From an uncultured Rhodospirillales bacterium (GTDB lineage Bacteria > Pseudomonadota > Alphaproteobacteria > Acetobacterales > Acetobacteraceae), in contig CAIYCW010000015.1 of NCBI GenBank assembly GCA_903924855.1, forward strand, positions 1 to 64,000: DNA of 64,000 bases, written 5' to 3'. Both the position numbers and the translations under genes were made by a program. Below the pieces are notes generated by a model. It searched no databases. It saw only the letters and a list, made by a program, of their open reading frames with translations, and was not told the DNA's origin. Below, piece after piece: positions 1 to 64,000 of this stretch (positions are counted from its first letter, which is position 1; each line of letters opens with the position of its first letter).

Positions 1-15
1 CGGTTGCCGCGTCAT

Positions 16-44
16 CCGTGATCGAGATCACGGTGCTTTTTTTT
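16..44 (+). terminator. Rho-independent terminator-like hairpin
   Basis: CCGTGATC-GA-GATCACGG perfect stem, then TGC and T8. Confidence 0.7.
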
Positions 45-944
45 GAAATCGGTGATGGCTTTCAAAGCGGCCCTTTTGGTGTCCCGCTCTGCGAGCGGGA
101 GGGAGCGCGCTTAGCTTCTCTTTTTTGTCTTGAAGCCTGCCAGGATAGCGTTGTTGGCAGGCTTCGAGCGATCTGGGTGGTTGGTGAGTCTCAGAGCGAG
201 GGCAAAGCGGGACCAGCCCCGCGACCTGCGCGAGGTTGGCCGCTTGCCCTCACGATCGGCTGGCCGGAGCCGTCCCGTCGCATCAGGCCCGCCACGCCAG
301 GAGGCGCGTGGACGGAAGGTCGACAACTTCTCGACGGCTGCCTGTGCCGCCGGGCGTCCTTGGGCTTTCGACCTGCGCGGTGCCCTTCTGGTGGATGACG
401 CCAGCCCCACGGAACCAGTCTCAGCCAACGCGCCGCCGTATCCAACCGACCACGCTGACCCAGCCGATCCACCGACACGCGGCAGATGGCCGGACTTAAA
501 CAGACGAGTTCGGTTGCGCGCGCAGCGGAAATCCAACCGCCGCATTTGTTTAGCGCTGAGATCTACGCGTCACAAAGTCTGACCCATCCGCTCCATGTCC
601 ACCGTGCTGGAACTGCTCACGAGCGGCTTGTCGGGCAAGTGCGCGAACAATGGCCGAAAGTGACGCTTCTAACGGCGTGGCGAGCGGCATAGGAGCAACG
701 GGCAAGGCGGAAGATCCCTGAGGCCCTGTCGGCGCTGCCACCGACCTAATCGTTCCGCTCTGCCTGCTGCTGCCCGTCACCGAAATCTCGCCAGCGTGTT
801 TCGAAGGCCTGAATTATCATGTGTCTGCTATGGCTTGAAAGATTGGGCAAACTGCTCGGATTTGATGGCCCATGCTATGCCTGCAGCTCGTGCTACGAGG
901 CCACAGAGGGCCGGGTAAGCTAAGCTTTTAGGGTTGTTCAATGC

Positions 945-1055
945 CGGTTGGGCAACGGCGGGCCGTAGCCCGCCGTTCATTTTGTGCGCCCAAGGGCACT
1001 TGTTAACGGAAGGCCCGCATTCCCCCATCTGCTAGTTCGGAAAATTGACCGTCCG
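945..1055 (-). ncRNA. Candidate tracrRNA, transcribed divergently from cas9
   Basis: Minus strand reads CTAGCAGATGGGGGAATGCGGGCC (1035-1012), which matches the CRISPR repeat (+ orientation CTAGCAGATGGGGGAGTGCGGGCC) with 1 mismatch. It continues TTCCGTTAAC, a GTGCCCTTGGGCGCAC hairpin, then the perfect 10-bp hairpin AACGGCGGGC-TACG-GCCCGCCGTT (977-954). Ends are inferred. Confidence 0.75.
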
Positions 1056-1072
1056 CAAATACCTTGTATGGA
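1045..1072 (+). promoter_or_regulatory. Candidate cas9 promoter (TTGACC-N16-TATGGA)
   Basis: -35-like TTGACC 1045-1050, -10-like TATGGA 1067-1072, cas9 ATG at 1100. Confidence 0.4.
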
Positions 1073-1090
1073 TCAGGGCTTTTCAGTCAA
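1063..1090 (-). promoter_or_regulatory. Candidate tracrRNA promoter (TTGACT-N16-TACAAG on minus strand)
   Basis: Minus-strand -35 at 1090-1085, -10 at 1068-1063, predicted start ~1055 just before the anti-repeat. Confidence 0.45.
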
Positions 1091-1099
1091 CATCCGTCT

Positions 1100-4000
1100 A
1101 TGAGCTATCGCATTTCCATCGATATCGGGGCCAATTCGATCGGCTGGTGCCTACTTTCCTTGGATGAGGATGGCGAGCCGAGTGGCATTCTCGACATGGG
1201 AGTCCGTGTTTTCCCTGACGGGCGAGATCCAAAAACGCAAACGTCCCTCGCAGCAGAACGTCGGTTGGCTCGCGGCATGCGCCGACGGCGGGATCGCTAC
1301 GTTCAGCGTCGAACCGCATTGCTAAATGCCTTAACGCGACTGGGCCTCATGCCTGAGCCAGACGATGACAGGAAGAACATTGCCGGGCTCGATCCTTACC
1401 AACTGCGTCGTGACGCTCTGTTGCGGAAGCTAAGTCCGCACGAACTCGGTCGAGCTATTTTTCATCTCAACCAGAGGCGAGGCTTTCGCAGCAACCGTAA
1501 GACTGACCGCAGCAATGAAGAAGCTGGGAAGATAGCGAGTGCTGCCGACAAGCTCCGGACAGAAATCATCCGTGCAAACGCACCGACACTGGGCTCATGG
1601 CTGGCTGACCGTCACGAGCGTCAATTGTGGGTCAGAGCTAGGTTGGTCGGCACTGGGGCCAAAGCCGCTTACGACTTCTATCCGACCCGCGCGTTGGTCG
1701 AGGAGGAGTTTAACGCGATTTGGGATGCTCAATTGAAATGGTCTCCAAATCTGACGAACGCCATGCGCGAAACCCTGGCGAACATCATTTTTCACCAGCG
1801 CCCTTTGAAGCAGCCTCCCATCGGCAAGTGCTGGCTTGAACCCGCATGCACCAGAGCGCCCAAAGCGCTACCCAGCACTCAGGCTTTCCGTATAGCGCAA
1901 GATCTTGCCCACCTTGCCATTCGTCGTGTTGGAGAGCCGGATCAAGCGCTTGATATTGATCAGATTTCGAGGCTAGCAGCCAAGCTGAACAACGGATTTG
2001 ATCTGTCATTCCACCATGTGCGGAAGGAGCTTGGGCTCGACCAAGGCGTAACTTTTAACCTGGAAAGCAGCTCCCGAGATCAGATCAAGGGAGCAGAAAC
2101 GGCTTCCAGGCTGGCAGGCAGGAAGGGACCATTAGCCTCGATCTGGCCTTCATTGCCCATTGATCAGCGCGATGCGATCGCTTCAGCATTGCTGAATTCT
2201 GACATGCCGTTCGAGACCATCGACGCACTGGTTTCACTGGGTATATCTGAGGCAGATGCTGAATTGGCGGAACGAATTCCGCTACCGGAAGGTCACGCAT
2301 CGCTTTCAACCAAGGCAATCCTGAACGTGCTGCCCCACCTGGAAAGGGGCCTTCGATACTCTGATGCAGTTATTGCAGCGGGCTACGCGCACCATTCGGA
2401 TGACCGGGACGGTGTGATCCACGATCGATTGCCATACTACGGCGCGATCCTCGCATCTCGCCTTGGCACAGGAAGCGGCGAGCCGGACGATCTGGCAGAG
2501 ATACGCTTTGGCAGGGCGCCCAATCCGACAGTCCACGTTGCCCTGAACCAGTTGCGGCACGTGGTGAACGCTCTATTGGACCGATACGGCCACCCAAAGG
2601 AGATCGTCGTCGAGGTCCTCCGTGAGCTAAACCATTCGGCATTCGAACGCCGAAGGATTTCCAAGGAGCAAGAGAAAAACGCCAGGCGCCGGGAGGAGTG
2701 GGCCAGGCAGCTTCAGGAGATCGGCGTAAAGGTAAACGGTGCGAACCTTGCGAGAATGCGCCTGTGGACGGAGCAGGGTGAAGATCCTCGCGAACGCCTC
2801 TGCCCATATACCGGCGAACGCATCTCTCTCACCCGCCTGTTCTCAGCTGAGGTGGAAGAGGATCACATCCTCCCGTTCGCTCAGACGCTGGACGACAGTT
2901 TTGCCAACCGTGTCGTCGTGATGCGTGAGGCGAACCGTGGCAAAGCCAAACAAACGCCGCACGCGGCGTTTCATGCCTCGCCGCAGTGGCCCGAGATTCA
3001 GCAACGAGCGAAACTGCTGCCACCTTCCAAGGCGTGGCGCTTCGCCCCGGACGCAATGCAAAAGTGGCAAGGTGGAAACTCGGATTTCCTCGCTCGCCAT
3101 ATGACAGACAGCGCCTATCTGGCGCGGCTGACGAGGTTGTACCTTCGCGCAGTTTGCGACCCTGACAAGGTCTGGTGCGTTCCAGGCAGGCTGACAGCCA
3201 TGCTCCGAGATGCACTTGGGTTGAACAGCAAGACCGTGCTCGGCAAAGGGGGCGCCCGCAAGGACCGCACAGACCACCGCCACCATGCTATTGACGCCCT
3301 CACGATCGGTCTGATTGACCGGTCATTGCTCAACCGTGTGTCTCGCGCCGCGGGGAGAGCAGAGAACAACGGAAATCGGCTGCTCGATAGGCTGGATGAA
3401 CCCTGGCCAGGGTTCATCCAGGACGTATCGTGCCGAGTTCGACAGATTGCCGTGTCATTCAAGCCCGATACGGCTGCCGTCGGCAGGCTTCACAACGACA
3501 CCGCGTATGGCGCAATTCCAGGTGCCGACGGCCGCATGCCAAATGTTCGGCATCGAGTGCCCATACAATCTCTTGCCGGCTGGAAATCGGACGAAATTGC
3601 CAAGGCGATCGCGGATTTCCGCCTGGCCGCCAAGATATCCAGCGTCGTTTCCGCACATCCTAAAGTGCCCGACCAGGCCGCCGCGCTGTCGTCGATTGCG
3701 CATGATGGAGCAGGTCGTCAGGTGCGGCGTGTTCAGGTTCGCGAACGCCTGGAGGGCGTGCACCCCATTGCCGATCGTCAGACTGGCCGCCCCTACAAGC
3801 TGGTGAAGCTGGACGCAAATCACTGTGCAGAATTCTGGCGTGTCCCTGGTAAGGCCGGTCAGAAGTCCGCCGTGCAGATGAGTGTCGTACCTATGCTCGA
3901 AGCCGCGGCCGAGGAAGTTGCCAAGCACAAGCGGCTCGAGATCCCCGATCGCCGGCCTCATCCTGCGGCCAAGCTTCTGATGCGGCTGCACAAGAACGAT

Positions 4001-4240
4001 GTCCTGGCGATCGGAACCGGCACCGAACGTCGCCTCTATCGTATTGTTAAATTTACGCATGGTGTTGTGACGTGTGCAGAACTGCATGAGGGTGGAGCCT
4101 TGAAGGCGCGAGATGCCGACAGAGGTGACTCTTTCAAATACCTCAATGCATCCAAATCTAAATTATCAGCTGGAAACGCGAGAAAAGTGCTCGTTGACCC
4201 ATCTGGGCACGTCTTTGACACTGGCCCTCTGGTATGGTGA
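1100..4240 (+). CDS. cas9: CRISPR-associated endonuclease Cas9, type II-C-like, 1046 aa
   Basis: RuvC-I SIDIGANSIGWCLLSLD, Arg-rich bridge helix RRLARGMRRRRDRYVQRR, RuvC-II EIVVEVLREL, HNH CPYTGERISL...VEEDHILPFAQTLDDSFANRVV, RuvC-III DHRHHAIDALTIGL. ATG at 1100 preferred over the TTG at 1064 in the ORF track. Confidence 0.97.
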   Translation: MSYRISIDIGANSIGWCLLSLDEDGEPSGILDMGVRVFPDGRDPKTQTSLAAERRLARGMRRRRDRYVQRRTALLNALTRLGLMPEPDDDRKNIAGLDPYQLRRDALLRKLSPHELGRAIFHLNQRRGFRSNRKTDRSNEEAGKIASAADKLRTEIIRANAPTLGSWLADRHERQLWVRARLVGTGAKAAYDFYPTRALVEEEFNAIWDAQLKWSPNLTNAMRETLANIIFHQRPLKQPPIGKCWLEPACTRAPKALPSTQAFRIAQDLAHLAIRRVGEPDQALDIDQISRLAAKLNNGFDLSFHHVRKELGLDQGVTFNLESSSRDQIKGAETASRLAGRKGPLASIWPSLPIDQRDAIASALLNSDMPFETIDALVSLGISEADAELAERIPLPEGHASLSTKAILNVLPHLERGLRYSDAVIAAGYAHHSDDRDGVIHDRLPYYGAILASRLGTGSGEPDDLAEIRFGRAPNPTVHVALNQLRHVVNALLDRYGHPKEIVVEVLRELNHSAFERRRISKEQEKNARRREEWARQLQEIGVKVNGANLARMRLWTEQGEDPRERLCPYTGERISLTRLFSAEVEEDHILPFAQTLDDSFANRVVVMREANRGKAKQTPHAAFHASPQWPEIQQRAKLLPPSKAWRFAPDAMQKWQGGNSDFLARHMTDSAYLARLTRLYLRAVCDPDKVWCVPGRLTAMLRDALGLNSKTVLGKGGARKDRTDHRHHAIDALTIGLIDRSLLNRVSRAAGRAENNGNRLLDRLDEPWPGFIQDVSCRVRQIAVSFKPDTAAVGRLHNDTAYGAIPGADGRMPNVRHRVPIQSLAGWKSDEIAKAIADFRLAAKISSVVSAHPKVPDQAAALSSIAHDGAGRQVRRVQVRERLEGVHPIADRQTGRPYKLVKLDANHCAEFWRVPGKAGQKSAVQMSVVPMLEAAAEEVAKHKRLEIPDRRPHPAAKLLMRLHKNDVLAIGTGTERRLYRIVKFTHGVVTCAELHEGGALKARDADRGDSFKYLNASKSKLSAGNARKVLVDPSGHVFDTGPLVW

Positions 4241-5223
4241 CACCCATCGGTCGCTTCGTTGAAGTGAGCGAGGAGGGGCAATACCTCTCAAAAGAGCGTG
4301 GTTTCATGCTCGTGTCAGCCGGCACGAAATTGGTCGGCAAAGTCCCGTTGGATGACATTGCGGCTGTCATGGCCACTGCCCGTGGCACGACGGTCTCAGT
4401 CTCATTGCTGGCAGAACTGGCCGAGCGCGGAACACCTTTTGTTGTGCCCGGGGCCAACTTTGCCCCGTCGGCCCTGCTTTGGCCGATTGTGGGCCATCAC
4501 GCGGTGTCTCGTCGGATGGAGTCGCAGATCGCCAACAACCGCGCCTTGTCCAAGGCGCTGTGGCAGCAGGTTGTTGCCGCCAAGATCAGACGCCAGGGTT
4601 GGGCCGTGTCGCAATCTGGCGGCAGCTCGGCGCCCTTCGAATTTCTGGCACGCCGGGTCAAGCTGGGCGACGAAGGCAACCTCGAAGCTCAGGCGGCTCG
4701 GCGCTACTGGCCGCTGATGTTTGGGCCGCAATTTCGGCGGGATCGTGATGCGGCGGGCATCAACGCTCTGCTGAACTATGGTTATGCGGTGCTGCGCGCA
4801 ATTGTGGCCCGGGCGCTCTGTGCCACCGGCCTTCACCCCGGGGTTGGCATCTTTCACCGTCACCCAAGCAATCCCATGCCGTTGGCGGATGACTTGATGG
4901 AACCATTTCGGCCGATCGTCGACCTCACAGTCACGCAACTGGTTCGTGATGACATTCTTGAGGTTGGTCCAGTCGCCAAGCGACGTCTGGTTGCAACCCT
5001 CTGGCAAGACCAGAAAACCGCGCAGGGTACAACGCCGTTGATGACAGCCATCTTACGGACCAGCCAGAGTCTTGCGGACAGCTATCAGAGTGGCATCGCC
5101 GAATTACTGTTCCCGTTCACCGATCTTGATGGTGACGACAATGTCCAGAACGCTGAGTGGTTACCGGATCATGTGGATGATTCTGATGTTCGACCTGCCA
5201 GTGATGACGAAAGCCCAGCGTAA
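4234..5223 (+). CDS. cas1: CRISPR-associated endonuclease Cas1 (type II)
   Basis: Cas1 motifs NLEAQAARRYWPLMFG and LHPGVGIFHRHPSNPMPLADDLMEPFRPIVD; overlaps cas9 stop. Confidence 0.95.
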   Translation: MVTPIGRFVEVSEEGQYLSKERGFMLVSAGTKLVGKVPLDDIAAVMATARGTTVSVSLLAELAERGTPFVVPGANFAPSALLWPIVGHHAVSRRMESQIANNRALSKALWQQVVAAKIRRQGWAVSQSGGSSAPFEFLARRVKLGDEGNLEAQAARRYWPLMFGPQFRRDRDAAGINALLNYGYAVLRAIVARALCATGLHPGVGIFHRHPSNPMPLADDLMEPFRPIVDLTVTQLVRDDILEVGPVAKRRLVATLWQDQKTAQGTTPLMTAILRTSQSLADSYQSGIAELLFPFTDLDGDDNVQNAEWLPDHVDDSDVRPASDDESPA

Positions 5224-5479
5224 AGCTGCATCCGGGTTCCGCAATTGGCTGTTGGATAAGGGCTGGGAGATGAGCCAGTTCAGCGTCTATCTGCGCTGGT
5301 GTGGCGGCAAAGAGCAGGTTGAGGCTCGACTGCGGGAGGTTGCTCGTCGTGTGCCTCCGGAGGGTAAGGTCCATGTCGTCACGGTCACCGACAGACAGTT
5401 CGAATCGATGGCGGTCCTCAATGGGCCGGCCAGATCGGCTGGACGAAAGGCACGACCAGAGCAACTTCTGCTCTTCTAG
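5171..5479 (+). CDS. cas2: CRISPR-associated endoribonuclease Cas2
   Basis: MWMILMFDLPVMTKAQRKAASGFRNWLLDKGWEMSQFSVYLR; overlaps cas1 3' end. Confidence 0.93.
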   Translation: MWMILMFDLPVMTKAQRKAASGFRNWLLDKGWEMSQFSVYLRWCGGKEQVEARLREVARRVPPEGKVHVVTVTDRQFESMAVLNGPARSAGRKARPEQLLLF

Positions 5480-5554
5480 CCAGTCTGGTGCAGACCTTAA
5501 ACAGCATGCCAGACCACCACACTCCCATGTTTTCAATGAGATATGTGATGATCT

Positions 5555-6216
5555 GGTCTAGCAGATGGGGGAGTGCGGGCCAACCGCAACTTCAGCATGG
5601 ATGGCCAGTTCTCGGACCTGGTCTAGCAGATGGGGGAGTGCGGGCCAACCGCAACGAAAGCGCGTTCATCGACGCCGACGCGGGGGTCTAGCAGATGGGG
5701 GAGTGCGGGCCAACCGCAACCTTGATCTCATCGTGCACATCGCGACCGCGGTCTAGCAGATGGGGGAGTGCGGGCCAACCGCAACAGGCGAGCGCGCTGC
5801 CCGACCACATGGACCGGTCTAGCAGATGGGGGAGTGCGGGCCAACCGCAACGAAAGCTGATCGGTGTTGGCGAACGCCGTGGTCTAGCAGATGGGGGAGT
5901 GCGGGCCAACCGCAACAGAGGTGCGGCAACGGAGTTATTCGGGAAAGGTCTAGCAGATGGGGGAGTGCGGGCCAACCGCAACATGATCACGCCGCGATAC
6001 CGCTTGCCGCGGGGTCTAGCAGATGGGGGAGTGCGGGCCAACCGCAACTTATGCGGTGCGGGCGGATTATCCTTGCCGGTCTAGCAGATGGGGGAGTGCG
6101 GGCCAACCGCAACAAAGCGCATTTACGCCATTGCCTTTCTCAGGGTCTAGCAGATGGGGGAGTGCGGGCCAACCGCAACCATCGCGGTCCACGCCTTCGA
6201 GCCGACGTGGGTCTAG
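5555..6216 (-). CRISPR. CRISPR array: 10 full 36-bp repeats plus a truncated 7-bp 11th repeat, 10 spacers of 29-30 bp
   Basis: Repeat (+) GGTCTAGCAGATGGGGGAGTGCGGGCCAACCGCAAC at 5555, 5620, 5685, 5750, 5816, 5881, 5947, 6013, 6078, 6144; truncated GGTCTAG at 6210-6216. crRNA strand inferred as minus (GTTGCGGTTGGCCCGC...) from typical type II repeat polarity and pairing with the tracrRNA. Confidence 0.97.
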
Positions 6217-7058
6217 GCGGTGAACTCATAAACCGCCTTCCGGCTCGGCCTCACTCGTGATTCAAGGTTTCCGAATCTGGGAGCCTTGGATGACACGCCG
6301 CCGATATGAGTTGACTGACCATGAGTGGTTGGTCCTTTCGCCTCATCTGCCGAACAAGCCGCGCGGCGTGCCACGTGTTGATGATCGGCGCGTGCTGAAC
6401 GGCATTCTCTGGCGGTTTCGCACCGGCTCGCCTTGGGCGGAAATCCCCGAGCGCTATGGGCCACCGACCACCTGCTACAATCGCTTCGTCCGCTGGCGAA
6501 AAGCAGGGTTTGGGACCGGCTTTTAGAAGCTGTCTCAGCTGCTTACGACGGCGACATTGTGATGATCGATAGCACCTGTGTCCGCGTTCACCAGAACGCT
6601 GCCACGGGAAAAAAGGGGGTGGAGATGGTTGCATGGGACGTTCCCGTGCCGGCCTTACCAGCAAACTCCATGCGCTCGTCGATGCGGAAGGTCGTCCTGT
6701 CACGTTGCAACTGACGGCTGGCCAGATTGCAGATTGTCAGGAAGCCGAGGCGCTGATCGAGACCGTGGGCGAAGGTGATATCGTGTTGGGAGACAAGGGC
6801 TACGACACCAACGCCATCCGCGCCAAACTCGCAGCGAAGAAGGCTTGGGCAAACATCCCACCAAAGACCAACCGCCGTGGAACGTGCCTCTTTTCAAAAT
6901 GGGTCTACCGTCAGCGCAATCTGGTCGAACGCTTTTTTAATCGGATCAAACAGTTCCGAGGGATCGCAACCCGATACGACAAAGATCCGGCTAACTTCCC
7001 GGCCTCCGTCAAGCTCGTGGCAGCAAAGGGATAGTGCCAGAATTTATGAGTCTGCGGC
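6217..7058 (+). mobile_element. IS5-family insertion sequence, ~842 bp
   Basis: Imperfect 16-bp terminal IRs (GCGGTGAACTCATAAA / GCCGCAGACTCATAAA, 12/16), CTAG on both sides (6213-6216, 7059-7062), DDE transposase inside. Confidence 0.88.
6257..7034 (+). CDS. IS5-family transposase spread over three frames (frameshifted or degenerate)
   Basis: YELTDHEWLVLSPHLP...RWRKAG (frame A), VWDRLLEAVSAAYDGDIVMIDSTCVRVHQNAATGKK (frame B), MGRSRAGLTSKLHALVDAEGRPV...GDKGYD...NLVERFFNRIKQFRGIATRYDK (frame C). Confidence 0.85.
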
Positions 7059-7298
7059 CTAGTTCGGAAAATTGACCGTCCGCAAATACCTTGTATGGAT
7101 CAGGGCTTTTCAGTCAACATCCGTCTATGAGCTATCGCATTTCGATCGATATCGGGGCCAATTCGATCGGCTGGTGCCTAGTTTCCTTGGATGAGGATGG
7201 CGAGCCGAGTGGCATTCTCGACATGGGAGTCCGTGTTTTCCCTGACGGGCGAGATCCAAAAACACAAACGTCCCTCGCAGCAGAACGTCGGTTGGCTC
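7059..7298 (+). pseudogene. Truncated second copy of tracrRNA/cas9 promoter region plus cas9 5' end (~57 codons)
   Basis: Matches 1032-1271 over 240 bp with 3 mismatches by eye (about 1117, 1154, 1237); homology stops at GTTGGCTC. Confidence 0.93.
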
Positions 7299-7718
7299 AC
7301 CGCGGCGCTGATCGGCATATCCGTCGGCGGTGGCTCGTTGCTCAGCACGTGGTTGAAACTTGCCTTTGATCGCCAGCGCCCAGAGCTCGCGCTGCATGCG
7401 GTCGCCGCGGCCTCGGCGAGCTTTCCCAGTGGTCATGCGATGCTGTCCGCGGTCACTTATCTCACGGTCGGCGGCTTGATCATGCGCACGCATGCAAGCG
7501 CTGCGGCGAAGCTGTATGTGTTTGCAGTGGCAATGCTGCTGACTGTGGCGATCGGTGTCAGCCGGGTTTATCTTGGTGTCCATTGGCCGACGGACGTGTT
7601 GGCCGGCTGGTGCGCCGGCGCCGCCTCGGCGCTGCTATTCGTGCTCATCGACGTCTGGCTGGAACGCTGGCGCAACATCCGGACGGCGAGCCATCCGCCT
7701 TATCGTGCCAGGTGGTGA
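7299..7718 (+). pseudogene. N-terminally truncated PAP2-family phosphatase
   Basis: KLAFDRQRPELALH...ASFPSGHAMLS...GVSRVYLGVHWPTDVLAGW PAP2 motifs in ORF 7191-7718; the upstream part is replaced by the cas9 fragment in another frame. Confidence 0.75.
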
Positions 7719-7888
7719 CAGCGCCTGTGGTGGCATTGCGAAGTTCGGCCTTAATGACCGATCAGCGGCAGTCTGAGTAACTTCCGAGCCTGCCCGCAAA
7801 GCGGCCGTGCCGTTAGCGTGTCATGGTTCGGCCCTTAAAAGTCGCAACGTTCCGGGGCGCGGATGCTCGTCCGATCAGGGAGAGCGCG

Positions 7889-8932
7889 ATGCCACAGGCC
7901 GACCCCCCGAATAAATCCTGGTTCAGGCGATGGATCTGGGAGCTTGCGGCCGGGCTTGCCGTCGCTGGTCTCGCGATCCTTCTGTCCGAAACCCAGGGCT
8001 TTGGCCTGTGGCGGCCACGCGGGCCCGCACCTCTCAGCCTTTACGGTAATGTCGATATCCGCGAGGTCAGCCTCGGCTTTCGCGTCGCCGGGCGCATGCT
8101 TGCGATGCCGTTGGACGAAGGGGACCACGCCACGTCCGGCACCCTGCTCGCCACGCTCGACCCGGACCCGTTTCGCGAACGCCTCGCCGCGTCCTCGGCG
8201 AAACTCGCCGGGATGCAGGCGGCCTACGCCAAGGCGATCGCCGGCAACCGGCCCCAGGACATCGCCGCCGCCGAGGCGCAGCTCGCCAACCAGGAAGCCA
8301 CGCTGGTGAACGCCGAGGCGATGTTTCGCCGGCGCCAATCCCTGGTGCGCAGCGGGGACGCCTCACGCGAGGACACCGAGACGATGGCGGCCGCCTATCA
8401 CTCCGCCCAGGCCGCGGTCGATCAGGCGCGCCAGGCGCTGTCGCTGTCACGCGCCGGCACACGGGTGGAGGATATCGACGCCGCCCGCGCCGACATGCAG
8501 ACCGCCGCCGCCGACCGCGCGGCCGCGCAGACCGAGCTCGACGACACGCGCCTGCTCGCCCCGTCAGACGGCACGATCAACGTCCGCGCCACCGAGCCGG
8601 GCGCGATCGTCGCGGCCGGTGCAACCGTGTTCACCCTCACCATCGATCGGCCGCTGCGGGTGCGCGCCTATGTCAGCGAGCCGGAACTGGGGCGGGTGAA
8701 GCCGGGACAGGCAGTGCAGATCCGCACCGATGGCGGAGGGCGGGCCTATGCCGGCACCATCGGTTTCATCTCGACGGTCGCCGAGTTCACCCCGAAAACC
8801 GTCGAGACCACCGATCTGCGCGTCGATCTGGTCTACCGTCTGCGGATCATCGTCACCGATCCGGACGAGCATCTGCGCCAGGGCCAGCCGGTGACGGTGC
8901 TCGTCGTCGAGCCGCAAGAGACGCCGAGGTGA
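7889..8932 (+). CDS. HlyD/YbhG-like periplasmic adaptor of ABC efflux system
   Basis: One TM helix, LSLYGNVDIREVSLGFRVAGRM, coiled coil, DTRLLAPSDGTINVRATEPGAIV. Confidence 0.88.
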   Translation: MPQADPPNKSWFRRWIWELAAGLAVAGLAILLSETQGFGLWRPRGPAPLSLYGNVDIREVSLGFRVAGRMLAMPLDEGDHATSGTLLATLDPDPFRERLAASSAKLAGMQAAYAKAIAGNRPQDIAAAEAQLANQEATLVNAEAMFRRRQSLVRSGDASREDTETMAAAYHSAQAAVDQARQALSLSRAGTRVEDIDAARADMQTAAADRAAAQTELDDTRLLAPSDGTINVRATEPGAIVAAGATVFTLTIDRPLRVRAYVSEPELGRVKPGQAVQIRTDGGGRAYAGTIGFISTVAEFTPKTVETTDLRVDLVYRLRIIVTDPDEHLRQGQPVTVLVVEPQETPR

Positions 8933-10647
8933 CAGACGCCGCATCGGTCAGCGATGTCTCAAAGCGCTTCGCCAAATCGCCGCAAGCCGCGCTGGATCAC
9001 GTGTCGCTCACCGTGCGACCCGGCGAGATCACCGGGTTGGTGGGGCCGGATGGCGCGGGCAAGACCACGCTGATCCGCATCCTCACCGGCCTGCTGCACC
9101 CCGATTCTGGAACGGTTGCGGTGTTGGGCGCGGCACCGGGCGCGCGGTCGGTCGATATCGGCTACATGCCGCAACGCTTCGGGCTTTATGAGGATCTGTC
9201 GGTTCAGCAGAACCTCTCGCTCTACGCCGAGCTGCGCGGCCTCAACCGCGCCGAGCGAGCGGCGGCGTTTGCCCATCTGCTGGAATTCACCGATCTCAAA
9301 CGGTTTCAAACGCGCTTGGCCGGCGATCTCTCTGGCGGCATGAAGCAGAAGCTGGGTCTTGCCTGTGCTCTGGTGAAAACGCCGCGTCTGCTGCTGCTGG
9401 ACGAGCCGAGTGTGGGGGTCGACCCGGTCTCGCGGCGCGAATTATGGGCGATGGTGCAGGGCCTGTTGGGCTCGGGGATCGCCGTGCTCTGGGCCACCGC
9501 CTATCTGGACGAGGCCGAGCGATGCGCGCGCGTGTTCCTCCTCAGCGAAGGCAAGATTGTCTTCGCGGGCCCGCCGGCGGAGCTCGCCAAGAGCTGCGAG
9601 GGTCGCATCATCCGCCTCACCGGCTTCGCTGGCAGCCGGCGCGACCTGTTGGTCCGCGCCCTCGACCAACCCGAAGTGGCGGACGGCACGATCCAGGGTG
9701 ACGCCGTGCGGCTGCTGCTGCGCAAGGCAGGCGTGCCGCCGGATTTCGCCAAGATCGGGGCGGGCACCGCCCTACGCAGCGAGCCGGCGGAGGCTCGTTT
9801 CGAAGACGGCTTCATCGATCTGCTCGGCGGCGGTCCGCCCGGCACCAGCGCGCTCGCACAGGATTATGCAAAAGTGCCGGCACAAACCGGCCCGGCCATC
9901 CTCGCCGCGCATCTGACCAAACGCTTTGGCAGCTTCACCGCGGCAGATGACATCAATCTCGACATCAGGCGCGGCGAGATCATGGGGCTGCTCGGCCCCA
10001 ACGGGGCCGGCAAATCCACCACGTTCAAGATGATGTGCGGCTTGCTGACGCCGAGCTCCGGCACATCCGCCGTCGGCGGGCACAGCTTCGCCGGCGGTGC
10101 CGCCGCGGTGCGCGCAAGGCTTGGCTACATGGCACAGAAATTCTCGCTCTACGGCGATCTGTCGGTGGCACAGAACCTCGCCTTCTTCGCCGGCATCTAC
10201 GGCATCAGGCGTGATCGCCAACAGGCACGGATCGACGCGTTGGTGCATATCTTCGCCCTTGAACGCTATCTGGCCGACAACGCCGCCACCCTGCCGCTCG
10301 GCTACAAGCAGCGCCTGGCCTTGGCCTGTGCGGTGATCCATGAGCCGCCGGTGCTGTTTCTGGACGAAGCGACGTCCGGCGTCGACCCGATCAACCGGCG
10401 CGAGTTCTGGTGCCACATCATGGGGCTGGTGGCGCGCGGCGTGACGGTGCTGGTCACCACCCATTTCATGGACGAGGCGGAATACTGCGACCGCATCGCG
10501 CTGATCTACCGCGCGCGCCAGATCGCCACCGGCACGCCCGATGAGCTGAAGCGCCTGGCATCGGGTGACGCGGATATGACGATGGAAGACGCGTTCATCG
10601 CCCTCATCGCCAAGGCGGACGCGGCCCGCGAGGCAAAGGCGGCATGA
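8929..10647 (+). CDS. ABC transporter ATP-binding protein with two ATPase domains (YbhF-like)
   Basis: Two Walker A motifs (GPDGAGKTT, GPNGAGKST) with associated Walker B/H-loop regions. Confidence 0.93.
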   Translation: MTDAASVSDVSKRFAKSPQAALDHVSLTVRPGEITGLVGPDGAGKTTLIRILTGLLHPDSGTVAVLGAAPGARSVDIGYMPQRFGLYEDLSVQQNLSLYAELRGLNRAERAAAFAHLLEFTDLKRFQTRLAGDLSGGMKQKLGLACALVKTPRLLLLDEPSVGVDPVSRRELWAMVQGLLGSGIAVLWATAYLDEAERCARVFLLSEGKIVFAGPPAELAKSCEGRIIRLTGFAGSRRDLLVRALDQPEVADGTIQGDAVRLLLRKAGVPPDFAKIGAGTALRSEPAEARFEDGFIDLLGGGPPGTSALAQDYAKVPAQTGPAILAAHLTKRFGSFTAADDINLDIRRGEIMGLLGPNGAGKSTTFKMMCGLLTPSSGTSAVGGHSFAGGAAAVRARLGYMAQKFSLYGDLSVAQNLAFFAGIYGIRRDRQQARIDALVHIFALERYLADNAATLPLGYKQRLALACAVIHEPPVLFLDEATSGVDPINRREFWCHIMGLVARGVTVLVTTHFMDEAEYCDRIALIYRARQIATGTPDELKRLASGDADMTMEDAFIALIAKADAAREAKAA

Positions 10648-11738
10648 ACCTGCGCCGGATCGTGGCCCTGATCGAAAAGGAGGGCGTGCAGATCTTGCGC
10701 GATCCCTCAACGTTGCTGATCGCCTTCGTGCTGCCGCTGATCCTGCTGTTCCTGTTCGGCTACGGCGTGTCGCTCGATACCGGCCACACACGGATTGGCC
10801 TGGTGCTCGAAAGCAGCTCGGCCCCGGCCTTGGGGCTTGCGCAAAGCTTTGAGAATTCGGCGTGGTTTGACGTGCAGCTGGCGCGCAGCGTGGCCGAGCT
10901 GCGCCCCGAGCTGGTGGCCGGACGCATCCGCGGCATCGTGGTGATCCCGCTGGATTTCGGCGAGACCGAGGCCCGCGCCGTACGCGCATCGCCGATCGAG
11001 ATCATCGTCGATGGTTCGCAGCCCAACACGGCAAGTTTCGTTGCCGCCTACGCCGAAGGCGTGCGCGCGGCCTGGGCGCAGCCCAGGCCGCCGGCCGTCA
11101 CCCTGGATGCGCGCTTCACCTTCAATCCCGAGCTGCGCAGCCGGTTCTTTCTGGTGCCGGGCGCCATCGCCATCGTGATGACGATGATCGGCACCTTGCT
11201 CACCGCGCTTGTCATCGCGCGCGAATGGGAGCGCGGCACCATCGAGGCGCTGTTCGCCACCCCGGTGACGATGGGGGAGTTCCTGATCAGCAAGTTGGTG
11301 CCGTATTTCCTGCTGGCACTCGGCTCGATGGCGATGTGCACGGTCCTGGCGGTGACCGTCTTCGGCGTTCCGTTGCGTGGCTCTGCGTGGGCGTTGCTGG
11401 CGATCGCCGCCACGTTCCTGACCTCCGCCTTGGGGCAGGGGTTGTTCATCTCGGCCGCGGTGAAGAACCAGTTCGTCGCCAGCCAGATCGCGCTGCTGAC
11501 GGCGTTCTTGCCGGCCATGCTGTTATCCGGCTTCATTTTCGAGATCGGCTCAATGCCGCGCGCCTTGCAATATCTGACCCGGATCGTGCCGGCGCGCTAT
11601 CTGATCCCCTCGCTGCAGACGGTGTTCGTGGCCGGCGACATCTGGCGCCTGTTTCTGCCCAACATGCTGGCCTTGCTGGGGTTTGGCGCGGTGTTCGCGG
11701 CCCTGACACTGCGTGTCACCCGCAAGAGCCTGGATTGA
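10644..11738 (+). CDS. ABC-2 type permease (YbhS-like)
   Basis: KEGVQILRDPSTLLIAFVLPLILLFLFGYGVSLD; C-terminal TM bundle; 4-nt overlap with previous gene. Confidence 0.9.
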   Translation: MNLRRIVALIEKEGVQILRDPSTLLIAFVLPLILLFLFGYGVSLDTGHTRIGLVLESSSAPALGLAQSFENSAWFDVQLARSVAELRPELVAGRIRGIVVIPLDFGETEARAVRASPIEIIVDGSQPNTASFVAAYAEGVRAAWAQPRPPAVTLDARFTFNPELRSRFFLVPGAIAIVMTMIGTLLTALVIAREWERGTIEALFATPVTMGEFLISKLVPYFLLALGSMAMCTVLAVTVFGVPLRGSAWALLAIAATFLTSALGQGLFISAAVKNQFVASQIALLTAFLPAMLLSGFIFEIGSMPRALQYLTRIVPARYLIPSLQTVFVAGDIWRLFLPNMLALLGFGAVFAALTLRVTRKSLD

Positions 11739-12841
11739 TGCAGCGCATCCGGGCGATGATCATCAAAGAGTTGCTGGCCACGGTGCGCGACCCGCGTGCG
11801 CGCCTGACCCTGATCCTGCCGCCGCTGCTGCAGCTGGTGGTGTTCGCACTGGCCACGACGCTTGAGGTGAAGAACTTCGATGTCGGCGTGTTGGACACCT
11901 CCGGCGGGGCGGCAAGTGTCGCGTTTGAGGAACGGCTGAGCGGCAGCCGCAATGTCGGGCGCGTCGTGCGGCTGCACTCGGCCGACGAGCTGCGCGCGGC
12001 GATCGACCTGCAGACGGTGCTGGCGGCGGTGGTGATCGACCAGCGCTTTGATCGCGATGTCGCCGCGGCACGGCCGGCGCGCATCGGCGTGGTGCTGGAT
12101 GGCAGGCGGTCCAACGCCGCCCAGATCGTGGCGGGCTATCTGGGCGCGATCGCGGCCTCCGTGGGCGCCGAGCTGCGGCCGGACACCGCGCCGCAGGCCG
12201 GGCCCGCCAGCGTGCTGCGCAACTGGTTCAATCCCAATCTGGAATATGTCTGGTTCACCCTGCCCAGCCTGATCGTGATCATCTGCTCGGTCTCGGCGCT
12301 GTCCGTCACCGCGCAGTCGGTGGCGCGTGAGCGCGAGCTGGGCACGTTCGAGCAGTTGCTGGTCTCACCGCTGCGCACGCATGAGATCCTGATCGGCAAG
12401 ATGGTGCCGCCGATGCTGTCGGGGCTGTTCAACGGCACGCTCTATCTGGTGGCGGCGGCGACGGTCTATGGCGTGCCGTTCACCGGCTCGCTGCTGCTGT
12501 TCTATACAAGCCTTGTGGTCTATCTGCTGTCGCTGATCGGCGTCGGGATGCTGGTCTCCACGCTGTCGCGCACACAGCAGCAGGCGTTCCTCGGCGCGTT
12601 TCTGGTGACGGTCCCGGCGACCTTGCTGTCCGGCTATGCCGGGCCGGTGGACAACATGCCCGCCTGGCTGCAGACGATCAGCCTGGCCGATCCGTGCCGG
12701 CATTATCTGGTGATCGTGCTGGGCCTGTTCCTCAAGGCTATGCCGGCGCGTGAGGTCTGGTTGAACACCTATCCGATGGTGATCATCGCGGCGGTGACGC
12801 TGTCCGCCGCGTTCTGGCTGTTCAAGGCGAAGAAGGAGTAG
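11738..12841 (+). CDS. ABC-2 type permease (YbhR-like)
   Basis: MQRIRAMIIKELLATVRDPRARLTLILPPLLQLVVF; ARERELGTFEQLLVSPL. Confidence 0.9.
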   Translation: MQRIRAMIIKELLATVRDPRARLTLILPPLLQLVVFALATTLEVKNFDVGVLDTSGGAASVAFEERLSGSRNVGRVVRLHSADELRAAIDLQTVLAAVVIDQRFDRDVAAARPARIGVVLDGRRSNAAQIVAGYLGAIAASVGAELRPDTAPQAGPASVLRNWFNPNLEYVWFTLPSLIVIICSVSALSVTAQSVARERELGTFEQLLVSPLRTHEILIGKMVPPMLSGLFNGTLYLVAAATVYGVPFTGSLLLFYTSLVVYLLSLIGVGMLVSTLSRTQQQAFLGAFLVTVPATLLSGYAGPVDNMPAWLQTISLADPCRHYLVIVLGLFLKAMPAREVWLNTYPMVIIAAVTLSAAFWLFKAKKE

Positions 12842-12886
12842 ACGCCTTCGCACCTCGCTCCGGTACCGACGTCCGGCCAGTAAGCT

Positions 12887-13996
12887 TTAACAGCCCTGTT
12901 TGCAGGTATCGGCCGCGTTCCAATGGATCAGCCGAACGATCAACGAACCCGGCTCGCGTGTCGGCTCGTCGCCGATCGCCAGCACCAGGCCGTCGCTGGG
13001 GGCGGTGTATTCCTTCACAACGGCGCCAAACGCGTTCATCTGCGTGGCGAGCGTCTGGCCCTTCGTTACCTTGTCGAGCAATTTGACGTGCAGTTCGACG
13101 AAGCCACCCGTCGAGGCCGTGATCGACGTGGTCTCGTTGCCAATGAACGGTTTGGTCAATTCGGCAGGCTTGGCCAGGGGGGCGGGCAGCATGTCGAACG
13201 CCACCATCGCCCGGCCGACGCCGCCAACCGCGCGATCGATCAGGTCCTCCTGGAACAGCTTGGCGCGGCCGATCTCGAAGGTGACCGCGGGGATCTTGAT
13301 CCGGTCGAACTCCGTCTCGACCGTTCCCTTCTCGCCCGGATCATATTTGATCACATCGGGATTGATCGCGTCTGCGATCTTCAGCACGCCGTCCACCCGC
13401 GGATCGGCCCAGACATAGAGCGGGTAGGCGGTGCCGGTGCTTTGGGTGTGCAAGTCGATCACCAGATCGACATTGCCGGCCCAAAGCCGGTTCCACACCC
13501 GGCCGTCAAACCGCGCGCCATTGTCGCCCTTCGCTTCGTCGCCCGGCATCGCGCGGTTGAGATCAACGAGCGAGCCGCCATCGGTAGACAGATACATCTG
13601 CCGGTTGGCGTGCAGATTGCCTGACACGTTGAGGCCCGGAATGCCGATCACCGTGCCCTTCAGCGCGCTGACATCGATCCCGGCCATCACCTTCTGCACC
13701 ACGCGGATGCCGTTCAGCTCGTCGCCATGGATCGCGGAATTCAGCAGCAGCCTTTTGCCGTCCTGGGCGCCACGCGCGACGATCACCGGCACGTAAAGCC
13801 ATTGCGCATCGTTGGTTTCCGCAGCCTTGAACCAGTACTGCGTGATCTTGCCGCGCGGCAGGGTGTTGACGTCGAGCTTGTCGATCACTGGCACGCCGCT
13901 GATCATGTCCTGCGCCAAGGCGGGTGCAGCGACCGCGAGGCTCGCCACCGTCAAGCCGATCGCCAAGCATCGTGTCGGACGTGTTGTTCTCGCCAT
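12887..13996 (-). CDS. Exported succinylglutamate desuccinylase/aspartoacylase-family protein
   Basis: Signal peptide; zinc-carboxypeptidase-like NSAIHGDELNG and DLHTQSTG. Confidence 0.82.
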   Translation of the reverse strand: MARTTRPTRCLAIGLTVASLAVAAPALAQDMISGVPVIDKLDVNTLPRGKITQYWFKAAETNDAQWLYVPVIVARGAQDGKRLLLNSAIHGDELNGIRVVQKVMAGIDVSALKGTVIGIPGLNVSGNLHANRQMYLSTDGGSLVDLNRAMPGDEAKGDNGARFDGRVWNRLWAGNVDLVIDLHTQSTGTAYPLYVWADPRVDGVLKIADAINPDVIKYDPGEKGTVETEFDRIKIPAVTFEIGRAKLFQEDLIDRAVGGVGRAMVAFDMLPAPLAKPAELTKPFIGNETTSITASTGGFVELHVKLLDKVTKGQTLATQMNAFGAVVKEYTAPSDGLVLAIGDEPTREPGSLIVRLIHWNAADTCKQGC

Positions 13997-14333
13997 GGGA
14001 TGCCGCTCCGGTTGCGCCCCAAATAGGCGCGCCCCACAGCGCGACGGCAGCGTCGGATTCTACGTGAGCCGGGGAGGTGCTGCGCGTCGGCGTCGGCAGC
14101 AGCCGATCACGGTGATTGGTTTCGTGCGACCAGCATGCGGGCGCCGAATTCGATAAGCTTATGAATTGTATTTAATAAATATTGTTACGAAAAAAATTAT
14201 GATCATCGATTACTTTATATAGGCAAGTTGTGCTCTGGGTAATTTCCGAAGCTGCACCGCGCCTGCCACGTCGGCCTAGAAACGCCGTAGACCGTCGCTG
14301 CTTGCAGTGGCTGGCATTCATAGGGGCGCGGCC

Positions 14334-15809
14334 ATGAGCAGTTCGACCGTCAGAGCCGCCGCCGGTACGACAGCGCCGCCGTCGGTCGCCGGAAAGCTCG
14401 GCCTGTCGGCGCTGACCGCTTTGGTGATCGGCTCGATGATCGGCTCGGGCGCGTTCAGCCTGCCGCAGAACATGGCCAATGGCGCCGGACCGCTTGCGAT
14501 CCTGATCGGCTGGGCGATCACCGGTGTCGGCGTGCTGGCACTCGCACTGGTCTATCAGGGGCTGTCGACCCGCAAGCCCGAGCTCAATGTCGGACCCTAT
14601 GCCTATGCCAAGGCCGGCTTCGGCGCCTTTATCGGTTTCAACAGCGCCTGGGGCTACTGGGTGTCGGCCTGGGTCGGCAACGTCTCCTACGCCGTGGTGA
14701 TGTTCAGTGCGCTGTCCTATTTCTTTCCGGCTTTCGGCGCCGGCAATAGCTGGCAGGCTATCGTTGGCGCCTCTTTGGTGCTGTGGGCAATCCACGCGCT
14801 GATCCTGAACGGCGTCCGCCAGGCGGCGATGATCAATCTGATCACCACCATCGCCAAGATCGCGCCGATCATCCTGTTCATCGCCATTGCCGTGGTGGCG
14901 TTCAAGATCGACGTCTTCACCCTCGATTTCAGCGGTGCGAAATCCGCTTCACTCGGATCGGTGCTGAAACAGACCAACAGCACGCTTTTGGTCACGCTGT
15001 GGGTGTTCATCGGTATCGAGGGGGCGAGCGTGTATTCGGCGCGGGCGGCGCGGCGCCAGGATATCGGGGCGGCCACCATGCTCGGGTTTGTCACCTGCTT
15101 GGCGATCTACGCGCTGATCTCGCTGCTTTCGCTGGGCATTTTGGGCCAGCCCGAGCTGGCGGCGCTGAAGAACCCTTCGATGGCCGGCGTGCTGGAGCAT
15201 GTGGTGGGCCCCTGGGGGGCGATCGTGATCAATATCGCACTCGTGGTCTCAGTCCTCGGCGCGTTCCTGACTTGGACGATGCTCGCCGCCGAAGTGCCGT
15301 TCGCCGCCGCCGGTGACGGCACGATGCCGAAGTTCTTCGGCCGGCAGAACACACAGGGCGCGCCGGTCGCCTCGCTTTGGGTGACCAACGCCCTGGTTCA
15401 GGCGTTCCTGGTGCTGACCTTGCTGTCCAACGCCACCTATCAGGCGCTGTTCTCAATCGCCTCGGTCGCCATCCTGGTGCCCTATGCCTTCTCCGGCGCC
15501 TATGCCGCCAAGCTTGCGATCACCGGCGAAAGCTACGCCACCGGTGAGAGCCGCACCAAGAACCTGGTCATCGGTGCGGTGGCCACCGCCTATGGCGCCT
15601 GGCTCGTCTACGCCGCCGGGGCGAACTACCTGTTCATGGCCGCGATGCTCTACGTGCCGGGGATCGCGGTCTACGTGATCGCGCGCCGCGAGAACGGCGC
15701 GAAAATCTTCACGCCGTTCGAGGCCGCGCTGGCCATCACCATCATCGGCGCCGGCGCGCTTGCCGCCTATCTGATCTGGTCCGGCGCGATCAGCCCGCTA
15801 TCGTCATGA
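14334..15809 (+). CDS. arcD: Arginine/ornithine antiporter (APC family)
   Basis: [26 protein letters not shown]; followed by arcA, argF-type OTC and arcC. Confidence 0.85.
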
Positions 15810-17038
15810 AAGCCCCCAAAATGAGCAAAATCGGCGCTTTCTCCGAGGTCGGCACCCTGCGCGAAGTGCTGGTGCATCGGCCCGATCTCAGCCTGCAACG
15901 CCTGACGCCGGACAATTGCAAGGCGCTGCTGTTCGACGACGTGCTGTGGGTGAAAAAGGCGCGCGAGGAGCATGACGCCTTCGTGGGTGTGCTGCGCGAG
16001 CGCGGCGCTCATGTGTTGGAGTTCGGCGCGATGTTCGCTGAAACCCTGGCCGATCCGAAGGCGCGGGCCTGGCTGCTGGATCGCCGCGCAAGCGTCGCCG
16101 CCGTCGGGGCGGACATGGTGGACGAGCTGCGCGCCTGGTTTGACGACATGCCGGCGGCCGATCTGGCGCGCGTGATGATCGGCGGCGTCGCCCGCGCCGA
16201 GTTGCCGTTCAAGCCCACCGGCCTGATCGCTCAGACCATGCAGAAGCACGACTTCGTGCTCGCGCCGTTGCCCAACCAGCTCTTCACCCGCGACAGTTCG
16301 GCCTGGATCTACGGCGGCGTTGCGATCAACCCGATGTATTGGCCGGCGCGTCGCCCCGAGGCGATCAATCTCGCCGCCCTTTACAAGTTCCACCCGCATT
16401 TCGCCGGCACCGAGATCTGGTGGGGCGACGCCGATGCCCCGCCCGGCGTGGCCACGCTGGAGGGCGGCGACGTGATGCCGCTCGCCGATGGCGTCGTGCT
16501 GATCGGCATGGGCGAGCGCACCACGCCGCAGGCGGTGGCGGCCCTGGCATCCGAGCTTTTCGCCAAGGGCGCGGCAACACGGGTGATCGCGGCGCTGATG
16601 CCGCGCGACCGCTCCTTCATGCATCTGGACACGGTCTTCACCTTCTGTGACCGCGATCTGGTGACGGTGTTCCCGCCGGTGGTCGACCGCATCCGCGCCT
16701 TCTCGCTGCGGCCAAAGGGCCATCACGGCCGTGTCGAGATCACCGAGGAAAGCGGGTCCTTCCTGCACGTGGTGCAGCACGCCTTGGGGCTGAAGCATCT
16801 GCGCGTGGTACCCACCGGCGGCGACAGCTACGAGGCCGAGCGCGAGCAGTGGGACGACGGCAACAACCTGCTGGCGATCTCGCCCGGCGTGGTCATCGGC
16901 TACGACCGCAACGTGTTCAGCAACACACAGCTGCGCCAGGCCGGCGTCGAGGTGATCACCATCGAGGGCTCCGAGCTCGGCCGCGGTCGCGGCGGCAGCC
17001 ATTGCATGTCGTGCCCGATCCGGCGCGATCCGATCTGA
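15806..17038 (+). CDS. arcA: Arginine deiminase
   Basis: [43 protein letters not shown]. Confidence 0.96.
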
Positions 17039-17059
17039 CATTCAGGGGAGATCACCATC

Positions 17060-18061
17060 ATGCCGATCAATCTTCGCGGCCGCAGCGTTCTGTCGCTGGA
17101 CGATTTCGCCCCCACGGAAATCCGCTATCTGCTCAAGCTGGGGGCGGAGTTGAAATCGGCGAAGCTCGCTGGAACCGAGCAGCACGGGCTGAAGGGGCGC
17201 AACATCGCGCTTATCTTCGAGAAGGCGTCAACGCGCACCCGCACCGGCTTCGAGGTCGCCGCCCACGACCAAGGCGCGCATGTGACGTATCTCGGCCCGT
17301 CCGGCAGCCATATCGGCCACAAGGAGTCGATGAAGGACACCGCAAGGGTGCTGGGCCGCGTCTATGATGCGATCGAGTATCGTGGTTTCAGTCAGAAGAT
17401 CGCCGCCGAGCTTGCGGTCTATGCCGGCGTGCCGGTCTATAACGGCCTGACCGACCAGGCACACCCGACCCAGATTCTGGCCGATTTCATGACGATGCGC
17501 GAATTCACCCACAAGCATCTGTCCGACATGACATTGTGTTTCCTGGGGGACGGGCAGGATAATGTCTGCCTGTCGCTTGCGATCGGCGCGGCCAAGGTCG
17601 GCATCGACATGCGCATCGCAGCCCCGCGCAGCCTGTGGCCGGAGCCGGCGTTCATTGCGCATTTCAAGGACATGGCGAAAGAAACCGGCGCGATGCTAAC
17701 CGTGACCGAAGACGTCACCGCCGCCGTCAAAGGCTGCGACTTCATCTACACCGATGTCTGGGTTTCGATGGGCGAAGACGACTCGGCCTGGGAGCAGCGA
17801 ATCAAGTTGCTCACCCCCTACCGCGTGACGGCTGCGGTGATGGCGGCGACGGGCAACCCCTACACCAAGTTCATGCATTGCCTGCCGGCGCTGCACAACA
17901 CCGACACCGAGATCGGCGCCGATATCCACAAGCGCTTCGGCATCGACTGCATGGAGGTGACAGAGGAGGTGTTCGAATCGCCAGCCTCGATCGTGTTCGA
18001 CGAGTCGGAGAACCGCATGCATTCGATCAAGGCGATCCTCGTCGCCACCATCGGCGCATAA
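17060..18061 (+). CDS. arcB: Ornithine carbamoyltransferase (catabolic by context)
   Basis: [28 protein letters not shown]. Confidence 0.95.
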
Positions 18062-18065
18062 GGTC

Positions 18066-19010
18066 ATGCGCATCGTCGTGGCTCTGGGCGGCAACGCGCT
18101 GCTGAAGCGCGGAGAGGCGATGACGGCCGCGGCCCAGCGCGCCAATATCGCCGTCGCCGCGCAGGCGCTCGCCGCCCTGGTGGCGGCGGGGCATCAGATC
18201 ACGCTCACCCATGGCAACGGCCCGCAGGTTGGGCTGATCGCGCTACAGGCCGCAGCCGGGCCGAAGGACGGCGCCTATCCGCTTGATATCCTTGGCGCCG
18301 AAAGCGAGGGGATGGTGGGCTACCTGATCGAGCAGGAATTGCGCCGCGCCCTGCCGGCGGGCACGCAGTTCGCCACCTTGCTGACCCAAGTGCGTGTTGA
18401 CCCCGCCGATCCGGCGTTTGCGCATCCCAGCAAGCCGATCGGCCCGGTCTACGACGAAGCCACCGCCCAGTGCCTCGCCAAGGAGAAGGGCTGGGTCTGC
18501 GCGAAAGACGGCGATGTCTGGCGGCGCGTGGTCGCCTCGCCGGAGCCGTTGGAGATCTTGGAGCTGCAGGCCGTGCGGCTGCTGGTCGATGCTGGGCTCG
18601 TGGTAATCTGCGCCGGCGGCGGCGGCGTGCCGGTGGTGGCGCGCGACGGCGGCGGCTATGCCGGCGTTGAGGCGGTGATCGACAAAGATCGCGCGACGGC
18701 ATTGCTCGCCATCGCACTGCAGGCCGATCTGCTGCTGTTGCTGACGGATATGGACGGCGTTTACCTGCACTTTGGCACGCCTGAGGCGATGCGTATTCGC
18801 AGCGCCGGCACGCAGTCGCTGTCGCCGGATATTTTCGCTGCCGGATCGATGCGTCCGAAAGTCGCCGCGGCGATCAGGTTTGCGGAAGGCGCGGCCGGCC
18901 CCGCTGCGATCGGTCGGCTTGAGGATGCGCTTGCGCTGGTTCAGGGCACCGCCGGCACCCTTGTCATCAAAGGCGCGGCCCCCTGTGTCACGACCGACAC
19001 AAGCCGATAA
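18066..19010 (+). CDS. arcC: Carbamate kinase
   Basis: VVALGGNALLKRGE, THGNGPQVGL, ICAGGGGVPV. Confidence 0.95.
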   Translation: MRIVVALGGNALLKRGEAMTAAAQRANIAVAAQALAALVAAGHQITLTHGNGPQVGLIALQAAAGPKDGAYPLDILGAESEGMVGYLIEQELRRALPAGTQFATLLTQVRVDPADPAFAHPSKPIGPVYDEATAQCLAKEKGWVCAKDGDVWRRVVASPEPLEILELQAVRLLVDAGLVVICAGGGGVPVVARDGGGYAGVEAVIDKDRATALLAIALQADLLLLLTDMDGVYLHFGTPEAMRIRSAGTQSLSPDIFAAGSMRPKVAAAIRFAEGAAGPAAIGRLEDALALVQGTAGTLVIKGAAPCVTTDTSR

Positions 19011-19462
19011 ATCGCGGCATGGCGGATTCTGGCGCCTTGCCTAAGCCGCCTCAGGACCGCCGTTTTGCGGCTTTCGGTTGTTGAAAGGCGCATCGCCAAC
19101 CCCACCGGAGCCAACGCCCTCAAAGGTGGCGCCGTCGCCGCTCAGCGTGCCAGGCGCTGTGCTGGGATTGTGCCGATGTTTCGTATCAAACCTGAAAAAA
19201 CGTACTCGGCGATACCGCGTCGTGGCAGGCGCGCCTATCAGAAAAGCTTGGAAGTTTGCGGAAAAACTGGTGCTGCTGGACAGGTTTGAACGATCAACCT
19301 CTGCCGTACCAGGACAAGCTCAACGCCGATCAATCCGCACGCACCAGTGCCCATCTTCATCGCGCCCGGCACGCCACCACCCACCGCCAGTTATGCCGTT
19401 TTCCCTGAAAAATCCGGGGCTGCCTCGGAATTGGACCAACGGCAGACCCACAGACCGTCCGA

Positions 19463-20887
19463 TCACGCAGGCGGCAGACCCTCGACCCGCGGTGTCACGC
19501 GCGCCCCTTCATACTCATTGGTGAACTCAGCGAACTTGCCCCCAGGCCCACGCTTGAGTTCAGGGTGATAGACAAGGCGCACGGCGAACCCCGCCCCCAA
19601 ATGGCGCGATGCGATGCCAACAACATGCGCCTCCTCGTCAGCCGTGAGGGGGCGGCGGACAACAAGGCGGATATCGATCTGCCCGGGACCGGTCTGCGCG
19701 ACCTGGTGCTGCGCGATGGCCTCGATGCGCATGATCTCACCATGGCCATAATACGGAAACCGACGTTCACCATTGGGCATCGTCAGCATGTCGCGCGCAC
19801 GGCCGGGAACACCCGAGAGCACGGGCAACTTACGACCACACGCACATGGCGCCCCAAAGATCGCGCGATCGCCGATGTCATACCGGATCAGCGGCATGGC
19901 GAAGTTGTGCAACGGCGTCAGCACCACGTCACCTTCCTCGCCCACATCGCACGGCGTGCGATCCGGGCGCAGGATCTCGAGTTTGACGTTCTCCGACTGC
20001 ACATGCATCCGGCCATGCTCGCGACACGGAAAGGCGATGACGCCGATCTCGGCGGCACTGTAGATGTTGGTGATCCGCACACCCCAGACGCTCTCGCAGA
20101 GCGTTTGCAGATCGCCCGACAAGGCCTCGCCCACGGTGCGGACCTCGCGCAGCCCCTCAGGCCGGTGGCCGTCAGCGATGGAGTGTTGGACCAGAGCTGC
20201 CAGCAACGAGGGAAAGGTCGTCAGAATCGCGGGTCTCTCGCGCAGCACGGCCTGCCACAACACCGAGACATCCGCCCTGTAGTCGAGAAGGATCGCAGGC
20301 CCGGTCGGGTAGATCACAGAGATCGGCTCGCCCCAATCATCCGATCGGCGGATCGGGTCCGGCGCATCGTCACCACGCTGATCATCGCGCAGCAGCGTCA
20401 TCTTGAGCTGACGGAGATCACGTTGATGCCAATCCTGCTCGCGCAGCGTGAAGCACTGCCAATAGAACCGCGACAATGCCGATTTGCGGATGGTCACCGG
20501 GCGGCCGCTGGAGCCGGAGGTCGTCGCCGATGCAATCGAGCCGTGTCCCTGCGGCATGTCACGCGCATGCAACGCGGCACCCGCCTCCTGGATGGCCGTT
20601 CGGCTCAGGACCGGCACATTGCGCCACGCCGCCTCGGTGATGGCCTGTCCCGGCCGGATGCCCGCGCGGCGCAGGCTGACACCGTAATGCGGCACCGCGC
20701 GATCAATATGCGCCGCCAGGGCTTCAATCTGCCGGAACTGCAACCCCGCCATTTCCTCTGGCGGCACATATTGCGTCTGAGCCAGTTGATGCAGAACGGC
20801 GAGCATGGAAGCCGCCGCACCCTGTGGCACCGCCGGAAAGACGGCTCCCTCGAACGTGGTGTGAGGTAAACTGAATGGCCCATCCAT
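19463..20887 (-). CDS. Phenylacetate-CoA ligase/CapK-family AMP-forming enzyme
   Basis: ATTSGSSGRPVTI, YSAAEIGVIAFPC, MPLIRYDIGDRAI; start trimmed to MDGPFSLP. Confidence 0.78.
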   Translation of the reverse strand: MDGPFSLPHTTFEGAVFPAVPQGAAASMLAVLHQLAQTQYVPPEEMAGLQFRQIEALAAHIDRAVPHYGVSLRRAGIRPGQAITEAAWRNVPVLSRTAIQEAGAALHARDMPQGHGSIASATTSGSSGRPVTIRKSALSRFYWQCFTLREQDWHQRDLRQLKMTLLRDDQRGDDAPDPIRRSDDWGEPISVIYPTGPAILLDYRADVSVLWQAVLRERPAILTTFPSLLAALVQHSIADGHRPEGLREVRTVGEALSGDLQTLCESVWGVRITNIYSAAEIGVIAFPCREHGRMHVQSENVKLEILRPDRTPCDVGEEGDVVLTPLHNFAMPLIRYDIGDRAIFGAPCACGRKLPVLSGVPGRARDMLTMPNGERRFPYYGHGEIMRIEAIAQHQVAQTGPGQIDIRLVVRRPLTADEEAHVVGIASRHLGAGFAVRLVYHPELKRGPGGKFAEFTNEYEGARVTPRVEGLPPA

Positions 20888-21005
20888 CGCCAGAGCTCGC
20901 CTCTTGAACCAAACGCGATGCAGTCGGATACGTTTCAGCTGCACACCGCAAGCATGATCCGACCAATTGAACCCAATCGGTCGGACGTTGCTGCAGCGTG
21001 ATCGT

Positions 21006-21527
21006 TCAGCGCGTGCGGCGCTTCCTGCGTGACGCCAAAAGACCAACAAGCCCCGTTCCGAGCACCGCCAGGCTTGCTGGCTCCGGAACCGGGGGCGTGA
21101 CGACGGTTTGGAACGTGAAGACGGTGCTGGAAGGGATAGTCAAGGTGCCGGCAATCGCATTATACGTGAATAGAACATCAGTTATATTACCCTGAGGAAA
21201 AGTAATATTTAACAAATTAGTGAAATACACCGGATTTCCGTTTCCCGGGGTAGAGAAGAGAACGTCTGTTGCATTTGTGTCATATTTTACGGATATGCTG
21301 AAGGTCCCACCTTCGTTCCCATCGGTGAAGGTGCCAGCGCTCACCGATACGAGTTCATCAGCGTTCAACACGGGCGATGAGAGCGGCACATCGACGGAAA
21401 ATGAGTCATATTTGGTGACACTCGTCGTCGTGGTGCTCGTCACATTCACCTGCGTGGCAGCAGCACTCTGTGCGTGAGCGACGGCGAGCAAACACGCAAG
21501 AAAGAAAACAGCACGTTTCTGGTTCAT
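21006..21527 (-). CDS. PEP-CTERM sorting domain protein
   Basis: Signal peptide; C-terminus VPEPASLAVLGTGLVGLLASRRKRRTR. Confidence 0.85.
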   Translation of the reverse strand: MNQKRAVFFLACLLAVAHAQSAAATQVNVTSTTTTSVTKYDSFSVDVPLSSPVLNADELVSVSAGTFTDGNEGGTFSISVKYDTNATDVLFSTPGNGNPVYFTNLLNITFPQGNITDVLFTYNAIAGTLTIPSSTVFTFQTVVTPPVPEPASLAVLGTGLVGLLASRRKRRTR

Positions 21528-22050
21528 CGGGCTACCTTTTCAGACCATCAAAGAGCGTTGGCCAGGCAATATTGCACATGCCAAGGCAGACAACAATTCA
21601 TACTGCGGGTCATGTTCATGAAAGCGCATGCAAAAAACTGGATATGCAACGATCCATCGTCGCAGATCATCATCGGGATGCGCACCCCTTATTATCCTTA
21701 TCTGGATGATATGATTTCCCAACCGTACGCGCAATGCTGCGCCACGGCCAGCTTATCACGGCGGCGCAAGATTTACACAGGCGAGCGTGGCATGCCGTCC
21801 GCCCCACAACACGCCGCCTCCAACCCAGGCAAGCCCTTCCGCACTCCACGTGAACGCAATTCCGCCTTGCCGAAGCATGACCAAGCCCGCTCGATCCGCC
21901 CAAGCCAAGGCCTGGCATCTCCGATTGTCGCACCCGAATTGCACGAATCAAAATCGTGAATTTTCCTAGTGTTGTAAAAATCGTAATCCACATCTATTCA
22001 TCGTGCGATAGACGATGATCCGGGTGAAACCCCGCTGTGGAGCGTTACGA

Positions 22051-23232
22051 ATGTCTGAGATCAGCCTGTCCCGCCGCCCCGCCTTGCTTCGCATGCCGCA
22101 ACTCGGCCTCAACGCGGTGGCCGGACTCGTCGCTTCGCTGCTGCTGGTGGCGCTGGCGATTGCCGTCTGGGCGCAGCCCGGCGGGCAGTGGCGGCTTCCG
22201 GCGTTGGTGGTGGTGGGTGCCCTGATCGGCGCCGCCCTGCTGCGCTACGGCTTCGGCTTTGCCAGCGCCTTCCGTGCCCTGGTGCAATGGGGCGACCCCG
22301 CGATGTTCCAGGCCCATGCGTTGATGATCGGGCTGGCCAGCGCGCTGATGCTGCCCATGCTCGCTGCCGGCAGCGTGTTCGGCTTCGCCATGCATGGCGA
22401 GGCCACCCCGGTCGGCGTGGGCTTTGCCGTGGGCGCGCTGCTCTTCGGCGCCGGCATGCAGGTCGGCGGCGGCTGCGCCTCCGGCACGCTCTTCGCCCTC
22501 GGCGGTGGCAACGGCAAGCTGATCGGCACCTTGGCAGGCTTCGTGGTCGGCTCGGCCCTTGGTGCCTGGAGCATGGGCTTCTGGTGGAGCCTCCCGGCCC
22601 TGCCCCCCGCCTCGCTGCAGGATCTCACCGGCTTCGGCCCGGCGCTCGCCATCCAGCTCGTTGTGCTTGGTGGCCTTGCACTCCTGGCCCGTCGTTTCGC
22701 CAAAACCCCCGTCCCGCGCAGCCTGCTCATCGGTGGTGTGGCCCTGGCGCTGCTCAACGCCGCCACCATGGTGCTGAACGGCAAACCCTGGGGCGAGACC
22801 TCGGCCTTCGCGCTGTGGGGCGCCAAGCTGTTCACCCAGGCGGGGATTGACGCGCATCACTGGGCCTACTGGATGCGCCCTGGCTTCAACACCCAGCTCG
22901 ATCGCGCCACCTCGCTCGACGTTACATCGATGATGGACGCCGCCATCCTGCTCGGCGCCATCATCGCCGCCTGCGCGGCCGGGCAGTTCCGCCCCCGCCT
23001 GGGCGGTGGCCTGCGCCCCTGGATCGGCGCCCTCGCCGGCGGCATGGCGATGGGCTTCGGCGCGCGCCTCGCCAATGGCTGCAACATCGGCGCCTATTTC
23101 AGCGCGCTCGCCGTTGGCAACCTGTCCGGCTGGGCCTGGCTGCTGCTGGCCATCGCCGGCAGCTGGATCGGCGTGAAGCTGCGCCCCCTGTTCGACCTCG
23201 ATGCCCGCGTCGAACAGGGGCCCAGCTGCTGA
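22051..23232 (+). CDS. YeeE/YedE-family membrane protein (putative sulfur-compound transport)
   Basis: Paired motifs GAGMQVGGGCASGTLFALGGGN and GARLANGCNIGAYFSALAVG. Confidence 0.82.
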   Translation: MSEISLSRRPALLRMPQLGLNAVAGLVASLLLVALAIAVWAQPGGQWRLPALVVVGALIGAALLRYGFGFASAFRALVQWGDPAMFQAHALMIGLASALMLPMLAAGSVFGFAMHGEATPVGVGFAVGALLFGAGMQVGGGCASGTLFALGGGNGKLIGTLAGFVVGSALGAWSMGFWWSLPALPPASLQDLTGFGPALAIQLVVLGGLALLARRFAKTPVPRSLLIGGVALALLNAATMVLNGKPWGETSAFALWGAKLFTQAGIDAHHWAYWMRPGFNTQLDRATSLDVTSMMDAAILLGAIIAACAAGQFRPRLGGGLRPWIGALAGGMAMGFGARLANGCNIGAYFSALAVGNLSGWAWLLLAIAGSWIGVKLRPLFDLDARVEQGPSC

Positions 23233-23245
23233 GCCGAAGCCCGGC

Positions 23246-23725
23246 TCACGCCTCCTGCGGCACCGGCATCGACCCCAGGCTCGGTGTCGCCCCGAGAAGC
23301 TTGTTGGACTGACCGGCAATCATCCGCCGGCACTGGCCTTCCAGCTGCGCGCCGGCCTCGATCGCCAGAATCTCGTGATGGATATCGCCCTGCACCTTGG
23401 CGGTGGCCGCCAACGTCACCGAGCCAGCCTGGATCGAGCCCGTCATCGTGCCGCAGATGCGCACGGTCTTGGCAACGATCTCCCCCTCCACGGCACCGCC
23501 CTCCGCCACCACCAGCTGCCCCACATCGATCCGGCCAAACACCTTGCCCTCGATCTGCAGATCGCCCACCCCGGTCAGATCACCGCGGATCGTCATGTCC
23601 GGGCTGATGATGGAGGGCACGCTGGAGTTGCGCAGCGGGTTCGTCGGGCGGGTCTCGATCATGGCGGGTCCTTGCGAGGGTTGGGGCGTGACAGGTTGCG
23701 CGCGAACGTTTCTTTTAGGGAACAT
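23246..23725 (-). CDS. Bactofilin
   Basis: IISPDMTIRGDLTGVGDLQIEGKVFGRIDVGQLVVAEGGAVEGEIVAKTVRICGTMTGSI. Confidence 0.9.
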   Translation of the reverse strand: MFPKRNVRAQPVTPQPSQGPAMIETRPTNPLRNSSVPSIISPDMTIRGDLTGVGDLQIEGKVFGRIDVGQLVVAEGGAVEGEIVAKTVRICGTMTGSIQAGSVTLAATAKVQGDIHHEILAIEAGAQLEGQCRRMIAGQSNKLLGATPSLGSMPVPQEA

Positions 23726-25019
23726 AGTGATCCGCCTTCAGGAAGTGGATAGGGTCTTGAACCTGACCGTTGACACGCGTCTCGTAATGCAGATGCACGC
23801 CGGTCGCGCGTCCTGTCTGACCCATGACACCGATCTGTTGATGCAGGGCAATCGTCTCCCCCGGCTTCACCAGGATGCGGGCCAGATGCGCATAGCGCGT
23901 CATCAGCCCATAGCCGTGCTCGATATCCACCATGATGCCGTAATCCGGCCGCGCCCCGGCAAAGCTCACCACGCCAGGCGCTGTGGCATAGACCGCCGTG
24001 CCGGCGGGGGCCCGCAGATCGATCCCCTCATGCAACGCTGCCTGCCCGGTGAACGGGTCTATCCGGTAGCCGAACGGGCTCGACACCTCGGTGTGCGGCA
24101 CCGGTGAGGCAAGCGGCATGTGCTGAAGCAACGCCGCAAGGCGCTGCAGCCGATCAAGGCTGTTGACGATCGCAACACTCTGCGCCGCCTGACCGGCATC
24201 ACCTGCGGGCAGTGCGTGGAACGGCACGAACGGGCCGCCCCGCGGGGCGTTGCGATCCTCGTGCTCGGGCAGCTTCACCGGCGCCAGGCGCTGCGGATCC
24301 AACCCGGTGGAGGCGATGATCTTCGACACCTCATCCATCGTCGCCCGTGTCTGCTCATCCAGCCGCGCCAGCGTCTGCTGATTGGCGGCCAGCGCCGCAT
24401 CGCGCGCCGCCAGCGCCGCATCCCGCTCGGCCGCCACCCGTGCGCGCTCGGCCAGCACACGCTCGATCGTCGCCTCCCGCTCGGCCAGCAGCCGCGCAAT
24501 CGCTGCCTGGCGCTGCGCCTGCATCTGCGGGCTGTCCGGAGCATGCTCGGCGCGGTCGCGCGCGGCGATCTGCTCGTCCAGCTCATGACCCAGCCGACGC
24601 AGCAATTCCCGGTCCGCCTCCGCGCGCTCCGCCTCGGTCCTGGCGGTGTCGCGCAGCGCCGCCATCTCGTGCTCCATCTGCGCCTCGACATGGCGCATCC
24701 ACGCGCCATGGGCGGACGCGCCGATAAACCCAAGCAGCACCGCCAACCCGGCGCCGATCAGGCCGAGCTGCCAGCGTTGGCTGAGATGCACCGCGCTGAC
24801 CGTGTCAGCACTGCGGATGATGAACTGACGGTCGGGAAACCAGCGGTCATTCCACGGCACACGGCGCGGCGCAGGCCCCGCCAGCAGCCGGTCGAAATCG
24901 GAGATCGGGTCTGGCACACGCCGCAGCCTGGATGCTGCAACACGTCTATCCCCCCCGTTCTGGTCGCGAAGGTCGGAAATCGTCTGCACCCTGTCTGCTG
25001 GCGGCAGCGACCCCGTCAC
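23715..25019 (-). CDS. M23-family metallopeptidase (LytM domain) with coiled coil
   Basis: SPFGYRIDPFTGQAALHEGIDLRAPAGTAV...GVHLHYETRVNG; overlaps bactofilin start. Confidence 0.9.
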   Translation of the reverse strand: MTGSLPPADRVQTISDLRDQNGGDRRVAASRLRRVPDPISDFDRLLAGPAPRRVPWNDRWFPDRQFIIRSADTVSAVHLSQRWQLGLIGAGLAVLLGFIGASAHGAWMRHVEAQMEHEMAALRDTARTEAERAEADRELLRRLGHELDEQIAARDRAEHAPDSPQMQAQRQAAIARLLAEREATIERVLAERARVAAERDAALAARDAALAANQQTLARLDEQTRATMDEVSKIIASTGLDPQRLAPVKLPEHEDRNAPRGGPFVPFHALPAGDAGQAAQSVAIVNSLDRLQRLAALLQHMPLASPVPHTEVSSPFGYRIDPFTGQAALHEGIDLRAPAGTAVYATAPGVVSFAGARPDYGIMVDIEHGYGLMTRYAHLARILVKPGETIALHQQIGVMGQTGRATGVHLHYETRVNGQVQDPIHFLKADHYVP

Positions 25020-25169
25020 GCGGGCCGCAGCTCGGATTAATCATAACGCGACGATATGGCCAAGTGACACGAGCGTGACCGCACAACACGTGAAACCGGC
25101 CGTCGGCCCCCTGGATAACAAGCAAGCGATGCGCCAGATGCAAAGCCTCACCGCAACCGGAGCCAGGCC

Positions 25170-25868
25170 ATGCAACCCCAATTCTCCACCGCCCTGATCG
25201 TCGGCGCCGGCTCCGGACTGAGCGCCGCCCTTGCCCGCCGTTTTGCCGAGGAAGGCCTCAACGTGGCGCTCGCCGCCCGCCAGACCGACAAGCTCGCCGG
25301 CATCGCCGCCGCCACCCGCGCCAGCGTCTTCGCCTGCGACGCAGGCGATGCCGGCGATGTGGCAAGGCTCTTCGAACAGGTCGAAACCAGCCTCGGCGCC
25401 CCGGATGTGGTGGTCTACAACGCCTCCGCCCGCGCCCGCGGCGCGCTGATCGACCTCGATCCGGAGGCCGTCGCCCAGGCCATCCGCGTCAGCGCATTCG
25501 GCGGCTTTCTGGTGGCCCAGCAGGCCGCACGCCGCATGATGCCCCATGGTCACGGCGCCATCCTCTTCACCGGCGCCTCCGCCAGCGTGAAGGGCTACAA
25601 ACTCTCAGCCCCCTTCGCCATGGGCAAATTCGCCCTGCGCGGCCTCGCCCAGAGCCTTGCGCGCGAACTGCACCCGCAAGGCATCCATATCGGCCATTTC
25701 GTGATCGATGGCGGCATCGCAGGCGAGTCACGCAAACCCGGCGCCGACGCACCGGACAGCCTGCTCGATGCGGACGCCATCGCCGCCACCTACTGGCATG
25801 TCCTGCAACAGCCCCGCAGCGCCTGGACCTGGGAGGTCGAACTCCGCCCCTGGGTCGAGACGTTCTAA
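25170..25868 (+). CDS. Short-chain dehydrogenase/reductase family protein
   Basis: LIVGAGSGLSAALARRFAEEG Rossmann motif. Confidence 0.82.
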   Translation: MQPQFSTALIVGAGSGLSAALARRFAEEGLNVALAARQTDKLAGIAAATRASVFACDAGDAGDVARLFEQVETSLGAPDVVVYNASARARGALIDLDPEAVAQAIRVSAFGGFLVAQQAARRMMPHGHGAILFTGASASVKGYKLSAPFAMGKFALRGLAQSLARELHPQGIHIGHFVIDGGIAGESRKPGADAPDSLLDADAIAATYWHVLQQPRSAWTWEVELRPWVETF

Positions 25869-25878
25869 CCCCCATCCC

Positions 25879-25907
25879 GTAGGGCGGAAGCGCAAAGCGC
25901 CTCCGCC
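25879..25907. repeat. Dispersed REP-like palindrome
   Basis: GTAGGGCGGAAGCGCAAAGCGCCTCCGCC; related copy at 40354-40382 and tandem variant at 30153. Confidence 0.75.
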
Positions 25908-25955
25908 TCAACCCTCATACTGACGGCAAGACCCATACCGTCCCGCAATCAGCGA

Positions 25956-26306
25956 CTACTCGCCAACTTTCAGCAGCGGAATGTCCGCAAGCTTCGGCGC
26001 CGCCGGGATCGTCGACAGATAGGCGTAGATGTCCCGAATCCCCTGGTCGCTCAGCACGGCCGAGGTGTAGGGCGGCATCTCTCCCACCGGGTTGCGGATA
26101 TAGGCCGCAATCGCCACGGGCGGCTTCGGGTTGGGCGCCAGCCGCAGCCCGGGGCCACCCTGGCCGACATAGCCGTGGCATTCGTAGCAGCCATCGGCCA
26201 GGAAAAGCTGCTTGCCATGGGCGGCATCGCCCTTCGGCTCGTCGGCCAGCGCAAGGGTTGCCGGCAGCATCAGGGCGGCTGCGAGCAATGCGATCTTGTG
26301 GGTCAT
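25956..26306 (-). CDS. Exported c-type cytochrome
   Basis: Signal peptide; CYECH haem motif; single-haem fold. Confidence 0.9.
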   Translation of the reverse strand: MTHKIALLAAALMLPATLALADEPKGDAAHGKQLFLADGCYECHGYVGQGGPGLRLAPNPKPPVAIAAYIRNPVGEMPPYTSAVLSDQGIRDIYAYLSTIPAAPKLADIPLLKVGE

Positions 26307-26316
26307 GTCTCTCTCC

Positions 26317-28251
26317 TCAGCGCGGCTGGCTGATCACGTCGAGCAAGGCGGGCTTGCCCGACTTCACCACGGCAAGGGCGCGCGCCAGCGCCGGGCCAAG
26401 ATTGTTCGGATCGTCGATCGGCCCCTCGCTCCACACCCCCATCGAATCAGCCAGCTTGGCGAAGGCGATGTTGGGGTTGGTGATTGTGGTGCCGACCCTG
26501 GCATTCTCGAGGCCGCGGCCATGGCGGGCGGCCATGCGCTGCACATGCATCAGCTCCTGGTGATAGGCGCGGTTGTTGTGCACCACGATCAGGATCGGAA
26601 TGCTGTGATGCGCCGCCGTCCACAGAATGCTCGGCGCGCACATCAGATCGCCATCGCCCAGCACCGCCACCGGAATCCGCCCGCCACCGGCATCACGATG
26701 CGCCAGCGCCGCGCCCAGCGAGGCAACCGAGGCATAGCCAACGCCATACCCGCCCGATTCACCGCTGTACTGATGCGCCTTGGTGAAGTTCCACAGCCGC
26801 GTCGGCCAGCCGGACAGGAAGGTGCTGGGCGCCGTCAGCGACCAGTCCTCATGCTGCACCTTGTCGTAGATCTCCATGCAGATGCGGGCCACCGAGATCG
26901 GGCTGGCATCCCATGCATAGGTCGCCGCCTGGCGCTGCCGGTCCATGTCCTCCCGCGCGGCATCCGCGTATTTCTTGACGCGATCCGTCATCGCCGAGGA
27001 CGTGGTGGCAACCGAGCGCACCGCCGCCAGCAGCAGCGGCAGAGAGCTTTCGCCATCGCCGATAATCGACAGATCGGCAGCCTGCATACGCTGGAAATCC
27101 TGGAAATTGGCATGGATCAGCAGCTCGGAGGCGGTGAGCGAGATGATCTTGGTGCCCGGCTTGGTCAGCGGGCGGCCAACGCGATGGATGCGATCCTGAT
27201 AGGAATGGATCACGCCATACAGATCGGCGGTCTCGATGCCCATCACCACATCAGCCTCGGCCAGCACTGTCTTTGCGCGGCCAGACTGGTTCAGCGGATG
27301 GCGGTTGGGGAAGTTCATCCGCCCGCCCTTGTCGATCACCGCGGCCCCCAGCGCCTCGGCCAGCGCCACCACATTCGCCAGGCCCTCCTGCGTGCGCACG
27401 CAGCGATCGAGCACCAGCACCGGCGCCTGCGCCCCGGCCAGCATCTTCGCCGCCTCCATCAGCGCCGCCGGGTCACCCACCGGCATATAGCGATGACCCA
27501 GGGCCGGAATGTCGATCTTCACATCGCCGATGCTGGATTCCGCCAGGTCACCGTTCACCACGATGGCGGTGGGCGCGAACGGCGGGGTCACCGATTGCTG
27601 ATAGGCGCGCACCGTGCTCTCCGCGAAATGCGGCAGCGAGACGGGCATGTCATCCCATTTCACGAAATCGCGGATCATCGCCGCGTTGTCCTGCGCCGAA
27701 TGCGCCCATTCCGCGCCAGGCCTGCGCTCTTCCAGCGCCTGGGTGTTGCCGATCATCACCAGCGCCGGCACACGGTCCGCCCAGCAATTGTAGATCGCCA
27801 TCGAGCCGTGCTGCATGCCGACCACGCCATGGATCAGCGAGGCCATCGGCTTGTGCGCGATCTTGGCATAGCCGTGGCACATGCCGACGGCCACCTCCTC
27901 GTGCAGACAGGTCAGCAGCTCAGGCGCCTTGTTGCCACCGTAGTTGACCAGCGATTCATGCAGACCGCGAAAGGTCGAGCCTGGCATGGTCGCCACATAG
28001 TCGATCGGCAGGCTCTTCAGCACATCCACCATGAAATCGGACGCGGTGCGGCCGACCAGTTCGGATTCCTTCGGCGCCAGCGGCGCCTGGGTTTCGGCGG
28101 CGGCCTGCTGCACGGTCGGTGCCGCAACGGTGGGCTTCACCGTCTGCGCCTTGGCCGGGCTGCCGGGAATCGTGCTGGCGGCGGCCCCCGCGGCCCCGGC
28201 CGCGACGGCACCAAAAAAGCCCCGCCGTTTCACGTCGAACGTGTCGGTCAT
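26317..28251 (-). CDS. Thiamine-diphosphate-dependent enzyme with Tat-like signal peptide
   Basis: N-term VKRRGFFGAVAAGAAGAAAS; ThDP-binding GDGDLMCAPSILWTAAHHSIPILIVVHNN; acetolactate-synthase-like architecture. Confidence 0.88.
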   Translation of the reverse strand: MTDTFDVKRRGFFGAVAAGAAGAAASTIPGSPAKAQTVKPTVAAPTVQQAAAETQAPLAPKESELVGRTASDFMVDVLKSLPIDYVATMPGSTFRGLHESLVNYGGNKAPELLTCLHEEVAVGMCHGYAKIAHKPMASLIHGVVGMQHGSMAIYNCWADRVPALVMIGNTQALEERRPGAEWAHSAQDNAAMIRDFVKWDDMPVSLPHFAESTVRAYQQSVTPPFAPTAIVVNGDLAESSIGDVKIDIPALGHRYMPVGDPAALMEAAKMLAGAQAPVLVLDRCVRTQEGLANVVALAEALGAAVIDKGGRMNFPNRHPLNQSGRAKTVLAEADVVMGIETADLYGVIHSYQDRIHRVGRPLTKPGTKIISLTASELLIHANFQDFQRMQAADLSIIGDGESSLPLLLAAVRSVATTSSAMTDRVKKYADAAREDMDRQRQAATYAWDASPISVARICMEIYDKVQHEDWSLTAPSTFLSGWPTRLWNFTKAHQYSGESGGYGVGYASVASLGAALAHRDAGGGRIPVAVLGDGDLMCAPSILWTAAHHSIPILIVVHNNRAYHQELMHVQRMAARHGRGLENARVGTTITNPNIAFAKLADSMGVWSEGPIDDPNNLGPALARALAVVKSGKPALLDVISQPR

Positions 28252-28374
28252 TGGTTGTTATCCCCCGGTTTGTCTTTTTGTCTGACAAACTGTCCCGCGC
28301 CCGCGTCATCCCGTCAACGATTTTTCAGGGGGGGCAGGGACCAGGGGGGAGGCAAAGGATTAAAAGTTTCTTTG

Positions 28375-28425
28375 GTTCTTTCTTTTCAAAGAAAGAACTT
28401 CTTTTTTGAAAAAAAAAAGCAAAAA
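28375..28425. terminator. A/T-rich double hairpin downstream of pdxJ
   Basis: GTTCTTTCTTT-TC-AAAGAAAGAAC, then CTTTTTTGAAAAAAAAAAG. Confidence 0.5.
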
Positions 28426-28437
28426 ACTTTCAATCTC

Positions 28438-29157
28438 TTATGTCCTTGCGGCATCCATGCGCGTGCGGAATTCCGCGAGCACCTGGGGCAGACCCACGAA
28501 GATCGCCTCGCCAATGATGAAATGGCCGATGTTGAGTTCGACCAGCTCGGGGATGGCCGCCACCGCCCCCACATTGTCATAGGTGAGACCATGGCCTGCA
28601 TGCACCTCCAGCCCAAGCCCGGCTGCGTGGCGGGCGCCGGCGACCAACCGTGCCAGCTCCCCCTCATGCCCCTCGGCATAGGCGCCGGTGTGCAGCTCCA
28701 CAATATCCGCCCCAACCGCCGCCGAGGCGTCCAGCTGGCGCGGATCGGGATCGACGAACAACGATACGCGAATGCCGGCCTCACGCAGCGCGCGCACGAT
28801 CGGGCGCAGATGATTGTCCTGCCCCGCCACATCCAGCCCACCCTCGGTGGTCACCTCGGTGCGCTTCTCCGGCACCAGGCAGCACGCGTTGGGCCGTGTT
28901 TCGAGCGCGATGCGCAGCATCTCCTCGGTCGCCGCCATCTCCATGTTCAGCGGCCGGCTGATCTGCGCCTTGATCGCCGCCAGATCGGCGTCCCGGATAT
29001 GCCGGCGATCCTCGCGCAGATGCGCCGTGATGCCATCCGCCCCCGCCTCGATCGCAAGCAGCGCGGCCCGCACCGGATCCGGATGCAGACCGCCACGCGC
29101 GTTGCGCACGGTTGCCACGTGATCGATGTTCACACCCAGCCGCAGTGGCGTCAGCAC
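28438..29157 (-). CDS. pdxJ: Pyridoxine 5'-phosphate synthase
   Basis: [47 protein letters not shown]. Confidence 0.96.
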
Positions 29158-30122
29158 GAGACAATCTCCTTGCGCGCGACCAGATCGGCCGCAAAATCCA
29201 ACGCCGCCATCAGGCTGGACGGATCGGCCACACCCTTGCCGGCAATATCGAATGCCGTGCCGTGGTCAGGGGAGGTGCGGATGATCGGCAGCCCCAACGT
29301 CACATTCACCCCGCCATCCATGTCGAGCGTCTTCAACGGGATCAGCCCCTGATCATGATACATGCACATCGCAACGTCATAGCCCTGACGGGCGCGTGGG
29401 GTGAACATGGTGTCGGGCGGGATCGGGCCAAGCACCGCAATGCCCTCGGCCGCCAGAATCTCCATCGCCGGGCGAATGATACGGATCTCCTCATCCCCCA
29501 TCGCCCCCGCCTCGCCGGCATGCGGGTTGAGACCCGCAAATGCGAGTCGCGGCGCCGCAAGGCCGAAATCCCGCCGCAGCGACGCATGCGTGATACGCGC
29601 GGTGGTCACAATGATCTCCGTGGTCAGCTCCGCAATCGCCTGGCGCAGCGACACATGAATGGTGATCGGCACCACCCGCAAGAAAGGGCAGGCCAGCATC
29701 ATCACCGGAAGCGGACTGCCGGTCAGCTCGGCGAGATACTCCGTGTGGCCCGGATGTTTGAACCCCGCGCCATAGAGCACGGATTTGGCGATCGGGTTGG
29801 TCACCACCGCCGCCGTCTCACCCGCCTCGGTCAGCCGCACCGCACGCTCGATCGCGCCAATCACCGCAGCCGCGTTGTCGGCATCTGGCTGCCCCGGCAC
29901 CGCCGCCCGCACCAGCGTCACCGGCAACACCGGCAAGGCCTGCGCGAACACAGCACAGGCCTCGGCGGCCGATGCCACCACCCGGCACCCCGGATACAGC
30001 GCCGGATCACCCAACACCACAAACGGATGACCTGACCGCCGCGCCGCCCACGCCGCCAAAGTGATCTCAGGCCCGATCCCCGCCGGATCGCCCATGGTCA
30101 GAGCCAGAGGACTGGTCGCCAT
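29151..30122 (-). CDS. pdxA: 4-hydroxythreonine-4-phosphate dehydrogenase
   Basis: [26 protein letters not shown]; start moved to [15 protein letters not shown] because the upstream 37 codons translate the 52-bp repeat region. Confidence 0.95.
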
Positions 30123-30152
30123 CACCGCACCCTCCACAACCCAACCCCCCAT

Positions 30153-30412
30153 CCGTAGGGCGGAAAAGGCGAAGCCGTCATCCGCCACCCACGCCCCGAC
30201 CACTCCGTAGGGCGGAAAAGGCGAAGCCGTCATCCGCCACCCGCACCCCGACCAGCCCGTAGGCCGGAAGAGGCAAACCCGTCATCCGCCACCCACGCCC
30301 CAACCAGTCCGTAGGGCGGAAGAGGCGAAGCCGTCATCCGCCATGCGCACCCCAACCAGTCCGGAGGGCGGAAAATGCGCAGCCGTCATCCGCCACCCAC
30401 GCACCAAACACG
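30153..30412. repeat. Five tandem 52-bp units containing a nested palindrome
   Basis: Units start at 30153, 30205, 30257, 30309, 30361; core CCGTAGGGCGGAAAAGGCGAAGCCGTCATCCGCCACC. Confidence 0.93.
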
Positions 30413-30444
30413 AACAACGAATGCCAAACCCGGCCTCGAACCCC

Positions 30445-31929
30445 TTAAATATGCAACGCCCGCCCATCCACCGCGAGCGCCGCCTCCTTCACCACCTCAG
30501 ACAACGTCGGATGCGCGTGGCAGATCCGCGCCACATCCTCAGACGAAGCCCCGAACTCCATCGCGGTGGCAATCTCGGCGATCAGCGTGCCGGCATCCGG
30601 GCCCAGAATATGCGCGCCCAACAGCCTGTCGGTGCGCTTGTCGGCCAAAATCTTGGCGAACCCATCCGTCATGCCCATCGCCCGCGCGCGGCCATTGGCG
30701 GTGAACGGGAACTTGCCCACCTTGTATTCCACGCCCTCGGCCTTCAGCTCCTCCTCCGTCTTGCCAACGGAAGCCACTTCCGGCCAGGTGTAGATCACAC
30801 CCGGAATCACGCCGTAATTCACATGCCCATGCTGCCCGGCCAACATCTCGGCCAGCGCCACACCCTCATCCTCGGCCTTGTGCGCCAGCATCGGCCCGGC
30901 AATCACGTCGCCGATCGCATAGATGCCAGGCACGTTGGTGGCGAAATGCCCGTTGGTCACCACGCGCCCACGAGCATCCGTCTCAACACCGACCGCGGCC
31001 AGACCCAGACCCTCGGTATAGGCGCGCCGGCCGATCGCCAGCAGCACCACATCCGCGGTGATCGTCTCAGCCGCACCACCCTTGGCCGGCTCCACCGAAA
31101 GCTCCACACCAGCCTCGGTCTTCGTCGCCTTGGTCACCTTGTGGCCCAGCTTGAAGCTCATGCCCTGCTTGGCCAGCACACGCTCGAACTGCTTGGCAAT
31201 CTCACCGTCATTGCCCGGAATCAGCCGATCCAGGAACTCGATCACCGTCACCTTCGCACCCAGCCGGCCCCAGACCGAGCCCAGCTCCAGCCCGATCACA
31301 CCGCCACCGATCACCACCAGATGACCCGGCACCGCCTCGAGCTCCAACGCACCGGTGGAGGTGACGATCACCTTCTCATCCACCTCAACCCCCGGCAACG
31401 GCATCGATTCCGACCCGGTGGCAATCACGATCGCCTTGGCCGTATACTCCGTGCCATCCACCGCAACCTTGCCCGGCGCCGTGATCACACCCGTGCCCTT
31501 CAGCCAGGTCACCTTGTTCTTCTTGAACAGAAACTCCACACCCTTGGTGTTGGCCCCCACCACCTCGGCCTTGCGCGCCTGCATCCGCGCCAGATCAAGC
31601 TTCACCTCGGACACCAACACGCCATGATCGGCCAGATGCTTGGCAGCCTCCTCGAAACTCTCGGACGACTGCAGCAACGCCTTGGACGGAATGCAGCCCA
31701 CATTGAGACACGTGCCACCCAACGTGGCCCGCTTCTCCACACACGCCACCTTCATCCCAAGCTGCGCCGCCCGAATGGCGCACACATAACCGCCAGGGCC
31801 AGAGCCAATAACAATAAGATCAAACTGCTCAGCCATAGCGCCGGCTCCTTGATGTTTTGCTGGGGAAAGTAAGGCAAGGGGCTCTGCCCCTTGACCCCGC
31901 CAGGGACAGGGGTCCCTGGACCCATTCAT
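30445..31929 (-). CDS. lpdA: Dihydrolipoyl dehydrogenase
   Basis: [16 protein letters not shown]; real start probably [18 protein letters not shown]. Confidence 0.96.
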
Positions 31930-31931
31930 TT

Positions 31932-32007
31932 GAAGGTCTCACGGTCAGGGGGCAGGCACGCACTGTTCGACAACCACGCCTGTGGGCCCCCTGACCGTGA
32001 GACCTTC
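31932..32007. repeat. Perfect 22-bp inverted repeat with 32-nt spacer
   Basis: GAAGGTCTCACGGTCAGGGGGC (31932-31953) and reverse complement (31986-32007). Confidence 0.9.
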
Positions 32008-32087
32008 CACAATCGAGGTGCAGGGGCTCGGCCCCTGCTGGGGGTCGAGGGGGCAACGCCCCCCGCCTTACGCGCCCCTGCAACACA

Positions 32088-33311
32088 TCAAAGATCCAGC
32101 AAAAGCCGGCGGGGGTCTTCGATCATTTCCTTCACGCGCACCAGGAAGGTCACGGCTTCCTTGCCGTCGATGATGCGGTGGTCATAGGACAGGGCCAGGT
32201 ACATCATCGGGCGGATTTCGATCTTGCCGCCGACCACGACCGGGCGTTCCTGGATCTTGTGCATGCCCAGGATACCGGCCTGGGGTGCGTTCAGGATCGG
32301 GGTGGACATCAGCGAGCCGTACACGCCGCCATTGGTGATGGTGAAGGTGCCGCCGGAGAGTTCCTCGATCTTCAGCGCACCATCGCGGGCGCGGCGGCCG
32401 AATTCGGAGATCGCCTTTTCCACCTGCATGAAGCTCATCTGATCGGCGTGGCGCACCACCGGCACCACGAGCCCATTCGGCCCGCCGACTGCGATGCCCA
32501 TATGCACATGGTGCTTGTAGACGATGTCATCGCCGTCGATCTCGGCGTTGACCGCCGGGATTTCCTTCAGCGCGGCCACGCAGGCCTTGACGAAGAAGCT
32601 CCTGAAGCCGAGGCGCACGCCGCCGTGTTTCTTCTCGAAGGCGTCCTTGTATTCGGCGCGCAGCGCCATCGCCGCCGACATATCCACCTCGTTGAAGGTG
32701 GTCAGCATGGCGGCGGTGTTCTGCGCCTCTTTCAGGCGGCTTGCGATGGTCTTGCGCAGGCGCGTCATCTTCACGCGCTCCTCGCCTTCCTCCAGCGCGC
32801 GCGGCGCCTTGGCGGCGATGGCAGCGGCGGGTGCGGCAGCCGGGCGGGCCAGGAAGTCCAGCACATCGCCCTTGGTCACGCGGCCATCCTTGCCGGTGCC
32901 GGTGCCGATGGCGGCCGGGTTCACGCCCTGATCGGCCATCATCTTGGCAGCCGCCGGGAAGGCGGTCGGCTGGGCCGCGGGGGCCGGGGCGGGGCGCGCC
33001 ACCGGGCCGGACGGGGAGGGGGCCGGGTTCACACCAGGTGCCGGGTTGGCGGCGGGCTGGGCCACGACGCGCCCGCCTTCACCAAGCATCCCGAGCAGCG
33101 CGCCCACTTCCACTTCCGCCCCTTCGGCCGCCACGATCTCAGACAGCGTGCCGGCGCTCGGCGCATTGACTTCCACCGTGACCTTGTCGGTCTCCAGCTC
33201 CACCAAAGGCTCATCGGCGGCGACGGCGTCTCCAACCTTTTTCAGCCACTTCGCGATGGTGGCGGTGGTGACGCTCTCGCCCAGTGTGGGCACCTTGATT
33301 TCGGTCGCCAT
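32088..33311 (-). CDS. sucB: 2-oxoglutarate dehydrogenase E2 (dihydrolipoyl succinyltransferase)
   Basis: Lipoyl motif [13 protein letters not shown]-terminal [16 protein letters not shown]. Confidence 0.95.
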
Positions 33312-33394
33312 GACGGTTCAGTCCAGTCCGGTTTGTGGTGCCCGGCGGATGCTGCCGCCGGGCGTGAGTGTGGAAGTCGAAAATGCGGCAGCGA

Positions 33395-36286
33395 TCAGAG
33401 TGTCAGCGCCTCGGCCACCAGGGCGGCCTGTTCGGCGGCATGGGTCTTGGCAAGGCCGGTGGCCGGGCTGGCGGCGGCGATACGGCCCACATAGCGCGGG
33501 CGCTTGCTGGAGCCGAGCTCGGTCATCACCGCCTCGATCTTGCGGTCAACAAAGGTCCAGGCGCCCATGTTCTCTGGCTCTTCCTGGCACCAGACCACCT
33601 CGGCGCTCGGATATTTCGCAAGCTCCTGCGGCAGCGAGATCACCGGGAACGGGTAGAGCTGTTCCACGCGCACGATGGCCACATCGGTCTGGCCGCGGCG
33701 GCGGCGCTCCTCCAGCAGATCATAATAGACCTTGCCGGTGCACAGCACGACGCGCTTCACATTCGGCCCCTCGGCGATCGGATCGATCTCGCCGATCACC
33801 GTCTTGAACTTCGAGCCATTGGTGAAATCGGCCAGCGGAGACACCGCAAGCTTGTGCCGCAGCAGCGATTTCGGCGTCATCAGCACCAGCGGCTTGCGGA
33901 AGTTCCGCTTCAGCTGGCGGCGCAGCGCATGGAAGTAGTTGGCGGGCGTGGTCAGGTTGCCCACCTGCATGTTGCGCTCGGCGCAAAGCTGCAGATAGCG
34001 CTCCAGGCGTGCGGACGAATGCTCCGGACCCTGGCCCTCATAGCCATGCGGCAGCAGCAGCACCAGGCCGGACATGCGCAGCCACTTCGTCTCACCCGAG
34101 GCGAGGAACTGATCGATGATCACCTGCGCGCCATTGGCGAAATCGCCAAACTGCGCCTCCCACAGCACCAGGGTGCGGGGGTCCGCCAGCGTGTAGCCAT
34201 ATTCGAAGCCCAGCACGCCCACTTCGGAGAGCAGCGAGTTGTACACCTCGATCTTCGCCTGATCCGGCGCGATGTTGTTGAGCGGCGTGTATTCATTCTG
34301 CGTCGCCTGGTCGATCAGCACCGCATGGCGCTGGCTGAACGTGCCACGCTGGCAATCCTCACCAGACAGGCGGATGCGGTTGCCCTCCAGCAGGAAGGAG
34401 CCGAACGCCAGCGCCTCGCCGGTGGCCCAGTCAATGCCTTCGCCGGTCTCGATCGCGGTGCGCTTGGCTTCCAGCTGCCGCGCGATCTTCGGGTTGACGT
34501 TGAACCCCTCCGGCACCTGGCTGATCGCAGCGCCGATGCGCACCAGATCGGCCATCTCCACCGCCGTCGGCTCGTTGGTCCATTCGGACTGATCATCCGG
34601 CTGCGTCAGGCCAGACCAATGGCCTTCCAGCCAATCCGCCTTGTTCGGCTTGTAGGCCTTCGCCGCCTCATAGCTCTCCTCGAGCTTGGCGAAGAACCCA
34701 TCCCACATCGCCTGCGCCTCTGCCTCGGAGACCACACCCTCCGCCACCAGCTTCTCGGCATACAGCGCGCGGGTGGTCTTCAGGTCGCGGATCGCCTTGT
34801 ACATGATCGGCTGCGTGAAGGCCGGCTCATCCGTCTCGTTATGGCCATGGCGGCGATAGCAGACGATGTCGAGCACGATATCGGTTGCGAATTCCTGGCG
34901 GAAATCGGCGGCGAACTGCGCGCACCACACCACCGCTTCCGGATTGTCGCCGTTCACGTGCAGGATCGGCGCCTGGATTGATTTCGCCACATCCGTGCAA
35001 TACAGGCCGGAATAGGCATGCGCCGGCACGGTGGTGAAGCCGATCTGGTTGTTGGTCACCACATGAATGGTGCCACCCGTGCGGTAGCCGATCAGCTGGC
35101 TCATCGCGAGCGTCTCATACACCAGGCCCTGGCCGGCGAACGCGGCGTCGCCATGCAGCACCAGGCCCATCACCGAACGCCTGCGCTGCGTGTCCGCCTT
35201 CATGTCCTGCCGCGCGCGCACCTTGCCGACCACCACAGGGTCAACCGCTTCCAGATGCGACGGGTTGGGCTGCAGCGACAGATGCACCTTGTGGCCATCG
35301 ATCTCCACATCGGTGGAGGTGCCGAGATGGTATTTCACGTCACCCGAGCCCTGCACGTCATCGGGCTTGAACGAGTTGCCGCCAAATTCGCTGAACAGCT
35401 GAGTGTAGGGCTTCTTGACGACGTTCACCAGCGTGTTCAGGCGGCCGCGATGGGACATGCCGATGGCGATCTCGCCCACGCCGGCTCGGGCCGCGGTGGC
35501 GATGATCGCCTGCACGGCCGGGATCGTCACCTCGCCGCCCTCAAGCCCGAAGCGCTTGGTGCCGACGAAACGCTTCTGGCAGAACACCTCCAGCCCCTCG
35601 GCCTCGGTCAGCTGCTGCAGAATGGTCTTCTTCGCCGAAGCATCGAACGCGGTCGCCCAAGGCGCGCCCTCAACGCGGCGCTGGATCCAGGATTTCTGCT
35701 CAGGGTCCTGGATGTGCATGAACTCCACGCCAACCGGGCCGCAATAGGTGCTGCGCAGGATCTGCACAATCTGGCGCACGGTCGCGGTCTCAAGACCCAG
35801 CACATGGTCGATGAACACCGGGCGATCCAGATCCGCCTCGGTGAAGCCATAGGTGGCCGGGTTCAACTCGTCATGCGATTTCGGCACCTGCAGACCCAGC
35901 GGATCAAGCTGCGCCTCCAGATGGCCACGCACCCGGTAGCTGCGGATCAGCATCAGCGCGCGCAGGCTGTCCTTGGTGGCGGCGCGAATATCGGAGGCGG
36001 CCGGCGCCGGTGCCGGGGCGGCGGCGGCAGGCTTGGCGCCCTTGCCCGCATCCTTGCCGGCGGGCTTGGCGGTCTCAGGCTCGGCCACGTCAAAGCGGCG
36101 CGGCGCCCAGGAGGCGCCGACGCTGTCGCTCAGCACCGCGCGGGCATCATCGCCCAAAGCCTGGAACAGATCGGCAAAGCTGGTCTCAACCGAGGCGGGG
36201 TTGGCCACCCATTTGGCGTAGAGATCGGCCAGATAGGCCAGGTTGGCACCATTGAACGCGGTTGCGAGTATATCGACGCCAGCCAT
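33395..36286 (-). CDS. sucA: 2-oxoglutarate dehydrogenase E1
   Basis: GMSHRGRLNTLVNV; HGDAAFAGQG; LPHGYEGQGPEHSSARLER. Confidence 0.97.
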   Translation of the reverse strand: MAGVDILATAFNGANLAYLADLYAKWVANPASVETSFADLFQALGDDARAVLSDSVGASWAPRRFDVAEPETAKPAGKDAGKGAKPAAAAPAPAPAASDIRAATKDSLRALMLIRSYRVRGHLEAQLDPLGLQVPKSHDELNPATYGFTEADLDRPVFIDHVLGLETATVRQIVQILRSTYCGPVGVEFMHIQDPEQKSWIQRRVEGAPWATAFDASAKKTILQQLTEAEGLEVFCQKRFVGTKRFGLEGGEVTIPAVQAIIATAARAGVGEIAIGMSHRGRLNTLVNVVKKPYTQLFSEFGGNSFKPDDVQGSGDVKYHLGTSTDVEIDGHKVHLSLQPNPSHLEAVDPVVVGKVRARQDMKADTQRRRSVMGLVLHGDAAFAGQGLVYETLAMSQLIGYRTGGTIHVVTNNQIGFTTVPAHAYSGLYCTDVAKSIQAPILHVNGDNPEAVVWCAQFAADFRQEFATDIVLDIVCYRRHGHNETDEPAFTQPIMYKAIRDLKTTRALYAEKLVAEGVVSEAEAQAMWDGFFAKLEESYEAAKAYKPNKADWLEGHWSGLTQPDDQSEWTNEPTAVEMADLVRIGAAISQVPEGFNVNPKIARQLEAKRTAIETGEGIDWATGEALAFGSFLLEGNRIRLSGEDCQRGTFSQRHAVLIDQATQNEYTPLNNIAPDQAKIEVYNSLLSEVGVLGFEYGYTLADPRTLVLWEAQFGDFANGAQVIIDQFLASGETKWLRMSGLVLLLPHGYEGQGPEHSSARLERYLQLCAERNMQVGNLTTPANYFHALRRQLKRNFRKPLVLMTPKSLLRHKLAVSPLADFTNGSKFKTVIGEIDPIAEGPNVKRVVLCTGKVYYDLLEERRRRGQTDVAIVRVEQLYPFPVISLPQELAKYPSAEVVWCQEEPENMGAWTFVDRKIEAVMTELGSSKRPRYVGRIAAASPATGLAKTHAAEQAALVAEALTL

Positions 36287-36422
36287 TGAATTTCCCCACC
36301 CACTTTGCCGTGAGCCCGTGTCACGGCGCCTCTGTATATCGCGATTGTCTTAATCGATCCGCCCTTAGGTCGGATCGCAGGAATGCTCCCGCCGCATGCC
36401 CGTGCGGCGGGAGCCTCTCACC

Positions 36423-37298
36423 TCAGCCCCGGATCGCCTTGATCATGGTCGAACCCAAAGCCGCCGGGCTCTCAGCCACATGGATGCCGGCCATCCGCAT
36501 CGCCTCGAACTTGGCTTCCGCCGTGTCCTTGCCGCCCGAGATCACCGCACCCGCATGGCCCATGCGCCGGCCCGGGGGAGCCGTGGCACCGGCAATGAAC
36601 CCAACCACCGGCTTGCTGGTCTTGGACGCCTTGATGAACTGGGCTGCGTCGATCTCGGACTGACCACCGATCTCACCGATCATGATGATCATCTCGGTCT
36701 CAACGTCAGCGAGGAACATCTCCAGCACCTCGATGAAATCGGTCCCCTTCACCGGGTCACCGCCAATGCCAACGCAGCTGCTCTGCCCCAGCCCCGCGGC
36801 CGTGGTCTGCGCCACCGCCTCATAGGTCAGCGTGCCCGAGCGCGAGACGATGCCCACCTTGCCCCGACGATGGATATGCCCCGGCATGATGCCGATCTTG
36901 CAGGCATCCGGCGTGATCACGCCCGGGCAGTTCGGCCCGATCAGGCGCGACTTGCTGCCAGACAGCGCCCGCTTCACCCGCACCATGTCGAGCACTGGAA
37001 TGCCCTCGGTGATGCACACGATCAGCGGCATCTCAGCGTCGATCGCCTCCAGAATGGCATCGGCGGCGAACGGCGGCGGCACGTAGATGGCCGATGCCGT
37101 GGCACCGGTCTTCTCCACGCATTCAGCCACCGTGTCGAACACCGGCAGGTTCAGATGGGTCGAACCACCCTTGCCCGGCGTCACGCCACCGACAACCTTG
37201 GTGCCGTAGGCGATCGCCTGTTCGGAATGGAACGTGCCCTGAGCCCCGGTGAAACCCTGGGTCATGACCTTTGTGTTGTGGTCGACGAGTACGGCCAT
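36423..37298 (-). CDS. sucD: Succinyl-CoA ligase subunit alpha
   Basis: [36 protein letters not shown]. Confidence 0.96.
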
Positions 37299-38494
37299 TA
37301 CACGGCCTCCTTCACGGCCTTGACCACTTTCTCAGCGGCGTCGGCAAGATTGTCGGCAGAGATGATCGGAAGACCCGATTTGGCCATGATTTCCTTGCCG
37401 AGGGCGACGTTGGTGCCCTCCAGCCGGACCACCAGCGGCACGTTCAGCGACACTTCACGCGCCGCCGCCACAACACCCTCGGCGATCACGTCGCAGCGCA
37501 TGATGCCGCCGAAGATGTTGACCAGAATGCCCTCCACGTTCGGATCGGACAGAATGATCTTGAACGCCGCCGTCACGCGCTCCTTGGTGGCGCCACCGCC
37601 CACATCGAGGAAGTTGGCAGGCGACGAGCCATAGAGCTTGATGATGTCCATCGTGGCCATCGCAAGGCCGGCGCCGTTGACCATGCAGCCGATCACGCCG
37701 TCGAGCGCCACGTAGTTCAGCTCATACTTGGCCGCCTCAAGCTCCTTGGCGTCCTCTTCGCTCTCATCGCGCAGCGCCTCGATATCGCGATGGCGATACA
37801 GCGCGTTGTCATCGAACGACACCTTGGCATCCAGCGCCACGATCTCACCCGCACCGGTCACCACCAGCGGGTTGATCTCCACGATCGCGCAATCCAGCGC
37901 CACGAAGGCCTTGTACATCGCCTCGACAAACTTGCCGAAGGTTGCGACCTGCTTGCCCTCAAGACCCAGCGCGAAGGCCAGCTTGCGGCCATGGAAGCCG
38001 GAAATGCCCGAAGCCGGGTCCACCGCCACGCGCAGGATCTTCTCGGGGTGATGCTCGGCCACCTCCTCGATCTCCATGCCGCCCTCGGTGGAGGCCATGA
38101 TCGTCACCTTCGAGGTGGCACGATCGATCAGCAGCGACAGGTACAGCTCGCGCTTGATGTCGCAGCCCGCTTCCACATAGACGCGGCTGACCACCTTGCC
38201 GGCAGGCCCGGTCTGCTTGGTGATCAGCGTCTGGCCGATCATCGCCTCGGCGGCCGCCCGCACCTCCTCGATCGACTTGGCGATGCGCACACCGCCCTTG
38301 CCGTTCGGATCATTGGCAAACCGCCCAGCGCCACGCCCACCGGCATGGATCTGCGACTTCACCACATAAACCGGCCCGGGCAGCTTCTTCGCCGCCTCGG
38401 CCGCCTCATCGGCAGTCCAGGCGACATACCCGTCCAGCACGGTGACGCCGAACTTCTTCAGAAGTTCTTTGCCCTGATATTCATGGATATTCAT
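37298..38494 (-). CDS. sucC: Succinyl-CoA ligase subunit beta
   Basis: [30 protein letters not shown]. Confidence 0.97.
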
Positions 38495-38498
38495 GGAT

Positions 38499-39464
<966 letters not shown>

Positions 39465-39618
39465 TCACGGGTGACGGAAAACCGCTTCGCGTCGAAGCGA
39501 TGCCCGCCAAGCACCCGGGCCGCCCGGAAGGCACGTGTTGCTAGCCCATCATCGCAGTTGCAGCAAGCCGCCAACACCCCGATTGACGTCAGCCAAACGC
39601 GACAGACGCGTCGCCAGA

Positions 39619-40206
39619 TCAGCGTCGGCGGCACCGCAGCATTGCAAGCCCCAACAGCCCGGTCAGCATCGGCACGAACCCGGACGGCTCCGGGATGGCG
39701 GTGAACACCGTGTCGCTGTTGGCGCTCGTCAGAACCAGGCTGCCCTGATCGGTGGAAAACGTCCCGGACCCGCCCGCGGCCGACCCGCCCAGCGTGTATG
39801 CCACCGCAAGCCCGTACAGGGCCGCACTGCCTTCGGTGCCCAGCAACAGCTTCGCTGTGGTCAGGTCCCCAAGCCCGATCAAAATCTCACCCGCCACAAC
39901 CGAGCTGAGATCCACCGACACCACGCCATACACATCACCTGTCAGCGTCGCGAACGGCAGCCCGTCAATCGCAATCGTGGTGACACCCGGCGCCTGCAGA
40001 TTGGGATAGCCACCAAGCGTGGCACTGGTGATCAGGCTGGTGTCGGATGTGGTGGTGATGGTGGCCTGGGCCGAGCTGAAATCAACCCCGTTGAGACTGC
40101 CGCTGATCAGCCCGGTCTCCGTGTAGCTGAACGGCAGCGCCCGGGCAGACATCGGCGCCCCCAGCAGGACGGCCAGGATCAGGCATCGACGGATCATATG
40201 GCGCAT
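39619..40206 (-). CDS. Putative PEP-CTERM protein
   Basis: Signal peptide; C-terminus IPEPSGFVPMLTGLLGLAMLRCRRR. Confidence 0.75.
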   Translation of the reverse strand: MRHMIRRCLILAVLLGAPMSARALPFSYTETGLISGSLNGVDFSSAQATITTTSDTSLITSATLGGYPNLQAPGVTTIAIDGLPFATLTGDVYGVVSVDLSSVVAGEILIGLGDLTTAKLLLGTEGSAALYGLAVAYTLGGSAAGGSGTFSTDQGSLVLTSANSDTVFTAIPEPSGFVPMLTGLLGLAMLRCRRR

Positions 40207-40353
40207 AACGCGGCCCCCGAAACGATTTCACGTATCGGATGTTCTACGCCCGCCCACCGACCAATGCCCGTCAGATTTAGTCCGCCAACACTCCCCAAGC
40301 TTTACCGAAAAATCCCGACACGCCGGGCCGTATGCGCACTGCCTATGTTGGAC

Positions 40354-40382
40354 GTAGGGCGGAAGCGCGCAGCGCCTCCGCC
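40354..40382. repeat. Dispersed REP-like palindrome
   Basis: GTAGGGCGGAAGCGCGCAGCGCCTCCGCC. Confidence 0.75.
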
Positions 40383-40444
40383 ATGGGATCTATGCCGATG
40401 GGTCGAATGACAGAGGCGCTGCCCGCCTCCGCCCCACGAACCCC

Positions 40445-42403
<1,959 letters not shown>

Positions 42404-42555
42404 CAGAGGACGAGCGCTTGTCTGTGATGCCCCGTCTTCCCCCCGGTGTCCGGCGCATCACCACCCGTTGCGCGCCAATCTAGCCCGTCCCGCACAACCC
42501 CGCTAGCCGGGCGGTTGAAGTCCGAAACGGGCCATGTTTTTGAGGCGCGGGCAGG

Positions 42556-42581
42556 GCTTCTTTTTTTGAAAAAAAAGAAGC
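42556..42581. repeat. Perfect 12-bp A/T hairpin
   Basis: GCTTCTTTTTTT-GA-AAAAAAAGAAGC, followed by A8. Confidence 0.75.
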
Positions 42582-42591
42582 AAAAAAAATT

Positions 42592-43011
42592 TTAGCCTTT
42601 AAGGCCGCCCAGATCGCACAGATGCGCCCAGTGTTCTACAGACACTGGGACAACCGACAGGCGCGACAGGCGGATCAGCGCAAAACCTTCAAGAGCCGGG
42701 TCCGCTTTGATCTGGGCCAATGTCACCGGCCGTGGCAGAGGGCATACCGCCTTCATGTCCACGCAAACCCACGGGCTGCCCGGCTCGGCTGACGGATCGG
42801 GATACGCCTCGCGCACCACCTCCACCACACCCACAATCTCCTTGCCGATGTTCGAATGGTAGAAGAACGCCATATCCCCCAGCCGCATCGCCGCCAGGTT
42901 CAGCTTGGCCGAATGGTTGCGCACCCCGGTCCATGGCTCCACGCCATTGGCCACCTGCTGATCCCAGGAGAACGCATCCGGCTCGGATTTGACCAGCCAG
43001 CGCCCGCTCAC
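42592..43011 (-). CDS. EVE (PUA-like) domain protein
   Basis: WLVKSEPDAFSWDQ...WTGVRNHSAKLNLAAMRLGDMAFFYHSN. Confidence 0.93.
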   Translation of the reverse strand: MSGRWLVKSEPDAFSWDQQVANGVEPWTGVRNHSAKLNLAAMRLGDMAFFYHSNIGKEIVGVVEVVREAYPDPSAEPGSPWVCVDMKAVCPLPRPVTLAQIKADPALEGFALIRLSRLSVVPVSVEHWAHLCDLGGLKG

Positions 43012-43298
43012 AGACGCTGCCCGTCTTTATACACCGCACGAAACGGGCGAACGACCGTGCTGGCAAACAGCCCGGCCTTGGCATACGGGTCATTCGCAGC
43101 AAAACCCTCGGCCTCCGCCTGGTCGGCCGCCTCGATGATCAGCACGCTGCCGCAGGGCTTGCCCTCGACATCAAGCATGGCGCCGGCATTGGCAATGCGG
43201 GATACCTCGCCATCCAGAAACGCCAGATGGGCGTCCCGCGTCGCCATGCGGGTTTCCAGATGGCCTTCTCTGTCGGTGCAGATCAGGGCGAAGAGCAT
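43008..43298 (-). CDS. YciI family protein
   Basis: MLFALICTDREGHLETRMATRDAHLAFL...ADQAEAEGFAANDPYAKAGLF. Confidence 0.88.
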   Translation of the reverse strand: MLFALICTDREGHLETRMATRDAHLAFLDGEVSRIANAGAMLDVEGKPCGSVLIIEAADQAEAEGFAANDPYAKAGLFASTVVRPFRAVYKDGQRL

Positions 43299-43373
43299 GG
43301 GCGTGTCCTTGTCATGGTTGCAGGAAGATTAGAGGATGGAGAGGATGCTTCAAGTTCCGCGGGGAGGCTCCAA

Positions 43374-44147
43374 ATGTCGGACATGACATCAACCACGGCT
43401 CAAGCTGCGGGCGGGCGCAACCTGCATCGCTTTGCCAATCCCGGCCAGTTCCTGCGCCTGTCGGCGCGCGTGCTGCCGCCGGTGGCCGCGATCGGTCTCG
43501 TGCTGACCTTGACAGGCCTGGTCTGGGGCCTGTTCTTCTCCCCGTCGGACTGGCAGCAGCACGACGCCGTACGAATCATGTACGTGCACGTGCCTTCCGC
43601 CTGGCTCGCCTCCTTCGGCTATTTCTCCCTGGCCCTGGCCTCGGCCTCGGCGCTGATCTGGCGTCATCCGCTGGCCGATCTGGCGGCCGTCGAGATCGGC
43701 CCGGTGGGCGCCGCCTTCACCGCACTCTGCCTCGCCACCGGCTCACTCTGGGGCAAGCCGATGTGGGGGGCCTGGTGGGTGTGGGACGCGCGGATGACCT
43801 CCGTGCTGGTGCTGTTCTTCCTCTATCTCGGCCATATCGCACTCGTTCGCGCGTTCGACGATCCGCAGCGTGGCTACCGCGCTGGCGCCATCCTGGCGCT
43901 GGTCGGCGTGGTGAACCTGCCGATTATCAAATACTCGGTGGAATGGTGGAACACGTTGCACCAGCCCGCCTCGATCACCCTCACCGGTGCGCCCACCATG
44001 GCGCCCTCCATGCTCTGGCCGCTGCTGCTGGCGGCCATCGGCGGCATGTTCGGCTTTTCCGCCCTCGTCATCGCGCGGCTGCGCGCAGCCGTCATGGAAC
44101 GCCGCATCCGCGCGCTGACCATGGCGCAGATCAGGGATGTCGCATGA
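43374..44147 (+). CDS. ccmC: Haem exporter CcmC
   Basis: IMYVHVPSAWLA; GSLWGKPMWGAWWVWDARMTS. Confidence 0.96.
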   Translation: MSDMTSTTAQAAGGRNLHRFANPGQFLRLSARVLPPVAAIGLVLTLTGLVWGLFFSPSDWQQHDAVRIMYVHVPSAWLASFGYFSLALASASALIWRHPLADLAAVEIGPVGAAFTALCLATGSLWGKPMWGAWWVWDARMTSVLVLFFLYLGHIALVRAFDDPQRGYRAGAILALVGVVNLPIIKYSVEWWNTLHQPASITLTGAPTMAPSMLWPLLLAAIGGMFGFSALVIARLRAAVMERRIRALTMAQIRDVA

Positions 44148-44296
44148 CACATCTTCCCTTCATCATCGCCTCCTACGGGCTGTCGGTGCTGGTCGTCGCA
44201 GCCTTGGCACTCAATGCAGCCCGCCGCGCCTCCCGGGCCCGCGCCAAACTCGCCAGCCTGGATGCGCGCGCCCAGGAAAAAAGGGCCGCAAGATGA
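44144..44296 (+). CDS. ccmD: Haem exporter CcmD
   Basis: 50-aa MTHLPFIIASYGLSVLVVAALAL, between ccmC and ccmE. Confidence 0.85.
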   Translation: MTHLPFIIASYGLSVLVVAALALNAARRASRARAKLASLDARAQEKRAAR

Positions 44297-44811
44297 AACG
44301 CAAACATCGCCGCATGCTGCTGGTCGGCGCCCTGGTGCTTGGCCTCGGCTCCGCCACCATCCTGGTGTTCCAGGCCTTCCGCAGCACCGGTGAACTCTTC
44401 GTCGTGCCGTCCAAGATCGCAGCCGAGGCGCCCAAGGGCGACCGTGTCTTCCGCCTCGGCGGCATGGTGGAGGCCGGCAGCCTGAAACATCTGCAGGAGG
44501 GCAGCCGCCCCGCGGTGCGCTTCCGCGTGTCGGACGGTGTCGCCAGCGTGGATGTCACCTATGTCGGCATCCTGCCGGACCTGTTCCGCGAAGGCCAAGG
44601 TGTGGTCACCATGGGCAAGCTGCAGCCGGATGGCAGCTTCGCCGCCCAGGAGGTGCTGGCCAAGCACGACGAGAACTACATGCCGGGCGACATGGCGGAC
44701 GAGCTGAAAAAAACCGGCTGGAAGCCCGAGAACGGCGCCCCGCCGCCTGCCGCGTTGTGGAACGCCGCCCAGAAGAACGCAGCGCTTTCCAGCACCAAGG
44801 TGGGTGGATGA
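44293..44811 (+). CDS. ccmE: Cytochrome c maturation protein CcmE
   Basis: RLGGMVEAGSL; AKHDENYMPGDMAD haem-binding motif. Confidence 0.96.
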   Translation: MKRKHRRMLLVGALVLGLGSATILVFQAFRSTGELFVVPSKIAAEAPKGDRVFRLGGMVEAGSLKHLQEGSRPAVRFRVSDGVASVDVTYVGILPDLFREGQGVVTMGKLQPDGSFAAQEVLAKHDENYMPGDMADELKKTGWKPENGAPPPAALWNAAQKNAALSSTKVGG

Positions 44812-46778
44812 TCCCCGAACTCGGCCATTTCGCACTCGCTCTGGCGATTGCCTTCGCACTCGCCCAGGCGGTGATCCCGCTCTGGGGGGCGCATCGCGGC
44901 GATGTGCGGCTGATGCAGGCCGCACCGGCCCTGGCACTCGGCCAGGCCCTGGCGCTGTCCGTCTCGTTCGGCTGCCTGATCTATGCCAGCGTGATGGACG
45001 ATTTCACCGTCCTCAACGTGGCGGAGAACAGCCACACGCTGAAACCGCTGCTCTACAAGATCACCGGCGCCTGGGGCAGCCATGAGGGCTCGATCCTGTT
45101 CTGGTGCCTGATCCTGGGCCTGTGTGGTGCTGCCGTGGCCCTGTTCAGCGCGCCGTTGCCCGCGAGCCTGCGCGCGCGGGTGCTGGGCGTGCTGGCGTTG
45201 TCCGCCTTCGGCTTCGAGCTGTTCACCCTGATCGAAAGCAACCCCTTCGCCCGGATCTGGCCCGCCCCCGACAACGGGCGGGACATGAACCCGCTGCTGC
45301 AGGACCCGGGCCTCGCTTTCCATCCGCCCATTCTCTATTCCGGCTATGTCGGCATGGCGATTCCCTTCGCCTTCGCCATCGCGGCCCTGCTCGAAGGCCG
45401 GATCGACGCCGCCTGGGGCCGCTGGGTCCGCCCCTGGACGCTGGCCGCCTGGTGCTGCCTCACCGGCGGCATCGCCCTTGGCTCCTGGTGGTCGTATTAC
45501 GTGCTGGGCTGGGGCGGGTTCTGGTTCTGGGATCCCGTCGAAAACGCCTCGCTGCTGCCCTGGCTCACCGCCACCGCCCTGCTGCACTCCGCCATCGTGG
45601 TCGAAAAGCGCGAGGCGCTGAAGATCTGGACCGTGCTGCTCGCCATCGGTGCCTTCGCCTTCTCGCTCTCCGGCACCTTCCTGGTGCGCTCCGGCATTCT
45701 CAACTCCGTGCATTCCTTCGCCAACGACCCGGCGCGCGGCGTGTTCATCCTGGGCCTGCTCGGCCTGCTGATCGGCGGCTCGCTGCTGCTGTTTGCCATC
45801 CGCGCCCCGCTGCTCGGCGCCTCCGGTGTCTTCGCCGCGGTCTCGCGGGAGGGCGCCCTGGTGATGAACAACATCCTGCTCTGCTCGATCACCGCCGTGG
45901 TGCTCACCGGCACGATGTATCCGCTGTTCGCCGATCTGCTGCTCAGCCAGAAGATCTCGGTGGGCCCGCCCTTCTACAACGCAACCGTGCTGCCGCTGGC
46001 CGCCCCGGTCTTCGTGGCGATGGCGGTGGGGCCGCTGATGTCGTGGAAGCGCACCGCCTTGATGCCGGCCCTGCTCAAGCTTTGGTGGGTGGCGCTGATC
46101 GCAGCCATCGTGGGCATCGTCGCCACCTTCGGCATGAACGCCCTGCCGGCCCTGTTCATGGCCGCCGCCGCCTGGATGATCCTCGGCGCGTTCGCCGACA
46201 TCATCGAGCGTATCCGGCTGTTTCGCATCCCGCTCGCAAGCTCGCTCTCCCGCCTGGTCTCGCTCCCTTTGCAGGCCTTCGGCACCACGCTCGGCCATGC
46301 CGGCCTTGGTGTCACGGTCGCGGGCATCGCCGGCATGTCGATGGCGGTGCAGGAGGTGGTGCTGGTCAAGCCCGGCGCCACCGTGCATCTGGCCGGCTAT
46401 GACTGGACGCTGCAGGAGCTGCACGACGCAGCCGGCCCCAACTACAACGCCCGGGTCGCCACCATCGCGGTGCGCCGGGATGGCCGGCTGATCACCACGC
46501 TCGCCCCGGAACGCCGCGCCTTCACCACCCAGACCATGACCACCACCGAAGCCAAGATCCACACCAACCTCACGCGAGACCTCTACGCCGTGCTCGGCGA
46601 GGAGCGCGACGGTGCTGCCGTGCTGCGCCTGCACGACAACACGATGGCCCCGCTGATCTGGCTCGGCGCGCTGGTGATGGCGGCCGGTGGCGCCTGCTCC
46701 CTGGCCGATCGGCGGCTGCGCGTGGCGGCCCCCAAACGCGCCGCCAAATCCGATGCCTTGCTCGCGGGGCGCACGTGA
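44808..46778 (+). CDS. ccmF: Haem lyase CcmF
   Basis: GAWGSHEGSILFW; WGGFWFWDPVENASLLPWL. Confidence 0.96.
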   Translation: MIPELGHFALALAIAFALAQAVIPLWGAHRGDVRLMQAAPALALGQALALSVSFGCLIYASVMDDFTVLNVAENSHTLKPLLYKITGAWGSHEGSILFWCLILGLCGAAVALFSAPLPASLRARVLGVLALSAFGFELFTLIESNPFARIWPAPDNGRDMNPLLQDPGLAFHPPILYSGYVGMAIPFAFAIAALLEGRIDAAWGRWVRPWTLAAWCCLTGGIALGSWWSYYVLGWGGFWFWDPVENASLLPWLTATALLHSAIVVEKREALKIWTVLLAIGAFAFSLSGTFLVRSGILNSVHSFANDPARGVFILGLLGLLIGGSLLLFAIRAPLLGASGVFAAVSREGALVMNNILLCSITAVVLTGTMYPLFADLLLSQKISVGPPFYNATVLPLAAPVFVAMAVGPLMSWKRTALMPALLKLWWVALIAAIVGIVATFGMNALPALFMAAAAWMILGAFADIIERIRLFRIPLASSLSRLVSLPLQAFGTTLGHAGLGVTVAGIAGMSMAVQEVVLVKPGATVHLAGYDWTLQELHDAAGPNYNARVATIAVRRDGRLITTLAPERRAFTTQTMTTTEAKIHTNLTRDLYAVLGEERDGAAVLRLHDNTMAPLIWLGALVMAAGGACSLADRRLRVAAPKRAAKSDALLAGRT

Positions 46779-47296
46779 ATCGCAGGCTTCTGCTCGCCGC
46801 CCCGTTCGGCGTGGCCCTGCTCGGCGGCGGGGCCTTCTACGCCATGCTGCGCGGCCTGCAGACCGGCAGCTTCGACCCGCGCGGCGTGCCCAGCCAGCTG
46901 ATCGGCAAGCCCTTGCCGGAGTTTCAGCTGCCAGGCTTCTCCCGCGCCGATGTGCTGGCCCGGAAGCGCCCGGTGATCATCAACTTCTTCGCCTCCTGGT
47001 GCGTGCCCTGTGTGGACGAGGCGCCAACGCTGATGGCCCTGCATCAGCGCGGCGTGCCGATCTGGGGCATCGCCTACAAGGACAAGCCGGCCGCAACGCA
47101 AGGCTTTCTCGCCCGCCACGGCAACCCGTTCACCAACCTGGCCAGCGACGAGCCTGGCCTTGTCGCCATCGACTGGGGCGTCACCGGTGTTCCGGAAACC
47201 TACCTGATCGACGCGCAGGGCATCGTGCAATGGCGCTTCGTGGGCCCCCTGCCGGATGCCGCGGTGGACGGTCTGTCGAAGCTGGTGGCGTCATGA
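46775..47296 (+). CDS. ccmG: DsbE/CcmG thiol:disulfide oxidoreductase
   Basis: NFFASWCVPCVDEAPTL; GVPETYLID. Confidence 0.95.
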   Translation: MNRRLLLAAPFGVALLGGGAFYAMLRGLQTGSFDPRGVPSQLIGKPLPEFQLPGFSRADVLARKRPVIINFFASWCVPCVDEAPTLMALHQRGVPIWGIAYKDKPAATQGFLARHGNPFTNLASDEPGLVAIDWGVTGVPETYLIDAQGIVQWRFVGPLPDAAVDGLSKLVAS

Positions 47297-47736
47297 TGCG
47301 CGCCATCCTGCTGGTGCTGCTGCTGCTGGCCCGCCCGGCCTGGGCGATCAGCGACCCCGCCGAGGCCTTGCCTGACCCCGCCGCCGAGGCCCGTGCGGTG
47401 GAAATCGGCAGTCAGCTGCGCTGTCTGGTCTGCCAGAACGAAAGCATCGAGGACAGCGGCGCCGACCTCGCCCGCGATCTGCGCCATATCGTGCGCGAGC
47501 ACGTGGCAAAGGGTGAGACCGACGCGCAGATCACCGCCTGGATGGTGGCGCGTTATGGCGATTTCGTGCTGCTGCGCCCCAAGGTCACTTGGGGCACCGC
47601 CCTGCTCTGGGCGTCGCCGGTGCTGGCACTGCTGGTGGCAGGCGGCCTCGCCTTGGGCCTGCGCCGCCGCAGCCCGCCCGCCGCCCCCCTGTCCGCCGAA
47701 GAACAGCAGCGCCTCGCGCGGCTGATGGAGAGCTGA
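47293..47736 (+). CDS. ccmH: CcmH
   Basis: EIGSQLRCLVCQNESIEDSGADLARDLR. Confidence 0.95.
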   Translation: MMRAILLVLLLLARPAWAISDPAEALPDPAAEARAVEIGSQLRCLVCQNESIEDSGADLARDLRHIVREHVAKGETDAQITAWMVARYGDFVLLRPKVTWGTALLWASPVLALLVAGGLALGLRRRSPPAAPLSAEEQQRLARLMES

Positions 47737-48458
47737 CCCTGCCCGATCCGATCTTTCTGCTGTTCGGCGCCCTTGCGCTGGCAAGCCTTGTCCCCTTGCT
47801 GATCGCCCTGCGCCGCCCTCCCGCCGCCCGCGGCAGGCGCGAGACTGCGCTTGCCCTGCACCGCGCCCAGCTCACCGAGCTGGACCGCGACCTCGCCGAA
47901 GGCCGCATCGAGGCGGACGCCCATCAAGCCGCACGGCTGGAGGTGCAACGCCGCCTGCTCGCCGCCGCCGACCTCAAGGATGAGGCCACGCGCGGTGCCA
48001 GCCGGCTGCCGCTGATCATCACCGCAATCCTGGTGCCGCTGGCCGCCGAAGGCCTCTATCTCATCAACGGCCAGCCGGACATGCCCTCCGCCCACGCCGC
48101 AAGCGCGGCCGAGACCGCCCAGCAGAACGCCGACGCCGAACAGCTGATCACCACGCTGCGCGCCCGCCTCGCCACCATGGACCCGAAAGACCCGATGACC
48201 GGGCAGGGCTATGTGCTTCTCGGCAACGCCGAGGCCGGCCGCGATCACCTGAAGGAGGCCGCCGCCGCCTGGTCCCGCGCACTCGACTCCGGCTTCGACC
48301 CTGCCCTCGCCGCCCAGGCCGCCGAAGCCCAGCTGCGTGTGGACGGCAAGCTGACCGACCAGACCCGCGCCCTGTTCCAACGCGCCCTGGCCGAAGCGCC
48401 GCCTGATGCACCTTGGAAAAACCTCGTCCAGCAAAGCCTCTCCGGCGTGATGCCGTAA
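47736..48458 (+). CDS. ccmI: CcmI-like protein (start uncertain)
   Basis: RRETALALHRAQLTELDRDLAEGRI...EVQRRLL; TPR-like C-term. Confidence 0.85.
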   Translation, partial: TLPDPIFLLFGALALASLVPLLIALRRPPAARGRRETALALHRAQLTELDRDLAEGRIEADAHQAARLEVQRRLLAAADLKDEATRGASRLPLIITAILVPLAAEGLYLINGQPDMPSAHAASAAETAQQNADAEQLITTLRARLATMDPKDPMTGQGYVLLGNAEAGRDHLKEAAAAWSRALDSGFDPALAAQAAEAQLRVDGKLTDQTRALFQRALAEAPPDAPWKNLVQQSLSGVMP

Positions 48459-48472
48459 ACCGAGGGCGCGTG

Positions 48473-49387
48473 ATGAGGCCATGGGGCAGTATTGTCTTCA
48501 AAACCGCCCTCCACGGGCTGGAAGCACCGCTGTGGCGCACCCCGCCCTGGCTGATCGCAGCCCGCATGCAACGCTACCGCCGCCGCATGGGACGATGGCC
48601 GCGTGTCATGCGCCCCCGAACCATGAACGAAAAGCTGCAGCACCGTCTGATCTTTGACCGCCGGCCAATTCTCACCACACTCACCGGCAAGCTCGAATCT
48701 CGCAGTTACGTCACACAGCGCCTGGGCCGGTCAGATGCACAGGCCGGTCTTCTGGCTGTTGCGCGCAGCGTGGCGGATCTCGCCACTCTCCAGCTGCCGC
48801 CCCGCTACATCATGAAATCAAGCCATGCCAGCGGCCGCTACCGGGTTGTCACACCCCAGCAGCCATTGGCCCAGGACGCGCAATCTGCCCTGGTGGCCGC
48901 CTGGCTCGCCGAGGATTACGGCCGGAGATTTTTGGAACCCAACTACCATGGCCTCGAACGCTGCGTCGTCTTCGAGGAATTGCTGGCCTGGCACGGCGCC
49001 CTCCCGCTCGACGTCAAGGTGTTTTGCTATCAGGGCGAGCCGCGCTGGCTCTATCTGGTCAGCGGACGGCCACATGCAGCCATGGACAGTTTCGTTGATC
49101 TCGCCTGGAACCGTCTGGCCGTGCAGCAGGCCGATCACCCCGCGCACGACATCCTTCCGCCCCGCCCGGCCTGCCTTGAAGCCCTGCTGCGCGATGCCGC
49201 CACCCTCTCCGCGGGCCTCGATCATCTGCGCGTTGACATGCTGGTGACCGATCACGGCTATCGCGTGGGGGAACTCACAGTCGCCAACGGCAGCGGCATG
49301 GTGCTCTACGATCCGCCATCCTATGACGAAGTTTTCGGGGCCATGTGGCAGTTGCCACCGCTTCGCGTGCTGCGCGGCTGGCGCTGA
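48473..49387 (+). CDS. TupA-like ATP-grasp protein
   Basis: RTMNEKLQHRLIFDRRPILTTLTGKLESRSYV...YIMKSSHASGRYRVV. Confidence 0.75.
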   Translation: MRPWGSIVFKTALHGLEAPLWRTPPWLIAARMQRYRRRMGRWPRVMRPRTMNEKLQHRLIFDRRPILTTLTGKLESRSYVTQRLGRSDAQAGLLAVARSVADLATLQLPPRYIMKSSHASGRYRVVTPQQPLAQDAQSALVAAWLAEDYGRRFLEPNYHGLERCVVFEELLAWHGALPLDVKVFCYQGEPRWLYLVSGRPHAAMDSFVDLAWNRLAVQQADHPAHDILPPRPACLEALLRDAATLSAGLDHLRVDMLVTDHGYRVGELTVANGSGMVLYDPPSYDEVFGAMWQLPPLRVLRGWR

Positions 49388-49388
49388 C

Positions 49389-50807
49389 CTACGGCGCCGG
49401 CCACGCCATGACCTGATGGCCCAGAAACACCGTGAACCGCGTGGCGCTGATCACCACGCTGCCCGCCTCGGTGATGTCAGCGAACCCCGCGCCATACTGG
49501 TCAAGCATCTGCGCCAGGCTGCGGCCCCGCGCCACGATCATCACATCCGACCCGGGTTCCGGCCGCGGCCGGAACAGAAATTCCCGCGCGTCCCGGTTCA
49601 GCACCACAACGCGATAGTCCGGGCCGAGCCCGATGCCGATCTTGCCGGCATCGGCCCAGGACAAGGCAGCCACGGGAGTGGATGGATCGGGCAGGGCAGC
49701 GCGCAGGCCGGCCCAGGAGCGTGCCTGCAGCAGTGGGTCTTTCGGCAGGTTGAGCGGCAGATTGATCGCAATCAGCGCCACCACGATCACCGCGCCCAGT
49801 AACCCAGCGGTGACCCGTGCCGCGCGCGGCGCCCAGGTCCGGGCCGCCAGAAACACCCCAAGCGCCGGGTACAGCATCAGGTATCCGGGTGCCGCCCAGT
49901 GAAACAGCACCTGGCGCGACCAGATCGCAACCACGGCGAACAGCACGATCGGCGGCGCCGCCAGAAACGCCAGCAGCCGCGCCGCCCCCGCCGGCCCGCG
50001 CAGCGCCGGCCATCCCACCCGCATCAACCCCAGCCAGATCCACGGCAACACGAACAGCGCCTCGCCGCCCAGCACCACCACCGGCCCGAACAGATGCAGG
50101 CTCGCAGCCGCCGCCCGGCCGGATTGGAACGCAAGCGAGGCAAAACCATGCTGCGCGTTCCACACCACCACCGGGGCGAACACCAGCCCTGCCACCAGCC
50201 CCGCCACGTAAAGCTGCGGCCGGGCAAACCACACGCGTTGGCCCGGTGTCGCCAACAGATACAAGACAAGCCCGAACCCGGTAAGTGCCGCCGTATATTT
50301 CGACAGAATGGCCAGGCCAAAGCACAGCCCGGTGCCCATCCAGGCCCGCCAGGCGCCGGTCGCAAGCGCCCGCTCGGCGCACAGCGCGGCACCCAGCAGC
50401 GCACAGACCAAAGGCCCATCCGGCAACACCCAGGAGCCGGTGGTGAGGCCAAACACCGGCGACAGGTTGAACGCCACCACCGCCCAGAATCCGGCCCGCG
50501 CGCCACCAAGCCGCGTGCCCAGCCGTGCCATCAGCGCGCTTGAAAGCGCAAACAGCGCAATGAACGGCAGCCGCACCACCAGCGCCGCCTCGGTGCCGGC
50601 CAGATCCACCATGCCGCGCGCCATCCACCACGCGATCGGCGGATGATCGAAATAGCCCCATTCCAGCGGCCCGCGCCCGGCCACCACCATGTAGCTCTCG
50701 TCAATCCCCAGCCCAAGCAGCGCCGCCAGAACGAGGCGCAGCGCCGTCGCCGCAACAATCAGCATCAACACGGGATGCGCGCGCATCCCGCTCACCACGT
50801 CAGACAA
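49389..50807 (-). CDS. GT39/PMT-family membrane glycosyltransferase
   Basis: LGLGIDESYMVVAGRGPLEWGYFDHPPIAWWMARG; multiple TMs. Confidence 0.85.
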   Translation of the reverse strand: MSDVVSGMRAHPVLMLIVAATALRLVLAALLGLGIDESYMVVAGRGPLEWGYFDHPPIAWWMARGMVDLAGTEAALVVRLPFIALFALSSALMARLGTRLGGARAGFWAVVAFNLSPVFGLTTGSWVLPDGPLVCALLGAALCAERALATGAWRAWMGTGLCFGLAILSKYTAALTGFGLVLYLLATPGQRVWFARPQLYVAGLVAGLVFAPVVVWNAQHGFASLAFQSGRAAAASLHLFGPVVVLGGEALFVLPWIWLGLMRVGWPALRGPAGAARLLAFLAAPPIVLFAVVAIWSRQVLFHWAAPGYLMLYPALGVFLAARTWAPRAARVTAGLLGAVIVVALIAINLPLNLPKDPLLQARSWAGLRAALPDPSTPVAALSWADAGKIGIGLGPDYRVVVLNRDAREFLFRPRPEPGSDVMIVARGRSLAQMLDQYGAGFADITEAGSVVISATRFTVFLGHQVMAWPAP

Positions 50808-50903
50808 CCGTCATTGCGAGCGCAGCGAAGCAATCCATCGAACCCCTGGCACGCGCCATCATTCCACGGAGCGCTTCGCCGCACGCGCAACAACAATCGT
50901 GTC

Positions 50904-51746
50904 TCAGGCCGCAATCGTCTTCTGCGTCTGCTCGCCCAGACCCTCGATGCCCAAATGCATGGTCTGGCCCACCTTCAGGAACACCGGCGGCTTCTTGCCC
51001 AGCCCCACACCCGGCGGCGTGCCGGTGGAGATCAGATCACCCGGGTGCAGCGTTATGAAACGGCTGACATAGCTCACCAGCGTCTTCACGCCGAAGATCA
51101 TCGTCTTGGTGCTGCCGTCCTGCATGCGCACACCGTCCACGTCCAGCCACATCTTCAGGTTCTGCGGATCGGGCACCTCGTCCTTCGTCACCATCCACGG
51201 ACCCGTGGGGCCGAACGTGTCCGCGCCCTTGCCTTTGTCCCAGGTGCCGCCGCGCTCCATCTGATATTCGCGCTCGGACACATCGTTGATCACGCAATAC
51301 CCGGCCACATGGTCCATCGCATCCTCTTCGGACACGTAACGCGCCGTGGAGCCGATCACGATGCCGAGCTCAACCTCCCAATCGGTCTTCACCGAGCCGC
51401 GCGGGATCATCACGTCGTCATTCGGCCCGCAATAGGCGCCGAGCGACTTCAGGAACACGATCGGCTCCTTCGGGATCGGCGAGCCGGTCTCCTCGGCATG
51501 GTCGGCATAGTTCAGCCCGATGCAGACGAAGTTCAGCGGCCGCGCCACGCAGGGCCCGATGCGCGGAGAGCCATGCACGATGGACAGTGTGTTGGGGTCG
51601 ATCTGCGCCAGTTCCGCAAGCTTGGCGGGTGACAGCGTGGCGCCGTTGATGTCCGGCACAAAATCATCAAGTGCGCGAATGCGGCCCTCGCTGTCCAGCA
51701 GGCCGGGTTTCTCGGCGCCAACAGGGCCGTAACGGAGCAGTTTCAT
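50904..51746 (-). CDS. Fumarylacetoacetate hydrolase family protein
   Basis: GLNYADHAEETGSPIPKEPIVFLKS; DWEVELGIVIG. Confidence 0.93.
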   Translation of the reverse strand: MKLLRYGPVGAEKPGLLDSEGRIRALDDFVPDINGATLSPAKLAELAQIDPNTLSIVHGSPRIGPCVARPLNFVCIGLNYADHAEETGSPIPKEPIVFLKSLGAYCGPNDDVMIPRGSVKTDWEVELGIVIGSTARYVSEEDAMDHVAGYCVINDVSEREYQMERGGTWDKGKGADTFGPTGPWMVTKDEVPDPQNLKMWLDVDGVRMQDGSTKTMIFGVKTLVSYVSRFITLHPGDLISTGTPPGVGLGKKPPVFLKVGQTMHLGIEGLGEQTQKTIAA

Positions 51747-51804
51747 GTTCGTTTCCTCGTGCAGGTCACTTCAGGACAGACCGGGTATCCCGCATCCTCC
51801 TGCC

Positions 51805-53205
51805 TCATGCAATCGGCGGCATCCGGCTGTGGAAATCGGTGTCGCGCTGATAGGCATCGGCGGCACACAGCAGGATCGCCTCGTCAAACGGCCGCGCCGC
51901 CAGCTGTAGCCCGATCGGCAAACCGTTCGAATCAAACCCGCAATTGAGGCTGATCGCCGGCAGACCCAGATAGTTGAATGGCCGCGTGTTCACCGACACC
52001 GCATTGAACCGCGCCACCACGCCGCCATCGCCCTCGCCTTGCGCGAACCGGTCCACATCGGTGGCAGCCCGGGTCGGCAGCAGCGTCGGGATGGTGGGTG
52101 TGGCGATCAAATCCACCTGGCCGAACACCTCGGCCGCGAAGGCCCTCAGAATGGCGCCGCGGCGCGACAACGCCTCCACGTAATAGGTGCCGGGGATCGC
52201 GGCCCCGGCATAGAGCCGCGCTGCCAGATGTGGCGCGTAATCCTGCGCCCGGCCGCGCATCCAGCGCGCATGGATCGTCGCCCCCTCCACCCGCGAGACG
52301 ATGCCCACATAGGTGTTGATCGCCTCCATCAACGGCAGATCGATGCGTGAGATCACCGCCCCCCGCGCTGCCAGCACCGCGCAGGCCGCCTCGATGGCCG
52401 CCTGAACCTGCGGATCGGCGGCCGTCATCAACGCCCCGGTGGGAATGCCGATGCGCAGCCCGCGCACATCGCCGGTCAACGCCGCCATGTAATCCGGCAC
52501 GGGCTCGGCGGCACTGGTCGGGTCGGCAGGATCATGCCCCGCGATCACCTGCAGCATGATCGCGCAATCCCGTGCGTTGCGCGCCAGCGGCCCCGCATTG
52601 TCCGCACTGAACGAAAGCGGCATCACCCCGCGCCGCGACACGCGCGTCTGCGTGGGCTTCAGCCCGGTCACCCCGCAGGCCGCGGCCGGCAGCCGGATCG
52701 ACCCGCCGGTGTCCGACCCCAGCGAGGCAAAGGTGGCACCGGCGGCCACGGCAGCCCCGGAGCCGGAGGAGGAGCCGCCCGTGATGTAATCCGTGTTCCA
52801 CGGGTTCTTGCAGTCACCGAAGGCCGCGTTGTGCCCGGTCGGATTCTGCGCGAACTCGGCCATGTTCAGCCCGGCAAAGGTGAAGCTTCCGGCAGACTCC
52901 AGCCGCTCGATGACGGTTGCCGTGATGGTCGGCACAAAATCCCGCCTTATCGCGCTGCCGCAGGTGCAGGGCTTGCCGGCCTGGTAGTACATGTCCTTGT
53001 GCGCCAGCGGAATGCCGGGCAGGGCGCCGTTGCGCGGCATCCGGGCAGCTACATCCCGGGCCGCCTGCGCATCCACCCAGATCGCCGCGTTCAGCTTTGG
53101 CTGCACCATCTGCAGCCGCTCCAGGCAGGCCTCCAGCAGGGCTGCCGCCCCACCATCGCGCCCCACGGCGATGGCATCGGCCAGGGTCAGATCGGCGAGG
53201 CTCAT
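51805..53205 (-). CDS. Amidase signature enzyme (AtzE-like)
   Basis: LAHKDMYYQAG; ITGGSSSGSGAAVAAGATFASLGSDTGGSIRLPAA. Confidence 0.92.
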   Translation of the reverse strand: MSLADLTLADAIAVGRDGGAAALLEACLERLQMVQPKLNAAIWVDAQAARDVAARMPRNGALPGIPLAHKDMYYQAGKPCTCGSAIRRDFVPTITATVIERLESAGSFTFAGLNMAEFAQNPTGHNAAFGDCKNPWNTDYITGGSSSGSGAAVAAGATFASLGSDTGGSIRLPAAACGVTGLKPTQTRVSRRGVMPLSFSADNAGPLARNARDCAIMLQVIAGHDPADPTSAAEPVPDYMAALTGDVRGLRIGIPTGALMTAADPQVQAAIEAACAVLAARGAVISRIDLPLMEAINTYVGIVSRVEGATIHARWMRGRAQDYAPHLAARLYAGAAIPGTYYVEALSRRGAILRAFAAEVFGQVDLIATPTIPTLLPTRAATDVDRFAQGEGDGGVVARFNAVSVNTRPFNYLGLPAISLNCGFDSNGLPIGLQLAARPFDEAILLCAADAYQRDTDFHSRMPPIA

Positions 53206-53396
53206 CGCTTCGCCTCCCGCAGCGCCGCCTCGAACGCCGAGGGTTCCTCCTCAAAACCCAGGCTTTCGCGCAGCGCCTCGAAGGCTCCAATCACCAGCCG
53301 CAGGTCTTCGGTGAATCGATGTGCCGCCGGGTTGGGCGGGGTGATGCCGTGCCAGAGTGCTATGGCAGCCTCGGTGTCCGCCACGAAATCCGCCAT
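53202..53396 (-). CDS. AtzG-like small protein
   Basis: 64 aa, 4-nt overlap with amidase start. Confidence 0.7.
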   Translation of the reverse strand: MADFVADTEAAIALWHGITPPNPAAHRFTEDLRLVIGAFEALRESLGFEEEPSAFEAALREAKR

Positions 53397-53414
53397 CCCG
53401 CACCCCGCCTCAAT

Positions 53415-54686
53415 TCATGCCGGATGCAGTGCAGCATGAAGCTTGTCGCGATCCAAGGCCCCTTCCCAGGCACAGACCACAATCGTTGCAACCCCGTTGC
53501 CCACCACGTTGGTGAAGGTCAGCGCCATCGACATGAAGCGGTGAATGCCCAGCACCAGCCCGATCGAGGCCAGGGGAATGGTCCCCGCCGTGGCCAGGGT
53601 TGCCGCCAGCACCACGAACGCCGCCCCGGCAATGCCGGCCGCCCCCTTGGAGGTCAGCAGCAGCACCGCCATCAGCGCCAGCTGCTGCCCAACGGAAAGC
53701 GGCGTGTCCGTCGCCTGCGCCAGAAACACCGCGGCAAACGCCAGATACAGCGCCGTGCCGTCCAGGTTGAACGAATAGCCGGTGGGAATCACCAGCCCCA
53801 CCACGCTCTCGTCACACCCGGCCCGCGTCATCTTCGCCATCAGCTGCGGCAGCACCGTCTCGGAGGAGGTGGTGGCCAGAATGATCAGCAATTCCTCGCG
53901 CAGATACACGATCAGCCGGAACACGTTGAACCCGGCCAGCTTGGATGCCACCCCCAGCACAAGGGCGATGAACACCGCACAGGTCAGCCAGAATTCCGCC
54001 AGCAACCGCGCCAGCGAGATCAGCGAGGCGATCCCGAACGTCCCCACGGTGGACGCCATGGCACCGAACGCCGCAAACGGCGCCGCCAGCATGATGATGC
54101 CGACCACCCGGAACAGGATCTTCGAAACCCCCTCCAGCAGCGCCAGCACTGGCTTGCCCGCATCCCCCACCAGGATCAGTCCGAAGGCGAACAGCACCGA
54201 GAAGAACAGCACCTGCAGTACGTCCCCCGCGGCAAACGCCCCCACCGCCGAGGTCGGCACGATGTGCAGGATGAACTCCACAACCCCCAGATGCGTCGCC
54301 TGATCGGCATAGGCCTTCACTGTGGCCGCATTCAGCGCCGCCGGATTGACATGCATGCCATCGCCCGGCTGCCCGAGATTGACCGCCAGCAACGCCAGGA
54401 TCAGCGCCAGCGTGGTGATGATCTCGAAATAGACCAGCGCCTTGATCGCCACCCGGCCCACCCGCTTCATGTCCCCCATCTTGGCAATGCCATGCACAAC
54501 CGTGCAGAAGATGATGGGGGCGATGATCATGCGGATCGCCTGGATGAACAGATCGCCCAGCGGCTTGAACGCCGCCCCGCTGTCGGGCACGAAATGCCCA
54601 AGGGCAATGCCCACCACGGTGCCGATCAGCACCTGCCAGGTCAGCTGGCGATACCAGGGCTTGTGGGCGGTCAGCGTGGTGCTCAT
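53415..54686 (-). CDS. dctA: Dicarboxylate:cation symporter (DctA-like)
   Basis: YSFNLDGTALYLAFAAVFLAQA; DRFMSM-like HRFMSMALTFTNVVGNGVATIVV. Confidence 0.93.
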   Translation of the reverse strand: MSTTLTAHKPWYRQLTWQVLIGTVVGIALGHFVPDSGAAFKPLGDLFIQAIRMIIAPIIFCTVVHGIAKMGDMKRVGRVAIKALVYFEIITTLALILALLAVNLGQPGDGMHVNPAALNAATVKAYADQATHLGVVEFILHIVPTSAVGAFAAGDVLQVLFFSVLFAFGLILVGDAGKPVLALLEGVSKILFRVVGIIMLAAPFAAFGAMASTVGTFGIASLISLARLLAEFWLTCAVFIALVLGVASKLAGFNVFRLIVYLREELLIILATTSSETVLPQLMAKMTRAGCDESVVGLVIPTGYSFNLDGTALYLAFAAVFLAQATDTPLSVGQQLALMAVLLLTSKGAAGIAGAAFVVLAATLATAGTIPLASIGLVLGIHRFMSMALTFTNVVGNGVATIVVCAWEGALDRDKLHAALHPA

Positions 54687-55564
54687 GCCGAAAATCCGTA
54701 AAGCCGTTGCGGGTTGTCCACCAGCAGCGCCTGCTGCAGGGCGGCGGTGGGCGCGATCAGCGGGATCAGATCGGTCAGATCCCCGTCATTGGGCATCCAT
54801 TTCACATTCGGATGCGGCCAGTCCGTGCCCCACAGCACCCGATCCGGTGCCGCCTCCACCAGGGCGCGGGCGAACGGCACCGCATCGGTGAAGGGCGGCC
54901 CCTCGGTGGACACACGCTCGGAGCCGCACACCTTCACCCAGGCATTGTCCAGCTGCATCAGCCCAAGCAGCGCCTGAAACGCCGGTTGCTCCACGCCCTG
55001 CTTCGCCACCACACGTCCCATATGGTCGATGATGAACGGCACCGGCAGCCTGCGGCACATCGGCGCCAGCTCCTCGATGTCCTTCGCATCCAGATGCAGC
55101 ACCAGATGCCAGCCCAGCTCCACCAGCTGCGCCACCACCCGGTCGAACACCTTCTGCTCCGGCCGGCCGCCCAGATGCTGCACGAAGTTGAACCGCGCCC
55201 CGCGCACGCCGATCGCGTGCATGCGGGCCAGCTCCGCCTCGGAGAACTGGTCGTCGATCACCGCCACCGCCCGCCAGCGCCCGCCGGCCCATTCCAGCGC
55301 ATCCAGCGTCGCCGCATTGTCGGTGCCATGGCAGCTCGCATGCACGATCACCGCGCGCTCCAGCCCCAGCTTCGCATGCAGCGCCGCCAGCGCCTCACGC
55401 GGCGCATCCGGCGGCGTGTAGCTGCGATCGGCGGCATAGGGAAACCGCGAAGCCGGCCCGAACACATGGCAATGCGCGTCGCATGCCCCCGCCGGCGCCT
55501 TGAAGGACGGCGTTCTGGTGTCGGGATCGGGGCCGGGGATCGGCTTCATGGCACGCTTCCTCAT
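54683..55564 (-). CDS. Amidohydrolase (2-pyrone-4,6-dicarboxylate lactonase-like)
   Basis: GACDAHCHVFGPASRFPYA; DHMGRV; LWGTDWPHPN. Confidence 0.88.
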   Translation of the reverse strand: MRKRAMKPIPGPDPDTRTPSFKAPAGACDAHCHVFGPASRFPYAADRSYTPPDAPREALAALHAKLGLERAVIVHASCHGTDNAATLDALEWAGGRWRAVAVIDDQFSEAELARMHAIGVRGARFNFVQHLGGRPEQKVFDRVVAQLVELGWHLVLHLDAKDIEELAPMCRRLPVPFIIDHMGRVVAKQGVEQPAFQALLGLMQLDNAWVKVCGSERVSTEGPPFTDAVPFARALVEAAPDRVLWGTDWPHPNVKWMPNDGDLTDLIPLIAPTAALQQALLVDNPQRLYGFSA

Positions 55565-55749
55565 CGTTGCTCTTGTCGGTCATCAGAGTGCCGCGATCGC
55601 CAAGGCGCAACAAGCGCCCTTGCTGACCGGCACAGAGCTTGGTTGTCTCCTCTCGGACCGGATACGTCGCATGCGAAAATCCGGAATGGTTATAGCAGTC
55701 GGTCATAGCTACCGGTTATGGCATCCCGCTTGGCACTGGCACGGAGACG

Positions 55750-58038
55750 ATGATGAGCAAGGCCCTGGAGTTCACCGTGCCGTTCCTGGCCGAGACGGCT
55801 GAAATCCGCGTCGATCCCTGGGGCATCTCGCACATCAAGGCCGCCTCGCGGCACGACGTGTTCTTCGCCCAGGGCTTCAACGCGGCGCGCGACCGGCTCT
55901 GGCAGATCGATGTCTGGCGCAAGCGCGGCCTCGGCCGCCTCGCCGCCGATTACGGCCCGGGCTTCCTCGCACAGGATCGCGCCTGCCGCCTCTTCCTCTA
56001 TCGCGGCGATGAGGCCGCCGAATTGGCCGCCTATGGCACGCCAGACGCCCGTAGCATCACCGAGGCCTTCACCGCCGGCATCAACGCCTATATCGATCTC
56101 GCTCTCGCCGATCCCGGCCTGCTGCCGCCCGAATTCGCCAAGACCGACACGAAGCCCGAGAAATGGGACGCGTTCGACGTCGTGCGCATCCGCAGCCACG
56201 GCCTCGTGCGCAACGTGCTCTCCGAAGCCGCCCGTGCCCGCATCCTGGCGCGCGCCGATCTCCAGACCGACCTCGCCCGCCGCAGCATCGAGCCCGCGCA
56301 CGACATCGCAATCCCTGACGGCTTCGACCCCGCCTGCGTGCCGGATGATGTGCTCGACCTGTTCCGCCTCGCCACTGGCGCCGTCGATTTCAGCCCCGAG
56401 CGTGGCGCCTCCAGCCTCGATGACGCCTGGCGCTGGACCAAGGTGACCGATCAGGGCGACGTCTATCTGCAAGGCTCCAACAACTGGGTGGTGGCAGGCT
56501 CCCGCACCGACACCGGGCGGCCGATCCTGGCGTCTGACCCACACCGCGCCCATTCACTGCCCTCGCTGCGCCAGATCGTGCATCTCACCACCCCCGATCT
56601 GGACGTGATCGGTGCCGGCGAGCCCGCCCTGCCGGGCCTGTGCATCGGCCACAACGACCACGCAGCCTTCGGCCTGACCATCTTTCCGATGGATCAGGAG
56701 GATCTGATCGTGCTGGAAACCCATCCGGACGACCCCAACCTGTTCCGCTGGCAGGATGGCTGGGAGCGGATGGAGGTGGTTCATGAGACCATCGCCGTGC
56801 GCGGCCACCCCGATCAGACGGTGGAGATGAAATTCACCCGCCACGGCCCGGTGGTGTGCGAAAAACCGGGCCTTGCCTTCGCCGTGCGCTCGGTGTGGTT
56901 CACCCCGGGCGGCAGCGCCTATTTCGCCTCCCTGTCCTATCTGGACGCCCGCTCCCCCCAGCAGTTCGAGCAGGCGCTGGCACATTGGGCGAGCCCCTCG
57001 GTCAACCAGGTCTACGCCGATCGCGATGGCAATATCGGCTGGTATGTGGCCGGATTCTCCCCGGTGCGGCCGAACTGGGACGGTCTGCTGCCAGTGCCTG
57101 GCGACGGGCGCTACGAATGGGCTGGCTTCACCGATTTCAGCCACCTGCCGAAAAGCCTGAACCCGGAAAAGGGCTACTTCGCCACCGCCAACGAGATGAA
57201 CCTGCCGGATGGCTACGACAACGAAACCCACAAGCTGGGCTTCGAATGGGCCGAGCATTCCCGCTCGAACCGCATCCACCAGGTGCTCGACGGCGAGAAC
57301 CGCCACACGCTCGCCGCCTCGATGGCGCTGCAGACCGATGACCACTCCATCCCCGCCGCCCGCCTCGGCCGGCTGATCGCAACCCTGCCAGGCCGCCCCG
57401 CCGCCCTGCTGCAAGGCTGGAACCACCGCCTCGACCGCCACTCTCCCGCGGCCGCGTTGCAGGAGGTCTGGTGGTCGAAACACCTCAAACCCGCCTTGTT
57501 CGACGCCGTCACCAAGGACGCCGAAATCCGCAAACTGCTCGCACCGGGCGACACCGAGACACTGCTCGCCCTGCTGGAGGATGCCGATCCCAGGCTTGGC
57601 GACATCCAGGCGCTGCTCGCCCGCACGCTGGACGCAGCCTTCGCCGATTGCGCCAGCCGGATGGGGGATGACCCATCTCTCTGGGCCTGGGGCAGGCTGC
57701 ATCACGGCGCTTTCCCCCACCCGCTGGGGCGGATCACCGATCTGGCCGGGGTGGAGCGTGTGGCCAAGGGCGGCTCCGGCTCCACCGTGATGAATGCAGG
57801 CTATCGCCTGTCAGACTTCAAGGTCACCCATGGCGCGTCGTTTCGCATGGTGCTGGATGTCGGCAACTGGGATGCCAGCGTGGCGATCAACGCCCCCGGC
57901 CAGTCCGGCGACCCGCGCAGTGCGCATTACGGCGATCTCGCCACGAAATGGGCCGAAGGCGCGTATGTCCCGCTGCTGTATTCCAACGAGGCCGTCGAAG
58001 CCGCAACAATTCGGCGATACGTGCTGCGTCCGGCCTGA
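55750..58038 (+). CDS. Penicillin acylase family Ntn hydrolase
   Basis: RVDPWGISHIKAASRHDVFFAQGFNAARDRLWQID; QGSNNWVVAGSRT nucleophile Ser region. Confidence 0.94.
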   Translation: MMSKALEFTVPFLAETAEIRVDPWGISHIKAASRHDVFFAQGFNAARDRLWQIDVWRKRGLGRLAADYGPGFLAQDRACRLFLYRGDEAAELAAYGTPDARSITEAFTAGINAYIDLALADPGLLPPEFAKTDTKPEKWDAFDVVRIRSHGLVRNVLSEAARARILARADLQTDLARRSIEPAHDIAIPDGFDPACVPDDVLDLFRLATGAVDFSPERGASSLDDAWRWTKVTDQGDVYLQGSNNWVVAGSRTDTGRPILASDPHRAHSLPSLRQIVHLTTPDLDVIGAGEPALPGLCIGHNDHAAFGLTIFPMDQEDLIVLETHPDDPNLFRWQDGWERMEVVHETIAVRGHPDQTVEMKFTRHGPVVCEKPGLAFAVRSVWFTPGGSAYFASLSYLDARSPQQFEQALAHWASPSVNQVYADRDGNIGWYVAGFSPVRPNWDGLLPVPGDGRYEWAGFTDFSHLPKSLNPEKGYFATANEMNLPDGYDNETHKLGFEWAEHSRSNRIHQVLDGENRHTLAASMALQTDDHSIPAARLGRLIATLPGRPAALLQGWNHRLDRHSPAAALQEVWWSKHLKPALFDAVTKDAEIRKLLAPGDTETLLALLEDADPRLGDIQALLARTLDAAFADCASRMGDDPSLWAWGRLHHGAFPHPLGRITDLAGVERVAKGGSGSTVMNAGYRLSDFKVTHGASFRMVLDVGNWDASVAINAPGQSGDPRSAHYGDLATKWAEGAYVPLLYSNEAVEAATIRRYVLRPA

Positions 58039-58380
58039 GACGGAATGTCGGCGCAGCCGGTGGTGCAACGCGCGTCAGATCGATCCGGATGAATTCACAC
58101 AATCAGATGTCGTTTGATTGCTGATATGCATTTTTTTGAAACGGAGACAATTCGGCTCCACTGTTCAATTCGCCGAAACAGCGATTGTGAATGTCGGAAA
58201 TTGTCGGCACTCTGCAGGCGGAGAAGTCCGCCAGGATAGCTGCAACATCGAGTGTGCCGGGGTCTGATCCGTTATTGGAACCCTGTTGTTTTGCATCATT
58301 CGGACAGTGTGACGCGCCCGCAACGATGCATCACCCACGTCGCACGCTGCCCCCGGCCTGGCACCTGAGGGAGAGCAGCC

Positions 58381-61300
58381 ATGTCCAGCGTCAACACCAC
58401 CGGCACCAACAGCTCCTCACCAACGGCGCCGGGCGGCGATGACATCGCATCCAACCTGACCAGCACAGACAGCACGAACTTCGCCGCCGCGACCGGCGGC
58501 GCGGGCTATACCGGCAACAGCGGCACTTCGGGCTCCCCAAGCGCCCAGTCCGGCACGGCGGGGGGCAACGCCACCGCGAATGCCGCCACCACGACCTCCA
58601 ACACCTCGCCGACCCAGGCCAGCGCCAGCAGCACCGGCGGCTCCGGCGGCAATTCCGGCACCCCGGCCAGCGGTGGCTCAGGCGGGGCCGGCGGCGCGGG
58701 CGGCAATGCCAACTCCGTTTCGGTGGACACCAACACACTCGGCAACGGCACGGCCTACTCCGCAGCCAATGGTGGACAGGGCGGGAGCGGCATTCTGGGC
58801 AATGGCGGCGCCGGTGGCACGGCCCAGGGCTCGGCCACCGCCACCGGCCTGACGGCCCTGGCAACAACCGTCCTCGTCGGCGGGCCCGGCGGTTCGGCCA
58901 GTGGCACCAGTGGCAACAATGCAAGCGGGTTCAGTGGCGGCAGTGGCGGCAACGTCTCCGCCATCGGGATCACCTCCAACGCCACCTCCACCGGCACGCG
59001 CACCCTGCAGGCCAGCTTCACCGCCACCGCCGGTGTGACGCTTCAGGGCGGCAACGGCGGCAACGGCGCCAATGGCGCGAATGCGGGTGCCGGTGGATCG
59101 GGATATGCCAGCAACACGCTCGCAGCCTCCGCCCAGGCAGGGGATACGGTCGCGCTGCAGCAAGCGGTCGCGGGCGGCTATGGCGGCAACACGGACACAG
59201 GCACGGGCGGCGCCGCCGGCAGCGCGGAATCCGATCTGACCTTCATCGGCACGAGCTTCGAATCCGTCACCCCCTCCAGCAGCTATCTCGTCTCGGCAAT
59301 CGGCGGCAATGGCGGCAACGGTGCCACAGGCGGAGTCGGCGGCAACGCGGTCGCTAACGCCTCGATCAGTGGTGGCGGCACGCAGGTCACTGCATCGGTC
59401 GAGGCCATCGGCGGCTATGGCGGCAACAGCTTCACCACCTCGGGGGCGGCCGCCGGCAACGCCACCGCCATCAGCAGCGCGGTCAGCACGGCCGCCAATG
59501 CCGTGGTCACCGCCAACACGGTTGCCATCGGCCATGCCGGCGGCAATGCCGGCAACGCGAGCGGCAACGGGATTGGCTACAATTCGGCTGGCAGCGGTGG
59601 CGCCGGCGGCAGCGTGGTCAACGCCTGGGCCAGCGCCACCGGCGTGGGCTCCCAGCTGACCGGCATCGGCTACGCCGCCTGCGCCATCGTCAATGCCACG
59701 GCAGGTGCCGGTGGCATCGCATCCGGAACCGGCACCGGCGGGGCCGGCGGTGGCATCACCGCCGCCGGGGCCTCGGCGGTCAGCTCAGGCCTTGCCATCA
59801 ACGCCTATGCCACCGTCACTGCCACCGCGGGCGCGGGCGGCAATGTGGTCAAGGAGGTCAATGGCACCGGCGGCGGCGCCGGCGGCAACGGTGCATCGGT
59901 GACACTGAGCAACGCCGCCACCGGTGCGACCAATGACGGCGCCCTGTTCCTGACCCAGACCGCAACCGCGGGCGCCGGCGGCAGCGGGCTCGGCGGCGGC
60001 GGTGCCGCGGGCAATGCTGGCGCGGCCGGCTCGGCGCTGTCGCTGACCGACACATCATCGCAATATCTCAACGCCATCACCACGGCCACCGGCGGCGCCG
60101 GCGGCGGGGCGGATATCGGCAACGGGGCTGCGGGCGGGGCAGCCAACGCCAACACCACGCTGGCCGGCATCGTCACTGTCACAGGCACGGCCACCGCCCG
60201 GGCCGGGGCCGGTGGTGCCACCACGGCCGGTGCCGCCAGCGGCGGCGCCGGTGGGGCGGCGAATGCGGTGGTGAGTGTCACCGCCAACACCGCCACCGCA
60301 ACAGTCACCATTCCCAACACCACCTTTCAGGTGTCTGGCGCCACCGGCACCGCAACGGCCACCGGCGGTGCCGGCGGCAGTTCCACCGCCGGCACAGGCG
60401 GTGTCGGCGGGCAGGCGACCGCCAGCGCCGCGGCGAACGGCCCGAGTGCGAACGGCGCCTCCAGCCTCACCGAACCGGTCGTGGCGACGGCCACCGCCAC
60501 GGGCGGAGCCGGCGGGGCCTCAGGCACCGGCAATGGCGTCTCCGGCGGCGCCGCCGTGGCAAGTTCCGTGGCGGTCGGGCTTGGCAGCCAGGCCTGCGCC
60601 TCCGCCTTTGGCGGCACGGGCGGCACCGCCACCGGCACCGGCAACACGGGTGGCGCCGGTGGGTCGGCGAATGCCACCGCGTCCAGCACGGCCAGCGGGA
60701 CGGCGCTTTACAACAACTGGGCGTTGACCCTGGTGGACGTCGTGGGCGGCGCCGGCGGGGCCGGGCTCAACGGCGCCTCCGGCGGTGCCGGCGCCGCGGT
60801 GCAGCTGAACAACAACGGCACCGACACCGCGGCCGCCAATGGCGATGGCTATGCCGAGATCGCAACCGGCGGCGCCGGCGGCGCCAGTGCCGGCGGCACC
60901 GCCGGGGCGGCCGGCAACGCAACCGTCTACCTCAACGAGACCAACACCACCGGCATCGGCCTCTACAGCGACCTGATCGGCTACAGCAACGTCCTCGAAT
61001 CGCCCTATCTGCAGGCGACCGGCGGTGCCGGCGGGGCAGGCACGGCCGGCACCCAGGGTGCGGCGGGCGGCACCGCAACCGTCAGCGATGTTCTGTCAGG
61101 GGCAGGGGCTGTCTATGCCGATGCGCAGGCCACCGGCGGTGCCGGCGGCAGCTCCGCCACCACCGGCGTGCGCGGCGGCAATGGCGGCAACGTGGTGGCC
61201 AGCACCAGCGCCATCACCACCAGCAAGACCGCGACCGTCGAGGCCTCCCTTCTGCTGACCGGCGGCCAGGGCGGTGCGGCACAGGCCAGCAATGAGAATG

Positions 61301-64000
61301 GCGGCGCGGGCGGTTCGATCACCTCCGGCACCGCAAGCGCGCATGAGGCCAACAGCGGTGCCACCACCTCCTCCATCGGGGCCCTGGCCAGTGTCACCGC
61401 AACCGGCGGCACCGGCGGGCTGGGTCGCGCCGGCGGCGTGGGCGGTGCCGGTGGCGCCGTCTCCGGCGTGTCCGCCAACGCGGTCAGTGACGGCGCCGGG
61501 CCGGCCGGCGCCTCCGTGGTGATCATCGGTGGCGCCGGCGGCTCATCCGCAGGCGGCGGCACCGCCGGCACCGGTGCCTCGGTCAACATCACCAACCTCG
61601 CCACTGGCTCCACCCAGGGCGGAACCCTCACCTTGACGCAGGAGGCCACCGGCGGTGCCGGCGGTGAGGCGAGTGCCGTCGAATTCAGCGCGGGTGGGTC
61701 CGGCGGCACCGGTGGCACGGCTGGAACCGGCCAATCCACCCTCATCGTCTCCGACACTGCGGCCGCAACGCTGAACGCCACCAACGATGCCACCGGCGGG
61801 CGTGGTGGCGACAGCGATGTGGGCGCCGGTGCAGTCGGTGCCACCGCCATCACTGTCACCACGGTGAACGGGATCGGCAGCCAACTGACCAATTCAAGCG
61901 CCAGCGGCGGGGCAGGTGGCTGGTCCACCACCGGCAGCGGCGGGGCAGGCGGCAACGCCAGCGACACCGCCAATGCCAGCTCGACAGCAGCCAGCGGCTA
62001 CACCAGTGCCGACCTCAACACCTCCGATTACGGCGGTGCGGGTGGGCAGGGCAGCGGCAGCGGCAATGCCGGCGGGGCGGGCGGCAACGTCACCAAATCG
62101 ACGGCAAGCGTCGTGGTGACCAGCACCGCCACCTCCCTGGACTCGGTCCAGGCCGTGGCCCAGGGGCATGGCGGTGCCGGTGGTGCCGGCGTCTCGGGCG
62201 CCAATGGCGGCGCAGGCGGCGTTGTCAGCGGCATCACCGCAAGCGTGACCGACAGCGAGACCAGCGGGGTGGAGTCCGCCACCGTCCAGGCAACCGGTGG
62301 TGCCGGCGGCAGCACCGCCGGCGGCACCGGTGGCGTCGGCGGCAGCGAGACGATCGCAAACGCTGTCAGCACCAGCACGAATGCGGGATCGTCAACGCTC
62401 GTCCAGTTCGCAGCCGGCGGCAATGGCGGGTTCGACAGCGGCAGCACCGGCAATGCGGGTGCTGCCGGCAGCGGCAGTTCCAGCCTGACGACGACAGACA
62501 CCACCAGCCGATCGTTGAACGTGAGCGTCACCGGCGCTGGTGGCAGCGGTGGTGCGGTCGCCGGGGGCCAGACCGCGAGCGCGGGCGGCAGCGGCACCGC
62601 CAATCTCGCTTTGGTTGCCACCGGCAACGTGACTGATGCTCAGGTGCAGGCCGATGGCGGTGCCGGCGGCGGCTCGTATCAGAGCAGCTACGCCGCCAAC
62701 GGCGCCACCGGCGGCAGTGCCACCGGCAATGTGTCCGTTCAGGTGACGGGGGCCAACGCCACGGCCCAGATCATCGGCAGCGTGCTGGGGGGCGCCGGCG
62801 GCAATGGCTATGGCGCGGGCAATTCCGCGGGCAATGGCGCCGGCATCACCAACATACTGGCGGTCAGTGGCCAGTCGTTGGGTGGCGGCCTCAACGTCAC
62901 CGCCAGTGACAGCGGCGGCAGCGGCGGCAGTGGCATCGCCGGTGCCAATGGCGGCAATGGCGGGTCCGCCAACCTGTTCAACGCGGTGAACGCGGTCTCC
63001 ACCACCGGCAACGACGTGATCACCCAGAACGTGTCTGGCGGAGCGGGCGGTACTGCCAGTTTCAACTATGGCGGCGCCACCGGGTCCGCCGGCAATGGCG
63101 GTGCGGCCACCTCCACCCTCACCCGCAGCTTTGCCACCACCGGCACGCTGGTCGCCACGGTCAACGCCACGGGTGGGGCCGGTGGCGGCTATAACGGCAA
63201 CACCGCAGGCGTGCCAGGCGGCACCGGCGGCAACGCCACAGCCGCCCTCACCACCAACAATGCCAGCACGGCGGGAACCGGACCGAGCAATACCTCAGGC
63301 TACGTCACGCTCGACAACGCAACCGCCACCGCCGGCAATGGTGGCAGCTCTGCCACCACGGGCGGCACAGGCGGCAACGCGCAGGCCACCACCAACGCCA
63401 CCGCCACCGCGGGCGAAGGCGCTGTCGAAGCCGAGGCCACCGCCACCGCCGGCACCGGCGGGTATGGACCCACCGCCAACGGCGCCACCGGCAACGCGAT
63501 CGCCTCCGCCACCGCCAACACCACCGCCTCCAATGGGGACGCCTACACCCTGGCGGTGGCCAGCGGCGGCTATTCCAGCGCCACCGCCACGGGTCTTGCC
63601 GCCAACGGCCTGCTGGCCTGTAGCGTGGCGCGTTCCACCGGCGTGATCGGCAATGCGGTGGCGAATGCCAGCACCGCAGGCGGGCTGATCGCAAGCCTGC
63701 AGGCCAGCGCCACCACGGCGGACAACATCCAGGCGGCCGCCGGCGCCAGTGCCCAGAACGGCGTCGCAGCCACCGCGGCCAACACCTATTACGACAACTC
63801 CTACGCCACCGCCGGCGGTCTGGTGACCTATTCAGGTCTCAGCAACAGCTCCAACGTGGGTGCGGTGTTCAACAACGCCGCCACCACGCTGTTTGGCACC
63901 GGTCTGCTCGGTGCCAGCTTCGGCACCAGCGCCACCGGCACCATCACCGCCAGTTCGTCCATCACCTACGACCTCACCGGAAGCCAGCTCTCGGCCGGCA
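58381..64000 (+). CDS. Giant Gly/Ala/Thr/Ser/Asn-rich repetitive protein, incomplete at window end (>=1873 codons)
   Basis: ATG at 58381 after GAGGGAG; I followed the frame (each 60-nt line starts in frame) to 64000 and saw no stop. Recurrent ATATGGAGG...GGxGG motifs. Missing from the ORF track. Confidence 0.9.
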   Translation, partial: MSSVNTTGTNSSSPTAPGGDDIASNLTSTDSTNFAAATGGAGYTGNSGTSGSPSAQSGTAGGNATANAATTTSNTSPTQASASSTGGSGGNSGTPASGGSGGAGGAGGNANSVSVDTNTLGNGTAYSAANGGQGGSGILGNGGAGGTAQGSATATGLTALATTVLVGGPGGSASGTSGNNASGFSGGSGGNVSAIGITSNATSTGTRTLQASFTATAGVTLQGGNGGNGANGANAGAGGSGYASNTLAASAQAGDTVALQQAVAGGYGGNTDTGTGGAAGSAESDLTFIGTSFESVTPSSSYLVSAIGGNGGNGATGGVGGNAVANASISGGGTQVTASVEAIGGYGGNSFTTSGAAAGNATAISSAVSTAANAVVTANTVAIGHAGGNAGNASGNGIGYNSAGSGGAGGSVVNAWASATGVGSQLTGIGYAACAIVNATAGAGGIASGTGTGGAGGGITAAGASAVSSGLAINAYATVTATAGAGGNVVKEVNGTGGGAGGNGASVTLSNAATGATNDGALFLTQTATAGAGGSGLGGGGAAGNAGAAGSALSLTDTSSQYLNAITTATGGAGGGADIGNGAAGGAANANTTLAGIVTVTGTATARAGAGGATTAGAASGGAGGAANAVVSVTANTATATVTIPNTTFQVSGATGTATATGGAGGSSTAGTGGVGGQATASAAANGPSANGASSLTEPVVATATATGGAGGASGTGNGVSGGAAVASSVAVGLGSQACASAFGGTGGTATGTGNTGGAGGSANATASSTASGTALYNNWALTLVDVVGGAGGAGLNGASGGAGAAVQLNNNGTDTAAANGDGYAEIATGGAGGASAGGTAGAAGNATVYLNETNTTGIGLYSDLIGYSNVLESPYLQATGGAGGAGTAGTQGAAGGTATVSDVLSGAGAVYADAQATGGAGGSSATTGVRGGNGGNVVASTSAITTSKTATVEASLLLTGGQGGAAQASNENGGAGGSITSGTASAHEANSGATTSSIGALASVTATGGTGGLGRAGGVGGAGGAVSGVSANAVSDGAGPAGASVVIIGGAGGSSAGGGTAGTGASVNITNLATGSTQGGTLTLTQEATGGAGGEASAVEFSAGGSGGTGGTAGTGQSTLIVSDTAAATLNATNDATGGRGGDSDVGAGAVGATAITVTTVNGIGSQLTNSSASGGAGGWSTTGSGGAGGNASDTANASSTAASGYTSADLNTSDYGGAGGQGSGSGNAGGAGGNVTKSTASVVVTSTATSLDSVQAVAQGHGGAGGAGVSGANGGAGGVVSGITASVTDSETSGVESATVQATGGAGGSTAGGTGGVGGSETIANAVSTSTNAGSSTLVQFAAGGNGGFDSGSTGNAGAAGSGSSSLTTTDTTSRSLNVSVTGAGGSGGAVAGGQTASAGGSGTANLALVATGNVTDAQVQADGGAGGGSYQSSYAANGATGGSATGNVSVQVTGANATAQIIGSVLGGAGGNGYGAGNSAGNGAGITNILAVSGQSLGGGLNVTASDSGGSGGSGIAGANGGNGGSANLFNAVNAVSTTGNDVITQNVSGGAGGTASFNYGGATGSAGNGGAATSTLTRSFATTGTLVATVNATGGAGGGYNGNTAGVPGGTGGNATAALTTNNASTAGTGPSNTSGYVTLDNATATAGNGGSSATTGGTGGNAQATTNATATAGEGAVEAEATATAGTGGYGPTANGATGNAIASATANTTASNGDAYTLAVASGGYSSATATGLAANGLLACSVARSTGVIGNAVANASTAGGLIASLQASATTADNIQAAAGASAQNGVAATAANTYYDNSYATAGGLVTYSGLSNSSNVGAVFNNAATTLFGTGLLGASFGTSATGTITASSSITYDLTGSQLSAG

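What the first reader, a model, noticed from the sequence alone, without database searches (positions are those of the whole stretch)
7059..7298. Second 5' fragment of cas9 with duplicated promoter: relic of a duplicated or recombined CRISPR locus
Seen: 7059-7298 repeats 1032-1271 with 3 mismatches in 240 bp. Homology starts exactly at CTAG, the IS boundary, which in copy 1 lies at the edge of the anti-repeat. The left flank of the IS derives from a repeat and the right flank from the anti-repeat edge, so the matching CTAGs are not a simple insertion into one known site. Inference: two IS insertions at CTAG sites, or an IS-adjacent deletion, removed a region between the array and a second tracrRNA-cas9 copy. 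The mismatches suggest an old duplication or a second allele.
Basis: partly seen in the sequence, partly recalled or inferred. Interest (0 to 1): 0.75.

Follow-up and report, generated by a model that had tools for sequence, protein, structure and literature searches.

The report
Truncated cas9 copy beside CRISPR array
A 240-base second copy of the start of the cas9 gene, with the divergent tracrRNA and cas9 promoters, is a leftover of a duplicated or recombined CRISPR locus; a transposable element joins it to the start of the CRISPR array and a deletion has fused it to an unrelated gene, so it is mostly genomic scar tissue, though it may still supply a promoter to the array.

Summary
Window 7059-7298 repeats 1032-1271 with 3 mismatches, begins at the CTAG flanking an 842-bp IS5-family element (6217-7058), and stops sharply after cas9 codon 57. 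It is then joined to the 3' part of a PAP2-phosphatase gene that is intact in a congener. No other cas9, cas1, cas2 or repeat copy exists in the assembly, and none of the related loci read here has a second cas9 start beside its array. First, CTAG is this IS's ordinary target, so matching CTAGs prove nothing; the evidence is that the bases outside them come from two different places (repeat end, anti-repeat edge). Second, the array is read on the minus strand, so the IS and copy 2 sit at its leader end: leader and most of the first repeat are gone, and copy 2 carries the conserved tracrRNA promoter pointing, through the IS, into the array. Best reading: recombination between IS copies at two CTAG sites of two slightly different CRISPR alleles, followed by a deletion into PAP2. 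Assembly chimerism cannot be excluded without reads. This is an interesting anatomy of a known process, not a new system.

The parts
1007..1035 (-). anti-repeat of tracrRNA, copy 1 (tracrRNA continues to about 954)
   Evidence: complementary to the repeats; tail and terminator hairpin conserved in relatives; folds with the repeat
1032..1271 (+). copy 1 of the repeated segment: CTAG, divergent tracrRNA/cas9 promoters, first 57 cas9 codons
1100..4240 (+). cas9, type II, full length, 1046 aa, RuvC and HNH motifs intact
   Evidence: TIGR01865, E 3e-167
4234..5223 (+). cas1, type II (NMENI)
   Evidence: TIGR03639, PADLOC Cas1_II
5072..5479 (+). cas2 (ORF; conserved domain starts at residue 34)
   Evidence: TIGR01573, PADLOC Cas2_II
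5555..6216 (-). CRISPR array: ten identical 36-nt repeats; the leader-end (right) repeat is cut to CTAGACC by the IS
6217..7058 (+). IS5-family element, 842 bp, flanked by CTAG on both sides (6213-6216, 7059-7062), transposase frameshifted near 6510
   Evidence: PF13340 and PF01609; single copy; ends and CTAG target compared with relatives
7059..7298 (+). copy 2: CTAG, tracrRNA promoter (minus strand), cas9 promoter, first 57 cas9 codons
7085..7118 (-). predicted tracrRNA promoter in copy 2 (TTGACT, 18 nt, CAAGGT), pointing left through the IS into the array; coordinates approximate
   Evidence: conserved position in relatives L043-L047
7293..7718 (+). 3' part of a PAP2-phosphatase gene, 5' part missing, joined to cas9 copy 2 in a different frame
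   Evidence: PF01569; 84% to the intact gene of G005

Best explanation
Copy 2 is the stub of a second tracrRNA-cas9 locus (a tandem duplicate, or the allele of a close relative). Inferred history: the IS, which targets CTAG, had inserted at two CTAG sites of this CRISPR locus in different chromosomes: in the leader-end repeat of one, and at the edge of the anti-repeat of the other. A crossover between the two IS copies joined [copy 1 locus + array + repeat end GTCTAG] to [CTAG + promoters + cas9 of the other allele]. That explains the intact anti-repeat in copy 1, the hybrid flanks and the allelic mismatches together. A later deletion with a TGGC microhomology removed the rest of the second locus and the 5' part of PAP2. 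Present state: cas9, cas1, cas2, tracrRNA and ten repeats look intact, but the array has lost its leader and most of its first repeat, so new spacer uptake at that end should be blocked; the tracrRNA promoter in copy 2 points, across the IS, into the array. Shown: the duplication, the breakpoints, the loss of the leader-end repeat, the IS target. Strongly supported: the strand of the array. Inferred: order of events, the IS-IS crossover, the functional effects.
For: 237/240 identity and sharp ends; IS flanks drawn from repeat and anti-repeat edge; CTAG as the general target of this IS and its density in the array; PAP2 intact in G005 and cut here, with microhomology; PAP2 5' part and its upstream genes not found elsewhere in G000; no second cas9, cas1, cas2 or array elsewhere; no such copy in relatives, so it is a local and derived event; array and tracrRNA orientation (PMC7038990).
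Against: No chromosome with the IS at the anti-repeat CTAG has been seen. Fusion at CTAG before the IS arrived, or an IS-adjacent deletion in a tandem duplicate, gives the same final sequence. The structure comes from a draft assembly and was not checked with reads.
Confidence: 0.6

Rival explanations
1. Tandem duplication first by another route, a single IS in the leader-end repeat, then an IS-adjacent deletion (intramolecular transposition into the anti-repeat CTAG) and a second deletion into PAP2.
For: Same final sequence; one IS copy only.
Against: Needs one more event and separate divergence of the copies to explain 3 mismatches; no remnants of a duplicate elsewhere.
Confidence: 0.15
2. 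Fusion first: array repeat and anti-repeat joined through their shared palindromic CTAG, and the IS inserted into that CTAG afterwards as a simple insertion.
For: The IS is flanked by CTAG on both sides, as in a simple insertion.
Against: The IS would have to pick the one junction CTAG among about a dozen in the array region, and the joint would have to fall on CTAG by chance.
Confidence: 0.1
3. Assembly chimera: two strains (or two IS copies) with the IS at different CTAG sites were joined through the IS by the assembler.
For: 154-contig draft, 84.5% complete; a 141-base contig overlap indicates a short-read k-mer assembly; the IS (842 bp) is longer than that.
Against: A two-way branch at the IS normally breaks the contig; the lost partner halves (rest of leader repeat, IS at anti-repeat) are absent from the assembly. 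The cas9-PAP2 joint does not involve the IS and would still be a real cas9 stub.
Confidence: 0.15
4. Promoter capture under selection: the segment is kept because the tracrRNA promoter now drives the array in place of the lost leader.
For: Promoter orientation and conservation; no minus-strand terminator-like site inside the IS; no mismatch in the 68 non-coding bases of copy 2.
Against: 842 bp of IS lie between promoter and array. Type II-C repeats can carry their own promoters (PMC7038990), so no outside promoter may be needed. 0 of 68 versus 3 of 172 changes is not a meaningful difference.
Confidence: 0.08

Closest known systems
IS insertions that inactivate CRISPR-Cas loci (PMC10359306)
   Same: An IS has entered a CRISPR-Cas locus and impairs part of it
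   Different: That work is on insertions inside cas genes; here the cas genes are intact, the hit is at the leader-end repeat, and the insertion is tied to a partial duplication of the tracrRNA-cas9 region
Type II-C CRISPR-Cas9 locus (tracrRNA-cas9-cas1-cas2-array) as in Neisseria meningitidis and Clostridium cellulolyticum (PMC7038990)
   Same: Gene order, Cas9 size, no fourth cas gene, array opposite to the cas genes, repeats with promoter-like 3' ends in relatives
   Different: Leader and most of the first repeat replaced by IS and a truncated copy of the cas9 start
tracrRNA plus cas9 5' stub in another genus of the same family (G205:C70, L052)
   Same: Anti-repeat, promoter region and about 62 cas9 codons followed by an unrelated gene
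   Different: No IS on that contig and no full-length cas9 in that assembly; probably an independent decay

Membership tests
Type II-C CRISPR-Cas | Cas9 with RuvC and HNH nuclease motifs | tested here: met
   TIGR01865, PF13395, PF18541; motifs aligned with relatives
Type II-C CRISPR-Cas | cas1 and cas2 present, no csn2 or cas4 between cas2 and the array | tested here: met
   ORFs and families of 4234-5555; next feature is the array
Type II-C CRISPR-Cas | tracrRNA with anti-repeat and downstream hairpins | tested here: met
   no Rfam family matched
Type II-C CRISPR-Cas | Array with intact leader-end repeat | tested here: not met
   repeat cut to CTAGACC by the IS; this concerns the state of this locus, not its subtype
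IS5-family insertion sequence | DDE transposase of the IS5 type and conserved ends | tested here: met
   frame is broken
IS5-family insertion sequence | Flanked by a duplicated target from one site | tested here: inconclusive
   CTAG on both sides, but the bases outside come from two places
Promoter capture of the array by the tracrRNA promoter | Transcript from copy 2 across the IS into the array | not testable with these tools
   no expression data

The most novel reading that the evidence does not exclude
IS-mediated recombination replaced the array's own leader by a duplicate of the tracrRNA promoter, so guide RNAs and tracrRNA are now made from twin promoters while spacer uptake is frozen: a naturally rewired, non-adapting CRISPR-Cas9 locus.
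Probability: 0.1. Interest if true: 0.55.

Novelty: new member of a known kind. Interest (0 to 1): 0.32.

Why it matters
It shows base by base how an insertion sequence whose target (CTAG) lies in every CRISPR repeat and at the anti-repeat edge can rearrange a whole CRISPR locus: repeats that contain an IS target make arrays hot spots, and IS copies at repeat and anti-repeat provide ready-made crossover points. If the promoter reading is right, it would be a natural test of whether a type II-C array needs its leader for expression.

Tried and rejected
A functional second Cas9 or an in-frame Cas9-PAP2 fusion: rejected, the frames differ and the cas9 frame ends at 7369. A conserved family trait (cas9 start as array leader): rejected, relatives with readable arrays have no such copy, and those with sequence beyond the leader end share no recognisable leader. 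Other remnants of a second locus elsewhere in the genome: none. Spacer matches to phages: one chance-level hit, E = 0.2. Viral-contig scans returned no answer. Rfam found no tracrRNA family. Dating from the three SNPs: not possible; only the L19V site could be polarised. Whether the similar cut point in G205 (about codon 62) means a shared mechanism: two cases, different joints, taken as coincidence.

Full report
What was checked. The segment 7059-7298 is a direct repeat of 1032-1271 with three mismatches at 7144, 7181 and 7264. Identity to copy 1 is 19-20 of 20 bases in every bin up to 7298, then drops to 7/20. Copy 1 lies between the tracrRNA and cas9 of a complete type II-C locus: tracrRNA on the minus strand (anti-repeat 1007-1035), cas9 1100-4240, cas1 4234-5223, cas2 to 5479, then ten identical 36-nt repeats with 29-30-nt spacers. 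RuvC and HNH motifs of Cas9 are intact. Copy 2 has the whole intergenic region and 57 codons of cas9.

Which way the array runs. The anti-repeat pairs with the minus-strand repeat 5'-GTTGCGGTTGGCCCGCACTCCCCCATCTGCTAGACC. The tracrRNA tail (hairpins and terminator) follows on the minus strand and is conserved in the relatives aligned. A crRNA repeat joined to the tracrRNA folds at -90.7 kcal/mol against -45.5 for shuffles; the repeat/anti-repeat duplex would form in either orientation, so it is the conserved tail that fixes the strand. Most relatives, and less perfectly the window, have a hairpin at the cas2-side end of the array, as expected for a terminator there. A type II-C array read opposite to its cas genes has been shown by RNA-seq (PMC7038990). 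The leader end is therefore the right end, where the IS and copy 2 are. The IS leaves only CTAGACC of the leader-end repeat.

The IS. The 842-bp element (6217-7058) is of the IS5 family (DUF4096 and DDE domains) and has one copy in the assembly. The four plasmid relatives whose ends I read all have CTAG on both sides; the copy in congener G001 has TTAG and CTAG. CTAG occurs 22 times in 64 kb, 11 of them in the array and one at the anti-repeat edge of each copy. The matching CTAGs are thus expected of any insertion. What is not expected is that the context is a repeat on the left (GT-CTAG) and the anti-repeat edge on the right (CTAG-TTCGG). The transposase frame is shifted near 6510 compared with a relative, so this copy is probably immobile.

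The right-hand break. From about 7293 the sequence matches a PAP2-phosphatase gene of congener G005 at 84%, starting inside the gene; G005 has the intact 262-codon gene. Four bases (TGGC) are shared at the joint. The PAP2 5' part and the kinase and phosphoesterase genes before it in G005 are not found in G000. A deletion is the plain reading, though G000 is incomplete. The fused frames differ, so there is no Cas9-PAP2 protein.

Relatives. Of 250 family genomes searched with full Cas9 and 398 with its first 65 residues, none but G000 shows a second cas9 start of the same subfamily. In the seven relatives whose arrays I could read, the tracrRNA-cas9 start region has no second copy. Four of them (L044, L046, L047, L048) have sequence beyond the leader end, and there a full or nearly full repeat follows a non-conserved flank. 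One genome of another genus (G205:C70) has a stub of anti-repeat, promoter and about 62 cas9 codons joined to an unrelated gene, without an IS on the contig. Truncation of cas9 shortly after its start has therefore been seen twice; I take the similar length as coincidence.

Mechanism. The shortest account that explains the intact anti-repeat of copy 1, the hybrid IS flanks and the three mismatches at once is a crossover between two IS copies at different CTAG sites in two slightly different chromosomes, followed by a deletion into PAP2. Fusion at CTAG before the IS arrived, and IS-adjacent deletion in a tandem duplicate, give the same final sequence. The order of events is inference. The one mismatch that can be polarised (L19V) looks derived in copy 2, which fits a non-functional stub.

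Assembly. G000 is a 154-contig draft with 84.5% estimated completeness. C19 ends with the first 141 bases of C15, the signature of a short-read assembler with k = 141 (inference). A chimera through the IS is possible, but both missing halves would have to be lost from the assembly, and none is found. The longest exact run shared by the two cas9 copies is under 90 bases, so the copies themselves should be resolved at that k.

Function. The predicted tracrRNA promoter (TTGACT, 18 nt, CAAGGT; similar elements at the same place in L043-L047) is complete in copy 2 and points left, through the IS, into the array in the crRNA sense. The consensus scanner did not call this promoter, since its second hexamer departs from TATAAT; the case rests on conservation. 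No terminator-like site is seen on that strand inside the IS. Whether this promoter feeds the array is untested. With the leader and most of the first repeat gone, new spacers should not be added at that end; this is inference from established type II adaptation rules.

Verdict. Most likely a real scar of IS-driven recombination in a type II-C locus, with one testable twist (promoter capture). IS damage to CRISPR loci is already documented (PMC10359306).

Noticed in passing
window:3382-3433: A near-perfect 52-base palindrome inside the cas9 coding sequence (core CCTGGATGAACCCTGGCCAGGGTTCATCCAGG); the protein there aligns with relatives without an insertion, so it is not an inserted element.
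   Followed up: partly
G000:C19:18700-24836 (L038:6722-12837), left neighbour of the window's contig: Two tyrosine-recombinase genes in a row (363 and 610 aa) and a large CcrB-like serine recombinase next to the CRISPR locus, suggesting a mobile-element neighbourhood.
   Followed up: partly
window:1-141 and G000:C19:24696-24836: Exact 141-base overlap of two contig ends; probably a k-mer assembly signature, useful for judging joins.
   Followed up: partly
L052:190-530 (G205:C70): Another cas9 5' stub with tracrRNA anti-repeat, cut after about 62 codons and joined to an ArsC-like gene, in a different genus.
   Followed up: partly
L043-L050, array repeats: In several relatives each repeat ends in a TATACT/TACACT/TAAACT/TATAAC hexamer 17 nt after TTGGCC or a similar hexamer, consistent with repeat-embedded promoters; the window's repeat ends TAGACC, a weaker match.
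   Followed up: partly
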